In this document: piece after piece, positions 1-64,000 of the stretch
How the letters are laid out: every line of letters begins with the position of its first letter
How positions within the stretch are numbered: position 1 is the stretch's first letter
Made by a program: the position numbers and the translations under genes
Origin: Cocleimonas flava
GTDB lineage: Bacteria > Pseudomonadota > Gammaproteobacteria > Thiotrichales > Thiotrichaceae
Assembly: GCF_004339015.1 (NCBI RefSeq)
Contig: NZ_SMFQ01000005.1
Span: forward strand, 1 to 64,000
Length of the DNA stretch: 64,000 nt
Direction: 5' to 3'
The notes under the pieces: model-generated
The model's input: only the letters and a program-made list of their open reading frames with translations
Told to the model about the DNA's origin: nothing
The model's database searches: none

Positions 1-127
1 TTAACGCTTCTTTGATACCTTTAGTATTGTTTTCGACGTTAAAGAATTCTCCTATTGGACGAACAAATATATCCAATTGAGTTTTGCTGGTATCGGTTCC
101 TACATTGATTTCTTCTACTGTTTTCAT
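1..127 (-). CDS. IS110-family transposase, N-terminal fragment
   Basis: The first 42 codons of a DEDD-type recombinase run off the left edge of the window. The start reads MKTVEEINVGTDTSKTQLDI; the G-T-D-T-S-K-x-x-L-D pattern is the first acidic motif of the RuvC-like DEDD domain of IS110-family transposases. A GGAG lies about 11 bases before the ATG. IS110 enzymes move the element by RNA-guided recombination, using a bridge RNA encoded in the non-coding end next to the gene; the structured region at 153-316 lies where that RNA would be. Only the N-terminus is visible, so integrity and IS110 versus IS1111 subgroup cannot be decided. Confidence 0.85.
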   Translation of the reverse strand, partial: MKTVEEINVGTDTSKTQLDIFVRPIGEFFNVENNTKGIKEAL

Positions 128-152
128 GATAAGATGGACTCCGACTTGCTAT

Positions 153-316
153 ACGGGTTCTGAGACCCTGATGACTGTTCGAGTTATTATCTATAGAGTT
201 ATGTAGTGCTCACACTTGTTATCGGTATCTCTTGAAAAAGAGTAAGCCGTTGCTACATCGAGCTACTACATAATGGCCTTTAGCAGCTAACTAAAGGTGG
301 GTCTCAGTTTACCCGT
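153..316 (-). ncRNA. candidate IS110 bridge RNA
   Basis: This is the non-coding segment directly upstream of the transposase start, and it folds as nested stems. Outer stem: 153-168 pairs with 299-316 (ACGGGT with ACCCGT, TGAGACCC with GGGTCTCA). Arm 1: TTATGTAGTGCTC at about 198-210 pairs with GAGCTACTACATAA at 260-273 with one bulge, and carries a CTCTT-GAAA-AAGAG hairpin inside. Arm 2: CCTTTAG at about 278-284 pairs perfectly with CTAAAGG. Length (about 164 nt), position and the two-arm architecture match IS110 bridge RNAs. Strand is inferred from the transposase. Transcription and the guide loops are not shown by sequence alone. Confidence 0.6.
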
Positions 317-332
317 TCTTTAACTTTAGTAA

Positions 333-395
333 CCATACAAGTTGCTTAAGGCAGGGAACGCCAAAAGCAGGCGTCCCCTTAGCAAGGCGTTAGGC
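333..395 (+). other. integron attC site 1
   Basis: The site ends in GGCGTTAGGC (core GTTAGGC at 389-395). It folds as attC sites do: TTGCTTAAGG (342-351) pairs with CCTTAGCAA (377-385) with one bulge, and GGGAACGCC (354-362) pairs with GGCGTCCC (370-377). The 5' core is degenerate (ATACAAG rather than xxTAACAAG), and the IS110 left end lies within about 16 bases of it. The insertion may have disturbed this core. Confidence 0.75.
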
Positions 396-407
396 TAATA
401 AGAACTT

Positions 408-788
408 ATGATTTTATTTGACGAAAGCACAATCGATACACTGAATAGTTATTTCTCCAAAAAAGAAGAAACTGTATCTTCAGTTACTTTGATGTCCTGT
501 GGATTCTCAATTAATTTTATTTCTTTCCAAATAACATGTTATGAAAAGAGTGTTTTAACCTCATCTAATAAAAGTCATATATGGGATGGAGATAATCCTA
601 ATAAAGGACCTTGGGGTTCATTAGTGCGTCAACTTGCTGTTAATGCATATCTAAAAAGTTCTAAAATACTTTGTATCCAATTTGAAAGTGGTGATTATTT
701 GGATATTGAAACTACTGAAGGACAATATGAGTCTGTAATTATTGAATATCCTCCTGAAGGTGAAAATTTAGTTATGGATATTTATTAA
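408..788 (+). CDS. integron cassette protein, unknown function (126 aa)
   Basis: The gene fills the cassette between attC 1 and attC 2, on the same strand as the attC sites, as cassette genes do. The ATG lies 13 bases after the attC core. There is no clear Shine-Dalgarno sequence, which is common in cassettes. The product is soluble, with no signal peptide or membrane segment. It has a W-x-G-D motif near residue 59, a central helix (residues 68-80) and alternating beta strands with acidic residues at the end. I do not recognise the family. Base composition is more AT-rich than the core genes. Confidence 0.75.
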   Translation: MILFDESTIDTLNSYFSKKEETVSSVTLMSCGFSINFISFQITCYEKSVLTSSNKSHIWDGDNPNKGPWGSLVRQLAVNAYLKSSKILCIQFESGDYLDIETTEGQYESVIIEYPPEGENLVMDIY

Positions 789-795
789 TGAATAA

Positions 796-867
796 GCCTA
801 ACAAGTTACATCATCGGAAAATCAACTCGCTCGCGCTCGTCGTTTTCCGCTGTGTAAGGCGTTATGT
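796..867 (+). other. integron attC site 2
   Basis: It starts with GCCTAAC (796-802), the exact complement of the core GTTAGGC of attC 1, and ends with GTTATGT (861-867). A CGGAAAA / TTTTCCG stem encloses a loop rich in CGCTCG, with AAGTTACA / TGTGTAAGGCGTT at the base. This complementarity between one site's left core and the previous site's right core is the signature of a cassette boundary. Confidence 0.88.
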
Positions 868-882
868 TCTAAAACAAAATTG

Positions 883-909
883 AAAAAGTGCCTAAAAGTA
901 CGGGGGTGT
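883..909 (-). repeat. C6-T7 dispersed repeat, copy 1 (degenerate)
   Basis: Read on the minus strand: ACACCCCCGTACTTT, then TAGGCAC, then five T. It lies just inside cassette 2, between attC 2 and the cassette gene. The C-run is one base off consensus. Confidence 0.7.
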
Positions 910-952
910 GTTTTACAATTAATAAGAAAAGATCTTGCAAGTGGGGCTACTT

Positions 953-1237
953 ATGAAATGGGCAAAACGATTTGGCTTAGTTCTAATTATTTCAGTAATA
1001 GGTTATTTTCTCTTTTTACATGCTGGAATGAGTAGTGATCAAGACACAGTTTTAAAGTGGTACTACAAGCTAGAAATGATAATTGCAGGTATTTTTTGGT
1101 GGCCTGCCTATATTTATTTAGAGCTTAGAGAATTGCTTGGATACAAAACCAATATTCTAGGTTTTGAACTTTGGGTGTTTCAGCTTTTAGGGTACGCAGC
1201 AGTCTTTAAAATTTATGATTTATTTAAAAAAACATAA
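953..1237 (+). CDS. cassette-encoded small membrane protein (94 aa)
   Basis: Gene of the second complete cassette, between attC 2 and attC 3; its TAA stop lies inside the left core of attC 3. I chose the ATG at 953; a TTG 18 bases upstream is in frame, but neither start has a strong ribosome binding site. The product has a hydrophobic helix near residues 6-25, two further hydrophobic stretches (about 40-58 and 72-88), and ends in basic residues. It is probably an inner-membrane protein with two or three helices. No family recognised. Confidence 0.65.
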   Translation: MKWAKRFGLVLIISVIGYFLFLHAGMSSDQDTVLKWYYKLEMIIAGIFWWPAYIYLELRELLGYKTNILGFELWVFQLLGYAAVFKIYDLFKKT

Positions 1238-1316
1238 CAAGGCAATTAAACAATCGCACAACAAAAACACGTTGTGCTGGACTCGCTAACGCTCGCCGTT
1301 TATTGCGGCGTTATAT
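1232..1316 (+). other. integron attC site 3
   Basis: Left core ACATAAC (1232-1238) is complementary to the right core GTTATGT of attC 2. The right core is GTTATAT (1310-1316). Inside, GGCAATTAAAC pairs with GTTTATTGC, and GCACAAC pairs with GTTGTGC around AAAAACAC. The stop codon of the cassette 2 gene lies in the left core. Confidence 0.88.
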
Positions 1317-1326
1317 GTAAATACAC

Positions 1327-1743
1327 ATGAAACTCGAATATATAAATACAAATGACTTTGAATTAAATTGGAGATGGACACAAAAGAGCCATTGTCTAAT
1401 TCCCGAAGAAGATCTAATCAAAATAAAGCCGTTATCTGAAGCATGTTCAGAAAGTATTTATAAACAAACACCAGTGATTTCTGGCGTATCACAAGAAATT
1501 GATTGCAAAGAAACACCAATACTTTTCCTTACAAAGAATCTAGGAAAAGAAACGGTTTATGTTTCTTGGTCTAAAAACATTGCAGTACAAACAGATACTT
1601 TAACTTTAATAAAATATTTCAGTGACTTTTGTTACCCTTCTAGCGATGATGTAACTATTTGGCCTGTAAATAACTCTTGGTTATTGCAGTATAATCACTA
1701 TGAAACTATCACGTTTACTAAGCTAAACAATGAAATCATATAA
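1327..1743 (+). CDS. integron cassette protein, unknown function (138 aa)
   Basis: Third cassette gene, with its ATG 10 bases after the attC 3 core. The product is soluble, with no signal peptide. The N-terminal region, with an I-P-E-E-D-L-I-K-I-K-P-L stretch at about residues 25-36, reminds me of the DUF2947 family, but I cannot confirm that. The C-terminal half is predicted beta-rich with several Trp and Tyr residues. The stop codon overlaps a half attC (ATATAAC). AT-rich like the other cassette genes. Confidence 0.7.
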   Translation: MKLEYINTNDFELNWRWTQKSHCLIPEEDLIKIKPLSEACSESIYKQTPVISGVSQEIDCKETPILFLTKNLGKETVYVSWSKNIAVQTDTLTLIKYFSDFCYPSSDDVTIWPVNNSWLLQYNHYETITFTKLNNEII

Positions 1744-1750
1744 CAAGTGA
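1738..1750 (+). other. half attC site at the end of the cassette array
   Basis: ATATAACAAG is complementary to the right core of attC 3 (GTTATAT), so it is the left core of the site that should close cassette 3. No partner core ending GGCGTT is visible downstream. A 9-base inverted repeat (ACCTTTTAG at 1767-1775 and CTAAAAGGT at 1825-1833) lies in the following spacer and may be part of a decayed site. Confidence 0.55.
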
Positions 1751-1927
1751 CTGTGGTTTCAAGTCAACCTTTTAGGTATTTTTGAAATAAACATTACTGC
1801 GTTTATTTTAGGGTTCTAAACACACTAAAAGGTGAAAACTTTGATTAGTGATATACTAGATCTAATCGCCATTTTCGGTCTTTAAAACTCTTGGGATAGA
1901 TTGAATATCAACTTTAATAGCAGTGTA

Positions 1928-2674
1928 ATGCAAAACTATTGTAGCAACAGGCTATTAGTGAATAGACTTATTCCGATTATCATTACGCTTATATTATGCC
2001 TTTTCACTAACACTATATCTGCTGAGCAAAGCACTCTACTGTTTAAAAATAAAGATGTCAGCATATACAAGGACAGAGCTTATTATAATGGTATAGCGTT
2101 ATATGATGCCGCAAAAGACCTTGAGCGTTTAACTCTGCAAGAAGCTACGGATGATTGTCCTGTTAACTATACCTATTATTATCACCCGCTTTCATTAGTC
2201 GGTAATTACTATAGTTATGAGTCAGGTGAGTTTGGCGTTTTAGCCTGCGGCACTCCGGGTGGCTCCTCAAAGATTGTAACGATAAACCTTGCTGATTATA
2301 AAGACGTTTCTTTAACGGATATATTCACTCAGGAGAGTATTCTCAAAGCGCTTAGTGAGGATCAGTGGGTTAAAAAAATTCTAAAAGAAACAAAGAACAA
2401 CTTCGAACCTATCTTATCGTTTGACGCTTTTATCGAGAGTATCAATACCCTGAGTAATGACCGGTTTAGCCCAAATAGTTTTGCTGTTTTAAACTACGAT
2501 AAAAAAAACAACAAAGCCGCTGTAAGATTAGTTGGGCAGCGATATATGGGTTACAACCATTTTAAGCATGTAGAATTAGGCTTATTACTAGAACCCAAAG
2601 ACCCATTTAAATACGATTTAGAAAATAGCACTTATTTTACTTTGCATGCTTTTAAAAATAATCTTACTGATTGA
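1928..2674 (+). CDS. secreted protein of unknown function
   Basis: The product has a clear Sec signal peptide: basic start, hydrophobic core LIPIIITLILCLF, and likely cleavage after TISA. The mature part is about 220 residues, rich in Tyr, with two cysteines (in DDCPVNYTYYYHP and VLACGTPGG) that could form a disulfide. It is probably periplasmic. I chose the ATG at 1928. An in-frame TTG at 1901 follows GGGATAGA and could instead be the start, giving a longer basic leader. No family recognised. It lies just beyond the cassette array, so it could be accessory. Confidence 0.65.
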   Translation: MQNYCSNRLLVNRLIPIIITLILCLFTNTISAEQSTLLFKNKDVSIYKDRAYYNGIALYDAAKDLERLTLQEATDDCPVNYTYYYHPLSLVGNYYSYESGEFGVLACGTPGGSSKIVTINLADYKDVSLTDIFTQESILKALSEDQWVKKILKETKNNFEPILSFDAFIESINTLSNDRFSPNSFAVLNYDKKNNKAAVRLVGQRYMGYNHFKHVELGLLLEPKDPFKYDLENSTYFTLHAFKNNLTD

Positions 2675-2903
2675 AAGCCTTTGCTGTCGTTTCACTCAAA
2701 TAATATTATTAATTCGCTAAAAATATTCATTTTTAATAGCTACAGTTTTACTAAGTGGTTTTTTAAATGAAGCCGCAAAATCTTAATAACTAAGCTAAGA
2801 AAGCTAACAAACCTCATGCCATAAAGTTAAAGGCATTTTAAGTTATAAAAAAGACTCTCCCCTATTAATAAAACATAGCTAGCACTTTTGTGTTGTTAGA
2901 TTA

Positions 2904-3119
2904 TTACACCCGCTCACTGTAAACCGTTGTTAATACAGAAAACATTCCAGCGATATCGTATTTATTCCAGAGTTTCTCGTGGAAATAGAACACTACTGTG
3001 TTGACTGCGGGTTCGATAAGAGCGACCGCCCCGCCGATAACAGCGCTACCGGTAATTAGGTATGCGACTAAGAATGCCGTTGAAAAGTGAACGATGGCAA
3101 ATGTGATTGTTTTTAACAT
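2904..3119 (-). CDS. DUF2061 membrane protein, Fur-controlled
   Basis: A 71-residue protein starting MLKTITFAIVHFSTAF, with two hydrophobic segments and the F-Y-F-H-E-K-L-W-N motif of DUF2061 membrane proteins. The start is fixed by GGAG 8 bases upstream of the ATG at 3119; a longer reading frame upstream has no ribosome binding site and would run across the Fur box. Function of the family is unknown. The Fur box 27 bases before the start implies expression under iron limitation. Confidence 0.8.
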   Translation of the reverse strand: MLKTITFAIVHFSTAFLVAYLITGSAVIGGAVALIEPAVNTVVFYFHEKLWNKYDIAGMFSVLTTVYSERV

Positions 3120-3145
3120 GATTATCTCCAAATGTGTTTTGATGG

Positions 3146-3164
3146 TTAAATGATAATCATTCTC
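3146..3164 (-). promoter_or_regulatory. Fur box
   Basis: TTAAATGATAATCATTCTC matches 15 of 19 positions of the Fur consensus GATAATGATAATCATTATC, with the central ATGATAATCAT palindrome intact. It lies 27 bases upstream of the DUF2061 start, where Fur would block RNA polymerase. Confidence 0.75.
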
Positions 3165-3428
3165 GTTCGATTTTTTAAATGAATTATAATGAATGTATTG
3201 ATAGTAAAAAGCTATCGATACATATTTACAGATTAAGCTATCAAACAAAAATATATTTATTCGCATGCATTTACGTATTTGCTCAATATACTTAAATGAT
3301 CATGATGATTTTTTGGTTGTTTATAGCCTCATACTTGTCTTATAACGATCACAGTATGCTTACCTATAACTGCCAATAGATTATGGCGGTGTTATGCTTA
3401 AAACTATCTATAGATAAGGAGCTATCAA

Positions 3429-4088
3429 ATGAAATTGTTAATTTTTTTGGGTACTGTTCGAGATAGTACTCCACCCAAACCAGCACGACTCGGTGATCGG
3501 GTTGCAAAAGCCTGTCTCGATTGTTTGCATTCACGTTTCGACAAGCATGAGGTAGAGTTAATCGATGCTTTGGATTATCCGCTGGATGATGTTTTTAAAC
3601 CTCATTTTGCATACGCAAGTAGCAAAGCTCCACCTGCCCTTAATGATCTGGCAAGCAAAATTGAATCTGCCGATGGTTTTATTATGATCAGCCCGGAATA
3701 TAACCATTCCATGAGCCCTGCTCTGGCAAATTTATTAAACCATTTTGGTAGTTCTTTATTCTCTTACAAGCCCAGTGCAATCGTTACCTATTCTGCGGGT
3801 CAATGGGGTGGTTTAAGAGCAGCCATTGGGATGCGCACGTTTCTTTCTGAGCTTGGTTGTCTTCCTGTTTCGTCGATGATTCACGTACCTAAAGCACAAG
3901 AGGTCTTCGATGCAGATGGATCTGCACTTGCGGAGATTGATATTGCCTCCTGGTTTGACTATTTTGACCGGACCTTCAATCAGTTGCTTTGGTGGGCCAA
4001 GGCGACAAAAAAACACAGAGCTGAAGTTGATCCGCACACACTAATCAAGAGTTTCAATACCGATCCGTCAGAGCGCAATGCACCCTGA
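3429..4088 (+). CDS. NADPH-dependent FMN reductase family protein
   Basis: Flavodoxin-fold oxidoreductase of 219 residues. The N-terminal beta strand and phosphate loop read LIFLGTVRDST. The family motif SPEYNHSMSPALANLLNHF lies at about residues 98-116, followed by AGQWGGLRA, which contacts the flavin. Such enzymes reduce FMN, quinones or azo and nitro compounds with NAD(P)H in the cytoplasm; the substrate cannot be told from sequence. The start is supported by AAGGAG 6 bases upstream. It appears to be a single-gene unit. Confidence 0.85.
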   Translation: MKLLIFLGTVRDSTPPKPARLGDRVAKACLDCLHSRFDKHEVELIDALDYPLDDVFKPHFAYASSKAPPALNDLASKIESADGFIMISPEYNHSMSPALANLLNHFGSSLFSYKPSAIVTYSAGQWGGLRAAIGMRTFLSELGCLPVSSMIHVPKAQEVFDADGSALAEIDIASWFDYFDRTFNQLLWWAKATKKHRAEVDPHTLIKSFNTDPSERNAP

Positions 4089-4260
4089 TAGTCTTCAAGT
4101 GACTATTACGTGATTTATCGACGATATTTGTATGCGATATTTCCTTTATAGATGAAATAGCTATAATCTCCACCTACTCGCTGATTGGCAGTTTCTAACT
4201 CGTTTAGTTGCCTAAAGCTTTACCCTACTTCCTATAGAAAACGACTTCGGAAATCCCCCA

Positions 4261-6450
4261 ATGGAAATCAACGTTAACTTTCTCGATAACCTCAGACTTG
4301 AAGCCAAGTTTGATGATTTTACTGTGATTGCAGATCAGCCTATACGCTATAAAGGCGATGGTTCAGCTCCGGGTCCTTTTGATTACTTTCTGGTTTCTTC
4401 TGCGCTATGTGCGGCATATTTTGTGAAGTTGTATTGTGAGACTCGCGATATATCAACGGAAAATATCAAGCTATCGCAAAACAATATTGTTGATCCTGAA
4501 AACCGCTATAACCAGATTTTTAAGATTCAGGTTGAATTGCCCGAAGATATTTCTGATAAGGATCGTCAGGGAATTTTGAGATCAATTGAACGCTGTTCGG
4601 TTAAACGGGTAATACAGAATAACCCGGGGTTCGAGATTGAATCGGTTGAGAATCTTGCAGAAGATGCGCAGGCGATGTTGATGGCACAGCCTGAAGGTGA
4701 TGCGAATACTTTTATATTAGGTAAAGATTTACCCTTAGAACAAACCATCTCCAATATGACGGGGATTCTGGCTGATCTGGGAATGAAAATTGAGATCGCT
4801 TCATGGCGTAATATCGTACCCCATGTTTGGTCATTACATATTCGCGATGCCGCCTCACCGATGTGCTTCACCAATGGCAAAGGTGCTACCAAAGAGAGTG
4901 CACTTTGTTCAGCATTGGGTGAGTTTATCGAGCGTTTGAACTGTAATTTCTTTTACAACGATCAATATTTTGGAGATGAAATAGCGAACAGCGATTTCGT
5001 CCATTACCCTAATGAGAAATGGTTTAAACCGGGACCAAACGACGAATTACCTTCAGACATTCTGGATGAGTATTGCTTAGAGATTTTTAACCCTGATGGA
5101 GAGCTAAGTAGCTCCAATCTGATCGACACCAATTCTGGCAATGCGGAACGCGGCATTTGCTCTATTCCATACACGCGCCATTCTGATGGTGAGACAGTGT
5201 ATTTCCCTTCAAACCTGATTGAGAACTTGTACTTAAGTAATGGCATGAGTGCGGGCAATAATCTGCCCGAGGCGCAAGTACAATGTTTGTCAGAAATTTT
5301 TGAGCGTGCTGTCAAAAAACAAATCATTGAAGAAGAAATCGCCTTGCCGGATGTTCCCGAGCAGGTCTTAAACAAATACCCTAGCATTGTTGAAGGCATT
5401 CAAGCACTGGAAGCACAGGGTTTTCCTGTCGTTGTTAAAGATGCATCCTTAGGGGGACAATTCCCTGTGATGTGCGTGACCTTGATGAACCCAAGAACCG
5501 GCGGCGTATTTGCCTCTTTCGGTGCGCATCCCAGTTTTGAAGTCGCTCTAGAACGCAGCCTTACCGAATTACTACAAGGTCGCAGTTTCGAAGGCTTAAA
5601 TGATGTACCACCCCCCACCTTTAACAGCCTTGCGGTGCAAGAGTCTGAAAACTTTGTTGAGCACTTTATCGATTCAACGGGGGTTATTTCGTGGCGCTTC
5701 TTTAGTGCGAAACATGATTATGAATTCTGCGAATGGGATTTTTCTGGCAGTAATCAGGAAGAATGCGATAGCTTGTTTGGTATTTTAGAAAGCATTGGCA
5801 AAGAGTCGTATATCGCCGTGTTTGATGAGCTTGGTGCAACAGCCTGCCGTATTTTAGTACCGGATTATTCAGAGGTTTATCCGGTCGAAGATTTAATCTG
5901 GGATAACACCAATAAAGCGTTAGATTATCGCGAAGATATCCTGAACATTCATGCCTTGAGTGAGGATGCACTCATCACACTTAAAGAGCGTCTAGAAGAC
6001 AGTCAGCTCGATAACTATACCGATATCAAAACACTGATAGGTATCGAGTTTGATGAAAACACAGTCTGGGGACAATTGACGATTCTTGAACTGAAGATCC
6101 TTATTTGTCTTGCAATAGGTGATCTTGAAGAAGCTATCGAACTGGTCGGCGACTTCCTGCAATTTAACGACAATACCGTAGAACGTGGTTTATTCTATCA
6201 GGCAATTCACGCTGCGCTTGAGATTTCATTAGACGACGAAATGGAACTTGATGACTTTATTGTTAACCTGACAAGAATGTTTGGCGAAGAAACAATGAGT
6301 AATGTTGTAGGCTCGATTACTGGTGAAGTAACCTTCTATGGACTCACTAAAACCAATATGCAGCTCGAAGATTTAGACAGACACCTGAAGTTAATTGAGA
6401 GTTATAAGAAACTCCATCAGGCGCGTGCCGCAAAAGCGTCAATCGCTTAA
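4261..6450 (+). CDS. ycaO: OsmC-YcaO fusion protein, RimO accessory type
   Basis: 729 residues in three parts. Residues 1-135 form an OsmC-like domain with both redox cysteines (C50 in SSALCAAYF, C112 in IERCSVKR), so it may reduce hydroperoxides. Residues 150-560 form a YcaO domain close to E. coli YcaO: FTNGKGATKESALCSALGEF at about 203-222 holds the ATP/Mg-binding glutamates, and RGICSIPYTR, NGMSAGN and FASFGAHPSF are conserved. The rest is the helical tail. E. coli YcaO assists RimO in methylthiolation of ribosomal protein S12; the same role is inferred here. No peptide or dehydrogenase gene of an azoline pathway lies nearby, which argues against natural-product synthesis. The fusion pairs S12 modification with a thiol peroxidase-like module. 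Confidence 0.88.
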   Translation: MEINVNFLDNLRLEAKFDDFTVIADQPIRYKGDGSAPGPFDYFLVSSALCAAYFVKLYCETRDISTENIKLSQNNIVDPENRYNQIFKIQVELPEDISDKDRQGILRSIERCSVKRVIQNNPGFEIESVENLAEDAQAMLMAQPEGDANTFILGKDLPLEQTISNMTGILADLGMKIEIASWRNIVPHVWSLHIRDAASPMCFTNGKGATKESALCSALGEFIERLNCNFFYNDQYFGDEIANSDFVHYPNEKWFKPGPNDELPSDILDEYCLEIFNPDGELSSSNLIDTNSGNAERGICSIPYTRHSDGETVYFPSNLIENLYLSNGMSAGNNLPEAQVQCLSEIFERAVKKQIIEEEIALPDVPEQVLNKYPSIVEGIQALEAQGFPVVVKDASLGGQFPVMCVTLMNPRTGGVFASFGAHPSFEVALERSLTELLQGRSFEGLNDVPPPTFNSLAVQESENFVEHFIDSTGVISWRFFSAKHDYEFCEWDFSGSNQEECDSLFGILESIGKESYIAVFDELGATACRILVPDYSEVYPVEDLIWDNTNKALDYREDILNIHALSEDALITLKERLEDSQLDNYTDIKTLIGIEFDENTVWGQLTILELKILICLAIGDLEEAIELVGDFLQFNDNTVERGLFYQAIHAALEISLDDEMELDDFIVNLTRMFGEETMSNVVGSITGEVTFYGLTKTNMQLEDLDRHLKLIESYKKLHQARAAKASIA

Positions 6451-6456
6451 GTTTAA

Positions 6457-7044
6457 TCAGGTTTTATGCGTAGAAAAATTTAAGTCTGTGATGGCTTTGA
6501 TAATTTCAGGGTCATCAAAATTTCTGCCACCAATGGCAAAATAGGCGATTTCGCCTTTGGGGTTGATAATGAATGTCGTAGGTAATCCCCTGACCTTCCA
6601 GCTTTTCATTAGCGATCCGTCTTCGTTAAAAAGTACCGTAAACTCTGGCGTGGGATCGAGTTCTGCCATGAAGGCGAACACTGCATCGTCGTCTTCACCA
6701 ATATCTACTGCCAATACTTCTACGTTTTTATCTTTTGTTGATTGGTGCAAGCGTCCTAATGAAGCCATCTCTTTGCGACAAGGAGGACACCAGGTCGCCC
6801 AGAAGTTAACCACCACAGTTTTACCTTTAAGGTCTTTTAAATCGGTGGTTTCCTCATCCATATCCTGCAACTTTAAAGCTGGCGCCATAATCGATTGTTT
6901 TACAGGCGTGAGCTTTTGAATTAAGGTTTTTTCATCTGCGCTAACGCCATTAACAGTCGTCAACGTCATGATGATGAGCAAAGGTATTGCTAATCGCGTT
7001 AAGGATATTCCAGATTTGGCTTTAACTTGGCGACGTTCGAACAC
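6457..7044 (-). CDS. TlpA-like thiol-disulfide oxidoreductase
   Basis: 195 residues, exported or membrane-anchored thioredoxin fold. The N-terminal signal/anchor (residues 17-36) is followed by an AhpC/TSA-TlpA domain with WCPPC (active-site cysteines 86 and 89) and the cis-Pro loop RGLPTTF. Proteins of this type reduce disulfides in the periplasm, for example in cytochrome c maturation. The GTG start is favoured because GGAG lies 6 bases upstream. It converges on ycaO with a 6-base gap. Confidence 0.85.
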   Translation of the reverse strand: MFERRQVKAKSGISLTRLAIPLLIIMTLTTVNGVSADEKTLIQKLTPVKQSIMAPALKLQDMDEETTDLKDLKGKTVVVNFWATWCPPCRKEMASLGRLHQSTKDKNVEVLAVDIGEDDDAVFAFMAELDPTPEFTVLFNEDGSLMKSWKVRGLPTTFIINPKGEIAYFAIGGRNFDDPEIIKAITDLNFSTHKT

Positions 7045-7463
7045 ATCAAACTCCAGACAATTTTATTGTGGTTAAGATTTTTGTTAATACTTTCGTAAAC
7101 ACATTTGTTAATACTACAGTTGCTGATGCTTCAATCACTTATTATTGCTCAGATTTGTCATTACTCAATTTCAGTTTTATTAAAACATAAAAACTAACGA
7201 GGATGATAAGACACAATATCATATCTTTTTACTGTGCTTGTTTTGTATATTTGTTTGGTGTTGATGAGTTAAGTTGATTAGCTAAGAGAGTTTAGCCGAG
7301 TTGATTTTTAACAGCAGTCGAAAGCCACCCCCTACTTTGGGGCACTTTTTTTAAGACTGACACTAGAATGTATCAGTCTTAATTTTTATATAAGTTTGTT
7401 TAAAACCTTGTTTAAGCGTTTATTTCAAAGTTATTGTAAACGTGATTTTCAACGCGAATATAA
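7045..7463. other. intergenic region, 419 bases
   Basis: AT-rich spacer upstream of the TlpA-like gene. It holds repeat copy 2 at 7321-7352. I see no other gene, RNA or terminator in it. Confidence 0.6.
7321..7352 (+). repeat. C6-T7 dispersed repeat, copy 2
   Basis: AAAGCCACCCCCTACTTT, then GGGGCAC, then seven T. CCCC/GGGG and AAAG/CTTT can pair, so this copy resembles an intrinsic terminator, but it points against both neighbouring minus-strand genes. Confidence 0.85.
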
Positions 7464-7973
7464 TCAAGCACTTTTACTGATATCTTCCAGTAATTTATCA
7501 AAGTAGTCTTTCACTTCTCCGGCAGCTTTGAGGCTCGCATCTTTTACTTTATCACCAGACTCATTCAAGTCACGCGCTATCTTGGCGCCTTTGGTTTCCA
7601 TGAAATCTTCCGCTTCCATTTCGGCCAAATGTGCGCGTAGTTTTGCAGTATCGATTTCTGTGTGGGCTTTGCTTGAAATTTTCTGTGTGAAATCTTCCAG
7701 CGTTTCTTTCACGCCTTCCATCTTATCAACAGCTTCCATTGTACCCAGATGCGCTTGAAGCCTGGCTTCATCGCCTATCTGATCAACGGCAGATGCCGCT
7801 TCTTTAAGCTTTCCTTTGGCACCTGAAAAACTCTTCTTTAAATCAGCCCATAACTCACGGGCATCTTCAGCCAAGTCTTCAGTAATGTCTTCGACTTTGT
7901 CTTCTATCTTATCTTCGAGTCGATCGATCGCTTCTTCTGCAGCTTCTAATTTCTTTTTGAATTCGTTATCCAT
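7464..7973 (-). CDS. acidic coiled-coil protein with internal repeat
   Basis: 169 residues, almost entirely charged amphipathic helix. The start is fixed by AGGAG 6 bases before the ATG at 7973, not the longer frame. Residues 10-60 are an E/D/K-rich coiled coil (EAIDRLEDKIEDKVEDITED). Two related blocks follow about 40 residues apart: ARLQAHLGTMEAVDKMEG (about 70-87) and AKLRAHLAEMEAEDFMET (about 110-127), so part of the gene has duplicated. There is no signal peptide or membrane segment. It resembles helical stress or granule-associated proteins in style, but no family was recognised. A phasin-like gene is next upstream. Confidence 0.75.
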   Translation of the reverse strand: MDNEFKKKLEAAEEAIDRLEDKIEDKVEDITEDLAEDARELWADLKKSFSGAKGKLKEAASAVDQIGDEARLQAHLGTMEAVDKMEGVKETLEDFTQKISSKAHTEIDTAKLRAHLAEMEAEDFMETKGAKIARDLNESGDKVKDASLKAAGEVKDYFDKLLEDISKSA

Positions 7974-8070
7974 CTTAATCTCCTGCCAATTATTTCTGTT
8001 TTTATTATATGCCTGAAAAACGGAGGAAGTAGATGAATACAATTGTTAGCTGACTTAGGTCAAGTGAAAT

Positions 8071-8098
8071 GTCACCCCCCCACTTTGGAGGGGTTTTT
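8071..8098 (+). repeat. C6-T7 dispersed repeat, copy 3
   Basis: GTCACCCCCCCACTTT, then GGAGGGG, then five T. ACCCC and GGGGT pair well. Oriented against the minus-strand genes on both sides; lies within 100 bases upstream of the coiled-coil gene. Confidence 0.85.
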
Positions 8099-8139
8099 AT
8101 CTAAGATTATCTATTAGAGGTATTTTTGCAATCGAACGC

Positions 8140-8559
8140 TTATCTGTTTTTAAGACGCTCAGCATTTGAAGTTGTTTTAGCGTGTATAGGCTCGAGACCT
8201 TTATTGATAATACTTAACGCTGCTTTATTCATCTTTTTAGGTGTACACACTTCTAGTGCGTTCATTTCCCACCAAGGTGTGAACATCGCTTTGACTACCG
8301 ACGAATAGATTTCCTGATTAATTTTGCTAGTCTGCTCAGCCATAGCCTGCCAAGACTCAACAAACGCATCAGACTTTTCTGACCACATAAGTTCAAATTC
8401 TTCCTGATGATTTTCGTTTGGTTGATATCCAGCGAACATAAATTGTCCGATACGACGTGCCATCACTTCTGGAACAGACGTTGATAATTCAACCGACTGC
8501 ATAGCAATAGATTTTTTTACGTTGTTATTATTGGCTGTAGTTGATTTACTTTTTGTCAT
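8140..8559 (-). CDS. phasin-like protein
   Basis: 139 residues. A low-complexity Ser/Thr/Asn/Lys start is followed by helices with the pattern W-S-E-K-x-D-A-F-V-E-S-W-Q-A-M-A-E-Q, typical of phasins, the small helical proteins that coat polyhydroxyalkanoate granules. AAGGG lies 11 bases upstream of the start. No PHA synthase or depolymerase is in the window, so the role rests on sequence style alone. A patatin-like lipase lies next to it. Confidence 0.55.
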   Translation of the reverse strand: MTKSKSTTANNNNVKKSIAMQSVELSTSVPEVMARRIGQFMFAGYQPNENHQEEFELMWSEKSDAFVESWQAMAEQTSKINQEIYSSVVKAMFTPWWEMNALEVCTPKKMNKAALSIINKGLEPIHAKTTSNAERLKNR

Positions 8560-8697
8560 GTTATTTGTAACCCTTTTATTTGTATCATTTAAGAGTGCAC
8601 TATACTCTTTTTGCTGCAGTGCACAAGAAAATTTTCAATACTGAGCTTTAAATATACAATTTTACGATAAAATGTAACAACATCAATAGATTAACGC

Positions 8698-9657
8698 TTA
8701 TAAACCAAGCACTCTTTTTATTTCGGGCAGCATCGCATTCACGCATTTCTCCCCTTCTTCAATCGCTTCTTTTGCCCGATATAATTCAATAATGCCAATA
8801 TGAGCCAAATGCGGGGTAATAATAATTTCTGGCGGATCACCCACCATTCTGCTTTTAGTGATTCTGTCCTGAGTAATATTGACCGAACTGGCGATTGTTT
8901 CAAACAATGATGGCGAGGTGGCTTTATCCTTTTTGGTTGAAAAGAATGACGGCGTGTAACCGCCGATTAGACTAGTAAACTTATCTGCCAGCGCGGGCAA
9001 ACTATTCGCTTGTGGTAATTGTTTTACTTTCAACTCTTGACGCTTTGTTTCTTTAGATTCCAGGTTTTCAAGGTGATTTTTTCTCATGTGGCGCCCGAGT
9101 AAATCACCATTCAGATTAACAGCAATCACCAAATCTGCGCCCAAAGCACGGCACGTAGAAACAGGAACGGGGTTAACCAAACCTCCGTCGACCAACCATT
9201 GCTCATTTTTACGAACCGCAGGAAACAGGCCAGGCAATGAAATGGATGACCACACCGCTTCTAGTACCGAACCTTTCTTCAGCCAGATTTCTCGACCACT
9301 GTCTAAATCAGTCGCAATGGTGGCGAATTTTTTGGGAAGATCTTCTATTAAAGTAGATTCGGCAGCCACCGTTTCTTGCATTAGGGCATGTAATCTTTTG
9401 GTATTTACAAAACCATTCAGCGATGAATTGATTTCATATAACTTGGCTGATTCAAACTTTGTTAATGATGTTGCCCACTTTTCAAGTTCATCCAGTTTTC
9501 CATTAACATAAGATGCACCAACCAAGGCGCCAATGGATGTTCCGCAGACAATATCAGGCTCGATACCGTTTTTAATAAGGGCATTGATCACACCGATATG
9601 TGACCAACCGCGTGAAGAACCACTGCCTAATGCCAATCCGATTTTTAAATTATTCAT
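8698..9657 (-). CDS. patatin-like phospholipase, RssA family
   Basis: 319-residue patatin-fold serine hydrolase. The oxyanion loop is LGSGSSRGWSHIGV (residues 10-23), the nucleophile elbow is G-T-S-I-G with Ser41, and the catalytic Asp is D157 in WLVDGGLVNPVP. The family includes bacterial RssA/YchK/NTE-like proteins that cleave acyl esters of phospholipids. No signal peptide is visible, so it is cytoplasmic or peripheral. The last 100 residues differ from the short RssA pattern and include a Lys-rich stretch. Confidence 0.85.
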   Translation of the reverse strand: MNNLKIGLALGSGSSRGWSHIGVINALIKNGIEPDIVCGTSIGALVGASYVNGKLDELEKWATSLTKFESAKLYEINSSLNGFVNTKRLHALMQETVAAESTLIEDLPKKFATIATDLDSGREIWLKKGSVLEAVWSSISLPGLFPAVRKNEQWLVDGGLVNPVPVSTCRALGADLVIAVNLNGDLLGRHMRKNHLENLESKETKRQELKVKQLPQANSLPALADKFTSLIGGYTPSFFSTKKDKATSPSLFETIASSVNITQDRITKSRMVGDPPEIIITPHLAHIGIIELYRAKEAIEEGEKCVNAMLPEIKRVLGL

Positions 9658-9680
9658 TATGGTCTATTACCTTTAATAGA

Positions 9681-9708
9681 GGTCACCCCCTACTTATAGC
9701 CTATTTTT
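9681..9708 (+). repeat. C6-T7 dispersed repeat, copy 4
   Basis: GGTCACCCCCTACTTA, then TAGCCTA, then five T. It lies 24 bases upstream of the patatin gene start, in antisense orientation, with little stem potential. Confidence 0.8.
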
Positions 9709-9725
9709 ATTGGTTTGAATCCAAT

Positions 9726-10556
9726 CTAACCGATTCGTTTTCTTTCCATTGCAGGGTCTGCTAATGGAATAGAATCTAGTAGTTTCTGCGTATAAGCGTG
9801 TTGCGGGTTTTCATAGATATCCGAAGCATTTCCTGTTTCGACTACCTGCCCTTTATATAGCACTAAAACACGATCACAGACTTGCCTAACAATACTCAAA
9901 TCATGCGAAATGAAGATCATACTCATACCTGTACGACTCTTCAAATCCATCAACAGATTAATGATTTGCGCTTGAATAGAGACATCCAGCGCACTAACTG
10001 GCTCATCGCAAATCAACAGTTTAGGGTTAAGAATCATGGCTCTGGCAATGCCAATTCGCTGGCATTGGCCGCCCGAAAATTCATGTGGGTAGCGATTTTT
10101 TTGCTGTTCTTGCAAACCCATTGCCAGCATTAACTCAACCACTCTGTTTTGTATTTCTTGCTTCGACAGTTCTGGCTTCAGATTATACAGTGGCTCTGCG
10201 ATTATTTGTGCGACCGTCATCCGGGGGTTTAACGCATCTAACGGGTCTTGAAAGATAAGCTGAATATGCTCGCGCATCGCTTTATTCTGATCGTTTGTAT
10301 TTTTCGTTAAATCCTCACCTTGCCAGAGAACCTGTCCAGATGTTATCGCTTGTAACTGCAAGATCGCTCTGGCAAGCGTTGATTTACCACAGCCTGATTC
10401 ACCCACCACGCCCAACACTTCACCTTCGACAAGTTCGAAGGAGATATCGCTAAGTGCCTGTATTTCCTGATTCGGGCCTTTTTTTATACCTTGATTGAAC
10501 GCCACACTGAGGTTTTCAACCGAGAGTAAAGGTGAAGCTTGTGAAGGCGAATACAT
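9726..10556 (-). CDS. oppF: oligopeptide ABC transporter ATPase OppF
   Basis: 276-residue ATPase. Walker A is GESGCGKST, signature FSGGQCQRIGIARA, Walker B LLICDEPVSALD, and the switch His lies in FISHDLSIV. The C-terminal NPQHAYTQKLLDSIP segment is typical of OppF/DppF. The ATG at 10556 overlaps the oppD stop by one base (TAATG) and follows GGGAGGA; an upstream TTG is less likely. It is the last gene of the oppABCDF operon and drives peptide import with OppD. Confidence 0.92.
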   Translation of the reverse strand: MYSPSQASPLLSVENLSVAFNQGIKKGPNQEIQALSDISFELVEGEVLGVVGESGCGKSTLARAILQLQAITSGQVLWQGEDLTKNTNDQNKAMREHIQLIFQDPLDALNPRMTVAQIIAEPLYNLKPELSKQEIQNRVVELMLAMGLQEQQKNRYPHEFSGGQCQRIGIARAMILNPKLLICDEPVSALDVSIQAQIINLLMDLKSRTGMSMIFISHDLSIVRQVCDRVLVLYKGQVVETGNASDIYENPQHAYTQKLLDSIPLADPAMERKRIG

Positions 10557-11533
10557 TAAATATCCTCCCGAAAACAACTCACCAAATGACCAGCATCGAT
10601 TTTTCTCTCGGGAGGAGAATCCGTTTTACAACGCTCTTCCACAAAGGCGCAACGCGGAGAAAAGGCGCAGCCAGCTGGGAGATTCAATGGATCGGGTGGT
10701 TGCCCATCTATGGCTAACATTTTACCACTCTTCTCTGTATTGGTCGGCGTAGCCGCAAGCAACGCTTGCGTATAGGGATGCTTGGCTTCATAAAATATCT
10801 CATCGACCGTTCCGGTTTCGACTATTTTGCCTGCATACATCACGATAATTCGATCACACAAACCAGCAACCAATGGCAAATCGTGAGTGATTAACACGAT
10901 ACTGGTTTTCTCTTGTCGGTAGATATCTTTTAGCAACCGAATGATTTCAGTCTGGACAGTCACATCAAGCGCAGTCGTTGGCTCATCCGCAATAATCAGT
11001 TTAGGTTTACATAACAAAGCCATCGCAATCACAACGCGTTGGCGCATGCCACCCGACAATTCATGCGGATAGCTATTGAAACGTTGCTCAGGGTCTTTAA
11101 TTTTCACTCTATCGAGCATTTCGATAGCTCTGCGTTTGGCAGATTCTTTGTTAAAATTTGCGCCTTCGTGCACTTCTAAAACTTCGGTGAGTTGTTTGCC
11201 AATTCGCAGGTAAGGATTCAACGCCGTCATTGGGTCCTGGAAAATCATACCGATTTCTTTGCCACGAATTTTGTTTAGCGATTTATCAGACTGATTTAAC
11301 AGTGCTTGTTGATTAAAGCTAACCGAGCCGTGGGCACTTCCATTTGGTGGAAGTAATCCCATTAAGGCATTAAACAGCTGGCTTTTACCTGAGCCAGATT
11401 CTCCCACTATTGCAACGGTTTCACCCTGATCTAACTCGAGTGAAACTCCTCTAACCGCTTGCAGCGTTTGCTTTCTCTGAATACCCGAATCTACCGCAAA
11501 GTCGACGCGAAGGTTTTCGATGGTAAGCATCAT
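10556..11533 (-). CDS. oppD: oligopeptide ABC transporter ATPase OppD
   Basis: 325-residue ATPase of the OppD/DppD family. Walker A is GESGSGKSQ, signature [15 protein letters not shown], Walker [14 protein letters not shown]. The C-terminal oligopeptide_HPY region holds four cysteines in the last 50 residues ([21 protein letters not shown]), which bind an iron-sulfur cluster in characterised OppD/DppD proteins. Translationally coupled to oppF. Confidence 0.92.
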
Positions 11534-11540
11534 AAGCGTT

Positions 11541-12434
11541 CTACCTATCTTTCGGGTCTAGCGCATCACGCAGACCGTCGCCGATAAAATTCAAACAAAA
11601 CAATGTGACTGCCAACATAATTGCCGGCGATAACACCATCCACGGCGCTGACTCCATTTGTTGCGCACCTTCAGCGATAAGCACTCCCCAACTCGACATG
11701 GGTTCTTGCACCCCAAGTCCTAAAAAGCTGAGAAAGGATTCAAACAGGATCACCTGTGGTACGGTCAATGTGGCATATACGATTACGGGTCCTAACGTAT
11801 TAGGAATTATATGTCTTTTGATAATCGAGTAATGACTCGCACCCGTTACTCTGGCCGCCTCGACAAACGAACGTTGTTTGAGTGATAAGGTCTGGCCACG
11901 AACAATACGCGCCATGGTGAGCCATTCAACAGCCCCTATCGCAATGAAAATTAGCCAGATACTGCGCCCAAAATAGACCGTCAGCAGGATAACGAAAAAC
12001 ATGAAGGGCAATGCATACAACACATCAACAAAGCGCATCATGATCGAATCTGTTTTACCTCCGGCATAACCGGCGATAGAGCCGTAGATAATGCCAATGA
12101 CGAAACTGACGGCTGTTGCCAATAAACCCACCATCAATGATATGCGTCCGCCTTCTAGGGTTCTAACAAATAGATCTCGCCCGTTTGAATCTGTACCAAA
12201 GTAATGATGTGACTGTAAGTGGGGGGGCGTCCCCATATTATCCCAATCGACAGAATCGAGTTCCCACGGACTAAATAATGGTCCAAAAATACATAAAACG
12301 GCGATGATGACTAAAAGCACGATGCTGACGACCGCCGCTTTATTATGCAATAAACGTCGCCATGCTTGTTGCCATGGAGATAAACCAGCAACGGTGTTAT
12401 CTGCAACAATCTCATTTGGTATAAGCGCTGACAT
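11541..12434 (-). CDS. oppC: oligopeptide ABC transporter permease OppC
   Basis: 297-residue inner-membrane permease with about six helices. The N-terminal extension and first helix precede a large periplasmic loop (HHYFGTDSNGRDLFVR). The EAA loop that contacts the ATPases reads EAARVTGASHYSIIKRHIIP. I chose the ATG at 12434, one base after the oppB stop; an in-frame ATG at 12479 would overlap oppB by 44 bases. Confidence 0.9.
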   Translation of the reverse strand: MSALIPNEIVADNTVAGLSPWQQAWRRLLHNKAAVVSIVLLVIIAVLCIFGPLFSPWELDSVDWDNMGTPPHLQSHHYFGTDSNGRDLFVRTLEGGRISLMVGLLATAVSFVIGIIYGSIAGYAGGKTDSIMMRFVDVLYALPFMFFVILLTVYFGRSIWLIFIAIGAVEWLTMARIVRGQTLSLKQRSFVEAARVTGASHYSIIKRHIIPNTLGPVIVYATLTVPQVILFESFLSFLGLGVQEPMSSWGVLIAEGAQQMESAPWMVLSPAIMLAVTLFCLNFIGDGLRDALDPKDR

Positions 12435-12435
12435 C

Positions 12436-13350
12436 TTAGTATTTAATCCTTGGGTCAAGCCAGGCATAGAGTAGATCAACCAATAGATTCATCAGAATAA
12501 TCAGGAAACCGTAGAACACTACAACACCCATCACCAAAGTATAATCTCGATTGAGCGCACCATTGATAAAGTGACGCCCTATTCCCGGCAAACCAAAAAT
12601 GGTTTCCACTACCACAGAACCTGTAATGATTGCGGCTGTTGCAGGGCCTAACCAAGACAGTATGGGCAATAAAGTCGCTCTTGAAGCGTGTCTGGAGAGT
12701 ATCAATCGAGTCGGTAAACCCTTCGCCTTGGCGGTGCGAATATAAGGCATATTCAGGGTTTCAATAAGACTGGCTCGTGTCATGCGAGCGACAGTGGCTA
12801 TCTGTGGCAAACTCAATACAATCACAGGTAATACCATGTGCTTTAATTCACCCCAACCACTGGTTGGTAAAAGCCCCCAGAACACCCCAAAAAGTAAAAT
12901 CAGTATCGGCGCCATAACAAAATTTGGAATGGTGATTCCCGTCATCGCCAAGCCCATCACCAGATAATCTATGGCACTGTTCTGTCTTAATGCCGCAATC
13001 ACACCGAATAAAACACCAATCATCAAGGACAGTAAAATAGCCAATAAGCCCAGTTGAATACTCACGGGAAAACCCTGAGCAATAAGCTCGCTTACGGTGA
13101 AATCATGGTATTTGAAGGAAGGACCAAAATCCCCTTTGAGAACATTCAATAAGTAGTAACCATATTGAACGGGCAATGGATCATTCAGGTGATAGACCTT
13201 TTCCAGATTTGCTGCTATTTCAGCGGGAACTGGACGCTCAGAATCGAATGGCCCACCCGGCGCCAAACGTATCATGAAAAAAGCGATGGTTATTATGATG
13301 AAGAGTGTTGGAATACTCGAAGCGATACGTTTAGCAAAATATGAAAGCAT
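12436..13350 (-). CDS. oppB: oligopeptide ABC transporter permease OppB
   Basis: 304-residue permease, partner of OppC. It starts MLSYFAKRIASSIPTLF with the first helix, followed by a periplasmic loop, and has the EAA-type loop RTAKAKGLPTRLILSRHASR. Five or six helices. It lies 15 bases downstream of oppA, with oppC following at once, so all five genes form one unit. Confidence 0.92.
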   Translation of the reverse strand: MLSYFAKRIASSIPTLFIIITIAFFMIRLAPGGPFDSERPVPAEIAANLEKVYHLNDPLPVQYGYYLLNVLKGDFGPSFKYHDFTVSELIAQGFPVSIQLGLLAILLSLMIGVLFGVIAALRQNSAIDYLVMGLAMTGITIPNFVMAPILILLFGVFWGLLPTSGWGELKHMVLPVIVLSLPQIATVARMTRASLIETLNMPYIRTAKAKGLPTRLILSRHASRATLLPILSWLGPATAAIITGSVVVETIFGLPGIGRHFINGALNRDYTLVMGVVVFYGFLIILMNLLVDLLYAWLDPRIKY

Positions 13351-13365
13351 TGTTTTTTAGAGCAA

Positions 13366-14955
13366 TTATTTAGCTAAATAACGAGTCGGATGAATATCCA
13401 TCACATTATCTTCCCAGCCTTTAATTTTAGGATTCAGTAAGTGCTGGGTAGTGTAATAATAAATGGGAATTAACGGCATATCAGCTAACAAAAGCTTCTC
13501 AGCACTCTGCATAAACTCTGCTCGTTGCTTGGCATCTGTTTCGATTTCAGCTTGTTTTAATAGTTTGTCGTAGTTTTGGTTTTTATATCCTGAAGGATTT
13601 ATTGTGCCGACATCTGATCGAAATAGATCGAGGAAATTCGAGGCATCGTTGTAATCGCCAATCCATCCTGATCGAATCAATTGGAACTGTTTCTGAGAGC
13701 GTGAATTCAAATACACTTTCCATTCTTCATTACGCAGACTCACTTTTACACCCAAAGTCTGTTTCCACATCGCCGATAATGCTATCGCGATCTTCTTGTG
13801 GTTTTCGCTGGTGTTATAAAGCAGCTCAACCTCAAGGGGCTTATCTTTGGAATACCCTGCTTCTTCATACAATTTTTTAGCCAGTGCAACACGCTCTTTT
13901 TTCTCTAGCGCAAGCTCAGGAATCGTTTGGGATGTATAGCCATTCATGCCTGGAGGTACCCAGCCCAAGCCTGGTAGTTCGCCCGCTTTAGTGACTTTAT
14001 CCGTAAGAATATTTCTATCGATGGCAAAACTCAGCGCTTTGCGTAATGCTAAATTATCTTTGAATGGCGCTTGCTCCAGATTCATTGCTAAATAATACGT
14101 CCCGATATAAGGCGTATTACGAAAAGCGTCTCCCAGATTCTTCTTAACCCATGCGATTTGATCAGACGGTACATCATCGGTGATGTCTAGCTCATCAGCA
14201 CGAAAACGTTTTAACTCGGTCGCTTTATCCTCGATAGGGTGGAAATAAACGTTGTCTACCTCGATAGCATCATGATCACGATAATGCGGATTTTTTGTGA
14301 GTATGATTTTTGATTGTGGTTTCCAATCAGCTAATTGGTAAGGGCCATTCGAAATCAAATTACCCGGGCGTGTCCATTTTTTGCCGTGTTCTTTTATTTT
14401 CGCTACAGGTACCGGATAAGCCATGTGATGACTGAGCAATCCGGTTAAAAAAGGCGTCGGGTTTTCCAAGGCTATTTCCAAGGTAAAGTCATCGACAGCT
14501 TTAACGCCTAAATCATTGATGTCATTGATCTCGCCTTTGCTGATAGCTTTTGCGTTTTTAATGGGCCATAAAATGAATGCATATTCTGAGGCCGTTGCTG
14601 GCAACAAGGCACGCTGGAAACCATTTAAAAAATCGTTTGCGGTAACTTGAGTACCATCAGACCATTTACCGTTTTGACGAAGTTTAAAGGTCCAGAGTTT
14701 CGCATCTTCTGATGTAGCCCAGCTTTCGGCTGCTCCCGGTATTAATGAGCCATCGGCAGCTTCTGAAATTAATCCTTCGAATAAATCACGCTGGATATTC
14801 GCTTCTGGAACGCCTGTAGATTTATGTATATCGAGGGTTTCAGGCTCTGCACCGTTGCCACGATGAATCACCATTTCGGCGTTTACCGCGGTAGAAACAA
14901 TACTAGAAAATAAAATCAGGACAGGTAGAAATAGAAGCTTTTGAGAGATTTTCAT
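13366..14955 (-). CDS. oppA: periplasmic oligopeptide-binding protein OppA
   Basis: 529-residue substrate-binding protein (SBP_bac_5 family) with a Sec signal peptide (KISQKLLFLPVLILFSSIV, cleavage near VNA-EM). The mature start GNGAEPETLDIHKSTGVPEA and the motif WTFKLRQNGKWSDGTQVTANDF match OppA/MppA. It delivers peptides to OppBC. The ATG at 14955 is preferred to an adjacent TTG. Repeat copy 5 lies upstream. As first gene it sets expression of the operon. Confidence 0.92.
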   Translation of the reverse strand: MKISQKLLFLPVLILFSSIVSTAVNAEMVIHRGNGAEPETLDIHKSTGVPEANIQRDLFEGLISEAADGSLIPGAAESWATSEDAKLWTFKLRQNGKWSDGTQVTANDFLNGFQRALLPATASEYAFILWPIKNAKAISKGEINDINDLGVKAVDDFTLEIALENPTPFLTGLLSHHMAYPVPVAKIKEHGKKWTRPGNLISNGPYQLADWKPQSKIILTKNPHYRDHDAIEVDNVYFHPIEDKATELKRFRADELDITDDVPSDQIAWVKKNLGDAFRNTPYIGTYYLAMNLEQAPFKDNLALRKALSFAIDRNILTDKVTKAGELPGLGWVPPGMNGYTSQTIPELALEKKERVALAKKLYEEAGYSKDKPLEVELLYNTSENHKKIAIALSAMWKQTLGVKVSLRNEEWKVYLNSRSQKQFQLIRSGWIGDYNDASNFLDLFRSDVGTINPSGYKNQNYDKLLKQAEIETDAKQRAEFMQSAEKLLLADMPLIPIYYYTTQHLLNPKIKGWEDNVMDIHPTRYLAK

Positions 14956-15040
14956 CAAGGGTCTTTTGGTAGCCAGTTTGAATGATTCTACAACGCCTTG
15001 GACTTGTTTTATAGCGATGTTTTACATTGGAAACAAGATC

Positions 15041-15073
15041 AAAGCCACCCCCCACCTTTGGGGCACTTTTTTT
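15041..15073 (+). repeat. C6-T7 dispersed repeat, copy 5
   Basis: AAAGCCACCCCCCACCTTT, then GGGGCAC, then seven T. AAAG/CTTT and CCCC/GGGG can pair. Lies between oppA and the dihydroorotase-like gene, antisense to both. Confidence 0.85.
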
Positions 15074-15143
15074 AGTCATTTTTATATTCAACTCAGAAAG
15101 TAATGACCTTGTTTATTTGCTCAAAAATACTACCTAAGAAAGG

Positions 15144-16490
15144 TTAACTACGCTTTTTACGATCAAACTCTATGCGCTGACCAAGATTTCCATTTCTAAC
15201 TTTTTGATTGATATAAACCAGGTTTCCGTTAACGATGGTAGCGTGTACGCTCGAGCGGAATTCGTAACCATCAAAAGGCGTCCAGCCACATTTCGAAATA
15301 ACGTCGTCATTACTTGCAGTCACTTCAGTATCAAGATCAACCACAACCAAATCTGCCCAATAGCCTTCGCGGATGTAACCACGGTCTTTGACGTTAAATA
15401 TATCTGCAACAGCGTGACTGGTTTTAGATGCGATAAACTCTAAGGAGAAAATACCGTCTTGATAATGCTCCAACAGGCTTGGTAATGCGTATTGCACCAT
15501 CGGTAACCCTGCTGGTACATCAAAATAATTACCCTGCTTCTCTTGCAAGGTATGAGGTGCATGGTTTGTACCTATAGAATCTAGATGTCCTTCCAGTAGA
15601 CCCTGAATCAGAGCCGCACGATCGACTGCTGTTTTAAATGAAGGATTACATTTGAGAAGCGATCCAAGCGTTTCATAGTCTTCATCACAAAAGACCAGAT
15701 ACTGACTGCATGTTTCTGCCGTTATCAATTTTTCTTTGAGCGGTAACTCTGAAAACTTTTCGGTCTCTTTGGCGGTTGTGATGTGTAGAATATGCAATCG
15801 CGTTTGATGCTCTTCTGCAAGTTTCATTGCTAACGCTGTCGATTTTACACAAGCCTCTTCACTGCGAATTTTGGAATGAAGTTCAATAGGAATATCATCA
15901 CCATAGATCTGGCGGTAATTTTCTTCGTTTTCCACGATTGTGGGCGAATCTTCACAATGAGTGGCAACCAACAGAGGAGCATGCTTAAAGATATCGTCAA
16001 GCGTTTCTTCAACATCGACCAGAGTATTGCCATTCGATGACCCCATGAATACTTTTAAGCCACAACACGCCAGGGGATCTATAACCTTGATGTCTTCCAA
16101 ATTATCATTTGAAGCACCGTGATAGAAAGAATAGTTAGCAATCGACGTTTTCGCTGCTAACTGCATTTTCTCTTCTAAAATATCTGAATTGAGTACATTC
16201 GGAATGGTGTTTGGCATATCAAAGAATGTTGTAACACCGCCTGCTACAGCAGCAGATGATTCGCTTTTGATGTCCCCTTTATGCGTTAAGCCGGGCTCGC
16301 GAAAATGTACTTGATCGTCGATCATACCAGGCATAACGTGCTTGCCTTTAACGTCAAGAACATTGGCAACTTTCATGAACGAAAGGTCTTTTGCAATTTT
16401 TTCAATACGCCCGCCTCTAATATAAATATCAGATTCTACGATTGAATTCTCATTTACTATTTTGGCGTTAAGTATTAAAAGAGTAGCCAT
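15144..16490 (-). CDS. dihydroorotase-like amidohydrolase with altered active site
   Basis: 448-residue class I dihydroorotase-like protein of the type I know from Bacteroidetes (motifs IDDQVHFREPGLTHKGDI, GVTTFFDMPNT, KVFMGSSNGN). Dihydroorotase makes dihydroorotate from carbamoyl aspartate in pyrimidine synthesis. The carboxylated Lys (K146) and metal-binding H178 and H236 are present. The first His of HxH is Gln60, which I believe is usual for this subgroup. The catalytic Asp of the T-D-H-A-P-H motif is Asn (N309, TNHAPHTL), and Q263 stands where T-C-x-H-H or T-C-S-H-Y is usual. Activity is therefore doubtful. Gammaproteobacteria normally use the unrelated class II PyrC, so this may be transferred or a second copy. 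It has its own spacer from folA. Confidence 0.75.
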   Translation of the reverse strand: MATLLILNAKIVNENSIVESDIYIRGGRIEKIAKDLSFMKVANVLDVKGKHVMPGMIDDQVHFREPGLTHKGDIKSESSAAVAGGVTTFFDMPNTIPNVLNSDILEEKMQLAAKTSIANYSFYHGASNDNLEDIKVIDPLACCGLKVFMGSSNGNTLVDVEETLDDIFKHAPLLVATHCEDSPTIVENEENYRQIYGDDIPIELHSKIRSEEACVKSTALAMKLAEEHQTRLHILHITTAKETEKFSELPLKEKLITAETCSQYLVFCDEDYETLGSLLKCNPSFKTAVDRAALIQGLLEGHLDSIGTNHAPHTLQEKQGNYFDVPAGLPMVQYALPSLLEHYQDGIFSLEFIASKTSHAVADIFNVKDRGYIREGYWADLVVVDLDTEVTASNDDVISKCGWTPFDGYEFRSSVHATIVNGNLVYINQKVRNGNLGQRIEFDRKKRS

Positions 16491-16603
16491 ATATATTTGT
16501 TCACTTTAACCATTCAGTTTGTTCACCCCGTTACTAGCTAAGCGCCATATATACAAAAGTACATATTCGCTAACTAAGAGCTTCCACTACTAATCGTTAT
16601 TTT

Positions 16604-17095
16604 TTAGTCTTCAGTTCGTATTAGAGTAACGAATGAGTAAGGGTAAGGGTTTTTCTCATCTGCAGGGTTATCGATTCGATCGATTTCTTTCCATGCATAT
16701 TGAGTATAGTCGGGAAAAAAGGTATCACCCTCTAAATCTGCATCTATCATCGTTAGGTAAAGACAATCTGCGTCCTGTAGAAACTTTTCGTAAAGATGCG
16801 CACCACCTGTAATAAAGACTTCGTCAGCGCCTTTAGCCGCATCTAAAGCATCAGATAAGGTATTTACAACGGTACACCCTTCTATCTCCAGCTGCGTATT
16901 TCGGCTAAGTATGATATTTAATCTTCCGGGAAGTGGTCTTCCAATCGAATCATAGGTTTTTCTACCCATAATGATTGGACTGCCTAAGGTTGTCTTTTTA
17001 AACCATTGCAAGTCAGCGGGAAGATGCCACGGCATTTTGTTATCCAGACCTATGACTCTGTTGTGAGCCATCGCAACTATCATTGAAAGTTTCAT
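16604..17095 (-). CDS. folA: dihydrofolate reductase FolA
   Basis: 163 residues, the standard length. The N-terminus MIVAMAHNRVIGLDNKMPWH carries the substrate and Met20-type loop; the catalytic acid is D28 in LPADLQW. MGRKTYDSIGRPLPGR binds NADPH, and FITGGAHLYEKFL is the family's GGA motif. It reduces dihydrofolate to tetrahydrofolate for thymidylate and purine synthesis. It lies 22 bases downstream of sspB on the same strand. Confidence 0.95.
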   Translation of the reverse strand: MKLSMIVAMAHNRVIGLDNKMPWHLPADLQWFKKTTLGSPIIMGRKTYDSIGRPLPGRLNIILSRNTQLEIEGCTVVNTLSDALDAAKGADEVFITGGAHLYEKFLQDADCLYLTMIDADLEGDTFFPDYTQYAWKEIDRIDNPADEKNPYPYSFVTLIRTED

Positions 17096-17117
17096 TTCTA
17101 GACCTTTGTAACAGTGA

Positions 17118-17573
17118 CTACTTAACGACTTTTAAACTTGGGCGTTTAGAAGACTTTTTGGTCTTCTTAGTATCGGCTGACGCTGACCCCTTATCCAAGC
17201 TCGCATCAGACAGGTGACCTTTGGGTGGCTCATCATCTGGCGGAGTACTATCATCAAACTCTTCAGGGTCAAACGATAAACCTTCACTCGTTTCACTTGC
17301 GTATAGTGCTAACACAGCACCAATAGGCGCATAGATAGAATGTGGCTTGCCGCTAAAACGCGCACTAAAACTCAGACCATCATTATCTATCAACAGGTCT
17401 TTCGCCGCAGAAGGGCTAATATTAAGAACAATTTTACCATTCTCAACAAATTGCTGGGGAACCTGCACGAGAGGGTTATCTGCAAACAGTACTACATGAG
17501 GGGTAGCATCATTATCTACTACCCACTCATATATCGCTCTTAGCAAATATGGTTTATTGGATGTCAATTCCAT
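17118..17573 (-). CDS. sspB: ClpXP adaptor SspB
   Basis: 151 residues. The N-terminal substrate-binding domain starts SNKPYLLRAIYEWVVDND, with ISPSAAKDLLIDNDGLSFSA and FSGKPHSIYAP conserved. An acidic linker rich in D, E and P follows, then a short tail ending KRPSLKVVK, the ClpX-tethering motif. SspB delivers ssrA-tagged proteins to ClpXP. It follows sspA by 65 bases, as in E. coli. Confidence 0.93.
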   Translation of the reverse strand: MELTSNKPYLLRAIYEWVVDNDATPHVVLFADNPLVQVPQQFVENGKIVLNISPSAAKDLLIDNDGLSFSARFSGKPHSIYAPIGAVLALYASETSEGLSFDPEEFDDSTPPDDEPPKGHLSDASLDKGSASADTKKTKKSSKRPSLKVVK

Positions 17574-17638
17574 TATTTAAAGCGCCTTCTTCAATATCGT
17601 ATATCAGGGGTATATCTAGCTGGCTTTTAAACGAGCAA

Positions 17639-18268
17639 TTAAGGTCGGATCGACTGCTCTGCTAACGTTAATGATCCCTGGAATAAGTCACGTGAGAATA
17701 CTCTATCCATATAATCATGGATTGGCTTAACTTCTGGGCCATTAAGATCAATACCGTACTTAGGTAAACGCCAAAGGATTGGAGCAATAGTACAATCAAT
17801 CAAAGAAAAATCATTACTCAAGAAGTAATCTTTAACTTCAAAAACTTCTGCTGCAGCTAGCATGCTTTCTCTTAAGATGACACGAGCTGTATCCATGCGT
17901 TCAGATTCGCCACTCTCTAAATCACCAACCAAAGACAACCAGTCTTTCTTGATACGGAATAATGTAAGGCGTGTATGCGCTCTTGAAACCGGATCAACAG
18001 GCATTAATGGCGGATGAGGAAAACGCTCATCAAGGTATTCCATAATAACGTGTGAGTCATATAGAACTAATTCTCTATCAACCAATGTAGGCGCAGAGTT
18101 ATAAGGGTTAAGGTCAGCCAAGTCTTCAGGTTTATTATTAGGGTCCATTTCAATAATGTCTGCCTGAATATCTTTTTCTGCCAAAACGATTCTAACGCTG
18201 TGACAGTGCGGACAATCCGGCAAAGTAAAAAGGGTCATTACTGAACGACGATTTGCAACTGATGACAT
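17639..18268 (-). CDS. sspA: stringent starvation protein A (SspA)
   Basis: 209-residue glutathione S-transferase-fold protein. The N-terminal thioredoxin-like half reads MTLFTLPDCPHCHSVRIVL, and the conserved surface motif PPLMPVDPVSRA of SspA lies in the helical half (E. coli has PHPPLMPVYPVARG). SspA binds RNA polymerase and shifts promoter choice in stress. The position between petABC and sspB is typical of gammaproteobacteria. In SspA the glutathione catalytic residue is normally lost; here a C-P-H-C pair is present instead. Confidence 0.92.
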   Translation of the reverse strand: MSSVANRRSVMTLFTLPDCPHCHSVRIVLAEKDIQADIIEMDPNNKPEDLADLNPYNSAPTLVDRELVLYDSHVIMEYLDERFPHPPLMPVDPVSRAHTRLTLFRIKKDWLSLVGDLESGESERMDTARVILRESMLAAAEVFEVKDYFLSNDFSLIDCTIAPILWRLPKYGIDLNGPEVKPIHDYMDRVFSRDLFQGSLTLAEQSIRP

Positions 18269-18351
18269 CTAAATCTCCTGCGTGCTGATGGTAAATACCT
18301 ACAGCTATATGGGTGCTATTAAATAAACTTCAAGGTCGAAGTAAATCAAAT

Positions 18352-18378
18352 AAAAAAGGCTGCTCATTTCGAGCAGCC
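18352..18378 (-). terminator. intrinsic terminator of petABC
   Basis: On the minus strand a perfect GGCTGCTC / GAGCAGCC stem with a 5-base loop is followed by six T. It lies about 90 bases past the petC stop and separates petABC from sspA. Confidence 0.9.
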
Positions 18379-18465
18379 CAGTATTTTACACTAAATATTT
18401 ATAAAAATCCTTGTCAATTAAGTACCTTTGGTATCGGTATTTTCAACAATGATCTTTAACTTACA

Positions 18466-19269
18466 TTAGTGAATATCTTTCCAGTATTCTTTCTCTAACA
18501 TCCATGAAACACCGAACAATAACAACAAGAATAATAGTGTAAACACACCGTACATTTTTCTTGATAATTGCGCAGGCTCACTAACATATGTTAAGAAATT
18601 GGTGAGATCACGTACTACTTGATCATACTCACCTGGAGACATCTTTCCTGGCTTAGACAATGTTAGCGTTGGCTCACCGTGATGTTCTCCATCACCTTCA
18701 GCGTGCTCCATTTCTTGCCAGCCTTGTAGCTCCCATAAAACATGAGGCATACCGACGTCTTTAAAGACAGTATTGTTGACACCCATAGGACGAGAAGAAT
18801 CCAGATAAAATCCTTTCAAGTAAGAATAGATCCAGTCTGTACCGCGAGAGCGACCAACTAAAGAAAGATCCGGTACGCTGGTACCAAATGCTTCAGCAGC
18901 AGCTTTTGGAGAGTAAGCATTCTTCATTAAAGAGCCTACTTTGTCCTGCTTGCCATCTTCATCGTAAGTAAAGATCATGTTTTCTTTCAATAGAGTAGAA
19001 ACATCATCTCCAGTTAAACCATGCTCTTCATTAAGCCCCATATCTTCAGCCATACGATTGTAGCGACTGAATTTAAGAGAGTGACAACCCATACAATAGT
19101 TTACATAGTACTTAGCACCATTTTGTAAGCTTTGCTTATCATGAAGGTCGATATTTGCACTTTGTAGTGCTGCACCATGACCTGCGCCCCCACTAACACT
19201 ACCTAGGATGAAAACAACCAAGGCCGGCACTAATAAGACAAATATCCATTTGCGAATACTATTACTCAT
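18466..19269 (-). CDS. petC: cytochrome c1 of the bc1 complex
   Basis: 267 residues. A signal/anchor (residues 7-25) leads to a haem-binding C-x-x-C-H in NYCMGCHSLKFSRYNRMAED. The axial Met is in the region SRPMGVNNTVF, and GMPHVLWELQGWQ is family-typical. A C-terminal helix (LLFLLLLFGVSWML) anchors it in the inner membrane. It passes electrons from the Rieske protein to soluble cytochrome c. The start overlaps the petB stop by 4 bases. A His/Glu/Gly-rich loop (EGDGEHHGEP) is unusual but sits in a variable region. Confidence 0.95.
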   Translation of the reverse strand: MSNSIRKWIFVLLVPALVVFILGSVSGGAGHGAALQSANIDLHDKQSLQNGAKYYVNYCMGCHSLKFSRYNRMAEDMGLNEEHGLTGDDVSTLLKENMIFTYDEDGKQDKVGSLMKNAYSPKAAAEAFGTSVPDLSLVGRSRGTDWIYSYLKGFYLDSSRPMGVNNTVFKDVGMPHVLWELQGWQEMEHAEGDGEHHGEPTLTLSKPGKMSPGEYDQVVRDLTNFLTYVSEPAQLSRKMYGVFTLLFLLLLFGVSWMLEKEYWKDIH

Positions 19270-20678
19270 GATGTTACCCTCTCTGGAACTTCTTTCTCTG
19301 CATTACAGCTTTTCATAAAGTATGGAAGCAATAAAGTTAACGCTAAGTAACCTATCGGCCATACCCATTGCCACATAATCTGAGCAGCACTCGCTGCATC
19401 TCCCGGGTTGTAACGGATAAAATCAATAATGAAAACCGCTGCCGCCAGGATTACGAACCACACCAAATAACGACCTGGTTTCGTAGAATTACTATGAACA
19501 TAGATAACGGCAAAGAACATGAAATAAATTTCAGTCATTCGCACACCCATCTCTTTAAACTCTGGAGTTACTGCTTTAACACCCAAATAACCCAGGATGA
19601 TAAATACCGCAGCAAAGATAGCTAGGTTAAGCATGTGTGCAGTATTACGGTAACGCCATGATTTAATCGGGTTGCGATCCAGCCAAGGCAATAAGAACAA
19701 CATAATAATCGCACCAAACATCGCCAATGTACCCATAAACGGAGACAAGGTAACCGCACGTAGCACTGTATAGAATGGCGTGAAGTACCAAACCGGCGCT
19801 ATATGCTCAGGTGTCTTCAATGGATTCGCAGGCTCAAAGTTTGCATGCTCCAGGAAGTAACCACCCATCTCAGGCGCAAAGAATATAATCGAGAAGAACA
19901 CCATCAAGAACACAACGATTGCAGGAATATCATGCACTGTGTAGTAAGGGTGGAATGGAACACCATCTAACGGTATACCTTTTTCATTCTTCAGTTTCTT
20001 GATTTCCACACCATCCGGGTTATTAGACCCTACAGTATGAAGCGCAACGATATGTACAAATACCAAAGCCACCAAAATTAATGGAACGGCAGCAACATGG
20101 AATGCGAATAATCGATTCAATGTAGGATCAGAGATAACGAAATCACCACGAATCCAGAGTGATAAAGACTCACCCACCAGCGGTATGGTATTGAAGAGGT
20201 TGATGATTACCTGAGCACCCCAGAATGACATCTGCCCCCAAGGAAGCATATATCCCATAAACGCTTCAGCCATCAGAGCAAGATAAATCACCATGCCTAT
20301 GAGCCAAATTAACTCTCGCTTACCCTTGTAAGAACCGTACATAAGGCCACGGAACATGTGAAAGTAAACGACAATGAAGAATGCCGAAGCACCCGTAGAG
20401 TGCATATAACGGATAAACCAACCGCCAGGCACATCTCGCATAATATATTCAACAGAGGCAAATGCTAATTCAGCATCTGGCTTGTAATGCATGGTAAGGA
20501 AGATGCCAGAAACAATCTGAATCACCAAAACCAACATCGCTAAAACACCAAAGTAGTACCAGGCGTTAAAGTTTTTAGGCGCATAGTACTCAGACATATG
20601 AGCTTTCCACGTTTCCATCAATGGGAAACGCTCATCAACCCAGCCTAGCAATCCTTTATATTCTGTATTGTTAGCCAT
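19266..20678 (-). CDS. petB: cytochrome b of the bc1 complex
   Basis: 470 residues, longer than the roughly 400 usual for this family, with extra hydrophobic helices at the C-terminus. Haem ligands lie in FIRYMHSTGASAFF / VVYFHMFRG (helix B) and AFHVAAVPLIL / FVHIVALH (helix D). The Qo-site motif is PVWY in EHIAPVWYFTPFY, the form common in gammaproteobacteria. It oxidises ubiquinol and moves protons across the membrane. It starts where petA ends (one-base overlap). Confidence 0.95.
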   Translation of the reverse strand: MANNTEYKGLLGWVDERFPLMETWKAHMSEYYAPKNFNAWYYFGVLAMLVLVIQIVSGIFLTMHYKPDAELAFASVEYIMRDVPGGWFIRYMHSTGASAFFIVVYFHMFRGLMYGSYKGKRELIWLIGMVIYLALMAEAFMGYMLPWGQMSFWGAQVIINLFNTIPLVGESLSLWIRGDFVISDPTLNRLFAFHVAAVPLILVALVFVHIVALHTVGSNNPDGVEIKKLKNEKGIPLDGVPFHPYYTVHDIPAIVVFLMVFFSIIFFAPEMGGYFLEHANFEPANPLKTPEHIAPVWYFTPFYTVLRAVTLSPFMGTLAMFGAIIMLFLLPWLDRNPIKSWRYRNTAHMLNLAIFAAVFIILGYLGVKAVTPEFKEMGVRMTEIYFMFFAVIYVHSNSTKPGRYLVWFVILAAAVFIIDFIRYNPGDAASAAQIMWQWVWPIGYLALTLLLPYFMKSCNAEKEVPERVTS

Positions 20679-21283
20679 TAAGCTGCACCTCCGTCTTCAC
20701 CAACGAGAACTACATCGTCGCTTTTGTAATAGTAAGGCGGCACAACAAGATTTGTCGGCGCAGGAACATTTTTAAATACACGACCCGCCAAATCAAAACG
20801 TGAACCATGACAAGGACAGTAGAAACCACCTTTCCAATTAGCACCCAAGTCTGCAGGTGCAAGCTCAGGTCTGTAAGTTGGCGAACAACCCAGATGAGTA
20901 CAAATACCAATTAGCACCAACATTTCTGGTTTAATCGATCTATCTGCATTCTTTGCATAAGCAGGCTGCTGAGCTTCCACACTTGATTCAGGATCAGCAA
21001 GTAGAGGATCATTAGATGGTAGGTTTTTCAGCGTTTCTTCTGAACGACGAATAAACCAGACAGGTTTACCACGCCAGATAACTCTAACTAACTGTCCAGG
21101 CTCAATTTTACTGATATTAACTTCGACAGGAGCACCCGCTGCTTTGGCTCTTGCACTCGGCATCCAGGAGATAAGAAGCGGTGCTGCAAAACCGGCTGTA
21201 CCTACTGCACCTACTGCTGCAGTGGCAGCGATAAGCATGCGCCTACGCTTTTTATCGACTGTATTCGAATCAGAATCTGACAT
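20678..21283 (-). CDS. petA: Rieske iron-sulfur protein of the bc1 complex
   Basis: 201 residues. An RRRMLIAA start and an N-terminal helix suggest Tat-dependent membrane insertion. The cluster-binding motifs are CTHLGC and CPCHGS (ligands C, H, C, H, with a disulfide pair), followed by the Pro loop PAPTNLVVPPY. It carries electrons from quinol to cytochrome c1. First gene of petABC. Confidence 0.95.
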   Translation of the reverse strand: MSDSDSNTVDKKRRRMLIAATAAVGAVGTAGFAAPLLISWMPSARAKAAGAPVEVNISKIEPGQLVRVIWRGKPVWFIRRSEETLKNLPSNDPLLADPESSVEAQQPAYAKNADRSIKPEMLVLIGICTHLGCSPTYRPELAPADLGANWKGGFYCPCHGSRFDLAGRVFKNVPAPTNLVVPPYYYKSDDVVLVGEDGGAA

Positions 21284-22983
<1,700 letters not shown>

Positions 22984-22992
22984 TTAATTAGT

Positions 22993-23021
22993 AAAAAAAC
23001 GCCCATAAGTAGGGGGGTGGG
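22993..23021 (-). repeat. C6-T7 dispersed repeat, copy 6
   Basis: On the minus strand: CCACCCCCCTACTTA, then TGGGCG, then seven T. An outer AAAAC/GTTTT pairing is possible. It lies 10 bases after the purB stop, antisense to it. Confidence 0.85.
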
Positions 23022-23132
23022 TTTTCTAAACTTACCAAGCGCTGGCAATGGTAAATTCACTAGTTGTATCGTAGTTTCCGTAAAAACATTGATACCAATG
23101 GGAAAACACAATTAAGTGTTTATGAAATATCC

Positions 23133-23165
23133 AAAGCCCCCCCCCTACTTTGAGCCAGTTTTTTT
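23133..23165 (+). repeat. C6-T7 dispersed repeat, copy 7
   Basis: AAAGCCCCCCCCCTACTTT, then GAGCCAG, then seven T. It lies 22 bases before the roxA start, same strand, and forms an inverted pair with copy 6. No real stem. Confidence 0.85.
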
Positions 23166-23186
23166 AACTAATACAACTCTATACAA

Positions 23187-24332
23187 ATGACTATGAGCAT
23201 CCTGGGACACATCTCCAAAGAAGAATTCCTACGCGACTACTGGCAGCAAAAACCACTAGTCATTCGGGGTGCATTTGCAGATTTTGAAATGCCTTTTGAC
23301 GCGGCAGAACTTGCTGGGCTTGCCTGCGACACAGAAGCCCCATCGCGTATTATTGTAGAAAAAGGTCTTGCACCTGATTTTAAGGCGTGGACCTCCAAAC
23401 ACTCGCCATTCACTGACGAGGATTTCATAAATACCCCTGATTCTCACTGGACATTTCTGGTAAACGATCTGGAAAGATATGTTCCTGAATTGGGCAATCT
23501 GATTGAACCCTTTCGTTTTATACCCGATTGGAGAATAGATGATTTAATGGTGAGCTACGCCGCCGACCAAGGCTCCGTAGGACCGCATGTTGACGAATAC
23601 GATGTGTTTCTTATACAAGGAGAAGGAAAACGGCGCTGGAAGATAAATACGGCCCCTGATTACCCAAAAAATCTTATTCCTGATACCTCTCTAGCAATTT
23701 TAGAAGAATTTGCAGCAGATGAAGAATGGTTACTGGAAAAAGGAGATATGCTCTATTTACCTCCAAATATGCCACATCATGGGGTAGCTGAAGGTGAATG
23801 CTTTACTTTTTCTGTAGGATTTCGTGCTCCTAGCATTCTAGAAATGTCTCAAAGCTGGATAGAGTCTTTTGATGACGCCGAGATGAATAGACGCTTCAAA
23901 GATGACGGCAGAAGCCCTCAAGAGAACCCAGGTGAAATTAATGCTAAAGACCTTCAGGCATTAACGGATCAGATTATTTCAGCTGTCGACAGACAAAAAC
24001 AGAACTTACCTATTTTTATCGGCAAATACTTAACAGAAAATAGAGGTGAGCAAGAACAACTGGAAGACACCGAAGAAGAGATAGCAGACAATCAGGATTA
24101 TGAGCGACAAAGCGGATTACGCATTGCTTACACTGAAGATTCCAATGCCATCCATTTATTCGCCTCTGGAAACCATCTGGAATTACCCTTGAGCTTGAAA
24201 AAAGACGTTCAAGAATTATGTGAAAATTTTTACTACACTAGCGATTCGTTAAAAACATTACTAGATAACAATAACTTCAGAGCTTTATTTCAACAATTGC
24301 TTTCACAAGGCAGCGTTTTTCCTTCTGAATAA
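23187..24332 (+). CDS. roxA: ribosomal protein L16 arginine hydroxylase (RoxA/YcfD type)
   Basis: 381-residue JmjC-type cupin. The start HISKEEFLRDYWQQKPLVIR matches the YcfD family. The Fe(II) site is H-x-D in SVGPHVDEYDVFLIQ plus a distal His in PHHGVAEGECFTFSVGFRAP. The C-terminal dimerisation and winged-helix parts complete the family length. The E. coli enzyme hydroxylates an Arg of ribosomal protein L16, using 2-oxoglutarate and oxygen. A second ATG two codons in is also possible. The T-run of repeat copy 7 overlaps the expected leader. Confidence 0.9.
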   Translation: MTMSILGHISKEEFLRDYWQQKPLVIRGAFADFEMPFDAAELAGLACDTEAPSRIIVEKGLAPDFKAWTSKHSPFTDEDFINTPDSHWTFLVNDLERYVPELGNLIEPFRFIPDWRIDDLMVSYAADQGSVGPHVDEYDVFLIQGEGKRRWKINTAPDYPKNLIPDTSLAILEEFAADEEWLLEKGDMLYLPPNMPHHGVAEGECFTFSVGFRAPSILEMSQSWIESFDDAEMNRRFKDDGRSPQENPGEINAKDLQALTDQIISAVDRQKQNLPIFIGKYLTENRGEQEQLEDTEEEIADNQDYERQSGLRIAYTEDSNAIHLFASGNHLELPLSLKKDVQELCENFYYTSDSLKTLLDNNNFRALFQQLLSQGSVFPSE

Positions 24333-24339
24333 AATTGTG

Positions 24340-27300
24340 CTAAAGCGTGTAAAGTGGCGACGTAGATGCCGTGCAATTTAAAAGCTGCTCTGCCTGCAAT
24401 AAATCCTTGGTGTGCTCTTTATTCTCAAATTTATCATACACCAGTTGTAACTGTTTTTTAGCGAACTCTACTTCAACCGCTTGATCGGCGAGCCGAAGCA
24501 AACTCATAGCAGCTCTTAATTCTTGTGACAAAGAGCCTTGATTCAATGAAATCTTAAGCGCTTTCTCAAAAGATTCCTTTGCTTTCTGAGGCTTTGGCTT
24601 TTCTGCATTCAAGAGTAATTCCCCAATGGTTCGATACGTTTCTGCATCCACCCAGTGCTCTCCACCAATTTCAGAGGTTTTTAATGATTGCTCCAGAGTA
24701 TCCAGCCCCTTTTGGATATACCCCATTCGCATACAGGCTTGTGCATAAATAATCATGATATATGGACGGAATAAACCGAGATTCATGGAATTATAGGCAG
24801 ACAAGCCCTGCTCCAGAATATCCATTCCCTGTTTTGATTCATCTACATTTCTTCCCAGACGTACCATTGCCCAGCCTTTGAACATTAAACCACCGATTTT
24901 CCACAGTGGTGTTTCCAGACGCATAGCATCTTCAATGGTTTTATTGCAGGCTTCTATAACCGCTTCCGTTTCATCTAAAAGCGCAAGCGGTAACACTTTT
25001 CCCACAAAGTTTGAAATGCCTATGGTATTCGCACTTCCAATATTTTCTGCTAATTCTCTCGCCTCATCACTGCAGCTGAGCATTTCTGTAAACTTGCCCT
25101 GATGCCATTGATTTAGAATCAGGTAAACCAATGAAGTGACTTTGATATCTTGCCCGTATAAGACATCTAAGCCTTTATGATGCTCATAGGAATAGGCCTT
25201 TAATGAATTTTTAAAATAGGTCTCAGCTTTTTTGGATTCACCTAGCAGCAATAATGACGAACCACGCATGCGGTTTCCTACCATTTCTAAATATTGATTA
25301 GAATGTGTATGACTTTTGGCCAGCAACACAAACTCATCCACTAAACTTTCTGCTTTGTGTATCAAGCCGCACACTTGATAAAACGCATATCGACCATGCA
25401 ATACCGGAAATATTTCAGGTGAAGATTCTAACTTCTTAGAAAGCTTTAAGGCTCGTGTAAAGGCCTTCTCAACCAGAGGTGAAACGTAGCTCTGCGCTGC
25501 AATCAAAGGCCCAATAAGCCTTACTTGTAACTGAAACTCCTGAGACATGACTTTTTTGATTTGAGGAAGGCTGCTCAATAATTCCACACCTTTACTCAAA
25601 TGTGAGATCGCTTCATGATGCGAAGACGTCAATGTAGCCTGGTTCCCCGCCAGCAATAAATAATCTACCGCCAAAGATACTTTGTTGGCTTCAATATAAT
25701 GCGTAGCCAACACCTCTGGCTCAGACGTCAAGACATTAGGAAAATGCTCAACAATGGCATCGGCAATCAAGCCGTGGTATCTACGGCGGGTACTTTTTAG
25801 CAAGGACTTATAAGCAGTTTCTTGTAGTAGTGCATGCCTAAATTCATATTGCCTGCCTTCACCTGTGCTTTTTTGTTCAATAATATTCAAACTGATAAGC
25901 TTTTCTAACGCTTCATCAAGCTTATCGACATCTCCTACTGGCAAACATCTTAATAACTCAAACGAAAATTGCCGACCAATAGTTGCCGCCAATTGAGTTA
26001 TCTTTTTAACACTGGATAACTGATCTAAACGAGCCATCAGGGAATCTTTAAGGGTTGTGGGAATTTCTACTGACGACAAAGGAATGGCTAACTCATAGCG
26101 CTTATTTTTTTGAGTTAACAACCCAGAATCAATGACGGTTTTTGTAAGCTCCTCTATAAACAAAGGAATGCCATCCGTTTTAACCACTAATTCCCTAATT
26201 AACTCATCAGGCAAGGAAAGATCACCAGCCAATTGTGAAATCATGGAATAACTACTTTCCTGATCAAGCCTCTTTAAAACCAGTTCCTTCAATACCACGT
26301 CTTCATCAACTTTTACTTTGTAACCTGGTCGAGAAGTGATAAAAAATAAAATACGTTTTGATGCTAATTTGGTACCGAGGACGTCCAGCATTTCCTGAGT
26401 AGATGGATCAATCCAATGCGTATCTTCGAAAATCAACAACAATGGATGTTCATCTGCCATTTTTTGCATAAGCCCAACCCAGGCCTGGAAGATGATTTGC
26501 TTGGTTTTATCAGGGTTTAGCGTGACAGGTTCCTCTCCAACAACCTTAACCCCTAACAAAGGCGCAAATAAGGGCGCATATTTACCTAAGGGTAATGCAA
26601 ACTCATCAAAAAAGGCTTCTAAGCGCTTATATTTGACCTCATCGGTATCCTCATTTTTTAGGTTAAGCAGATACTTGAGATAAGTTACGATCGGGTGAAA
26701 AGCGGTATTAGTGTGAACAGAAGAGCATTGGTACAACCGTAAATGTTGCGGATCTTTATCAACCCTGCGCATAAACTCAGAAACAATTCTGGATTTACCG
26801 ACCCCTGCTTCACCAGTTAAATGTACGATCTGACCTCTGCCAGATTTGGCCTGCTCCCAGCACTCTGCAATGATATCCAGCTCGCGATTACGGCCAATGA
26901 TAGGCAATAAACGCTTTTTGCGACGCACGTCAAACTCATTAAGGAAATCACTTTCAGCGATGACCTTAAAAATCGTTAGATTTTGAGATACACCTTTGAG
27001 CGATTGCTGACCAAGGTTTTGCGTAATAAACAACCCTTTGACCAAATCATTAGTATCCTCACTAATCGCAATTGTGTTTGGCTCAGCAATATGCTCAATG
27101 CGGGCGGCAATATTAGGGGTCTCACCGACGATAGCATTTTCTTCACGATTATCGTCGCTACCCATTTGCCCAATAACTACGAGTCCGGTATGAATACCAA
27201 TACGAACCTTGAGTTTTACATTGTATTCAATGATTAAGGTTTCATTGAGCTTCTCGATACGTTCAATAACACCTAAACCTGTAAGGATCGACCTTTTGGC

Positions 27301-27702
27301 ATCATCTTCATGCGCATGCGGATGACCAAAATAGATCAGTAAACCATCACCAATATATTTGGCTATATGGCCACCATAACGAAGCGTTACTTCAGCGATA
27401 CATTGTTGATAAGAACGCAAAAGATCACGTAAATCTTCTGGATCAAATTGTTCAGCCAATTCAGAAGACCCAACCAAATCACATTGCATCACGGTTAATT
27501 GGCGTCGCTCCGCCTCGGGATGAGATTTTACTGATTCGATAGATTGATCTAATTTTAGGCCACAGCCACCACAAAAATTAGCATCTAACTGATTTTTAAA
27601 ACCACACGAAGTACAACGTCTTGCCAATGGTACACCGCACCCTTTACAGAACTTCTGTTGAGGGTTATTGGATACACCGCAATCATTGCAGCTGATTTTC
27701 AT
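24340..27702 (-). CDS. class III nucleotide cyclase / AAA ATPase / TPR signalling protein
   Basis: 1120 residues. Two zinc ribbons open the protein (C5, C8, C19, C22 and C30, C33, C44, C47). A class III adenylate/guanylate cyclase domain follows (about 65-250), with metal-binding Asp75 (QCDLVGSS) and Asp119 (KYIGDGLLIYFG). Next is a STAND/AAA ATPase with Walker A GEAGVGKS and Walker B LLLIFEDTHW, and then about 500 residues of helical TPR-like repeats. Proteins of this layout act as large cytoplasmic sensors whose ligands are mostly unknown. Both metal aspartates are present, so cyclase activity is plausible. It converges on roxA with 7 bases between them. No linked effector gene was seen. 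Confidence 0.85.
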   Translation of the reverse strand: MKISCNDCGVSNNPQQKFCKGCGVPLARRCTSCGFKNQLDANFCGGCGLKLDQSIESVKSHPEAERRQLTVMQCDLVGSSELAEQFDPEDLRDLLRSYQQCIAEVTLRYGGHIAKYIGDGLLIYFGHPHAHEDDAKRSILTGLGVIERIEKLNETLIIEYNVKLKVRIGIHTGLVVIGQMGSDDNREENAIVGETPNIAARIEHIAEPNTIAISEDTNDLVKGLFITQNLGQQSLKGVSQNLTIFKVIAESDFLNEFDVRRKKRLLPIIGRNRELDIIAECWEQAKSGRGQIVHLTGEAGVGKSRIVSEFMRRVDKDPQHLRLYQCSSVHTNTAFHPIVTYLKYLLNLKNEDTDEVKYKRLEAFFDEFALPLGKYAPLFAPLLGVKVVGEEPVTLNPDKTKQIIFQAWVGLMQKMADEHPLLLIFEDTHWIDPSTQEMLDVLGTKLASKRILFFITSRPGYKVKVDEDVVLKELVLKRLDQESSYSMISQLAGDLSLPDELIRELVVKTDGIPLFIEELTKTVIDSGLLTQKNKRYELAIPLSSVEIPTTLKDSLMARLDQLSSVKKITQLAATIGRQFSFELLRCLPVGDVDKLDEALEKLISLNIIEQKSTGEGRQYEFRHALLQETAYKSLLKSTRRRYHGLIADAIVEHFPNVLTSEPEVLATHYIEANKVSLAVDYLLLAGNQATLTSSHHEAISHLSKGVELLSSLPQIKKVMSQEFQLQVRLIGPLIAAQSYVSPLVEKAFTRALKLSKKLESSPEIFPVLHGRYAFYQVCGLIHKAESLVDEFVLLAKSHTHSNQYLEMVGNRMRGSSLLLLGESKKAETYFKNSLKAYSYEHHKGLDVLYGQDIKVTSLVYLILNQWHQGKFTEMLSCSDEARELAENIGSANTIGISNFVGKVLPLALLDETEAVIEACNKTIEDAMRLETPLWKIGGLMFKGWAMVRLGRNVDESKQGMDILEQGLSAYNSMNLGLFRPYIMIIYAQACMRMGYIQKGLDTLEQSLKTSEIGGEHWVDAETYRTIGELLLNAEKPKPQKAKESFEKALKISLNQGSLSQELRAAMSLLRLADQAVEVEFAKKQLQLVYDKFENKEHTKDLLQAEQLLNCTASTSPLYTL

Positions 27703-27820
27703 AAATTAATTCTCGCTCACAACCACTATCATAAGAGGTTGTATTAGTTAACGAACACATCTTGTATTTAATAATTATTCCATGTCCGTTCGCTTCAGAA
27801 TGTAAGTATTTCACATAATC

Positions 27821-29035
27821 TTAGCTTGGAGGATTTAAGGTTAAAACCAGCCGATAGGCTTGCAACTGATTATGATAAAAATTATGCGCAACGCCCCAAA
27901 GGTATAATAAAAACTTCGCATACAGCTCTCGACCCCATCGGTCGATGATTAAATCCCGATTAGCTTCCATCTTTTCTGCCCAGGCTTTACACGTTAAGTA
28001 GTAGCTATGCCGGTCAGTGTGAACCGTTAACAATTCCATATCACTTTTTTGCACTTCAGCTAAGAAATCATGAATACTTAATGTACAGTGATTGCCAGGG
28101 TAGATATATCGGTTTAAAAAAGCATTAAACTCGAATTTTTTGGTACTCGCGCTGCCGTCAAAATAAGCATATCCACCGGGCTTGAGGAGGTTCTCCAGTT
28201 TTTTTACAACCTTATCGTAATACGGCATGTGCTCAATAACACCGAGTACTACAATGGCATCAAATTTTTCCTCTGGTTCAAATTCAAGGAAATTCTTTTT
28301 GATCACATGGCAAGGCAGATTATTTTCTTTGATCAATCGACTTAGATATTCTTCCGAATGATCCGCTATGGTTAATGACGTAACCTCAATACCTTTTTTC
28401 CCGGCATATTCATTGAATGCACCCCAACCACCACCTACATCTAGTACTTTTGACCCCTTTGTTAGTTTGCAGGATTCGATAACATAATCGAGTTTTCGAA
28501 TCATCGCGGTCCCTAGACTTTCATCATCAGATTCGTAAACCCCTTGAGAATAGGTGCGCGTCTCATCAAGTATGACCATGTAAAAGTCATCGTCAAATTC
28601 GTAATGTTCCTGAATAGCATTTCTATCATCTTTTACCTGTCCAAACACTTTAGGTTTAATGCGACGAACGAAATCCAATAATGGGTGGTTATCAGAGATT
28701 GCATGGCGTAAATCCAGGACCTTCATAAAATTACCCAGGATTTCAATGTCGCCTTTTATATAAGCTTCCGCTAATGCCAGCTCATCTAAAGAAACTAATG
28801 CGGTGACTGCTTTATCATTGTTTAGATGTATTTCAAAGTCTGAATCAGAAGACTTGTCGCCTATTTTAATTTCATGCTTGTCTGGCATATAGACAGATGC
28901 CGCACAAGTTGTTGCATTATCCAGAGCCTTCAAAACCCACGCTAGTTTTTTCCCTGGAACATATTTTTGGACTACTGCATCATTTCTATTTAATTCATCA
29001 TGATTGGAAGCATCGTCGATATCCGCCACCCTCAT
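27821..29035 (-). CDS. cyclopropane-fatty-acyl-phospholipid synthase-like methyltransferase
   Basis: 404 residues of the CFA synthase family. The N-terminal lipid-binding part holds EAYIKGDIEILGNFMKVLDL, then EHYEFDDDFYMVILDETRTY. The SAM-binding motif is KVLDVGGGWGAFNEYAG (normally D-I-G-C-G-W-G), followed by VLGVIEHMPYYDKV. The C-terminal region is AHNFYHNQLQAYRLVL. Canonical Cfa enzymes methylate double bonds in membrane phospholipids. The G-G-G-W-G motif and moderate divergence suggest a Cfa paralogue whose substrate may differ. Confidence 0.8.
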   Translation of the reverse strand: MRVADIDDASNHDELNRNDAVVQKYVPGKKLAWVLKALDNATTCAASVYMPDKHEIKIGDKSSDSDFEIHLNNDKAVTALVSLDELALAEAYIKGDIEILGNFMKVLDLRHAISDNHPLLDFVRRIKPKVFGQVKDDRNAIQEHYEFDDDFYMVILDETRTYSQGVYESDDESLGTAMIRKLDYVIESCKLTKGSKVLDVGGGWGAFNEYAGKKGIEVTSLTIADHSEEYLSRLIKENNLPCHVIKKNFLEFEPEEKFDAIVVLGVIEHMPYYDKVVKKLENLLKPGGYAYFDGSASTKKFEFNAFLNRYIYPGNHCTLSIHDFLAEVQKSDMELLTVHTDRHSYYLTCKAWAEKMEANRDLIIDRWGRELYAKFLLYLWGVAHNFYHNQLQAYRLVLTLNPPS

Positions 29036-29276
29036 AGTAACTACCTCGCTTTCGTTGCTTTTTTATTATCCTTATTTTATATACTTATATAGCCCATCTT
29101 GTTGATAAATCCAGTCAAAAAATCTCACCTATGTGTTTATTAGCCTATTTAACTCACGTTTTTTTCTTAGAAAGTAATGGCTAACAACGATCAGAGGCGA
29201 CTCTATTCATCACCCCTAACCACACTTTTCTACTCGAAGACTTTGGTTATTATAAAATTTGAAAAAACAAAGAACA

Positions 29277-29588
29277 TTATTTTTTCTTTATCAATAAACC
29301 TGAGATGAACTCATATTTAGATCGGGTAAGCTCACTCTGCGGCTCGATACCAGAGTCATTGAAATACCAATTAACAGCAGCGATTAAAACAGGACGTTGA
29401 CGTGTACTAATTTCACAAGTGTTGCTGGAGTTAATCTTTGCAATGATTGCTATCAAAGCTTCACGAGATGCGGCCGCACAATCAGAGCCCCCTGTGGGAT
29501 ACGCTGCCTCAATATAATGATGTAATGCCTTAGTTAGAACTTCCCCTGCCCTATCAGAAGCATCAAAGATAAAGGTACGTTTTTTCAT
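29277..29588 (-). CDS. small protein of unknown function (103 aa)
   Basis: The reading frame overlaps the upstream GIY-YIG gene by 4 bases (ATGA), so the two are translationally coupled. The product is soluble and mainly helical, with two cysteines and a basic end. The segment EALIAIIAKINSSN and the final KYEFISGLLIKKK give no family I recognise. Coupling suggests a shared expression unit, not necessarily a shared function. Confidence 0.65.
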   Translation of the reverse strand: MKKRTFIFDASDRAGEVLTKALHHYIEAAYPTGGSDCAAASREALIAIIAKINSSNTCEISTRQRPVLIAAVNWYFNDSGIEPQSELTRSKYEFISGLLIKKK

Positions 29589-29896
29589 TTGCCTTTGCTT
29601 ACAGCGGTATCAGCCGTATTTAGAAGAGAAACCTTCAATTCACCTCTAACAAAAGATTCTTTGTCACTCTTTTTCAATCTCTTGAGTTGATATTCACGCT
29701 GGCAAGCCGCGGATCGTGATTCTGCCGTCTCTTCATAGACTAGAGAAACCGGGCGTTTTGCCCGTGTATATTTTGCGCCTGCCTTGTCTTCGTTATGTTC
29801 CTTTAAGCGACGCTTAACATCCGTTGTCACGCCGGTATATAAACTGTTATCAGCACAGCGAAGCATATATACAAACCACTCAGATATTTGCCCCAT
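29585..29896 (-). CDS. GIY-YIG domain protein (UPF0213 / YhbQ type)
   Basis: 103 residues. The GIY-YIG core reads WFVYMLRCADNSLYTGVTTD (Y10, Y-T-G), with the catalytic Arg in DVKRRLKEHN and family motif GAKYTRAKRPVSLVY. Single-domain proteins of this type are predicted nucleases; the E. coli relative YhbQ has been linked to DNA damage. Coupled to the next small gene. Confidence 0.88.
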   Translation of the reverse strand: MGQISEWFVYMLRCADNSLYTGVTTDVKRRLKEHNEDKAGAKYTRAKRPVSLVYEETAESRSAACQREYQLKRLKKSDKESFVRGELKVSLLNTADTAVSKGK

Positions 29897-30065
29897 TTCT
29901 TCCCTTTAACCATTTTTATAATTTTATTACCATGCAGCGAAGGATAAAACCCTGCCAAGTAACAGCACATTAAAAACAGTTTTTATATTTAAATTGAATT
30001 GTTGGATAAGATACCACATCATTCGCTAGGATCGAATCCGCTAAATTTGTATAGATAATAAACTC

Positions 30066-31022
30066 ATGAAACCTGCACTAAAAATAACAAATCTGAAGAA
30101 AACCTACGGCGAGAATATGCATGCGCTCAAAGGCATCGATTTACAGGTCGAGCAAGGCGATTTCTTTGCGCTACTTGGGGCAAATGGCGCAGGCAAATCG
30201 ACAACGATAGGTATTATTTGTTCTCTCGTGAACAAAACAGCAGGAAGTGTAGAAGTGTTTGGTTACGATCTGGACACCCAACGCGAACAAGTACAGGAAC
30301 ATATTGGTCTAGTCCCACAGGAGTTTAACTTTAATGTGTGGGAGCCGGTGATGGACATACTCATCAATCAGGCCGGCTACTACGGTATCGACCGAATTAC
30401 CGCAACTGAACGTGCAGAAGAACTGCTCAGACACCTTGATTTATGGGATAAACGCCACGAACAGGCGAATAAACTTTCAGGTGGCATGAAGCGTCGACTA
30501 ATGATTGCCAGAGCATTGTTACACAAACCCAAGCTGTTAATTTTAGATGAACCAACTGCAGGTGTGGATATTGAAATTCGCCGCTCAATGTGGAAATTTC
30601 TGACCCAACTCAATCAGGCAGGAACAACCATCATTCTAACCACACATTATCTGGAAGAAGCGGAAAGCATGTGCGATAACATCGCCATTATTAATCGTGG
30701 CGAAGTGGTTAGTAACACCAGCATGAAGGAATTGCTTTCGCATTTAAATGTAGAAACATTTGTGCTCGATGTGAAAGAACCCATCACTGATCTCCCTCAC
30801 ATTGAAGATATTACCTTGCGCCAACGCGACGCCAACACCCTCGAAGCTGATTTAGACAAATCCAGATCGCTTAATTTTCTTTTTGAAAAACTCAGTGAAC
30901 ACAATATTCGTGTTTCAAGTATGCGAAATAAAACCAGTCGTTTAGAAGAGCTATTTATCAACCTGGTTGAAAAAGATAAAGTCCAAGACAACGAATTAAA
31001 TGACGCGGAGGCAGCCTCATGA
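30066..31022 (+). CDS. ABC-2 type exporter ATPase (YadG-like)
   Basis: 318-residue ATPase with Walker A GANGAGKST, signature LSGGMKRRLMIARALLHKP, Walker B LLILDEPTAGVD and switch TTHYLEEAE. A C-terminal domain of about 95 residues follows. The sequence and partner match YadG of the YadGH exporter, of unknown substrate. Overlaps its permease gene by 4 bases. Confidence 0.9.
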   Translation: MKPALKITNLKKTYGENMHALKGIDLQVEQGDFFALLGANGAGKSTTIGIICSLVNKTAGSVEVFGYDLDTQREQVQEHIGLVPQEFNFNVWEPVMDILINQAGYYGIDRITATERAEELLRHLDLWDKRHEQANKLSGGMKRRLMIARALLHKPKLLILDEPTAGVDIEIRRSMWKFLTQLNQAGTTIILTTHYLEEAESMCDNIAIINRGEVVSNTSMKELLSHLNVETFVLDVKEPITDLPHIEDITLRQRDANTLEADLDKSRSLNFLFEKLSEHNIRVSSMRNKTSRLEELFINLVEKDKVQDNELNDAEAAS

Positions 31023-31792
31023 ACAACAAAAAAAACCTGACTGCCTTTAGAACCATTATCACTAAAGAAGTGTTACGCTTCTTGCGAATCTGGGTGCAAA
31101 CCCTAATACCACCCGCAATCACCATGACCTTGTACTTCGTGATTTTCGGTAACTTAATTGGTAGTGCAATCGGCGAAATGGGTGGTTTTAAATATATCGA
31201 ATACATCACACCCGGTTTGATCATGATGTCGGTAATTACCAACTCATACTCCAATGTTGTTGCCGCATTTTTCAATGCGAAAATGTACGGCCACGTTCAG
31301 GAAATGCTGATTTCACCTGTGCCTAACCATGTCATTTTACTCGGCTATATCGGTGGTGGAATGGCGAGAGGATTAACCGTAGGCTTAATCGTGACACTGG
31401 TCTCTTTATTCTTTTCAGAATTGCACATCGAACATCCAATAATGACGATCTTCATCGTTTTGATGACGTCCATGCTGTTCTCAATTGCAGGTTTCATTAA
31501 CGCTGTATATGCGAGAAACTTTGATGACATCAGCATTATCCCAACCTTCGTATTAACGCCCCTAACCTATCTGGGTGGCGTTTTCTATTCGATTAGTCTG
31601 CTCTCTGAATTCTGGCAAACCGTATCGTTAGCAAATCCGGTACTCTATATGGTGAACGGTTTCCGCTACGGTATTCTTGGTGTTTCAGATATTAACCCCT
31701 GGGTGAGTTTCTCTTTAATTATCGCATTTATAGCCGTATTGTATTTCATCGCTTATCGATTATTAAAGAATGGCGTTGGAATCCGATCTTAA
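31019..31792 (+). CDS. ABC-2 type exporter permease (YadH-like)
   Basis: 257-residue inner-membrane permease with six helices. Conserved segments include RFLRIWVQTLIPPAITMTLY, YIEYITPGLIMMSVI and PLTYLGGVFYSI. It pairs with the ATPase directly upstream (ATGA overlap). The stop codon touches repeat copy 8. Confidence 0.9.
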   Translation: MNNKKNLTAFRTIITKEVLRFLRIWVQTLIPPAITMTLYFVIFGNLIGSAIGEMGGFKYIEYITPGLIMMSVITNSYSNVVAAFFNAKMYGHVQEMLISPVPNHVILLGYIGGGMARGLTVGLIVTLVSLFFSELHIEHPIMTIFIVLMTSMLFSIAGFINAVYARNFDDISIIPTFVLTPLTYLGGVFYSISLLSEFWQTVSLANPVLYMVNGFRYGILGVSDINPWVSFSLIIAFIAVLYFIAYRLLKNGVGIRS

Positions 31793-31822
31793 GGCCACCC
31801 CCCTACTTTGGAGGCTTTTTTT
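31791..31822 (+). repeat. C6-T7 dispersed repeat, copy 8
   Basis: AAGGCCACCCCCCTACTTT, then GGAGGC, then seven T. GCC/GGC and CC/GG can pair. It starts in the permease stop codon and could serve as its terminator. Confidence 0.88.
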
Positions 31823-31843
31823 AAAGCATTTATGTAAAGTGCT

Positions 31844-32164
31844 TTAATTCATATAGCTGCGTTTTGAAGATTCACTTTTGCTTTCGATCACATTCAACAT
31901 GAGATTGGCTTGCCTTAACTGTTTCTCCAAATCTGATTTTAGCTTTTGAATGTATTCGGGATTATCTTGGTCCACTAATGATTGCTCTATACGCGCTAAA
32001 CTTTTTGTATCGTTTCTACCGTAACTCTCCGTTTTAGCGGTTAAGTCGTTTGCCACACCCTCAGCATAAATTACCACAAGCCCGATGTAGGATAATGACA
32101 AGGTTAGTGTTGTAGCCATCACTATTGATTTGCTACTTATTTTTTTTATTGATTTAAAATTCAT
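31844..32164 (-). CDS. small exported or membrane-anchored protein
   Basis: About 106 residues. A basic N-terminus and hydrophobic stretch (about residues 14-33, MATTLTLSLSYIGLVVIYA) form a signal peptide or anchor. The rest is a charged helix (QKLKSDLEKQLRQANLMLNV). I prefer the ATG at 32164, which has TGGAA upstream; an ATG at 32176 is in frame. No family recognised. Confidence 0.55.
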   Translation of the reverse strand: MNFKSIKKISSKSIVMATTLTLSLSYIGLVVIYAEGVANDLTAKTESYGRNDTKSLARIEQSLVDQDNPEYIQKLKSDLEKQLRQANLMLNVIESKSESSKRSYMN

Positions 32165-32258
32165 TGTTAATTCCATTTTATTGTTTTTTTTAATGTCGTT
32201 TTAATGAGCTTTGAAGCCCGCTTACAAAACGCTCGCATGAAACGAAACGTTCGTATGT

Positions 32259-32325
32259 AATAGAAGCCTTTGCATAATACTTTGACGGATAAATAACGAA
32301 CTAGTTCCATGCAAAGGCTTCTATT
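32259..32325. repeat. 67-base perfect inverted repeat, MITE-like
   Basis: AATAGAAGCCTTTGCAT (32259-32275) and ATGCAAAGGCTTCTATT (32309-32325) are perfect 17-base inverted repeats with a 33-base spacer. No T-run follows, so it is not a terminator. The arms look like IS terminal repeats. It lies in the 375-base gap between divergent genes, which otherwise holds only repeat copy 9. Confidence 0.8.
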
Positions 32326-32508
32326 TAAAGTTATGTATTAGCCCTTAATACATAAACTCCTTATTACGCAATATAGATGCTAAATGTGCACAAAAAATGG
32401 AGAAAATGTGACGAATAGTAAAGAAACTGCAAAAAGTCGCTGATAAATCTTTATTTACCGATTTATCCTATGTCATCCTCCGATATCACCCTCATCTGGT
32501 TTGCATTT

Positions 32509-32537
32509 GGCACCCCCCTACTTTGGGGCACTTTTTT
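32509..32537 (+). repeat. C6-T7 dispersed repeat, copy 9
   Basis: GGCACCCCCCTACTTT, then GGGGCAC, then six T, ending 15 bases before the ATG of the MnmC-like gene. It occupies the place of the ribosome binding site; no AGGAG is visible there. Confidence 0.88.
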
Positions 32538-32551
32538 AATAGCGATAAGCA

Positions 32552-33808
32552 ATGACAAAAACAAAAGACATTCCAGTATGGTTCAACATCCTAGACTATG
32601 ACTGGCAAAAGAAACGAGCAATAGTGATTGGCGCAGGCATTGCCGGCTGTCAAATGAGCTGGCATTTAGCACAGGCAGGCTGGAACATTACGCTTATAGA
32701 ACGCAATAAAACCATTGCAAACGAAGCCTCAGGGAATCCGGCGGGAGTCATCTCCCCTAAAATGACCTCCAAACCGAGTATTGGGGAAGATTTTTACACA
32801 CAGAGTTTTCAGTACACCTTAGATCAATTAAGCCTGCTAAAAAAACAGGGGCTAGAATGGCATGGTTGTGGCTTGTTACAACTCACTCACAATCAACGGG
32901 AAGAAAAACGCTGGCAACAACTCAAAGAGCGAGATTTCAAAGAAGATTTTTTACAGCTTTTAGATGAAGATGAAACCAGCAAAGTAGCCAATATCCCATT
33001 ACCCTATAAAGCGAGCTACTTTCCCCAAGCGGGATGGATTGACCCTGCTCACTTTTGCGAAAGCTTAAGTTCACATCGTAACTGTAACTTACTAAAAGAA
33101 ACCAATGCATTACATATTGAAAAGCAGGAAGACCTTTGGCACGTTTTCGACACTCGGGGACAGTCAATAGCGCACGCAGAAATCGTCATCATTGCAAATG
33201 GCAAAGACCTAACCCAGTTTACACAGACTAGCGATCTACCCAGCATGCCCGTTGCAGGTCAAACTACATTGGGAACAGCCAGTATCGAATCGACAAAATT
33301 GAAGGCTGTTATTGGTCACGAAGGTTATTTAACACCCGCCGATATCCACTCAAAAAAGCATACATTTGGCGCAACCTTTGATAGAAACAACGATCAATCA
33401 ACAATCACTCCAGAAGCTGATACCGACAACCTTGAGCAATTAACACAATATCTACCTGAGTTTGCCGAATCTTTGACTGCCACAGAAAGTGCGCACGCTG
33501 CGGTGCGCCTTACCACTCCAGATCGTTTTCCCTATGCAGGCGCAATCCCTGACTGGGATTTTTATCGAGAACACTATGATGATTTACATCACGGTAAAAA
33601 GTGGAAGGAATACCCTAAGGCCGAATACCAAAGAGGTTTATTTGTACTGGCCGGTTTTGGCTCCCGCGGATTAACCACTAGCGGTTATTGTTCAAAATTG
33701 CTGACTCAACTCATTGAGAATAAACCCATTTCAAATCAGGAAGGTACGATTTTAGAAAACCTTCATCCCGCACGCTATCTGATTAAGCAATTGAAAAAAG
33801 GCTTGTAG
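32552..33808 (+). CDS. MnmC C-terminal type FAD-dependent oxidoreductase, stand-alone
   Basis: 418-residue DAO-type flavoprotein. The FAD-binding GxGxxG is in AIVIGAGIAGCQMSWHLAQ (about 22-40), then EASGNPAGVISPKM, and near the end LAGFGSRGLTTS. These match the oxidase half of MnmC, which removes the carboxymethyl group of cmnm5(s2)U in tRNA wobble uridines. E. coli MnmC also has an N-terminal methyltransferase half, absent here; nothing upstream encodes it. Thus this gene would give nm5U, with methylation done elsewhere or not at all. The leader is repeat copy 9. Confidence 0.85.
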   Translation: MTKTKDIPVWFNILDYDWQKKRAIVIGAGIAGCQMSWHLAQAGWNITLIERNKTIANEASGNPAGVISPKMTSKPSIGEDFYTQSFQYTLDQLSLLKKQGLEWHGCGLLQLTHNQREEKRWQQLKERDFKEDFLQLLDEDETSKVANIPLPYKASYFPQAGWIDPAHFCESLSSHRNCNLLKETNALHIEKQEDLWHVFDTRGQSIAHAEIVIIANGKDLTQFTQTSDLPSMPVAGQTTLGTASIESTKLKAVIGHEGYLTPADIHSKKHTFGATFDRNNDQSTITPEADTDNLEQLTQYLPEFAESLTATESAHAAVRLTTPDRFPYAGAIPDWDFYREHYDDLHHGKKWKEYPKAEYQRGLFVLAGFGSRGLTTSGYCSKLLTQLIENKPISNQEGTILENLHPARYLIKQLKKGL

Positions 33809-33858
33809 AGTCGCTCTTTCAAAATCACCCTGTTTCTACTCATTCCAAAATTTAAGCT

Positions 33859-33890
33859 TAAAAAAGAAAAGGCACCCAAGATGGGTGCCC
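33859..33890 (-). terminator. intrinsic terminator of the htrA gene
   Basis: On the minus strand, GGCACCC / GGGTGCC with a 5-base loop is followed by TTTTCTTTTTT. It lies about 60 bases past the protease stop. Confidence 0.88.
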
Positions 33891-33947
33891 TTACTACGGT
33901 CGAACAACTTACTTACTAACAACATCTTAAAACATCATAAGGAGAGA

Positions 33948-35522
33948 TTATGAATTCAAATGGACCGCTACAAATAAGGCTTGATCACCTCGCATCAATA
34001 AAACCGCTAATGGCTTATCACCATTGGCTTTCTGGATCACTTGCTTAAGCTGCGAAGGCGATGCAATACTTTGTCCACCGACACTTAAGATAATATCTCC
34101 AGAACGTAAACCCGCATTTTCTGCCGCCGAATCAGGCATCACTTTTGCAACTTTCACACCTTGATTTTTGGTAACCAGCTTTTCTTTCTCAGCGTCCGTT
34201 AAATCTGTAACGGCCACACCCAGCGAACCTTTTTCTAATGCGGCAACTTCTTCAGGCTCATCATCTTTGGACTTAAGCTTGTCGATGGTCACATCAATCG
34301 TTTGTATCTTGCCTGCTCTAACAATTTCCACAGGGACTTTTTTCCCGATTGGCGTACTTCCAACCAACAGTGGCAAATCGTTTACTTCTTCTACGGTTTT
34401 ATTATCAAATTTCAGGATTAAATCACCAGCCTGCAGACCCGCCTTATCAGCAGGACTAGAAGGAGAAACGCTGCTAATCAAAGAACCAATGGTGTCGTCT
34501 CTACCCAAAGATTCTGCCAGCGCTTCGTTGATGCCTTGAATACCCACACCTAACCAGCCACGGCTAACTTTTCCAGAAGTCTTGAGCTGATCCGTTACGT
34601 TTTTAACAATATTGATCGGAATAGCGAAAGATACGCCCATATAACCACCACTGCGGCTATATATTTGAGAATTCACACCGACTACCTGACCATTAAGGTC
34701 GAATAATGGACCACCAGAATTGCCCGGGTTAACCGCTGCATCGGTTTGAATAAATGGCACATAAGTATCCGCTGGTAAACTTCTGGATAATGCACTCACA
34801 ATCCCCTGTGTTGCCGTGTAATCAAGCCCAAATGGTGCGCCTATTGCCACTACCCATTGCCCTACATCCAACTTATCCGAATCACCGAAAGATGCGACAG
34901 GAAGGTCTTTAGCCTCTATTTTTAATAGTGCAATATCACTAAGCTTATCCACACCAATCTTTTTCGCTTCAAGCTCGCGCTTGTCATCGAGTTTAACCGT
35001 TATTGTGTCAGCATCATCAATAACGTGTGCATTGGTAACGACGTAACCATCTTCAGAAATAATGAAACCAGAACCATAAGCCTGACCTCTACGACTTCCA
35101 TAATCATGTGGTTGTTTTGGTAGGTTTTTGAGTAAATCCTGATATTGTTTTGGCAGTCTTTCCAGTTGTTTTTCACTGAGTTGACTTAAACGATTACCGG
35201 CACTACTTTTGCCTGTTTTAACTGTAATGCTAACCACCGCACTACGACTCTTTTTAATCATTGTCGCAAGTTCTGGCAAGCCGCCACCAACCGCAACCTT
35301 AGGAGCCACAGCGTTAGTAGAAGTTGTGTCAGCAAAAAGAGGCGCTGTGGTAAGTCCGTATGCACTTAATGCACCGATAATAAAACCCATCATAAGGCTG
35401 AGTTTATGTTTTTTAATTCGTTTGCTCTTTTCTGTATTATTTATATTACTGGTATTGCTAGGGACTAAAGCTGTCCCTGTCGCTTCAACTTGAGGTGAAT
35501 CCTTCATCTTCTTATCATTCAT
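33948..35522 (-). CDS. Do/HtrA-family periplasmic serine protease
   Basis: 524 residues. The start is set at 35522 by AAGGA 9 bases upstream. A long basic leader precedes a signal sequence or anchor (LSLMMGFIIGALSAYG). The trypsin-like domain carries the triad His (TNAHVIDDADT), Asp (SDIALLKIE) and Ser (NPGNSGGPLFD). Two PDZ domains follow (VSRGWLGVGIQGI and LGVAVTDLTDAE). DegP/DegQ/MucD-type enzymes refold or degrade damaged envelope proteins. The unusually long N-terminal leader (about 45 residues before the hydrophobic core) leaves open whether the protein is released. A two-component system starts divergently 190 bases away. Confidence 0.92.
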   Translation of the reverse strand: MNDKKMKDSPQVEATGTALVPSNTSNINNTEKSKRIKKHKLSLMMGFIIGALSAYGLTTAPLFADTTSTNAVAPKVAVGGGLPELATMIKKSRSAVVSITVKTGKSSAGNRLSQLSEKQLERLPKQYQDLLKNLPKQPHDYGSRRGQAYGSGFIISEDGYVVTNAHVIDDADTITVKLDDKRELEAKKIGVDKLSDIALLKIEAKDLPVASFGDSDKLDVGQWVVAIGAPFGLDYTATQGIVSALSRSLPADTYVPFIQTDAAVNPGNSGGPLFDLNGQVVGVNSQIYSRSGGYMGVSFAIPINIVKNVTDQLKTSGKVSRGWLGVGIQGINEALAESLGRDDTIGSLISSVSPSSPADKAGLQAGDLILKFDNKTVEEVNDLPLLVGSTPIGKKVPVEIVRAGKIQTIDVTIDKLKSKDDEPEEVAALEKGSLGVAVTDLTDAEKEKLVTKNQGVKVAKVMPDSAAENAGLRSGDIILSVGGQSIASPSQLKQVIQKANGDKPLAVLLMRGDQALFVAVHLNS

Positions 35523-35713
35523 GTTGTTTCGTCCTTGCCCTTTAAATATGTTATTAATCACTGTATGGAAGCTAATTCTGGATTTATCAGTCATTAACCA
35601 TGAACCAAATGTACAATAAACAACATTACCAATTGCTAGCGGCTAGATTAATTATTGTTAATAATACTTTTTTTGAGTTGTTGTGCGTTTAACACGAGAC
35701 TAATATCCTTCTC

Positions 35714-36415
35714 ATGCAAATATTGATTATCGAAGACGACACCCAAACGGCCAAGTTCATCCAGAATGGACTACAAGAGAGTGGCTTCGTGGTAGACCAT
35801 GAAGCAGACGGTGAAAAAGGTTTGGCACAAGCCATGACCAACCAATACGATGCTCTCGTAATAGATCGTATGCTACCCAGTTTAGATGGTTTAGCCATTA
35901 TCGAACAATTAAGAGGTAGAGGGTTTAACGTGCCTATCCTAATTCTAAGCGCTCTTGGCGATGTCGACCAACGTGTAGAAGGCTTGAAAGCAGGTGGTGA
36001 TGATTATCTGGTAAAACCCTATGCATTCAGCGAATTACTGGCTCGTCTACAATCATTAGTGCGACGCACGCAACCCAGTCAGGAAGTCAATCAGTTACAA
36101 GTCCATGATTTAAAAATGGATTTACTCAAGCGCAAAGTCACCCGCGGTAATGACGTGATTGATTTGCAACCGAAAGAGTTTATTTTACTCGAAACGTTAA
36201 TGCGCAATGCGGGCGAAGTCATTACACGCACCATGCTTCTGGAGAAAGTCTGGGATTATAATTTTGATCCTCAGACCAATGTGATTGATGTGCATATCAG
36301 CCGTATCCGCGCGAAAATTGACAAAGACTACGACGTTGCATTATTGAAGACCATTCGTGGAGCAGGTTATATTCTGGCGGCTCCTGAATATGATGCAAAC
36401 AGCCAACAAAAGTGA
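35714..36415 (+). CDS. OmpR-family response regulator
   Basis: 233 residues. The receiver domain has acidic pocket E-D-D (residues 7-9), phosphoacceptor D51 (VIDRMLPSLDG) and Lys in DYLVKPYAF. A winged-helix DNA-binding domain follows (IDVHISRIRAKIDKD, LLKTIRGAGYIL). The last bases overlap the kinase gene by 4. Targets are unknown; the divergent htrA gene is a natural candidate. Confidence 0.93.
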   Translation: MQILIIEDDTQTAKFIQNGLQESGFVVDHEADGEKGLAQAMTNQYDALVIDRMLPSLDGLAIIEQLRGRGFNVPILILSALGDVDQRVEGLKAGGDDYLVKPYAFSELLARLQSLVRRTQPSQEVNQLQVHDLKMDLLKRKVTRGNDVIDLQPKEFILLETLMRNAGEVITRTMLLEKVWDYNFDPQTNVIDVHISRIRAKIDKDYDVALLKTIRGAGYILAAPEYDANSQQK

Positions 36416-37824
36416 GTGTTTTTCGCCGAATACTGAATACTTCGGTATTTCGGTTATCTCTGGTCTATGCTGTCTTATTCAGTTTGATTGCGGCAGCGGC
36501 ATTACTGTCTGTCTATAAAGTTGCAGAAACGCAAATAGAAGAACAAATTGATCGTCGCCTCACCTTAGAGACCAATATCCTTTTAGAGAACTATAAAAAG
36601 CATGCGGTTAAAGGCCTGCTTGAAGACATCAATATTTACAACAAAAAGGAAGGTCGACCCTTTTATATTTATGCCTTAATCCATGTCAGTAAACTGGATC
36701 TTAAAAAATTCATTCCGGTCAATCAGTATACGGTCACCAAACGTAACAAGACCTTTTCTAGTATTCCGTTAAGCGACATTATCGATTACGTCAATGATCG
36801 CCAAGGTGATGAAACCATCCGTGTCTTATTAACACTACTCCCCGGTGGCTACCAATTATTAGTCGGTGCCGAGCTAGAAGAAACTCAACACTTATTAGAC
36901 CAATTATTCAAAGCGACCCTGATAGCGATCTCTATTATATTCGGTCTATCAATTATTATCGGTGCATTGATGGCACGAAAAGTAGTGAGAGGAATTAATG
37001 CCGTCACCGATACCGCTGATAATATTATTGAAGGCGATCTGTCACATCGCATTCCCGTAACTACCCAAAATAACGAATTCGATCGCTTGAGCCTATCTCT
37101 GAATAGCATGTTAGATCGAAACGAAGATTTGATGCAAAGTATGCAGCAGGTAACCAATAACCTCGCTCATGATTTGCGCAACCCACTCAATCGCATTCGT
37201 CATCGTCTGGAGTCGGCACGCAATAAAAGCATGACTGATAGTGAATTCACAGAATTTAATGAAGACACCATTGGCGATATCGACAACGTCATCTCAACCT
37301 TTAATTCGCTATTAAGTATTGCTCAGATTGAATCCGGTAATTCCCGTAAAAACCGGGAACAGTTTGAATTGAAAACCCTGCTTGATGATCTATCCGAGCT
37401 GTATGAAGTTGTGGCCAGCGAGAAAGGCTTGAAATGGGAATATGAAGCCGAAGACTCACTGACAGTAATGGGGAGTAAACAGCTACTTGCGCAACTCTTT
37501 ACTAACTTGCTGGATAACGCTATCAAGTTTTCACCTGAAAATGGTTTGGTCAGCTTTAAAGCCGTTGCGATAAAAAGCAAGCAGGGAAATAAAATTGAAG
37601 TAACCGTTTCTGATAACGGCCCAGGGATTCCAGCTGAAGAACACGAAAAAGTACTGAAACGTTTTTATCGATTAGACAGCGCAAGAAGCACCGAAGGCAA
37701 TGGACTTGGGCTAAGCCTGGTAAAAGCGGTGACTGATTTACACGGTGCAGAAATACACTTTAAAGACAACCATCCAGGTCTTCGTGTTTCTGTAATATTT
37801 AAGGGCACCTCCTCTATTAATTAG
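36412..37824 (+). CDS. sensor histidine kinase
   Basis: 470 residues, GTG start overlapping the regulator stop. Two membrane helices (about 14-36 and 167-187) flank a periplasmic sensor of about 130 residues. A HAMP domain is at about 188-240. The H-box is NNLAHDLRNPLNRIRHRLE (H253). ATP-binding boxes are N (LFTNLLDNAIKFS), G1 (VSDNGPGIP) and G2 (GNGLGLSLVKAV). It phosphorylates the adjacent regulator. The signal is unknown. Confidence 0.93.
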   Translation: MSVFRRILNTSVFRLSLVYAVLFSLIAAAALLSVYKVAETQIEEQIDRRLTLETNILLENYKKHAVKGLLEDINIYNKKEGRPFYIYALIHVSKLDLKKFIPVNQYTVTKRNKTFSSIPLSDIIDYVNDRQGDETIRVLLTLLPGGYQLLVGAELEETQHLLDQLFKATLIAISIIFGLSIIIGALMARKVVRGINAVTDTADNIIEGDLSHRIPVTTQNNEFDRLSLSLNSMLDRNEDLMQSMQQVTNNLAHDLRNPLNRIRHRLESARNKSMTDSEFTEFNEDTIGDIDNVISTFNSLLSIAQIESGNSRKNREQFELKTLLDDLSELYEVVASEKGLKWEYEAEDSLTVMGSKQLLAQLFTNLLDNAIKFSPENGLVSFKAVAIKSKQGNKIEVTVSDNGPGIPAEEHEKVLKRFYRLDSARSTEGNGLGLSLVKAVTDLHGAEIHFKDNHPGLRVSVIFKGTSSIN

Positions 37825-37938
37825 GTATTTCTTCTGTCAACGCCAAAAAATCAGAATCAAGACGTATTCACACAGAATGCTCATTGCCTTTCAAGTGAAT
37901 ACAACACAAAGTCTGGTTTTTTGGCTAAGACCCGCAGG

Positions 37939-38037
37939 GCAAGGTTATAAGTCATCATCTCCTTTGTTGCACTTATTGGAAAGGGAATAACCATTCCCTG
38001 CAAAGTGCACCTAAGATATGATGACTTATAACCTTGC
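37939..38037. repeat. 99-base compound palindrome
   Basis: A perfect 20-base inverted repeat forms the outer stem (37939-37958 with 38018-38037; arm GCAAGGTTATAAGTCATCAT). Inside, TGCACTT (37968-37974) pairs with AAGTGCA (38003-38009), and GGGAAT-AACC-ATTCCC caps the structure. No T-run follows. It fills the 410-base gap between the kinase and carbonic anhydrase genes together with repeat copy 10. Confidence 0.85.
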
Positions 38038-38100
38038 AGAAGGAACACCTAAATAGTAGAGGTACCCTTAATAGCAAGAAATGAGCTAAACAATAAAGTT

Positions 38101-38130
38101 AGCCACCCCCCTACTTTGAGCGGTTTTTTT
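38101..38130 (+). repeat. C6-T7 dispersed repeat, copy 10
   Basis: AGCCACCCCCCTACTTT, then GAGCGG, then seven T. Little stem potential. Upstream of the carbonic anhydrase gene, same strand. Confidence 0.88.
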
Positions 38131-38234
38131 ACTTTAAAATAATAAAACCATGCCTTTGGGTTCGTTGTCGCTAAACGCCAAAATTGGCTCGGCTACGCCT
38201 CGGATCAAACACTTTTGAAGGAATAATAAAAATT

Positions 38235-38786
38235 ATGACTATTAGAAAATTTGAAGCTCACCTACCCAATGTACATTCAACAGCCTACGTTGACGAAACT
38301 GCACTAGTGAGTGGCGAAGTAGAAATCGGAGAGGATAGTTCTGTATGGCCAATGGCAGTAGTTCGTGGCGATGTTAACTATATTAAAATTGGTAAACGCA
38401 CAAACATTCAAGATGCATCTGTATTGCATGTTACACACGCTCCCAACGAACATAGCGAAAAGATTGGCGCTGCCCAAACCGGTTATGCGTTGATCATTGG
38501 AGATGATGTAACCATCGGCCACAAAGCACTTTTACACGCCTGTGAAATCAAAGACCGTGTACTTGTTGGAATGGGCGCTATTGTTATGGATGGCACCGTG
38601 GTTGAAGAAGACACCATGATCGCCGCAGGTAGCGTGGTACCACCAAGAAAAACACTAGAAAGTGGTTATCTCTGGGTCGGAAACCCTGCCAGAAAAGTGC
38701 GCGAACTCACTGATAAAGAGAAAAAGTATTTACCGTATTCTGCAGAGCATTATGTGCGTTTGAAAACACGTACTGAAAATGGCTAA
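38235..38786 (+). CDS. gamma-class carbonic anhydrase family protein (YrdA-like)
   Basis: 183 residues folding as a left-handed beta helix of hexapeptide repeats (VSGEVEIGEDSSVWPMAVVRG). Metal-binding histidines are in LHVTHAP and TIGHKALLHAC; Arg and Asp of VVRGDVN are conserved. The ATG at 38235 is preferred (GAAGGAA upstream) over a start 17 codons earlier. Family members bind zinc or iron; many lack measured carbonic anhydrase activity. Confidence 0.9.
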   Translation: MTIRKFEAHLPNVHSTAYVDETALVSGEVEIGEDSSVWPMAVVRGDVNYIKIGKRTNIQDASVLHVTHAPNEHSEKIGAAQTGYALIIGDDVTIGHKALLHACEIKDRVLVGMGAIVMDGTVVEEDTMIAAGSVVPPRKTLESGYLWVGNPARKVRELTDKEKKYLPYSAEHYVRLKTRTENG

Positions 38787-38828
38787 TGTCACTTCATAAA
38801 TTGTTTATGCAAGAATTATAAAATATCT

Positions 38829-39980
38829 TTAATTTTGCTTTCTCTCACTAAGCCCTGTGAGCACAGGAATAATTAACATGGTAATTGAAAGTAAAATCAT
38901 CACATTCCAGCCGCCCTGCTTGTAAGCAAAGCCTGCCGCGGTAATTCCTAGACCACCACCGATATAATAGAACAAGACATAGAGCGCATTAGCTCTGCCA
39001 TGACCGCTGGTTAATTTTTTATTCAATGCGCCAACAGCAGCTGCGTGTACCATAAAAAATCCCATGCATACGCCGATTAAACCTATGACTATCGCAACCA
39101 CCGATTGCATTAAAATAACCAAAAGGGAAACTGCTAGAATCCCAGATCCTAACAACAGCGTGTTGCCGCTACCAAAACGATTACTCAGCCTGCCCGCGGT
39201 AGGCCCCATGAATATCCCTGTGATATAAACCAAAAACACCAACGTGATGGATTCGGTCGAGAAGTTAAAAGGGGCTCCCTCAAGCCTAAATGGCAAATAA
39301 TTAAAGACCGATGAGAACACAGAAAAACTGCCGAGCGCGCACAAGAAGATCAGAAATAATTCTTTTCTCTTTAATAGCGAAACAAAACTCACCGGTGTTT
39401 TGTTAACACTCAGGTCTTTCGCAGGTTTTGGCAACCATTTCACCGCCATAAATGTCGCGATCAAAATAAACACAGACGCGGTAATAAAGGCATAACGCCA
39501 ATGCAATGGCGGATGTATCCAACCACCTAATAAACGCCCTCCAAGGCCGCCCAGGACGGTTGCAGAGACGTAAGACCCCATCACGACACTGAGACTGGCG
39601 AGCGGTATGGTTTTGGCCAGATAAGCAGCCAGACAGGTGGTGAGCGCGGGTATGAATAAGCCTTGTACGAAACGGGCGGCAATCAACACCCAGAAATTAT
39701 CGGTTAATGCACAAACCAACCCTGCGGCTGCCACCATGGTGCCGCCAACTAATACAATCGGCTGAATATCATAACGATCAATCAGCATGCCAAACGGCAA
39801 ATTAGACAAGGCAATGCCCAGTATTACGCCGGAGATAGAAAAAGACACCATAACCAGATCTACCGCAAACTCATCCTGTAAAACAGGTAATACAGGTTGC
39901 GTTATGTATACATTGGTAAAAGAGGCAGATACCAGAGCAAACACAATGAGTTTTATTCGAAAATATGCCGTGTCAGTCAT
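38829..39980 (-). CDS. MFS transporter (YnfM-like)
   Basis: 383 residues with about 12 membrane helices. The MFS motif A-like loop between helices 2 and 3 reads PFGMLIDRYDIQP, and motif C-like glycines occur in helix 5. The start FTNVYITQPVLPVLQDEF resembles YnfM-type drug or metabolite exporters. Substrate unknown. It converges on the carbonic anhydrase gene. Confidence 0.85.
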   Translation of the reverse strand: MTDTAYFRIKLIVFALVSASFTNVYITQPVLPVLQDEFAVDLVMVSFSISGVILGIALSNLPFGMLIDRYDIQPIVLVGGTMVAAAGLVCALTDNFWVLIAARFVQGLFIPALTTCLAAYLAKTIPLASLSVVMGSYVSATVLGGLGGRLLGGWIHPPLHWRYAFITASVFILIATFMAVKWLPKPAKDLSVNKTPVSFVSLLKRKELFLIFLCALGSFSVFSSVFNYLPFRLEGAPFNFSTESITLVFLVYITGIFMGPTAGRLSNRFGSGNTLLLGSGILAVSLLVILMQSVVAIVIGLIGVCMGFFMVHAAAVGALNKKLTSGHGRANALYVLFYYIGGGLGITAAGFAYKQGGWNVMILLSITMLIIPVLTGLSERKQN

Positions 39981-40154
39981 GATGGATTCTTTAAACAGAT
40001 AAGAAAAAAATATGAAATAAAAAGCGAAACAAAAAAGTAGAGGACGAAAATTATAGGAGAATATCGATGGTAAAGTGAATGAAAAAAAATCACATCAACC
40101 CCAAATAAAGTTCACCTAAAAGTAACAAGTAATAAAAACCTGAATACCAATGAC

Positions 40155-40511
40155 TTAAGGCTCTTCTTCCGCAGGTTTGGTCAGCGCCAATTCAATTGCC
40201 TCTATCAACTTTCTCGTTATTGCCTCAGCATGAAGCTCACAATGAAATTCACCATCGTTATACAAATACATACTGGGTAAATGGAATACACCAAATTCAT
40301 TCACTAAAGCCGCGGCTTTATCTGCTTTTATCTCAAATGCAGCAAAGTCGTGAAAATGATCTACAAATTTTTTAAATTCTGTATTTAACAACGACTTTAA
40401 ATGATGGCACGACGCACAATGCGGGCCTGAGAAAAAAACCAATGCGATTCCATCCAGATCGGATAAAACTTCGTGGATAGTAAACTCATCTAATTCAGCA
40501 ACTTTATTCAT
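40155..40511 (-). CDS. thioredoxin-like protein with CASC active site
   Basis: 118 residues with a thioredoxin fold. The redox motif is C32-A-S-C35 (GPHCASCHHLKS), and the cis-Pro loop is FGVFHLPSMYLY. There is no signal peptide, so it is cytoplasmic. The CASC motif is not the CGPC of housekeeping thioredoxin, so partners probably differ. Monocistronic. Confidence 0.82.
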   Translation of the reverse strand: MNKVAELDEFTIHEVLSDLDGIALVFFSGPHCASCHHLKSLLNTEFKKFVDHFHDFAAFEIKADKAAALVNEFGVFHLPSMYLYNDGEFHCELHAEAITRKLIEAIELALTKPAEEEP

Positions 40512-40548
40512 TATTGGATTAAAACACGCATTGTAAAAATCTTATATA

Positions 40549-40576
40549 TCACCCCCCTACTTTCAGGCGTTTTTTT
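40549..40576 (+). repeat. C6-T7 dispersed repeat, copy 11
   Basis: ATCACCCCCCTACTTT, then CAGGCG, then seven T. In a divergent spacer, 38 bases from the thioredoxin-like gene start. No stem. Confidence 0.88.
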
Positions 40577-40871
40577 ATTTCAAATTATTACAAAGTAATC
40601 CGTAACCACCTTTTTTGTTATCGATTCTATGTCGTTGTGTTTCACGCTTGTTAATTCATGTACATATCGAAACAGAAAAAGGTTCATAAATTATTGATAA
40701 ATATATCAATTGTAAAGTTTCGTAAAGATGCTTTAATTTGGACATTCAACTGTTATTGTCGATGAGTAAGCTTTTTACACTACTGGAATCTGTTCGCAGG
40801 TATTGACCGTAAGTAGTATTCATACAGGTTAATTTAATCCACAAAGGATTTGATTTACACAAGGAAACATT
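40577..40871. other. leader region of the first glycine-zipper lipoprotein gene
   Basis: AT-rich spacer. Apart from a good ribosome binding site (AAGGAAA before the ATG) no structure was recognised. Confidence 0.5.
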
Positions 40872-41474
40872 ATGAAAAAACAAACCATACTTCTATCATG
40901 CTTTACCGCAGGCGCTCTTTTATTATCGGGTTGCTCTACTAATGCGCAGACAGGTGCGCTAGTTGGCTCTCTAGTAGGTGCAGGAATAGGCAAATCAACT
41001 TCCAACCATCGCGATAAACGTGCAGTCATAGGTGGTGTTCTGGGGGGAATTGTTGGATCAGCCATTGGCGCAGAGAAAGATAGAGCTAACTATAACCGTG
41101 CTGTGAGCAATCAACAAAGTTACTCATCAGACTATAGCTACAATCCGAACGGTACGGCGAGCAAGACAGTGACACAACACCCTTCTGTGACACACAAGCA
41201 TGGCAACACAACACATACTCATCCTGGTGGTGCAGGTAATCATCAGCATAACTACAATCAGCAAACGACTCAAACGCAACAACAGGTTGTAGTCGCAGAA
41301 CCTGAGGTTGTCTATGTCGAAAGAGCACCTGCATATTATTACCCACCGGTAACCACATCTATCGTGTTAGGTGCAGGTTACTATGGTGGTTACCGTCATC
41401 GTTACAATAAACGCAACTACAGAAACAATCGCCACAGACATCACAACCGTGTTCGTCATCCAAGACGTCACTAA
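40872..41474 (+). CDS. glycine-zipper lipoprotein with His-rich tail
   Basis: 200 residues. The lipoprotein signal peptide ends in LLLSGC (lipid Cys 21). A glycine-zipper segment follows (GALVGSLVGAGIGKSTSN, then AVIGGVLGGIVGSAIGAE), as in Rick_17kDa/YMGG-type outer-membrane lipoproteins. The middle and C-terminal parts are rich in His, Asn, Gln and Tyr (TQHPSVTHKHGNTTHTH, RHHNRVRHPRRH), which could bind metal. It is a tandem paralogue of the gene at 41798, nearly identical over the first 65 residues. Confidence 0.85.
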   Translation: MKKQTILLSCFTAGALLLSGCSTNAQTGALVGSLVGAGIGKSTSNHRDKRAVIGGVLGGIVGSAIGAEKDRANYNRAVSNQQSYSSDYSYNPNGTASKTVTQHPSVTHKHGNTTHTHPGGAGNHQHNYNQQTTQTQQQVVVAEPEVVYVERAPAYYYPPVTTSIVLGAGYYGGYRHRYNKRNYRNNRHRHHNRVRHPRRH

Positions 41475-41493
41475 AACGTGATAAGTTAAACAA

Positions 41494-41527
41494 TAAAAAA
41501 AGGGGCGCATTATGTGCTCCTTTTTTT
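41494..41527 (+). terminator. intrinsic terminator of the first glycine-zipper gene
   Basis: GGGGCGCA / TGTGCTCC stem with a 3-base loop, preceded by seven A and followed by seven T, 20 bases after the stop codon. Confidence 0.88.
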
Positions 41528-41797
41528 ATTTTCATCCACAAATTCCCGAAGAAAAAACCTTCTAAGACACTGAAATAATAACCAATTGTAATATTAGGTA
41601 AAGATATTAGCGCTTTCTTTTTCTGGTGCTATATTGAGAGTGTAATAAGAGCTAAAAGTTACTGATTGAACTCGCTTGATGCAGTTCCTAATAGATAATT
41701 TATTGGAAAGTTTGTGGGTTTTTATCGCTCTAAACTTCAGATGTAAACGTAGTTATATACTAACCATTCAAGTGCTTCATACACTCAAGGATTTATG
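41528..41797. other. spacer between the paralogous lipoprotein genes
   Basis: AT-rich and without recognised features beyond a CAAGGA ribosome binding site. The terminator upstream implies that the second gene has its own promoter. Confidence 0.5.
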
Positions 41798-42223
41798 ATG
41801 AAAAAACAAACTCTATATTTATCACTCGTTTTAGCAGGAACTGTATTTTTAAGTGCTTGTTCTACGAATGCCCAAACTGGCGCTTTAGTTGGTTCTTTAG
41901 TCGGTGCTGGCATTGGCAAATCAACCTCAAACCATCATGACAAACGCGCTGTAATTGGTGGTGTATTAGGTGGTATCGTTGGTTCCGCAGTGGGTGCTGA
42001 ACAAGATCGTGTCAACGCTTATAATAATTCAACGCAAAATGGTGCGGTTTATTCGGCTCCCGTACAACAACCACGTCAGGTGATTGTAAATCGTCAACCT
42101 GAATACGTGTATGTGGACCCTTACTATCCAATCAGCCCAACCATTATTATTAGCGGCAGGTATTATCACAGACCGATGCATGACAGACGTCACCACCGTG
42201 TGCGTTATACGCGTCGCTACTAA
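41798..42223 (+). CDS. glycine-zipper lipoprotein, second copy
   Basis: 141 residues. The lipobox is FLSAC, followed by a glycine zipper almost identical to that of the upstream paralogue (SLVGAGIGKSTSNHHDKRAV, then GGIVGSAVGAE). The tail is shorter and unrelated (PVQQPRQVIVNRQPEYVYV) but again ends basic and His-rich (RRHHRVRYTRRY). It is probably an outer-membrane lipoprotein. The two genes arose by tandem duplication and kept the membrane part while the tails diverged. The second of two adjacent ATG codons is used here. Confidence 0.85.
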   Translation: MKKQTLYLSLVLAGTVFLSACSTNAQTGALVGSLVGAGIGKSTSNHHDKRAVIGGVLGGIVGSAVGAEQDRVNAYNNSTQNGAVYSAPVQQPRQVIVNRQPEYVYVDPYYPISPTIIISGRYYHRPMHDRRHHRVRYTRRY

Positions 42224-42291
42224 TAACTCAGTACGTGATTTGAAGATATTGCTTATAAAGAACCAACTTCGAACTCATTAGCTGGATGTAC

Positions 42292-42346
42292 AAGCCAGAC
42301 TTAATGCAAAGTGCTAATAGCACGTGTATTAGGTTTGGCTTTTTTG
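42292..42346 (+). terminator. intrinsic terminator of the second glycine-zipper gene
   Basis: Long stem AAGCCA-GACTTAAT with ATTAGGTTTGGCTT, capped by a GTGCT-AAT-AGCAC hairpin, followed by six T. Confidence 0.88.
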
Positions 42347-42390
42347 TTTCAAAGTAGTATTTGAGGCATTGTTAACCCTTAATAATGATT

Positions 42391-42419
42391 AAGTCACCCC
42401 CCTACTTTAAGTGACTTTT
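42391..42419 (+). repeat. C6-T7 dispersed repeat, copy 12
   Basis: AAGTCACCCCCCTACTTT, then AAGTGAC, then four T. AAGTCAC/GTGACTT forms a 7-base stem, the best terminator-like copy. It lies between convergent genes, after a separate terminator. Confidence 0.88.
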
Positions 42420-42526
42420 CATTTTGCTGTATGAAATGACTATAGGAACTTATGCTTTGCGGAATGATATTACGTTTTTGTTTTTTAAAAACGTAAATAG
42501 AATTTATGCAGAGCTAAGGGATTTTT

Positions 42527-43684
42527 TTAAGATCGAAATTGCAATACTTTCTGCACCAGCAAACCTGCAATCAATCCCCAAAACGTTGCACCAATCCCAA
42601 AGAAAACAACACCAGATACTGTTACTAGAAAAGTAACGAGAGCAGCTTCTCTGTATGTAGGCTTATCCAAAGCAACCGCAAGACTATTACCTAATGTACC
42701 GATTAAGGCTAAACCCGCCAACGGTAGAATCAACGCTTTAGGACTCATCGAAAATAGCGCCACAACGGTTGCACCAAACAAAGCTGCGATAAAATAAAAC
42801 ACACCCGCGCTCACCGCCGCCAAATAACGTGTTTCACGATTAGGGTCTGCATCTTTTTCCATACAAATCGCTGCGGTTATAGCTGCCAGATTAAAGGCAA
42901 ACCCACCAAATGGTGCGAGCAGCATAGTGGTAATGCCCGTAGTGGTAATAATCGGAGACAAAGGGGGTCTATATCCCGCCGTATGCATGGTCGCGATACC
43001 CGGCATATTTTGTGAAGACATGGTTACAATAAACAACGGAATGCCAATACTAATCAATGATGTCATTGAAAATGTAGGCATGGTGAAAACAAAGGATGCT
43101 ATCTCAAAATCCAGCTGTTTGGTTTCAAACAAACCCATGCTCCAGGCGGCAACCCCACCAACAACCAACACTAATGGAATTGCATAGAGAGGAAATAGTC
43201 GCTTACCCAATAGATAAGTCACACACATCAACGCAACTAAAGCGAATTCTTGTTGTAGGTATGTAAAGATTTCCAGACAGAAAGGCATCAGCACACCTGC
43301 TAACATGGCAGCAGCAATGGGCGGAGGTATAAGTTTACTCAAACGATCTAAACTGCCTGTGATTCCACTTAAGGTTATCAATAACCCACTAAAAATAAAG
43401 GCACCTACCGCCTCATTCATAGGCACATCTACCAGCGCGGTAGCAAGCATGGCAGCACCGGGGGTCGACCATGCAGTCAAAATAGGCGTCTTATAATAAA
43501 ATGATAAGCCGATGCACGTTGCCGCCATCCCCAAACCAAGCGCTAATAACCATGAATTGATTAACGCCTGATCAGCCCCCGCAGCATTCGCCGCTTGAAA
43601 AACGATCGCCACCGAACTGGTGTAGCCAACTAACACGGCAATGAAACCAGAACTAATATGACTGATTTTTAAGGGAAACCTCAT
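42527..43684 (-). CDS. benE: BenE-family benzoate/H+ symporter
   Basis: 385 residues, about 12 helices. Family segments are SGFIAVLVGYTSSVAIVFQA at the start, then AWSTPGAAMLAT and FVVTMSSQNMPG-like LFIVTMSSQNMPGIAT, and APFGGFAFNLAAITAAICM. BenE relatives import benzoate or similar aromatics with protons. No benzoate degradation genes are in the window, so the true substrate is open. It is divergent from an XRE-cupin regulator with a compound palindromic operator between them. Confidence 0.88.
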   Translation of the reverse strand: MRFPLKISHISSGFIAVLVGYTSSVAIVFQAANAAGADQALINSWLLALGLGMAATCIGLSFYYKTPILTAWSTPGAAMLATALVDVPMNEAVGAFIFSGLLITLSGITGSLDRLSKLIPPPIAAAMLAGVLMPFCLEIFTYLQQEFALVALMCVTYLLGKRLFPLYAIPLVLVVGGVAAWSMGLFETKQLDFEIASFVFTMPTFSMTSLISIGIPLFIVTMSSQNMPGIATMHTAGYRPPLSPIITTTGITTMLLAPFGGFAFNLAAITAAICMEKDADPNRETRYLAAVSAGVFYFIAALFGATVVALFSMSPKALILPLAGLALIGTLGNSLAVALDKPTYREAALVTFLVTVSGVVFFGIGATFWGLIAGLLVQKVLQFRS

Positions 43685-43696
43685 TTTTCACAGACT

Positions 43697-43756
43697 CCTA
43701 TGATAACATGTGCGCTATAGCGTACACTTATCATAGGCTCGACCGTTATAGCGCAC
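43697..43756. promoter_or_regulatory. compound palindromic operator between benE and its regulator
   Basis: CCTATGATAA (43697-43706) and TTATCATAGG (43728-43737) enclose GTGCGCTATAGCGTAC, itself a near-perfect palindrome around CGCTATAGCG. A second element, CGTTATAGCGCAC (43744-43756), is an inverted copy of GTGCGCTATAGCG (43710-43722). This gives at least two binding sites in a 99-base divergent spacer. Confidence 0.8.
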
Positions 43757-43783
43757 AAGCATTTTGTTTACGAATACATTACT

Positions 43784-44335
43784 ATGATCAAATATGAGAT
43801 CGGCCATCAATTAAAACAAATTCGCAATGATGCTGGCTGGAGTCTATCCAGAGCAGCGAATGAAACGGGCGTGAGCAAGGCGATGCTCGGCCAGATAGAA
43901 CGAAATGAATCTAGTCCCACTATCTCAACGTTATGGAAAATTGCAACGGGCTTTCATAAGCCGCTGTCGGTCTTTGTTAATGATGCCTTGATCACCGAAG
44001 ATGATGAAAGTGTACGCAGTACCCATATCAGTTTTACCCACCACAAGCACGACCTGAAAGCCAGAATTCTGTTCCCTTTTGACCCTAGATTTGGCTTTGA
44101 GCTATTTTCAATAAAACTAGATCCTGATCAAACGCATATCTCTGAACCTCATGACAAGGGAGTTATTGAACATATCACTGTCATCAAAGGAAATATGGAA
44201 GTGAAACTCAATGGTGAGTGGAAAAAACTAGCAGAAGGAGATGTACTTCGTTTTAAAGCAGATCAACCACATGAATATCGAAATACTGATAAAGACACCA
44301 CAACCGAATTTCATAACCTGATTTTCTATACATAA
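43784..44335 (+). CDS. XRE-family regulator with cupin sensor domain
   Basis: 183 residues. The N-terminal helix-turn-helix (about 5-60) reads LKQIRNDAGWSLSRAANETG, then KAMLGQIERNESSPTISTLW. A C-terminal cupin_2 domain (about 110-180) carries EHITVIKGNMEVKLNGEW and DQPHEYRNTD. Such proteins, like PuuR and SutR, sense a small ligand with the cupin. Divergence from benE and the palindromes between them suggest control of benE and of itself. Confidence 0.92.
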   Translation: MIKYEIGHQLKQIRNDAGWSLSRAANETGVSKAMLGQIERNESSPTISTLWKIATGFHKPLSVFVNDALITEDDESVRSTHISFTHHKHDLKARILFPFDPRFGFELFSIKLDPDQTHISEPHDKGVIEHITVIKGNMEVKLNGEWKKLAEGDVLRFKADQPHEYRNTDKDTTTEFHNLIFYT

Positions 44336-44425
44336 GCACTGATGAATTTATTGCTCAGATAGCTATATCTAGTAGTTATTTAGCCCATTTAACCATGTTG
44401 TAGCCAGATTCATACATATTCAAAA

Positions 44426-45721
44426 CTATGCTGAAAACTGTTTAAACTTACGTCCCAAATATATCCCACAAGCAGCCCATATCATTGCAATAACGGCGCC
44501 CACGCCAGCCACAGCTGCAAGACTTAATCCCAAGCCTTGAGTCAATGCGGTAAAGGCCCATGCATTCAACATATCGCCACCGCGGTATATAATAATATCA
44601 ATCACAGGTTTGGTTTTAAATCGGACCTGTCTGCTCACTACCGTAAACAACATTTCCCGCGCTGGGCGTGTCACTGCGTAATTGCCTGCTCTGCGGATAA
44701 CCTGCACCGCAATCACCACACCGACAATAGGCGCGAAAGCCAGTAACAACATACCCGCAGCAATCAATACCGGCACAGAAGCCAGGGTGAAAGAAAGCCC
44801 AAATCGTTTTGCCATACGACCTGTCGCAAAAACAGCGACGAACACCGTCAAAGTATTAACCACTAAATCCATACTCGACCAGATTTGTGTGCGTGTCTCA
44901 CGATCATAATCAGCGAGTAAATTTTTCAATTCAAAATACACGAACGAACTGATGGATGTATATAGCAGGATAAATACGGCGATCATGATTAAGTAAGGAC
45001 TTTTCAGGAAGTCATTAATACCCGAAAACAGCTTCCCACCGATAATATCTACATCATTACTCGAACTATCATGGCTATCAATTTCAAGGTCGCTTAGTTT
45101 GAGCTTTTGTAACCAGATACTTAGTGGAATAGTCAATATCAGCAACGCGCTAGCAATCAGCAATAAATTATCTGTACCAATATTAGTCGCTAGAAAAGCG
45201 GGAATACTTGGGCCGATAATGGCCCCTACACTTGCCCCTGCGCCGATAAAACCAAATAAACGCGTTGCCTGAGGTCGTGTGAAAATATCCGACATCAAAC
45301 TCCAAAACACGGAGATATGAAATAAGCTGAACACACTAATCCACACATAGAAGGATTTATCCAGCAATACGATTCCAGTCGCTAATTGAGTGCCCAGATA
45401 AAACAGCAGAAAACTGAAGGCAAAGAAAGCATACACATAGGGAACGAGTTGTTTGTAGCGTACTCGACTTATCAAACTACTGTATAAAGAGACCGTGATA
45501 ATGCTAAAGAAAAAAGTCAGCGTCCATAAAAAGCTAACCTCTACATCAGTCCAGTCACTCGCCATCGCATCGCGCACCGGACGCAGAATGTAATACCCCG
45601 CCATCAGGATAAAAACCAGCAAAAACGAAGCTAATGTTATTCTGATTTCATGCGGTTTAATGTCGCTCGCGAAATTTAAAAGCCGCTGAATCGGATGTGA
45701 CTCTTTTGCACCATCACTCAT
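44426..45721 (-). CDS. ATP/ADP-translocase-like (TLC/MFS) transporter
   Basis: 431 residues, 11-12 helices. The start GYYILRPVRDAMASDWTDVE and LQ-like segments LFWTLTFFFSI, SRVRYKQLVPYVYAFFAFSF and DIFTRPQATRLFGFIGAGAS fit the NTP/NDP-exchange (TLC) branch seen in many free-living bacteria as well as in obligate intracellular ones. It is uncertain whether it moves nucleotides. Only 5 bases separate it from the aldo/keto reductase gene upstream, so the two probably share a transcript. Confidence 0.7.
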   Translation of the reverse strand: MSDGAKESHPIQRLLNFASDIKPHEIRITLASFLLVFILMAGYYILRPVRDAMASDWTDVEVSFLWTLTFFFSIITVSLYSSLISRVRYKQLVPYVYAFFAFSFLLFYLGTQLATGIVLLDKSFYVWISVFSLFHISVFWSLMSDIFTRPQATRLFGFIGAGASVGAIIGPSIPAFLATNIGTDNLLLIASALLILTIPLSIWLQKLKLSDLEIDSHDSSSNDVDIIGGKLFSGINDFLKSPYLIMIAVFILLYTSISSFVYFELKNLLADYDRETRTQIWSSMDLVVNTLTVFVAVFATGRMAKRFGLSFTLASVPVLIAAGMLLLAFAPIVGVVIAVQVIRRAGNYAVTRPAREMLFTVVSRQVRFKTKPVIDIIIYRGGDMLNAWAFTALTQGLGLSLAAVAGVGAVIAMIWAACGIYLGRKFKQFSA

Positions 45722-45726
45722 AGCAG

Positions 45727-46647
45727 TTATAAGCTGTTAAAGTAATTAAGCATTTCTTTGCGTTGGGCTTGGCCAGGCAAGCGCCCAAAATTAGCCTGCA
45801 TATTATCAACCATGTGCTTGGCTTTTGATGTCGCAGGAATTGCACAGGTAATATCCGGATGCCCCAGTATAAATTTGAGATAAAACTGTCCCCAGCTGGT
45901 GCAATCAATGTCTTTTGCCATTTCTGGCAGTGCTTTACCCTTGCTTTGACGAAACAAAGAACCGCGTTGATAGGGTCGATTGATCATCGTCGCAATTCCT
46001 TTATCTCTCGCTACTGGAAGGATTTCTCGTTCTGCATCCAGATTGGCGATGTTATAACTAAACTGAACAAAATCGATCGGTTCACTTTTCATCACCTGAA
46101 TAAACTCATCATGGTCGCGCCCGTGCGAAGTAGTAATCCCGATATACCTGACTTTGCCTTCTTTCTTCCAGTTTTTAAGGGTATCGAGCTGGGTCTTCCA
46201 ATCCACCAGATTATGTACGCTGATAAGATCGAAGTTCTTCACATTCATGCGTTGTGCTGATTCCAGCATGTCAGAGATACCCTGCTCACGCCCCCTTGTC
46301 CAGACTTTGGTCGCCGCAAATACTTTCGGATGATTCTTCATACTGCGTAAAACATCACCTACGCGTGCCTCTGCACTGCCATACATGGGAGATGAATCGA
46401 TGACCATACCTTTCGCTGCAAAGAACGCCTGAATAACAGCAGTCAGTTTAGCCATGCTTTCTGGATCATCATCTTTATTAAAGGTACGCGATGTACCCAT
46501 GCCTATGACGGGTAATAATTCACCTGAACTGGGTATTTTTTTCTGAATCAATGGGAGCTTTGATGTTGCACTCTCTGCGAATAACTCACTGGCTGGTAAG
46601 GCTAGCATCGCTGCTGCTAACTGTAGAATCTGACGTCGTGTAACCAT
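45727..46647 (-). CDS. Tat-exported aldo/keto reductase
   Basis: 306 residues. The start TRRQILQLAAAMLALPASEL is a twin-arginine signal peptide. The AKR tetrad is visible: Asp and Tyr in VIDSSPMYGSAE, Lys in FAATKVWTRG, His in LISVHNLVDW. The C-terminal part is shorter than in cytosolic AKRs. Tat export fits a protein that folds with its cofactor before leaving the cytoplasm. It lies 5 bases upstream of the TLC-like transporter gene. Confidence 0.85.
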   Translation of the reverse strand: MVTRRQILQLAAAMLALPASELFAESATSKLPLIQKKIPSSGELLPVIGMGTSRTFNKDDDPESMAKLTAVIQAFFAAKGMVIDSSPMYGSAEARVGDVLRSMKNHPKVFAATKVWTRGREQGISDMLESAQRMNVKNFDLISVHNLVDWKTQLDTLKNWKKEGKVRYIGITTSHGRDHDEFIQVMKSEPIDFVQFSYNIANLDAEREILPVARDKGIATMINRPYQRGSLFRQSKGKALPEMAKDIDCTSWGQFYLKFILGHPDITCAIPATSKAKHMVDNMQANFGRLPGQAQRKEMLNYFNSL

Positions 46648-46748
46648 GAAATACCCCTTTCAGAAATAATAGATGTGTTTAAATTCTAGACCAAAAATTT
46701 GAATAATTGTTCAGCTAATTCAATAGTTAATTAATAAATGCGTTTAAT

Positions 46749-47252
46749 TTAAGAGAGTGGCTTCCACCATTTAGCATTGATTTCTTTTAGTCCTGCTTGT
46801 TTAAAAACAAGGCGTGCTTCAGCTTTATCAGAATGATTAAGAAAGGAGCCTAATTCAAAACGTGACTTCGAATCAGATAAACTTAGCTCGATGGGTTCGG
46901 TAGGCTTTTCTGACTCAGTAACCAGAATAAAGGTTTCTGGCCTATCCAGCTTGAAGGTTCGCTCGACACAATGCTTTCCCGTTTCAATAAGCACATGATG
47001 ATCACCAATCGTAATCACCTGCTTTTCATACGTTTGATTACAAACCTTGTACATGAAATATGCAAATAGACCGACATCCAATCCAGCAAAAGGTAAAACA
47101 AGGTAACCGCCGACAAAACTCCACCCTACTCCAATCATCAACACAAATAGACTCACCGCAATGATCACGACTTGCGTCTGACGCATCGATGCAGATCGAT
47201 TAGGCGACAGAGTGATTACAATATCATTGTGATTAGACTGGGTAACTATCAT
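46749..47252 (-). CDS. DUF2244 membrane protein
   Basis: 167 residues. LSPNRSASMRQTQVVIIAVS leads into two close membrane helices (about 30-70), followed by a cytoplasmic beta-rich domain (QVITIGDHHVLIETGKHCVE). This is the DUF2244 layout, often found near cytochrome oxidase genes; none are here. Function unknown. Confidence 0.82.
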   Translation of the reverse strand: MIVTQSNHNDIVITLSPNRSASMRQTQVVIIAVSLFVLMIGVGWSFVGGYLVLPFAGLDVGLFAYFMYKVCNQTYEKQVITIGDHHVLIETGKHCVERTFKLDRPETFILVTESEKPTEPIELSLSDSKSRFELGSFLNHSDKAEARLVFKQAGLKEINAKWWKPLS

Positions 47253-47446
47253 TGCTCGGCGAATAAGTGGTTAACCTAGTCGAACATTCTATGTGCCAAA
47301 GTTCAAAATGTACAATGAGCACACTAATAGCACATACGCAGGAAGTTGTTTCTGAGAGGGAAATTAACAGTTTAAGAAGTGTGTACGCAAAATACGTTGC
47401 AGAAAAGTCTACTTAACGATGAATACCCTCAAGTAGATCGGGCTTC

Positions 47447-47471
47447 AATGGGCTGATAGAGCCCATTTTTG
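47447..47471. terminator. terminator-like hairpin after the isc operon
   Basis: AATGGGCT (47447-47454) and AGCCCATT (47460-47467) form a perfect 8-base stem with a 5-base loop just past the iscX stop. The T-run (TTTTT) is on the plus side; on the minus strand the stem is followed by GAAG, so it would stop isc transcripts only weakly. Confidence 0.55.
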
Positions 47472-47474
47472 AGA

Positions 47475-47675
47475 TTATTCTTTTTCTTCAATCCAGTTCA
47501 TTTGAATTGATTCGAGAATTTTTTCATTCGATTTTTCAGGATCATCGTCGAAGTTTTCCAACGCACAAACCCAGGCATGTAAATCAGTAAAACGAATATA
47601 TTGAGGATCAACATCAGGATGAGCTTCATCAAGATCAATAGCGATATCGAGTGTGTCTGTCCATTTTAACTGCAT
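47475..47675 (-). CDS. iscX: IscX
   Basis: 66 residues, the standard length. MKW-like start QLKWTDTLDIAIDLDEAHPD, then RFTDLHAWVCALENF and SIQMNWIEE are the family motifs. IscX binds iron and IscS and tunes cluster assembly. It is the last isc gene but lies 261 bases from fdx, separated by repeat copy 13 and a long palindrome. Confidence 0.95.
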   Translation of the reverse strand: MQLKWTDTLDIAIDLDEAHPDVDPQYIRFTDLHAWVCALENFDDDPEKSNEKILESIQMNWIEEKE

Positions 47676-47718
47676 TTTAAATACCTCTATTTGTTACTTA
47701 ATCGATTTCTAAATTATT

Positions 47719-47747
47719 AAAAAAAGTGCCCATAAGTAGGGGGGTGT
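47719..47747 (-). repeat. C6-T7 dispersed repeat, copy 13
   Basis: On the minus strand: ACACCCCCCTACTTA, then TGGGCAC, then seven T, 44 bases upstream of iscX and on its strand. Confidence 0.88.
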
Positions 47748-47811
47748 ATTTTTGCTTTGAATATTCCATCAAATCAACATTCTAAAACTTTATCTATTTA
47801 CAGTACATCAT

Positions 47812-47939
47812 TGATAAAGCAGGACTTTTGTTCAAGATCAAGGCGGGTATTTGAATACAAGGCCGAAACGTACATTAAGTACGTGAGGGTTTGTATTCAA
47901 ATGCCCAACGTAGAGATTGGACAAAAAGACAATTTATCA
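47812..47939. repeat. 128-base palindromic element between fdx and iscX
   Basis: TGATAAA / TTTATCA mark the ends; then CTTTTGTTCAA / TTGGACAAAAAG, ATTTGAATACAA (47849-47860) / TTGTATTCAAAT (47891-47902), and the centre ACGTAC-ATTAA-GTACGT. The right end includes the fdx stop codon. No T-run. It has the look of a mobile palindromic repeat inserted at the end of fdx. Confidence 0.82.
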
Positions 47940-48275
47940 GTGGTTTTCTGAGACCATGTTTATGGTGTACTTTGGTATTTCTATTACCAAATCCTCATCA
48001 GCCACTTTCGCCTGACAACTCAAACGCGAATCCGGGTCTACACCCCAGGCTTTATCCAGATAATCTTCTTCTAGATCTGTTGCTTCTTCTAAAGAATCAA
48101 AACCTTCACGCACGTATACATGGCAGGTTGTACATGCACAGGATTTCTCACAAGCATGTTCGATTTCGATATGATTTTGTAAGCCTACATCACACAGTGT
48201 TGTACCTGGTTCTGCTTCTACTACGGCACCTTCAGGACAAAGTTCTTCGTGTGGTAGGAATATAATTTGTGGCAT
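47937..48275 (-). CDS. fdx: [2Fe-2S] ferredoxin of the isc system
   Basis: 112 residues. Cluster ligands are in CEKSCACTTCHVYV (C-x5-C-x2-C pattern) and a fourth Cys in SRLSCQAKV. EHACEKSCACTTC and DKAWGVDPDSRLSCQ match Fdx of the isc operon, which gives electrons for cluster building on IscU. It follows hscA by 21 bases. Confidence 0.95.
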   Translation of the reverse strand: MPQIIFLPHEELCPEGAVVEAEPGTTLCDVGLQNHIEIEHACEKSCACTTCHVYVREGFDSLEEATDLEEDYLDKAWGVDPDSRLSCQAKVADEDLVIEIPKYTINMVSENH

Positions 48276-48296
48276 ATTTGTATTAACTCTCTAATT

Positions 48297-50192
48297 CTAT
48301 TTGTTGAACTCGTCAACATTGTGACCAGCCATGGCCTTTTTCACATTGTCGTCCATACGACGAGCAACGTAAAATTCAGCTACTTTTTCCATGTTTTTAA
48401 TCGCGGCTTTTACACTTTCAGCATCTTTACTAGTGTGCTTTGCTTCCATCAATTCTGAACGTGCTGCTAACAGTGTTTTCTTTTCTTCGTCATTCAGCAT
48501 TCTATCTGCATCTGATGCCATCGCTGAATCTAGTGCTTCTAAAGTGCGGTCTGCTTCGACTAATTGTTCGCGCAATTTACGCGCTTCCATATCTGCTTGA
48601 GCGTTATCCATTGAGTCACGAATCATGCCTTCGATTTCTGAATCTGTTAAACCATAAGATGGCTTCACCTCAACGCCAGCTTTTGCACCTGTTGTTTCTT
48701 CTTCCGCGTGCACGTTCAACAAACCATCTGCATCAACCTGAAAAGTCACTTTTATGCGTGCTGCACCCGCGACCATTGGGGGAATTCCTTTTAACGCAAA
48801 TTTCGCCAATGAACGATTTTCTTCAACCGTTTCGCGTTCACCTTGCAAAATATGCACGGTCATTGCGGTTTGATTATCTTTAAAGGTGGTGAATTCCTGA
48901 GCACGGGTGATCGGTATCGTAGTGTTTCTAGCGATTACTTTTTCTACCAAACCACCGTAAGTTTCCAGACCTAGTGATAAAGGAATGACATCAAGTAATA
49001 GCATTTCAGCATCTGGCTTATTGCCTGCCAAAACATCAGCCTGTAATGCCGCGCCAATTGCTACAACTTTATCTGGGTCGATATCAACCAGTGGTGGTTG
49101 TCCGAAGAACTCACCTACTTTTTCACGCACGACTGGCATGCGTGTTGAACCACCAACCATCACTACATCGTGTACCTGGTCTTTATCTAAACTCGAATCT
49201 CGTAACGCTCTTCTGCAAGCCATCAATGTCTTTTTAACCAATGGAGCAACCATCTCATCAAACTGATTACGGCTCAAAGAACCCTGCCAATCTTCCAGCT
49301 TAACGCTTACTTCATTATTATCTGTGAGTGCTTCTTTGACTCTACGTGCTTCGATCATCGCTTTGCGATGAATCTTGGTGTTATGGGTATCTTCCAGTAG
49401 TGCTTCTTCAAGAATCCATTCAGCAATAGCATGATCAAAATCATCGCCACCCAGTGCAGAATCGCCACCCGTAGCCATCACTTCAAATACGCCTTTATTG
49501 AGCTTTAAGATGGAGATATCAAAAGTACCACCACCCAAATCGTAAACAGCGATAATTCGTTCTGATAGTTCTTCTTTTTGATCCAAACCATAAGCGACAG
49601 CCGCAGCTGTTGGCTCATTCAATAATCGGAATACTTTCAAGTCTGCAAGACGTGCAGCATCTTTGGTCGCTTGACGTTGCGCATCATCAAAATACGCAGG
49701 TACTGTAATTACCGCACCTTTCAATTCTCCACCCAAAGATTCTTCTGCTCGTTGTTTCAGTGTTTTTAAAATTTCAGCAGAAACTTCAATAGCAGTTTTA
49801 TTACCAGCAACCGTTTTTATTTGTGGAACATTTGATTCAGTACCGTGCGAACTACTAGAAGCAGTAGCGAACTCATAAGGCAAGCTACCGCCAAGTGTTT
49901 TGAGATCTTTAATTCCACGACCTAAAAGACGCTTCGCCGATGAAATGGTATTAGGTAAATCTTCTAATTGATTATCTTGAGCTTTCTTGCCGACTTCGGT
50001 TGCACCGTTTTCCAGATAGCGAACCACCGAAGGTAACAGTGCATTCCCTTCAGGATCACAAAGGATTTCAGCTGCGCCACTACGGACGCTCGCAACGAGT
50101 GAATTAGTCGTGCCTAAATCGATACCTACTGCGAGACGATGCTCGTGTGGTGCAGTAGACATTCCTGGTTCTGATATTTGTAATAGTGCCAT
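48297..50192 (-). CDS. hscA: Hsp70 chaperone HscA
   Basis: 631 residues. The ATPase domain has the phosphate loop [15 protein letters not shown], then [17 protein letters not shown] and [14 protein letters not shown]. The substrate-binding domain has [17 protein letters not shown]. The mainly helical lid ends the protein. HscA with HscB moves the cluster from IscU to target proteins. 44 bases separate it from hscB. Confidence 0.96.
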
Positions 50193-50236
50193 AGCGCGGG
50201 GATTCTAATCTAATTTAGAGTTCTAGTTGATGGTCA

Positions 50237-50776
50237 TTAGAACATTTCATCTTCAAGCTTTTCTGTCAAAGTCTTCACTTCTTGACATAAACGCTCAAAA
50301 AACTTCATTTTTAGTACATCTTCTTTGGCTTCAGCATATTTCTCTGCAGCATAATGCTCGACAAAACTTTCTTTCAAAGCATCCATTTGGGATTCGACAT
50401 CATGCGCAATATCATCAACTCTTGCGATAGGGTCTTTAGCATTGGGTACATCTTCTAATGCTTCGCGCATTTCCATTTGATGCATCAAAAACATGCCATC
50501 ACTGGTGGTATCGATTTCATCATCAAAATCAACACCCTTTTGTTGCAACATATAACGCGCACGCAAACGAGAGGATTTTAGCGTTTCATTCGCTTCATTG
50601 ATGAAGCCGGTAGTTTGCACCGCAACACGTCGTTCTTGCTCGTCACTATTTACAAAACGGTCAGGATGATATTTTGCCTGCAGTTCGCGAAAGCTCAGGG
50701 CAAGCGCAGATGTATCAATATTGTAATCTTCTGGCAAGCCGAATAGGTCAAAATAGCTTTGTTTAAAATCGAGCAT
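50237..50776 (-). CDS. hscB: J-domain co-chaperone HscB
   Basis: 179 residues. The J-domain carries the HPD motif in LQAKYHPDRFVNSDEQERR. The C-terminal three-helix part binds IscU (YMLQQKGVDFDDEIDTTSDG). HscB delivers IscU to HscA and stimulates its ATPase. It lies 133 bases after iscA, with repeat copy 14 between them. Confidence 0.95.
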   Translation of the reverse strand: MLDFKQSYFDLFGLPEDYNIDTSALALSFRELQAKYHPDRFVNSDEQERRVAVQTTGFINEANETLKSSRLRARYMLQQKGVDFDDEIDTTSDGMFLMHQMEMREALEDVPNAKDPIARVDDIAHDVESQMDALKESFVEHYAAEKYAEAKEDVLKMKFFERLCQEVKTLTEKLEDEMF

Positions 50777-50856
50777 AGTTCTTCGTGGGGCCTAACGTGT
50801 ATTGTTTACTTTTGGAAATAGCCAGCATTTTGTATCGGATGAAGCAAAGGTGATAC

Positions 50857-50887
50857 AAAAAAACTGGCTATAAGTAGGGGGGTGGCT
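50857..50887 (-). repeat. C6-T7 dispersed repeat, copy 14
   Basis: On the minus strand: AGCCACCCCCCTACTTA, then TAGCCAG, then seven T. It lies between iscA and hscB, on the operon strand, with no stable stem. Confidence 0.88.
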
Positions 50888-50909
50888 AAATGCGTATTCT
50901 GATTAGGTT

Positions 50910-51233
50910 CTAAACAGTGAAGCTTTCACCACAACCACAGGCACCGCTTTCATTCGGATTAGTGAATTTAAAACCTTCATTCAGGCCTTCTTTGGTGAAG
51001 TCCATTTCAGTTCCATCGAGGTAAACCAGACTTTTAGGATCAACAATAATCTTGATTCCGTGATCTTCAAAAACTTCATCAGTTTCTTCGATCTCATCTG
51101 CAAATTCCATCACGTAAGCCATACCAGAACATCCATGGGTTTTAATACCCAGACGCAAGCCAACACCTTTGCCCCTATTGGCTAAAAAGGTGTTCACTCG
51201 ATCTGCTGCAACGTCGGTCAATGTAATGGCCAT
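50910..51233 (-). CDS. iscA: A-type iron-sulfur carrier IscA
   Basis: 107 residues. The three conserved cysteines are in [17 protein letters not shown] and ACGCGESF. The protein accepts iron or clusters and hands them to [4Fe-4S] targets. Position between iscU and hscB identifies IscA rather than ErpA. Confidence 0.95.
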
Positions 51234-51291
51234 ATTCTAATCCTTACTATCTTTTATAGTGCTTAAGCTTTAGCGAAAACGTAGTTAAAAA

Positions 51292-51669
51292 CTATTGCTT
51301 AGACTGATAGTCTGCTATCGCTGCTTTGATAGCATCTTCAGCTAATACAGAACAGTGTACTTTAACAGGTGGTAATTCGAGTTCTTCTGCGATATCAGTA
51401 TTTTTGATCGCCTGAACTTCATCCAGTGATTTGCCTTTTACCCATTCAGTCAAAAGACTAGATGAAGCAATTGCAGAACCACAACCGTAAGTTTTGAACT
51501 TCGCATCTTCAATAATGCCGTCAGCACCTACTTTAATCTGTAGCTTCATTACGTCGCCACAAGCTGGAGCACCAACCATGCCCGTTCCTACTTCTTGAGC
51601 ATCTTTATCCATTGCTCCAACGTTACGTGGATTTTCGTAATGATCTATAACTTTTTCACTGTACGCCAT
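51292..51669 (-). CDS. iscU: iron-sulfur scaffold IscU
   Basis: 125 residues. Cluster cysteines are in GAPACGDVMKLQ, TYGCGSAIASSSLL and VHCSVLAED. The LPPVKVHCS stretch (LPPVK) is the HscA recognition motif. The cluster is built here from IscS sulfur. It lies 58 bases upstream of iscA. Confidence 0.97.
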   Translation of the reverse strand: MAYSEKVIDHYENPRNVGAMDKDAQEVGTGMVGAPACGDVMKLQIKVGADGIIEDAKFKTYGCGSAIASSSLLTEWVKGKSLDEVQAIKNTDIAEELELPPVKVHCSVLAEDAIKAAIADYQSKQ

Positions 51670-51753
51670 GATTTTTTACCTTCTAACTTTCTATATTTAT
51701 TGCAATGTAGCTAACTATTATTAACTACTCTTTTGTTTCTGTTGTCGTTGTTA

Positions 51754-52977
51754 TTAATGTGCGGCCCATTCAACAGTATTCAAGTCAATACCGTCTTTAT
51801 ACATATCCCAAAGTGGCGATAAGGCGCGTAATTTTTCTACTGCTGCACGCGTTTGCTCGATCGCGTAATCCACTTCTTCAACTGTAGTGAATCGACCGAT
51901 ACTAAAGCGTAATGAACTGTGTGCAAGCTCGTCGTTGCGTCCTAGTGCTCGTAATACATAACTTGGCTCTAGTGAAGCACTGGTACAGGCAGAACCTGAA
52001 GATACCGCGATATCTTTTAGTGACATCATTAAGCTTTCGCCTTCAACAAAGTTGAAACTGATGTTTAAGTTACCTGCAACACGTTGCTCAAGATCACCGT
52101 TTACGTAAACTTCTTCCATATCTTTGAAGCCATCGTATAAACGATTGCGTAGCATCAGCATACGATCATTTTCAGTCGCCATTTCTTCTTTAGCGATGCG
52201 GAATGCTTCACCCATACCAACGATCTGATGGGTAGCTAATGTACCAGAACGCATACCACGTTCATGTCCACCACCGTGCATTTGTGCTTCGATACGAACA
52301 CGTGGCTTACGACGTACATATAGAGCGCCAATACCTTTTGGACCGTAAATTTTGTGTGCTGAGAAACTCATTAAATCAACTTTAAGTGTTTCCAGATCTA
52401 ATGGAACTTTACCCGCGCTTTGTGCCGCATCAACGTGGAAAATGATTTTATTTTCACGACAGATCTCGCCTATTGCTGCGATATCCTGAATCACGCCGAT
52501 TTCATTGTTCACATGCATGATTGAAACAACTGTTGTGTCGTCACGAAGTGCTGCTTTGAAAGCATCCATATCTAACAAACCATTATCTTTTGGATCAAGG
52601 TAAGTTACTTCGAAGCCTTCACGCTCTAACTGGCGACAGGTATCAAGTACTGCTTTGTGCTCAGTTTTCATCGTGATGATGTGCTTACCTTTGCGTGTAT
52701 TAAAGTGCGCTGCACCTTTAATTGCCAGGTTGTTTGATTCAGTAGCGCCACTGGTCCAGACGATTTCTCTTGGGTCAGCATTGATTAAGTCAGCAACATC
52801 TTTACGTGCAGCTTTAACTGCCTCATCCGCTTCCCAGCCAAATGAATGACTACTAGACGCAGGATTACCAAAAGCTGTATCAACAGTTAAATATTGAGCC
52901 ATTTTTTCCGCAACACGCTTGTCAGTCGGCGTGGTGGCTGAATAGTCCATATAAATTGGGGTGATTAAATTACTCAT
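51754..52977 (-). CDS. iscS: cysteine desulfurase IscS
   Basis: 407 residues. The PLP-binding Lys is in [20 protein letters not shown], and the sulfur-carrying Cys in [35 protein letters not shown] opens the protein. It takes sulfur from cysteine for clusters and tRNA thiolation. Confidence 0.97.
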
Positions 52978-53063
52978 TCTGTATCCTATTAGTTCTCGCG
53001 CTGTTTTATGTAGTACTTACTTTTTAAAGCAGTTACTTTATATATGTAATGTTTATATCGTTT

Positions 53064-53543
53064 TTAAAGAGAGTCTGGCAAATTAATGCGAGTCCCTTTT
53101 TGTTTTGAATTCTGTCTTGCTGCGACTTCAATCACGTCGCTCTTATCCATCATGTCTTGTAATGAAATATCATCAAGGAATGATTGAATCCGATTGCTCA
53201 AATCCATCCATAAGTTATGGGTCAAGCAACGTTTATTGTCTTCGTTACAACCACTGGTTGCATTGCCACAATTTGTGACATCAAGATTCTCATCGACCGC
53301 CATAATTATGCTTGAAATAGCAATCTCTTCCGGTGCTCTACTGAGGCTATACCCTCCTCCCGGTCCACGCATACTCTTTACCAAACCTTGTCTGCGTAAT
53401 TTAGAAAATAGCTGTTCAAGGTAAGACAATGAAATGCTTTGGCGATCTGAAATTTCCAGCAACGATACTGGGCCATTGTCACTATTTAATGACAAATCCA
53501 GCATTGCTGTAACCGCATAACGTCCTTTAGTCGTGAGTTTCAT
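53064..53543 (-). CDS. iscR: Rrf2-family regulator IscR
   Basis: 159 residues with the start at 53543 (MKLTTKGRYAVTAMLDL), as in known IscR proteins; a longer frame would read through the promoter. The helix-turn-helix holds ISDRQSISLSYLEQLFSKLR. The [2Fe-2S] cysteines are in CGNATSGCNEDNKRCLTHNLW (C-x6-C-x6-C). It senses cluster status and represses the operon, consistent with the IscR site over its own promoter. Confidence 0.96.
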   Translation of the reverse strand: MKLTTKGRYAVTAMLDLSLNSDNGPVSLLEISDRQSISLSYLEQLFSKLRRQGLVKSMRGPGGGYSLSRAPEEIAISSIIMAVDENLDVTNCGNATSGCNEDNKRCLTHNLWMDLSNRIQSFLDDISLQDMMDKSDVIEVAARQNSKQKGTRINLPDSL

Positions 53544-53649
53544 ATCTTTTCTCGCGTTGTTAATCTCAAATTGAAGATCAACCAATCGACTCCAATAAAA
53601 AGTTGGGGGTTCTAATCCTGAGTAATTTAGTACCCCTGATTTGAGCGAG

Positions 53650-53682
53650 ATAGTAGAATACCCGATTAATATAGTCAAGTAT
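53650..53682 (-). promoter_or_regulatory. iscR promoter with overlapping IscR type 1 site
   Basis: On the minus strand TTGACT (53673-53678) and TACTAT (53650-53655) are 17 bases apart, a near-consensus sigma-70 promoter. The 25 bases 53658-53682 match the type 1 IscR consensus at all but one position (ATAC-TT-GACT ... AATC-GG-GTAT, with AATC for AGTC). Binding there would block the promoter, giving feedback repression. Confidence 0.85.
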
Positions 53683-53715
53683 TACCACGGATTGTACAGT
53701 ATTTAATATTGGGGA

Positions 53716-53741
53716 TTAAAAAGCCCTATACAAAGGGCTTT
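53716..53741 (-). terminator. intrinsic terminator of cysE
   Basis: On the minus strand AAAGCCC / GGGCTTT with an 8-base loop is followed by TTTAA. It lies 34 bases after the cysE stop and separates cysE from the iscR promoter. Confidence 0.82.
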
Positions 53742-53774
53742 ACAAAGCATTTACAGAGCACAAGCAAACACAAC

Positions 53775-54611
53775 TTAGCTATCAGTTTTCTCTTTTTCAG
53801 GGGAATCTTCGACTAACTCGGCCTTTTCCTTAGCTTCTTTTTGTGACCTCTTTTCCTCTTGACCACAACCATCTAATTCGACGTCTTTTAAACCTTGAAA
53901 TGGCTCAAAATCGAAATCACTGCCTAAATGCCGTAATTGAGTGCACATGGTATCCATGCGCTCATCCATTTTATGGATATGGTCCAGCATTCTGTTGACT
54001 GCATTAGCAACCGGGTCGGGCATATCCTGTGTAGCACCGTATGCATCAAAGCCCATTTTGCTCGCCACTTCTGCTCGCTGAGCTTCACCTTCGTCTTCGC
54101 GTCGAATCACTTCGCGACCAGGCACACCAATAACGGTTGCATTCGCAGGTACTTCTTTAACCACGACGGCGTTTGAGCCAATACGCGCTCCATCGTTGAT
54201 TTTGATCGGCCCCAGAATTTTAGCCCCTGCACCGACAACGATATTATTCCCAAGGGTTGGATGACGTTTTCCGGGATTCCAGCTGGTTCCGCCTAAAGTT
54301 ACACCATGATAAATAGAACAATCATCACCGATCTCTGCGGTTTCACCGATTACAATCCCCATGCCGTGATCGATAAAGAAGCGTCTACCAATTTTTGCAC
54401 CCGGATGGATTTCAATTCCGGTAAATAAACGTGCAACATTTGACAGAATTCTTGCCAGCCATTTAAAGCCCTTATTCGATAATGCATGACTGATGCGATG
54501 AAAAATAATCGCGTGCACACCCGGAGAGGTGGTTAATATTTCTAGCGTATGTCGTGCCGCTGGGTCGCGTTCAAATACGACTGCGATATCTTCTTTTATA
54601 CTTGCCAACAT
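53775..54611 (-). CDS. cysE: serine O-acetyltransferase
   Basis: 278 residues. The helical N-terminal part is followed by hexapeptide repeats ([20 protein letters not shown], then [20 protein letters not shown]) with catalytic His in [12 protein letters not shown] and IYHGVTLGG. The C-terminal acidic/basic tail ([15 protein letters not shown]) is longer than in E. coli. It makes O-acetylserine for cysteine synthesis. The cysE-iscR order links cysteine supply to IscS, as in Pseudomonas. It has its own terminator, so it is a separate transcript. Confidence 0.93.
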
Positions 54612-54721
54612 GTTTCTACCAACTATTTAAGCTTTAGGTCGTTATAATATGTGGATTCTATAATACTTTGCTTTAAAGTATGCGATTACCTTGTGTCTAG
54701 TGCTGGAATAAAGTTAAAAAA

Positions 54722-55933
54722 ATGAAAAAATTTAATGTGATTATAATTGGCGCAGGTGCAGCCGGCCTGATGTGCGCGATAGAAGCGGGGAAACGCGGAC
54801 GCTCTGTTTTGATTCTGGAAAAAGCGGACAAGATCGGTAAGAAAATTCTGATTTCAGGTGGAGGACGTTGCAACTTCACCAATATGTATACTGATGCGGA
54901 TAACTTTTTATCTGGCAATCCACATTTCTGTAAATCTGCCTTATCTCGCTATACTCCATGGGATTTCGTTGCGCTTCTAGAAAGTCACGGACTAAGCTGG
55001 ACAGAAAAAACACTCGGTCAGCTTTTTTGTGATCAAAAATCAAAAGCCGTGGTTCAACTATTACACGATGAATGTGACAAAGCCGGCGTTACTATACAAC
55101 CTTCATCTGAAATCATTTCCATCAAAAAAGGGGAAGATTTTCTGGTTGCCAGCGAAAAAGAAAATTACGCTTCGGACTCTTTAGTGATTGCTACGGGCGG
55201 ACCTTCAATTCCCAAAATGGGCGCTACCGATTTTGCATTGCAAGTGGCTGAAACGTTTGATATCAATACAATCCCTTTCTCACCTGCGTTAGTGCCTTTT
55301 GTTTTTACTATTGAAACACTGGATGCGTTTATCAAAGACCTTTCAGGTATTTCAACTTATGTAGAAATGGGCGCTGTAAGTGGGGGGGTGACTTTAAACC
55401 AGTCCTTTAAAGAAAGTATTCTGTTTACTCACAGAGGCATTAGCGGTCCGGCGGCATTGCAAATTTCATCCTACTGGAAACTCGGTGATGAGATTTCTAT
55501 CAACCTATTCCCTGATTTTGATCTCTTGGAATGGTTAAAAGAGCAACAAACTGAACACCCGCAAGCAGAATTAAAAACCATTCTGAATTACAAACTGCCT
55601 AAACGTCTGGCACAGAAACTCTGTGAGCATGTGCTTATAAACGATGACATAAGCAATAAAACCATGCGCCAGTTTAATCTGCCTGAACTAGAAAGCATCG
55701 AACAACAACTTACTCAATGGAAATTACGCCCATCGGGCACTGAAGGCATGCGAACTGCCGAGGTTGCCTTAGGCGGTGTAGACACGGATGAACTGTCTTC
55801 GAAAACCTTAGAAACGAAGAAAGTCAAAGGTCTCTATTTTGTCGGCGAAGCGGTCGATGTAACCGGACATCTCGGTGGCCATAATTTCCAATGGGCATGG
55901 GCGTCAGCGTGGTGCGCTGGGCAATTCGTCTGA
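54722..55933 (+). CDS. HI0933/BaiN-family flavoprotein
   Basis: 403 residues. The dinucleotide-binding motif is IIIGAGAAGLMCAIEAGKRG; LISGGGRCNFTNM and VATGGPSIPKMGATDFA are diagnostic of the family. Near the end ALGGVDTDELSSKTLETKKV and VTGHLGGHNFQWAWASA bind FAD. Related proteins are NAD(P)/FAD-dependent oxidoreductases of mostly unknown substrate. A C-run inside the coding region (55375-55395) resembles the dispersed repeat core by chance. Confidence 0.92.
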   Translation: MKKFNVIIIGAGAAGLMCAIEAGKRGRSVLILEKADKIGKKILISGGGRCNFTNMYTDADNFLSGNPHFCKSALSRYTPWDFVALLESHGLSWTEKTLGQLFCDQKSKAVVQLLHDECDKAGVTIQPSSEIISIKKGEDFLVASEKENYASDSLVIATGGPSIPKMGATDFALQVAETFDINTIPFSPALVPFVFTIETLDAFIKDLSGISTYVEMGAVSGGVTLNQSFKESILFTHRGISGPAALQISSYWKLGDEISINLFPDFDLLEWLKEQQTEHPQAELKTILNYKLPKRLAQKLCEHVLINDDISNKTMRQFNLPELESIEQQLTQWKLRPSGTEGMRTAEVALGGVDTDELSSKTLETKKVKGLYFVGEAVDVTGHLGGHNFQWAWASAWCAGQFV

Positions 55934-56048
55934 TTATTGAATCAGCCTGTTAGCCATCCTGACCTCTTATCCCAAAGCTGTTGTTAGTCACAAAAAACAA
56001 GGTAGCATTCATTCGCTACCATGATAAAAACAGGATGTAAGCCTCACC

Positions 56049-57158
56049 GTGTCGAATAGATTTGAAAATAATTCTAAAAAAACACTACTGATCATTTCAT
56101 TGATTATGATTCTAGTGCTGCTATTTGGTTTTGAAAAACTCCTGGGCAACACACGATTTGGTGGCGAAGAAAACCAGTCCGTTCGACATATCCGCTTAAA
56201 AGAAAACACCCCTAATATTGATAAAATGCTTTCACCGAGTGACGATATAGTCGCGCTATCTGATAGCTTAGAAAACAAGCCTTATTCTTTCAAAATTGAT
56301 CAGAATGGTTTTATTTTTCCCTCCACTACGCATCAACAAGCCGACAAGGTAATCGCCTTTCTTGGAGGTTCGACCACAGAATGCATGTATGTGGATGAAG
56401 ATAAGCGCTTTCCTGCATTAACAGGAACGTTATTAGAAACGAACAGCGGTAAAAAAATTAATGCGCTCAATGCAGGTGTCAGTGGTAATAACAGCATGCA
56501 TTCGATTAATAGTCTGTTGAATAAAATTATTCCGATGAACCCCGATATTGCCGTACTCATGCATAATATCAATGACTTATCGATATTGTTGCACGAAAAA
56601 ACCTACTGGAATAATAACGATCATCGATCACTCTTAGTCACAGAAGACAGGTCGATAAAAGCAATGCTTAAACAGTTATTGCCTAACACCTACAATTTCG
56701 CTTTCGAAGTGAAACGCAAACTGCTCGGTGATGGCAATGAGTTTGAAAATGCTGATCATGGGAATAAGCAACCTAGACTCAGCAATGAAAAAATACTGTC
56801 ACTGTTTAAATCCAATCTGGATAGCTTTATCGAAATCAGCAAGGCAAACAACATCACCCCAGTTCTGATGACACAAGCGAGTCGCTTTACAGAAAAGCCT
56901 GATGAAGTAGTTATGAAAAACCTGCAAAATCTTGAGGCGATGGGTTTAAGCTACCCTGAATATCGCTCTCTTTTCATTGCGATGAACCAAGTCATCAGAG
57001 CAGTAGCTTTGGATAAGTCAGCATTACTCATTGATCTCAATCAAGCAGTGCCTCAAACGAAAGAATATATGTCTGATCCCGTTCACTTTACTAACCGTGG
57101 TTCAGAACTTGTCGCCAAGATTATTTCCGAAAAATTGACTCCTGTTATTGCACATTAG
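56049..57158 (+). CDS. membrane-anchored SGNH/GDSL hydrolase
   Basis: 369 residues, GTG start (no strong ribosome binding site). A single N-terminal helix (about 13-30) puts the catalytic domain in the periplasm. SGNH blocks: I is FLGGSTTECMYV (Ser), III is MHNINDL (Asn), V is SDPVHFTNRGSEL (Asp, His). Substrates of the family include acyl and acetyl esters on sugars or lipids. No polysaccharide cluster adjoins it. Confidence 0.85.
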   Translation: MSNRFENNSKKTLLIISLIMILVLLFGFEKLLGNTRFGGEENQSVRHIRLKENTPNIDKMLSPSDDIVALSDSLENKPYSFKIDQNGFIFPSTTHQQADKVIAFLGGSTTECMYVDEDKRFPALTGTLLETNSGKKINALNAGVSGNNSMHSINSLLNKIIPMNPDIAVLMHNINDLSILLHEKTYWNNNDHRSLLVTEDRSIKAMLKQLLPNTYNFAFEVKRKLLGDGNEFENADHGNKQPRLSNEKILSLFKSNLDSFIEISKANNITPVLMTQASRFTEKPDEVVMKNLQNLEAMGLSYPEYRSLFIAMNQVIRAVALDKSALLIDLNQAVPQTKEYMSDPVHFTNRGSELVAKIISEKLTPVIAH

Positions 57159-57429
57159 CAACACATTATACTTGAACGAAAATACTAAAAATAAAAAATA
57201 TTGCCATACAAATCAATCGATTAGAATAAAGCAAAATATCTCATTTCACTCCTTCTATCCGAATTAAGCGATCACGTAACTACCGCTCATCCGCTTTGTC
57301 ATCATTTTTTGAACGTCAATCGCTCATAATTGCCCGTATGCATGAGACTACCTTGAATCGGGTAATCTTAATAACCCCAATATATAAAATACAAACCCAT
57401 TTAATAAAAATAAGTACTGGAATAAAAAT

Positions 57430-57921
57430 ATGATTTTTTCTAAAAAGTTAATGACTGTAGCTGTTTTAATGGCTGCTTCATCAATCGCCACCGCTGCAAC
57501 AGACACTGCAGAAATTGAGATCAACGTTACTAAAGACGCTTATGTTAACTTCATTGGTGACTTGGCTGGCAATGCATCTAAAGACCTATCTGTGACTGAA
57601 GTTAATGGCACAGTGACTACCTTAGGAAATCTGGGTACAGAGTCGAATACTACGGGTGGATGTGCAATCAACATCTCATCAAAAAATGACTTTAGATTAC
57701 AACACAATGTAGATAGCAGCTTGTATCTACACCAGACAAATCATTACTCTATCAATTATTCTGGTGAGTCGTTCACATCTGGATCAGCACCAACATTAAA
57801 CCTCGCTTCATGTAACAATGCGGCATCACCGATGCAAATTGCCACACCTGGTTTTGCCTCTAGCCAAGTTCAGGCTGGTACTTACTCTGACATATTAACG
57901 GTTACAGTAACGACAGAATAA
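57430..57921 (+). CDS. secreted pilin-like beta-sandwich protein
   Basis: 163 residues. The signal peptide ends near IATA-ATD. The mature protein is beta-rich with two cysteines (GGCAINISS and LASCNNA) that probably pair. It ends in GTYSDILTVTVTTE, the last strand pattern typical of spore-coat-U, DUF4402 and fimbrial subunits. No chaperone or usher gene is nearby, so it may be a surface subunit encoded apart, or unrelated. Confidence 0.65.
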   Translation: MIFSKKLMTVAVLMAASSIATAATDTAEIEINVTKDAYVNFIGDLAGNASKDLSVTEVNGTVTTLGNLGTESNTTGGCAINISSKNDFRLQHNVDSSLYLHQTNHYSINYSGESFTSGSAPTLNLASCNNAASPMQIATPGFASSQVQAGTYSDILTVTVTTE

Positions 57922-58004
57922 ACAAGACATAGAGCGATTAAGACGAAACGAAGATTTCTGGATAATTAGCGGATAATTTCTGCGAAAAGCCTTAATCGTA
58001 AAAC

Positions 58005-58038
58005 GAAAAAAGCCCCACTTTTCAGTGAGGCTTTTTTA
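58005..58038 (+). terminator. intrinsic terminator of the pilin-like gene
   Basis: AAAAAAGCCCCACT / AGTGAGGCTTTTTT with a TTTC loop; six T follow the stem. Confidence 0.9.
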
Positions 58039-58100
58039 TTTTTTTCCTCTCGATAAAACTAACAACTGGGCAAAAAATATAACCATACAATACATGAATT

Positions 58101-58130
58101 AGTCACCCCCCCTACTTTCAGGGCTTTTTT
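58101..58130 (+). repeat. C6-T7 dispersed repeat, copy 15
   Basis: AGTCACCCCCCCTACTTT, then CAGGGC, then six T. CCC/GGG and AG/CT can pair. Between convergent genes, after a separate terminator. Confidence 0.88.
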
Positions 58131-58143
58131 ATCTAATATCTGT

Positions 58144-58527
58144 TTAATACATTTTATTGCCATTCTTAGTTTCTTTTGGCACATCCTGAATAGAATCCCA
58201 ATGCTCAACGATCTTACCGTTGTCATCAAAACGAAAGAAATCCATCGTTACGTATTGCGCATTTTCTGGCCATGTTTGAATGGTGTGTAACGCGACTAAA
58301 TCACCTTCTGCTATCGCTCTTAAAAACTCGATATGCTTCTCGGGATAGTCTCTTTGCATTTCTTCAAAGTACTCGATAAATCCCGATTTTCCATTTTTAA
58401 CGACTGGATTATGTTGAATATAATCATTCCCCACATAATCTTCAACGGCTTTAGCCGGCTCTCCAAGGTAAGCGGTGAGATAGAACGCAATTGCATTTTC
58501 CTTATTTTTCTCCAGATTGTGGCTCAT
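58144..58527 (-). CDS. SnoaL-like (NTF2-fold) protein
   Basis: 127 residues. MSHNLEKNKENAIAFYLTAY, then NDYIQHNPVVKNGK and MDFFRFDDNGKIVEHWDSIQ match the small SnoaL-like proteins often annotated as polyketide cyclase-like or ester cyclase. The real start is the ATG at 58527 with GGAG 6 bases upstream. Substrate unknown. It follows the MFS transporter gene by 28 bases on the same strand. Confidence 0.85.
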   Translation of the reverse strand: MSHNLEKNKENAIAFYLTAYLGEPAKAVEDYVGNDYIQHNPVVKNGKSGFIEYFEEMQRDYPEKHIEFLRAIAEGDLVALHTIQTWPENAQYVTMDFFRFDDNGKIVEHWDSIQDVPKETKNGNKMY

Positions 58528-58555
58528 CAGCAACTCCAATGACTTAAAGGACAGA

Positions 58556-59743
58556 TTAATCTTTCCAGGTGATATAAATAATAGGCAGCATTAACACACC
58601 AAAACCTATCACAATAGGAGTGACGGAGTCGTTATAAAAGCTACCAATAAATGCGGCAATAATGACAGACATGAGGGTACTGCAAGAGCCGATCACCGAT
58701 GCTGCTGCACCAGCGACATGGCCCACTTCTTCCATCGCTAAACTGTGCATATTGCCAAACAGAATACCGAGACAAAAGTAGGAAATACTGGCGTATATCA
58801 AAAAGCTCCACAAAGGCACAGACGTGTCGTTGAGCCAGATGTAAACCACATAGATAATTGACACAAAAAATAAGAACATCGCCGCACGCAACACCATCTT
58901 GTGCATACCCAATTTTTCAACCAGACGCGAATTCACAAATGATGCGAACATCATTACTAATGCCAGACTTCCAAAATATAAGGCGAAGCGATCACCCAAC
59001 TCAAAGTGCTCCTGAAAAATCTGCTGTGCCGTACTCAGATAGGCTAGAATAGCGCCAAATGCGAGACCTTCAGCAATCGTGAATTTCACGGCTTGTTTAT
59101 TGCGCAATACTTCTTTTACCGATGACCAAGCCTGACTAAAAGAAAATGGCACACGACTTTCGACCGATAACGTCTCTGGCAAACGGATCGAGAACCAGAT
59201 CCAGGCAAACACCGCATAAATACCCAACATGGCAAATACACCTTGCCAATTAGTCAGCATCAAAATACCTTGACCTATTAGCGGCGCTATCGCAGGTACC
59301 AGCATGAAAACCATCATTATCAGTGACATGATTTGCGCCATGCCACGGCCTTTGTATAAATCTCTGGTTATCGCTGTTGGAATAATTTGTGGACCTGCAG
59401 CACCGAAGCCCTGCAAGGCTCGACCAACCAGCAACATACTAAAACTACTGGCAAAAATTGTGACTAATGTCCCAATCAGAAAAATGGCAAAGCCAATATA
59501 GACAGGTCGTTTTCGCCCGAAACTGTCGGATGCGATTCCAAAAATGAGCACACCAAAACCGTAACCCATCAAGATTGTGGTCACTATATATTGCCGACTA
59601 TTACCGTCCTGAACACCAAACTCATTACTGATAAATGATAAGGCAGGCAATATTGCATCAATCGCTAGTGCATCGACGGCGACAACAACACTCATCAATA
59701 TGATGTATTCAATACGCGAAAGCGCGTTAGCTCTGGCTTTCAT
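58556..59743 (-). CDS. Bcr/CflA-type multidrug MFS transporter
   Basis: 395 residues with 12 helices. DALAIDAILPALSFISNEFG at the start, then motif A-like FGIASDSFGRKRPVYIG and LQGFGAAGPQIIPTAITRD, all of the DHA1 Bcr/CflA branch. It exports drugs or metabolites such as cysteine-like compounds with protons. Probably transcribed with the SnoaL-like gene. Confidence 0.9.
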   Translation of the reverse strand: MKARANALSRIEYIILMSVVVAVDALAIDAILPALSFISNEFGVQDGNSRQYIVTTILMGYGFGVLIFGIASDSFGRKRPVYIGFAIFLIGTLVTIFASSFSMLLVGRALQGFGAAGPQIIPTAITRDLYKGRGMAQIMSLIMMVFMLVPAIAPLIGQGILMLTNWQGVFAMLGIYAVFAWIWFSIRLPETLSVESRVPFSFSQAWSSVKEVLRNKQAVKFTIAEGLAFGAILAYLSTAQQIFQEHFELGDRFALYFGSLALVMMFASFVNSRLVEKLGMHKMVLRAAMFLFFVSIIYVVYIWLNDTSVPLWSFLIYASISYFCLGILFGNMHSLAMEEVGHVAGAAASVIGSCSTLMSVIIAAFIGSFYNDSVTPIVIGFGVLMLPIIYITWKD

Positions 59744-59828
59744 TTAACACTGATTTCCCGTTCGATTAAGTGACTAACACTCAATGAATTTTTAATAAAG
59801 GTAGGCCACTCATTACACAATAAGCGAC

Positions 59829-59856
59829 AAAAATGAGCTGAGAGTATGGGGGTGTC
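59829..59856 (-). repeat. C6-T7 dispersed repeat, copy 16 (degenerate)
   Basis: On the minus strand: ACACCCCCATACT, then CTCAGCTCA, then five T. It lies 86 bases upstream of the Bcr/CflA gene and on its strand; the least conserved copy. Confidence 0.6.
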
Positions 59857-59904
59857 TGACCGTTTTTACTACAGTGCCTAATAATTATTTTCTAATAAAA
59901 ATAG

Positions 59905-60867
59905 CTACTTTTTAATCAGGGACCTATTCACCGAATCCCAGCACCACTGATTGTTAGGGATTAAATGTGTTCCACCGATCCAGCGATTTATTTCTGCTAA
60001 TTCCAGCCAATGTTTCTCACCTGCCAAAACGGCTTCGCCCATGGACGTAATGGTTAATTCATGATCGGGAGATGGTGGTCTTTCCCACGCCATTCCGGCA
60101 GCTAGTTTTAATAAAGGAGTTTTGGCCACTAGCAATTCTTCAATGATTATCCAGAAACTGGAGTCTCCCATAAACATTCGATCTTCTGCTGCCTGAGAAT
60201 CCGCGAAAACTTTCCAGAGCTTAGTTTCGCCATCGGCGATAATTTTCAATGCTTGTTCAGCAGTGCGCGACAAACCATTTCGACAACTGGGGTATTCTTC
60301 CAATTGCCTGATAATCGCACCTTCTAGAAATGGTAACGCTGATGTATCTGTAGAAAGCAATGCAAACCAATCTTCAGGATTAGTAGATCGAAATGCTGCC
60401 CATGCCTTACTCGATAGAGCCAAATGATCTTCAGTGATTGGCTCCTCATATTTTGGCAGATCAGCCATTTCATCAGGCGAAAGCATTCCCAGATATTGGT
60501 CCACACAAATAATAGAAAGCTCGGTATTATCTGCTGGGTTTTGCGCGAACCAATCAAGAATTTGAATGATCTGTAATTGATCATAAAGGTCATGCTCAAA
60601 CCACAAGATCACTTTGTCATAGCTTTCAAATGACTTAAGTGTGTCATCTCTTTCGATAAAAGAGGCGCTGATATTATCAAAAGTACCCCAAGCACAATCA
60701 ACAATGAATTGTGTGCGGACTTCTGAAAGCTCTTCCAAAGAAAGCCCCTCGGGCACAGGACCATCATGCAACACATCTCGCCACGGTAAAAAAACACCGA
60801 CGATTCCTGCTTTCTGCATAATATCTACAGCGGAATCGCCATTGGTGATATTTAATATATTTTTCAT
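59905..60867 (-). CDS. DUF1835 domain protein
   Basis: 320 residues. LNITNGDSAVDIMQKAGIVG, then LPWRDVLHDGPVP and LWFEHDLYDQLQIIQILDWF are the DUF1835 signatures. The C-terminal half (about 180-320) matches the partner domain usually found with it. No function is known for the family. Monocistronic; repeat copies lie on both sides. Confidence 0.85.
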   Translation of the reverse strand: MKNILNITNGDSAVDIMQKAGIVGVFLPWRDVLHDGPVPEGLSLEELSEVRTQFIVDCAWGTFDNISASFIERDDTLKSFESYDKVILWFEHDLYDQLQIIQILDWFAQNPADNTELSIICVDQYLGMLSPDEMADLPKYEEPITEDHLALSSKAWAAFRSTNPEDWFALLSTDTSALPFLEGAIIRQLEEYPSCRNGLSRTAEQALKIIADGETKLWKVFADSQAAEDRMFMGDSSFWIIIEELLVAKTPLLKLAAGMAWERPPSPDHELTITSMGEAVLAGEKHWLELAEINRWIGGTHLIPNNQWCWDSVNRSLIKK

Positions 60868-60930
60868 TTGGTACTGTTTTATTTGGTAGTGGAAGAATAA
60901 AAAACTGAGTGATTAGATTATAGAACAGAC

Positions 60931-60964
60931 AAAGGTCACCCCCCTACTTTAAGGCACTTTTTTT
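60931..60964 (+). repeat. C6-T7 dispersed repeat, copy 17
   Basis: AAAGGTCACCCCCCTACTTT, then AAGGCAC, then seven T. AAAG/CTTT pairs weakly. In the divergent spacer before the helicase gene. Confidence 0.88.
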
Positions 60965-61096
60965 GAAAACAATTGGAATGAGAAACGTATGAGAAACAAA
61001 GCAGAGGAACAATAAATTGCCTCTACTTCTCAGTCACTAACAGGCATCATAGACTAAATATAATCAAGTACCAATCAACCCGAGGAATGCGTATCT

Positions 61097-62410
61097 ATGT
61101 CATTTGGCTCTTTAGGCTTGTGTGATGAGCTGTTGAAAACCGTTGCAGAGCAAGGTTATACAACGCCATCACCAATACAAATTGAAGCTATTCCAGCGGT
61201 GCTTAGTCAGCGTGATGTTATGGCGGTGGCGCATACTGGCACGGGTAAGACGGCTGGCTTTACGCTACCTATGGTGCAGTTATTGTCTGGTGGCCTTAGT
61301 CCTGAAAGTAGTCCTGAAAATAGCCCTGAAGCTAAAACGGTACGAGCATTAATCATTGCGCCGACTCGTGAGCTTGCTGCTCAGGTTGTTGAGAGCGTTA
61401 AAACTTACAGCCACGACATGAATATTCGCTCTGCGGCTGTGTTTGGTGGCATGAGGATTGAGCCGCAGATAGCCGAGCTAGCAGGTGGTTTGGATATACT
61501 TGTTGCTACACCTGGTCGTCTGATTGATCTTTATAGTCAACAGGCGATTGACTTTGATCAGCTTGAAATTCTGGTCCTGGATGAGGCTGATCGTATGTTG
61601 GATTTAGGGTTTATCGACGATATCCGTCACATCCAAACGCTGCTGCCTATGAAACGTCAAACGTTGATGTTTTCAGCGACATTTTCTAAAGGCATCAAGT
61701 CGTTTGCTCAAGGCTTGTTAAATGATCCCCAGTTAATTGAAGTGGATATCAATAACAGCACAGTCGATACGATTAAACAGAAAATACATCCTGTAGATAA
61801 AGAGCGTAAGACTGAGGTGTTGATTCACCTGCTTCAAAAGAATAAATGGCCGCAAGTATTGGTCTTTGTTCGTACTAAGAGAGAGGCGGATAGTTTGGTC
61901 GTTGAGCTGCAAAATGCAGAGATTAATGCCGATTCTATTCACGCGAACAGAACCCAACACGCACGCACGCGTGCCTTGGAAGGTTTTAAAGACGGAAGTA
62001 TTATTGTATTGGTAGCCACTGATATTGCCTCTCGAGGCATTGATGTTAACCAACTGCCTTGTGTCGTTAACGTTGACCTCCCTTTTGTGCCTGAAGACTA
62101 TGTGCATCGCATCGGTCGTACCGGACGCGCTGGCTCTTCCGGTGTCGCGATTTCACTATTCAGTGAGGATGAATATAAGCAATTACATTCTATTGAACGC
62201 ATCATAGGTCGTAAGTTTGAACGTGAAGTTATCCCAGGATTTGAGCCAAGTGTGGCGGCACTAGCACATCCATCCGCTGATGAGGAATATGGTAATTTCG
62301 AGCCAGACCCTGTGCCATCTCGTAAAGGTAGGCGTAAAGGTAAAGGTCAAGGAAAACCAAAAGGGCGTAGAGGTCGTGGCAGCAACTCATCTCCGCGAAA
62401 GCCTAGATAG
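61097..62410 (+). CDS. rhlE: DEAD-box RNA helicase, RhlE type
   Basis: 437 residues. Motifs in order: Q (GYTTPSPIQIEAIP), I (AHTGTGKT), Ia (PTRELAAQV), Ib (TPGRLIDL), II (DEAD), III (SAT), V (ATDIASRGID), VI (HRIGRTGRAG). The tail is Lys/Arg/Gly-rich (GRRKGKGQGKPKGRRGRG) and should bind RNA. RhlE-type helicases act in ribosome assembly and RNA turnover. Its end runs directly into the broken YcaQ gene. Confidence 0.92.
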   Translation: MSFGSLGLCDELLKTVAEQGYTTPSPIQIEAIPAVLSQRDVMAVAHTGTGKTAGFTLPMVQLLSGGLSPESSPENSPEAKTVRALIIAPTRELAAQVVESVKTYSHDMNIRSAAVFGGMRIEPQIAELAGGLDILVATPGRLIDLYSQQAIDFDQLEILVLDEADRMLDLGFIDDIRHIQTLLPMKRQTLMFSATFSKGIKSFAQGLLNDPQLIEVDINNSTVDTIKQKIHPVDKERKTEVLIHLLQKNKWPQVLVFVRTKREADSLVVELQNAEINADSIHANRTQHARTRALEGFKDGSIIVLVATDIASRGIDVNQLPCVVNVDLPFVPEDYVHRIGRTGRAGSSGVAISLFSEDEYKQLHSIERIIGRKFEREVIPGFEPSVAALAHPSADEEYGNFEPDPVPSRKGRRKGKGQGKPKGRRGRGSNSSPRKPR

Positions 62411-62436
62411 CAACCTAGAAAATAAGAAAGAACAAT

Positions 62437-62759
62437 GCTGATTTCCCATTATGCGCCTTGATAAATAACGGTAGTTACACATGGGCATATACGCTGCTGC
62501 GTGTGACCAGTATTCAAAGACCTTCTTATCAGCAATCAGTTGATCTAATTGCTCAGGCTTATAACGCGGATTGCGATTCCACAAGGTATGGTGGTGCGCC
62601 CGCTGGATAACAGAGATAGTATCGATCTGGATTATAACCAATATGTTCAATAGCAGATAGCGTAGCCGCCATTGCACTTCCTGATTGCTTTGAAGGCGGT
62701 AACCTTTGAGACAATAAAACCAGTTTTCTAGCTTGTTGAATTGAAAGTGACTTTGTCAT
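62437..62759 (-). pseudogene. YcaQ-family gene remnant, frameshifted and truncated
   Basis: The start MTKSLSIQQARKLVLLSQRL continues to LSAIEHIGY, where about one extra base shifts the frame at about 62632. The family sequence resumes in the next frame as IQIDTISVIQRAHHHTLWNR, then FEYWSHAAAYMPMCNYRYLS. This is the N-terminal third of a YcaQ-type winged-helix DNA glycosylase (about 400 residues normally; crosslink repair). The rest is missing; homology stops about 30 bases from the helicase stop codon. Confidence 0.8.
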
Positions 62760-62800
62760 TTAAGCTAAAATACCCTTATTTATACAAACAATATTATGTA

Positions 62801-62832
62801 AAGGTCACCCCCCTACTTTTACCGTGTTTTTT
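62801..62832 (+). repeat. C6-T7 dispersed repeat, copy 18, coding for the LysR C-terminus
   Basis: AAGGTCACCCCCCTACTTT, then TACCGTG, then six T. Read on the minus strand it supplies the last residues KNTVKVGG and the TGA stop of the LysR gene. Confidence 0.88.
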
Positions 62833-63725
62833 GTTATTCTCTCAACCAAAAAATCCACCGCCACCTTCACTTTGGGCACAGTATAACGCTGCTTCTGATA
62901 CAGCAAAAATACACCCAAATCCATTTGTTGGGTAATATTAATCGGTTGTTTAAAGGTTAACTCGACCAGATCATTGGAATCTAACAACTCTTGTGTCGAC
63001 CATTTTGGCAGCATAATTATCCCCTCTCCATTAAGCGCTTTATCTAATAACCATTGACCGCTGTTACTGATTGCAACCACTTGGGCGCTGACATCCTGCC
63101 ATTGTTTATCGAAATAACTCAACCACGGTACAGGGCCATTGGGTGTTCTATAATACAAACCCGAATGCGCTCTCAATTCCTGAGGGTGTTTGGGCATCCC
63201 AGCTTTTTTTAAATATTCAGGTGATGCCACTGGGTAAAAATTATTATCCATTAATTTGATCGCCACTACCCGTTCATTAGGTGCATAACCGCTACGTATG
63301 GCGATATCGATTTCATCACGATTTAAGGTAGTGACTTCATCACTCAAACTTACATCCAGAATCACTTTTGGATATTTTTCAGAGAACTCATTTAATAGTG
63401 GCAACAATATTCTTTGACCAAAGTCTACGGCTGCACTCACTCGAAGTTTTCCCATGGGTTCGCTGTGATAGCTTTTTACCGACTCGTTGGTTAACTCTAA
63501 TTCTTCAACAAGCTGTTTTACCTGTTTGTAATAATCCCTACCTACCTCAGTCAGCTTTACTACACGAGTCGTTCGTTGCAGTAACGTAGCGGATAAGCTC
63601 TTCTCTAAATCAACAATTCTGCGTGACAATGACGATGCTGGTACATTAAATCGTTTTGCTGCTTCGGTGAAACTACTCGTTTCTGCTACCGCGATAAAGT
63701 AATTAATAGCACGTAATTGATCCAT
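62805..63725 (-). CDS. LysR-family transcriptional regulator
   Basis: 306 residues from the ATG at 63725 (MDQLRAINYFIAVAETSSFT), which has GAG 7 bases upstream; a start 28 codons earlier lacks support. The winged helix-turn-helix is SFTEAAKRFNVPASSLSRRI, followed by the linker helix and an effector domain of about 200 residues. The last eight residues come from repeat copy 18. It diverges from an oxidoreductase gene that it probably controls. Confidence 0.92.
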   Translation of the reverse strand: MDQLRAINYFIAVAETSSFTEAAKRFNVPASSLSRRIVDLEKSLSATLLQRTTRVVKLTEVGRDYYKQVKQLVEELELTNESVKSYHSEPMGKLRVSAAVDFGQRILLPLLNEFSEKYPKVILDVSLSDEVTTLNRDEIDIAIRSGYAPNERVVAIKLMDNNFYPVASPEYLKKAGMPKHPQELRAHSGLYYRTPNGPVPWLSYFDKQWQDVSAQVVAISNSGQWLLDKALNGEGIIMLPKWSTQELLDSNDLVELTFKQPINITQQMDLGVFLLYQKQRYTVPKVKVAVDFLVERITKNTVKVGG

Positions 63726-63877
63726 AAGAAGCTCTATTATTGTTTTAAAGACAATAAATATTAACATTTTTGAGGGTTTTTCATAACGAATAGATAAGTA
63801 ATAATTCATTCATACCGTGCTTATAGGCAACTAACGTAAGCGCTATACAATGAACATGAAATGAAGAGAGCAACGAA

Positions 63878-64000
63878 ATGACAACATATACCGCAATAAA
63901 ATTAGCAAAACGTCCTTCTGCTAAAGACATCGGACCCAATCTTTTTGAAGTAGCGCAATTAGAAAAACCGTCACCAGCAGCGGGAGAATTTTTAATTAAA
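63878..64000 (+). CDS. NADP-dependent MDR-family oxidoreductase, N-terminal part
   Basis: The first 41 codons are visible before the window ends. The segment AKDIGPNLFEVAQLEKPSPA, then GEFLIK, resembles the start of YncB/CurA-like medium-chain reductases (usual N-G-E-V-L-V-R). Divergent from the LysR gene, 152 bases apart, a common regulator-target pair. Confidence 0.65.
   Translation, partial: MTTYTAIKLAKRPSAKDIGPNLFEVAQLEKPSPAAGEFLIK

What the first reader, a model, noticed from the sequence alone, without database searches (positions are those of the whole stretch)
153..316. Candidate IS110 bridge RNA
The 150-200 bases upstream of an IS110-family start fold into an outer stem (153-168/299-316) holding two arms (198-273 with an inner hairpin, and CCTTTAG/CTAAAGG at about 278-295). 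IS110 elements are known to encode a bridge RNA in the non-coding end next to the recombinase gene, with two loops that name donor and target DNA. The fit in place and size is good; the loops have not been matched to a target.
Basis: partly seen in the sequence, partly recalled or inferred. Interest (0 to 1): 0.72.

Follow-up and report, generated by a model that had tools for sequence, protein, structure and literature searches.

The report
IS110 guide RNA aimed at integrons
The folded stretch is the guide-RNA gene of a jumping DNA element that appears to use base-pairing to insert itself into the recombination sites (attC) of bacterial gene-collecting arrays (integrons), one of a large family in marine bacteria whose guide letters change together with the DNA they sit in.

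Summary
Confirmed and extended. The hairpin block (window 153-316) is real (fold z about -5). It is a bridge RNA (seekRNA) gene, but on the minus strand, in the sense of the IS110 recombinase whose first 42 codons end the contig. A covariance model built only from relatives finds it at E=8e-22, minus strand. In 60 sequences 13 of 36 pairs show compensatory changes. The loops match DNA: the 5' target guide (GATGTAGCAAC) agrees with the left flank (..AAGCAAC), and over 64 elements guide and flank covary (0 of 5000 permutations; z 9.6 within subgroups). The 3' guide matches CTTGTTA on the right. The donor guide reads ACAGTCA, unlike relatives' ATAGTC; the missing right end, found on another contig, reads CCACAGTCA. 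The element lies in an integron attC site, and most relatives (Vibrio, Shewanella, Alteromonadales, others) end at (C/T)TTGTTA, many in recognisable attC sites. Published attC-targeting relatives are IS1111-type with the RNA gene downstream; this clade is IS110-type with the RNA upstream, and I found no description of it in the open literature searched. RNA expression and transposition are not shown. Verdict: genuine bridge RNA gene of a new attC-targeting variant of a known kind.

The parts
1..127 (-). 5' end (codons 1-42) of the IS110-type DEDD recombinase gene; the rest is cut by the contig end, and its C-terminal part lies at the end of contig C2 of the same genome
   Evidence: 59% identity to a relative's recombinase over residues 7-43
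153..316 (-). bridge RNA (seekRNA) core: closing stem 153-158/311-316 and 160-168/299-307
277..297 (-). 5' hairpin of the RNA (277-284/290-297)
   Evidence: four pairs with compensatory changes in this helix
199..273 (-). target-binding arm (outer stem about 199-211/259-273, inner hairpin about 224-249)
   Evidence: seven pairs with compensatory changes in the outer stem
249..259 (-). left target guide GATGTAGCAAC (same sense as the left flank)
214..223 (-). right target guide GATAACAAGT (complement of ACTTGTTATC)
172..178 (-). left donor guide ACAGTCA, identical to the element's right end CCACAGTCA
189..197 (-). probable right donor guide (TCTATAGAT), partial match to the LE tip TGTATGG; weak
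   Evidence: reading; not tested statistically
128..337 (-). left end (LE) of the insertion sequence, tip TATGG at 333-337
   Evidence: same tip next to TTG in relatives
338..395 (+). attC site of an integron cassette, interrupted by the element; shared TTG/CTTG at 338-341
   Evidence: R' GTTAGGC at 389-395 and L''/L' arms; uninterrupted attC sites with the same start in the same genome
1741..1778 (-). relic of the right end of a second copy in another attC

Best explanation
An IS110-type insertion sequence has jumped into an integron attC site. Its left non-coding end encodes, in the sense of the recombinase, a bridge RNA of about 165 nt: a closing stem, a 5' hairpin, a target-binding arm and a donor-binding loop. 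The target loop carries two guides that together read GATGTAGCAA + CTTGTTATC, the R''/L'' border of attC sites, one guide for each strand. The donor loop reads the element's own right end (ACAGTCA). The recombinase-RNA complex would join the circular form (RE-core-LE) to attC at a shared CT(TG) core. Shown here: structure, covariation, guide-target and guide-donor agreement, attC location. Inferred: transcription, RNA binding by the recombinase, circle formation, strand exchange.
For: Fold z about -5. Model built without the window: E 7.8e-22, minus strand. Compensatory changes in 13 of 36 pairs. Guide against left flank: 6.63 of 10 against 5.02 and 5.20 in permutations, 0 of 5000. Donor guide against RE exact in 69 of 72, and the window's unusual ACAGTCA was confirmed by the RE found afterwards on contig C2. 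Recombinase matches IS621 and ISCro4, solved bridge recombinases, at E 9e-31 and 2e-29, and NCBIfam 'IS110 family RNA-guided transposase' above its cut-off, both measured on full-length relatives. RE-LE junction forms a sigma-70-like promoter in most relatives.
Against: No RNA data. The window's own gene is incomplete and its C-terminal piece shifts frame near the contig end, so this copy may be inactive or misassembled. The window flank also fits some other elements' guides equally well (7 of 10). The right donor guide match is weak. The two contig ends may come from two copies.
Confidence: 0.93

Rival explanations
1. It belongs to the IS1111-attC group, the published attC-targeting insertion sequences, rather than to the IS110 type.
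For: Same kind of target, attC (PMC11187229, PMC11616780).
Against: RNA gene is upstream of the recombinase in all full-length relatives read; bottom-strand guide precedes top-strand guide, the order reported for the IS110 member ISEc21 and opposite to that of IS1111 members (PMC11187229); inverted subterminal repeat only 5 bp (TATGG/CCATA) against 7-17 bp (PMC11208160).
Confidence: 0.05
2. The stems are only DNA-level structure (palindromes used as recombinase sites or a transcription terminator), not a guide RNA.
For: Palindromic stems fold on both strands.
Against: Unpaired loop letters, not only stems, covary with flanks and right end.
Confidence: 0.03
3. The element in this genome is a dead relic whose RNA no longer works, although the family's RNA does.
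For: Frame shift in the C-terminal piece near the contig end; other traces in this genome are only scars and relics.
Against: The RNA scores 93 bits with nearly all pairs kept, and its guides agree with its own right end and flanks; contig ends are error-prone.
Confidence: 0.35

Closest known systems
IS621 bridge RNA and recombinase (IS110 group; Durrant 2024, PMC11208160)
   Same: RNA gene in the left end upstream of the recombinase; hairpin, target loop and donor loop; left guide in the sense of the left flank, right guide complementary to the right; related recombinase (E 9e-31)
   Different: About 27-30% recombinase identity; targets integron attC; longer guide agreement; 5-bp inverted tips
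ISEc21 seekRNA (IS110 family; Siddiquee 2024, PMC11187229)
   Same: Upstream non-coding region, same guide order (bottom-strand match first)
   Different: Different target (a stretch within IS3-family transposase genes), larger recombinase (358 aa against about 318)
IS1111-attC group (ISKpn4, ISPst6, ISPa21, ISPa25)
   Same: attC of integron cassettes as target, RNA-guided
   Different: RNA gene downstream, reversed guide order, longer subterminal repeats (from the papers; not re-measured here)
ISEc32
   Same: Closest named recombinase met here, about 40% identity
   Different: The covariance model finds no relative of this RNA beside it

Membership tests
IS110-type insertion sequence | DEDD recombinase with Transposase_20 domain | tested here: met
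   for two full-length relatives; window and C2 pieces align to them
IS110-type insertion sequence | long non-coding region upstream of the recombinase | tested here: met
IS110-type insertion sequence | short inverted tips rather than 7-17 bp subterminal repeats | tested here: met
   TATGG/CCATA, 5 bp; in the window element TATGG/CCACA
Bridge RNA / seekRNA | conserved structure with compensatory changes | tested here: met
Bridge RNA / seekRNA | target loop matches both strands of the insertion site | tested here: met
Bridge RNA / seekRNA | donor loop matches the element's own ends | tested here: inconclusive
   left donor guide met; right donor guide only a partial match
Bridge RNA / seekRNA | transcribed and bound by the recombinase | not testable with these tools
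   no RNA data
IS1111-attC group | non-coding region downstream of the recombinase | tested here: not met
   stop codon to RE end is only about 40 bases in relatives
IS1111-attC group | inserts in attC | tested here: met
   this is convergence of target, not membership

The most novel reading that the evidence does not exclude
A gammaproteobacterial clade of IS110-type elements has, separately from the IS1111-attC group, made the attC sites of integrons its home. Its bridge-RNA guides are re-aimed naturally between attC types, and copies sometimes leave by an imprecise excision at an internal CT, which leaves a recurrent 8-bp scar in the attC.
Probability: 0.5. Interest if true: 0.65.

Novelty: new variant of a known kind. 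Interest (0 to 1): 0.52.

Why it matters
It gives dozens of natural guide-target pairs for bridge recombinases with a conserved right half and a variable left half of the target: a ready data set for pairing rules and mismatch tolerance. One genome (G412) carries five copies; the two left flanks read there differ although the guide regions are nearly the same. It suggests that two branches of the IS110/IS1111 families met on the same kind of target, integron attC sites, with opposite RNA-gene positions, and it shows one way in which cassette recombination sites in marine integrons become interrupted.

Tried and rejected
Rfam: no family. Pfam DEDD_Tnp_IS110 in the own genome: no hit, because the gene is split over two contig ends. 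Same-genus genomes: no other copy. I first thought that the left end stopped at 306, because an attC at G000:C2:904429 looks like the empty site of 307-347; rejected, since relatives share the TTG|TATGG tip and that locus is better read as a scar. Test whether guides fit neighbouring attC sites of the same host better than those of other hosts: no effect overall (4.79 against 4.78), although the window's guide fits its own host's attC sites better than any other guide does (6.1 against a mean of 4.5). ISEc32-type neighbours carry no recognisable relative of this RNA. ISEc11 and ISEc21 records are not in the collections, so no tree against curated IS1111 members was made. Supplementary tables of the bridge RNA papers could not be read.

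Full report
Observation. The window is the start of contig C4 of its assembly. The first 127 bases, read on the minus strand, are the first 42 codons of an IS110-type recombinase. Because the recombinase is on the minus strand, the RNA should be read there as well; palindromic stems look alike on both strands, but the loops do not.

Relatives. blastn found the same block beside IS110 recombinases on marine plasmids, and a scan of one genome per species gave 80 loci in Vibrio, Photobacterium, Shewanella, Alteromonas, Pseudoalteromonas, Colwellia, Psychromonas, Marinobacter and others. Nearly all those with an intact left end have the same plan, in the sense of the recombinase: attC flank - TTG|TATGG - variable spacer - CGGGT..GAGACCC - hairpin - target arm - donor loop - GGGTCTC..ACCCG - recombinase - CCATAGTC(N)(C/T)TTG|TTA. 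A covariance model from 27 relatives, without the window, finds the window block at E=7.8e-22, on the minus strand only. Searched in 369 genomes sampled from the class, it finds 9 carriers, one with five copies; in several of the new loci whose left flanks I read, attC-like sequence (TAACGCC) stands beside the element.

Structure. In 60 aligned sequences 97.6% of pair cells are standard pairs, 13 of 36 pairs show changes on both sides, and 138 cells do so against 35 in column shuffles and 8-19 in slid structures. The sequences are related, so shuffle counts are not probabilities; the slid controls keep relatedness but favour a structure derived from the same alignment.

Guides and target. The 5' half of the target loop was compared with the left flank in two fixed registers. 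Over 64 distinct elements the mean is 6.63 of 10 matches; guides dealt out at random give 5.02, dealt out within the three RE types 5.20 (z 9.6), 0 of 5000 in both cases. Clear single cases: guide ATTAATTTTT with flank CTTAATTTTT (Alteromonas gracilis), AACATTGCT with AACATTGCT (L065), TATCCTTA with TATCCTTA (L072), TTCATGGC with TTCATGAC at a site that does not look like attC on its right side (L067), CTAACAGC with CTAACAGC (L013). For the window: guide GATGTAGCAAC, flank CCTTAAGCAAC. The 3' half reads GATAACAAG, complement of CTTGTTATC. Elements whose right junction reads TTTGTTA carry GATAACAAAC, and L069, with TTCGTTA, carries GATAACGAAC.

Donor. The donor loop holds ATAGTC plus a letter that equals the letter after CATAGTC in the right end; four elements with CATACTCG carry ATACTCG. 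Over 72 elements 69 are exact, 0 of 5000 permutations. The groups are partly clades, so the permutation alone is not decisive, but the window gives an independent test. Its donor guide reads ACAGTCA, a form seen in none of the others of that table, and its right end was not known when the guide was read. Searching the genome with a relative's recombinase then found the other end of the gene at the end of contig C2, followed by TTGACTTGGAACCACAGTCACTTGTTAGC: the expected letters are there. The right donor guide matches the LE tip only in part and was not tested.

Site. Right flanks read TTGTTA in 69 of 75 elements; left flanks hold an AACGYC motif within 150 bases in 37 of 69, against 11% of random stretches, as expected for attC read backwards. 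In the window the attC occupies about 338-395. In the elements read, the recombinase gene runs against the direction of attC. The joined ends would form a TTGAC(G/A)-17-GATAAT promoter in most relatives, as described for circular intermediates of IS110 and IS1111 elements (PMC11187229).

How it most likely works. Circular element, recombinase and bridge RNA; the target loop pairs with both strands of the R''/L'' border of attC; the donor loop pairs at least with the right end; strand exchange at a shared CT(TG). Structure and pairing agreement are shown; transcription, binding and exchange are inferred from IS621 (PMC11208160) and ISEc21 (PMC11187229). The exact core dinucleotide is inferred, not shown.

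Known or new. Bridge RNAs are known, and attC-targeting by IS1111 members with downstream RNA genes is known. The present clade has the upstream gene and the IS110 guide order. A survey of Shewanella integrons noted IS110 elements in cassette arrays but reported no insertion sequence interrupting attC (PMC9229058). Open literature searches found no description of such a clade. Subscription papers, ISfinder and the supplements of the two 2024 papers were not available, so priority is not established.

Limits. The copy in this genome is split by an assembly gap, and its C-terminal piece shifts frame near the contig end; whether it is active is open. The two pieces may come from two copies. No experiment shows the RNA.

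Noticed in passing
G000:C2:958254-958272 (L097 about 4271, minus strand) and G011:C2:205763-205780 (L122): Two attC sites with different flanks, in two genomes of the genus, hold the same 8-bp insert TATGGTTA (the LE tip of this element) followed by CTTGTTA: a likely excision scar whose break lies at an LE-internal CT.
   Followed up: partly
G000:C2:904429-904470 (L004 6424-6470): attC with about 31 bp of the LE tip and then CTTGTTAG: a second, longer scar that also breaks at an LE-internal CT.
   Followed up: partly
window 1741-1778: Right-end relic of another copy in an attC at the edge of the cassette array.
   Followed up: partly
window 338-1860: Integron gene cassettes with attC sites and small unknown ORFs (408-788, 935-1237, 1327-1743); the array probably continues from the end of contig C2.
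   Followed up: no
L133, L136, L138, L139, L140 (genome G412): Five copies of one distant member in one genome; in the two left flanks read (L133, L140) the attC sequences differ while the guide regions are nearly the same.
   Followed up: no
L067 (Enterovibrio sp. ZSDZ42): A copy whose right flank is TTGCATGG, not TTGTTA; its left guide is changed and matches its left flank (TTCATGGC with TTCATGAC), its right guide is not: possible half-finished retargeting.
   Followed up: no
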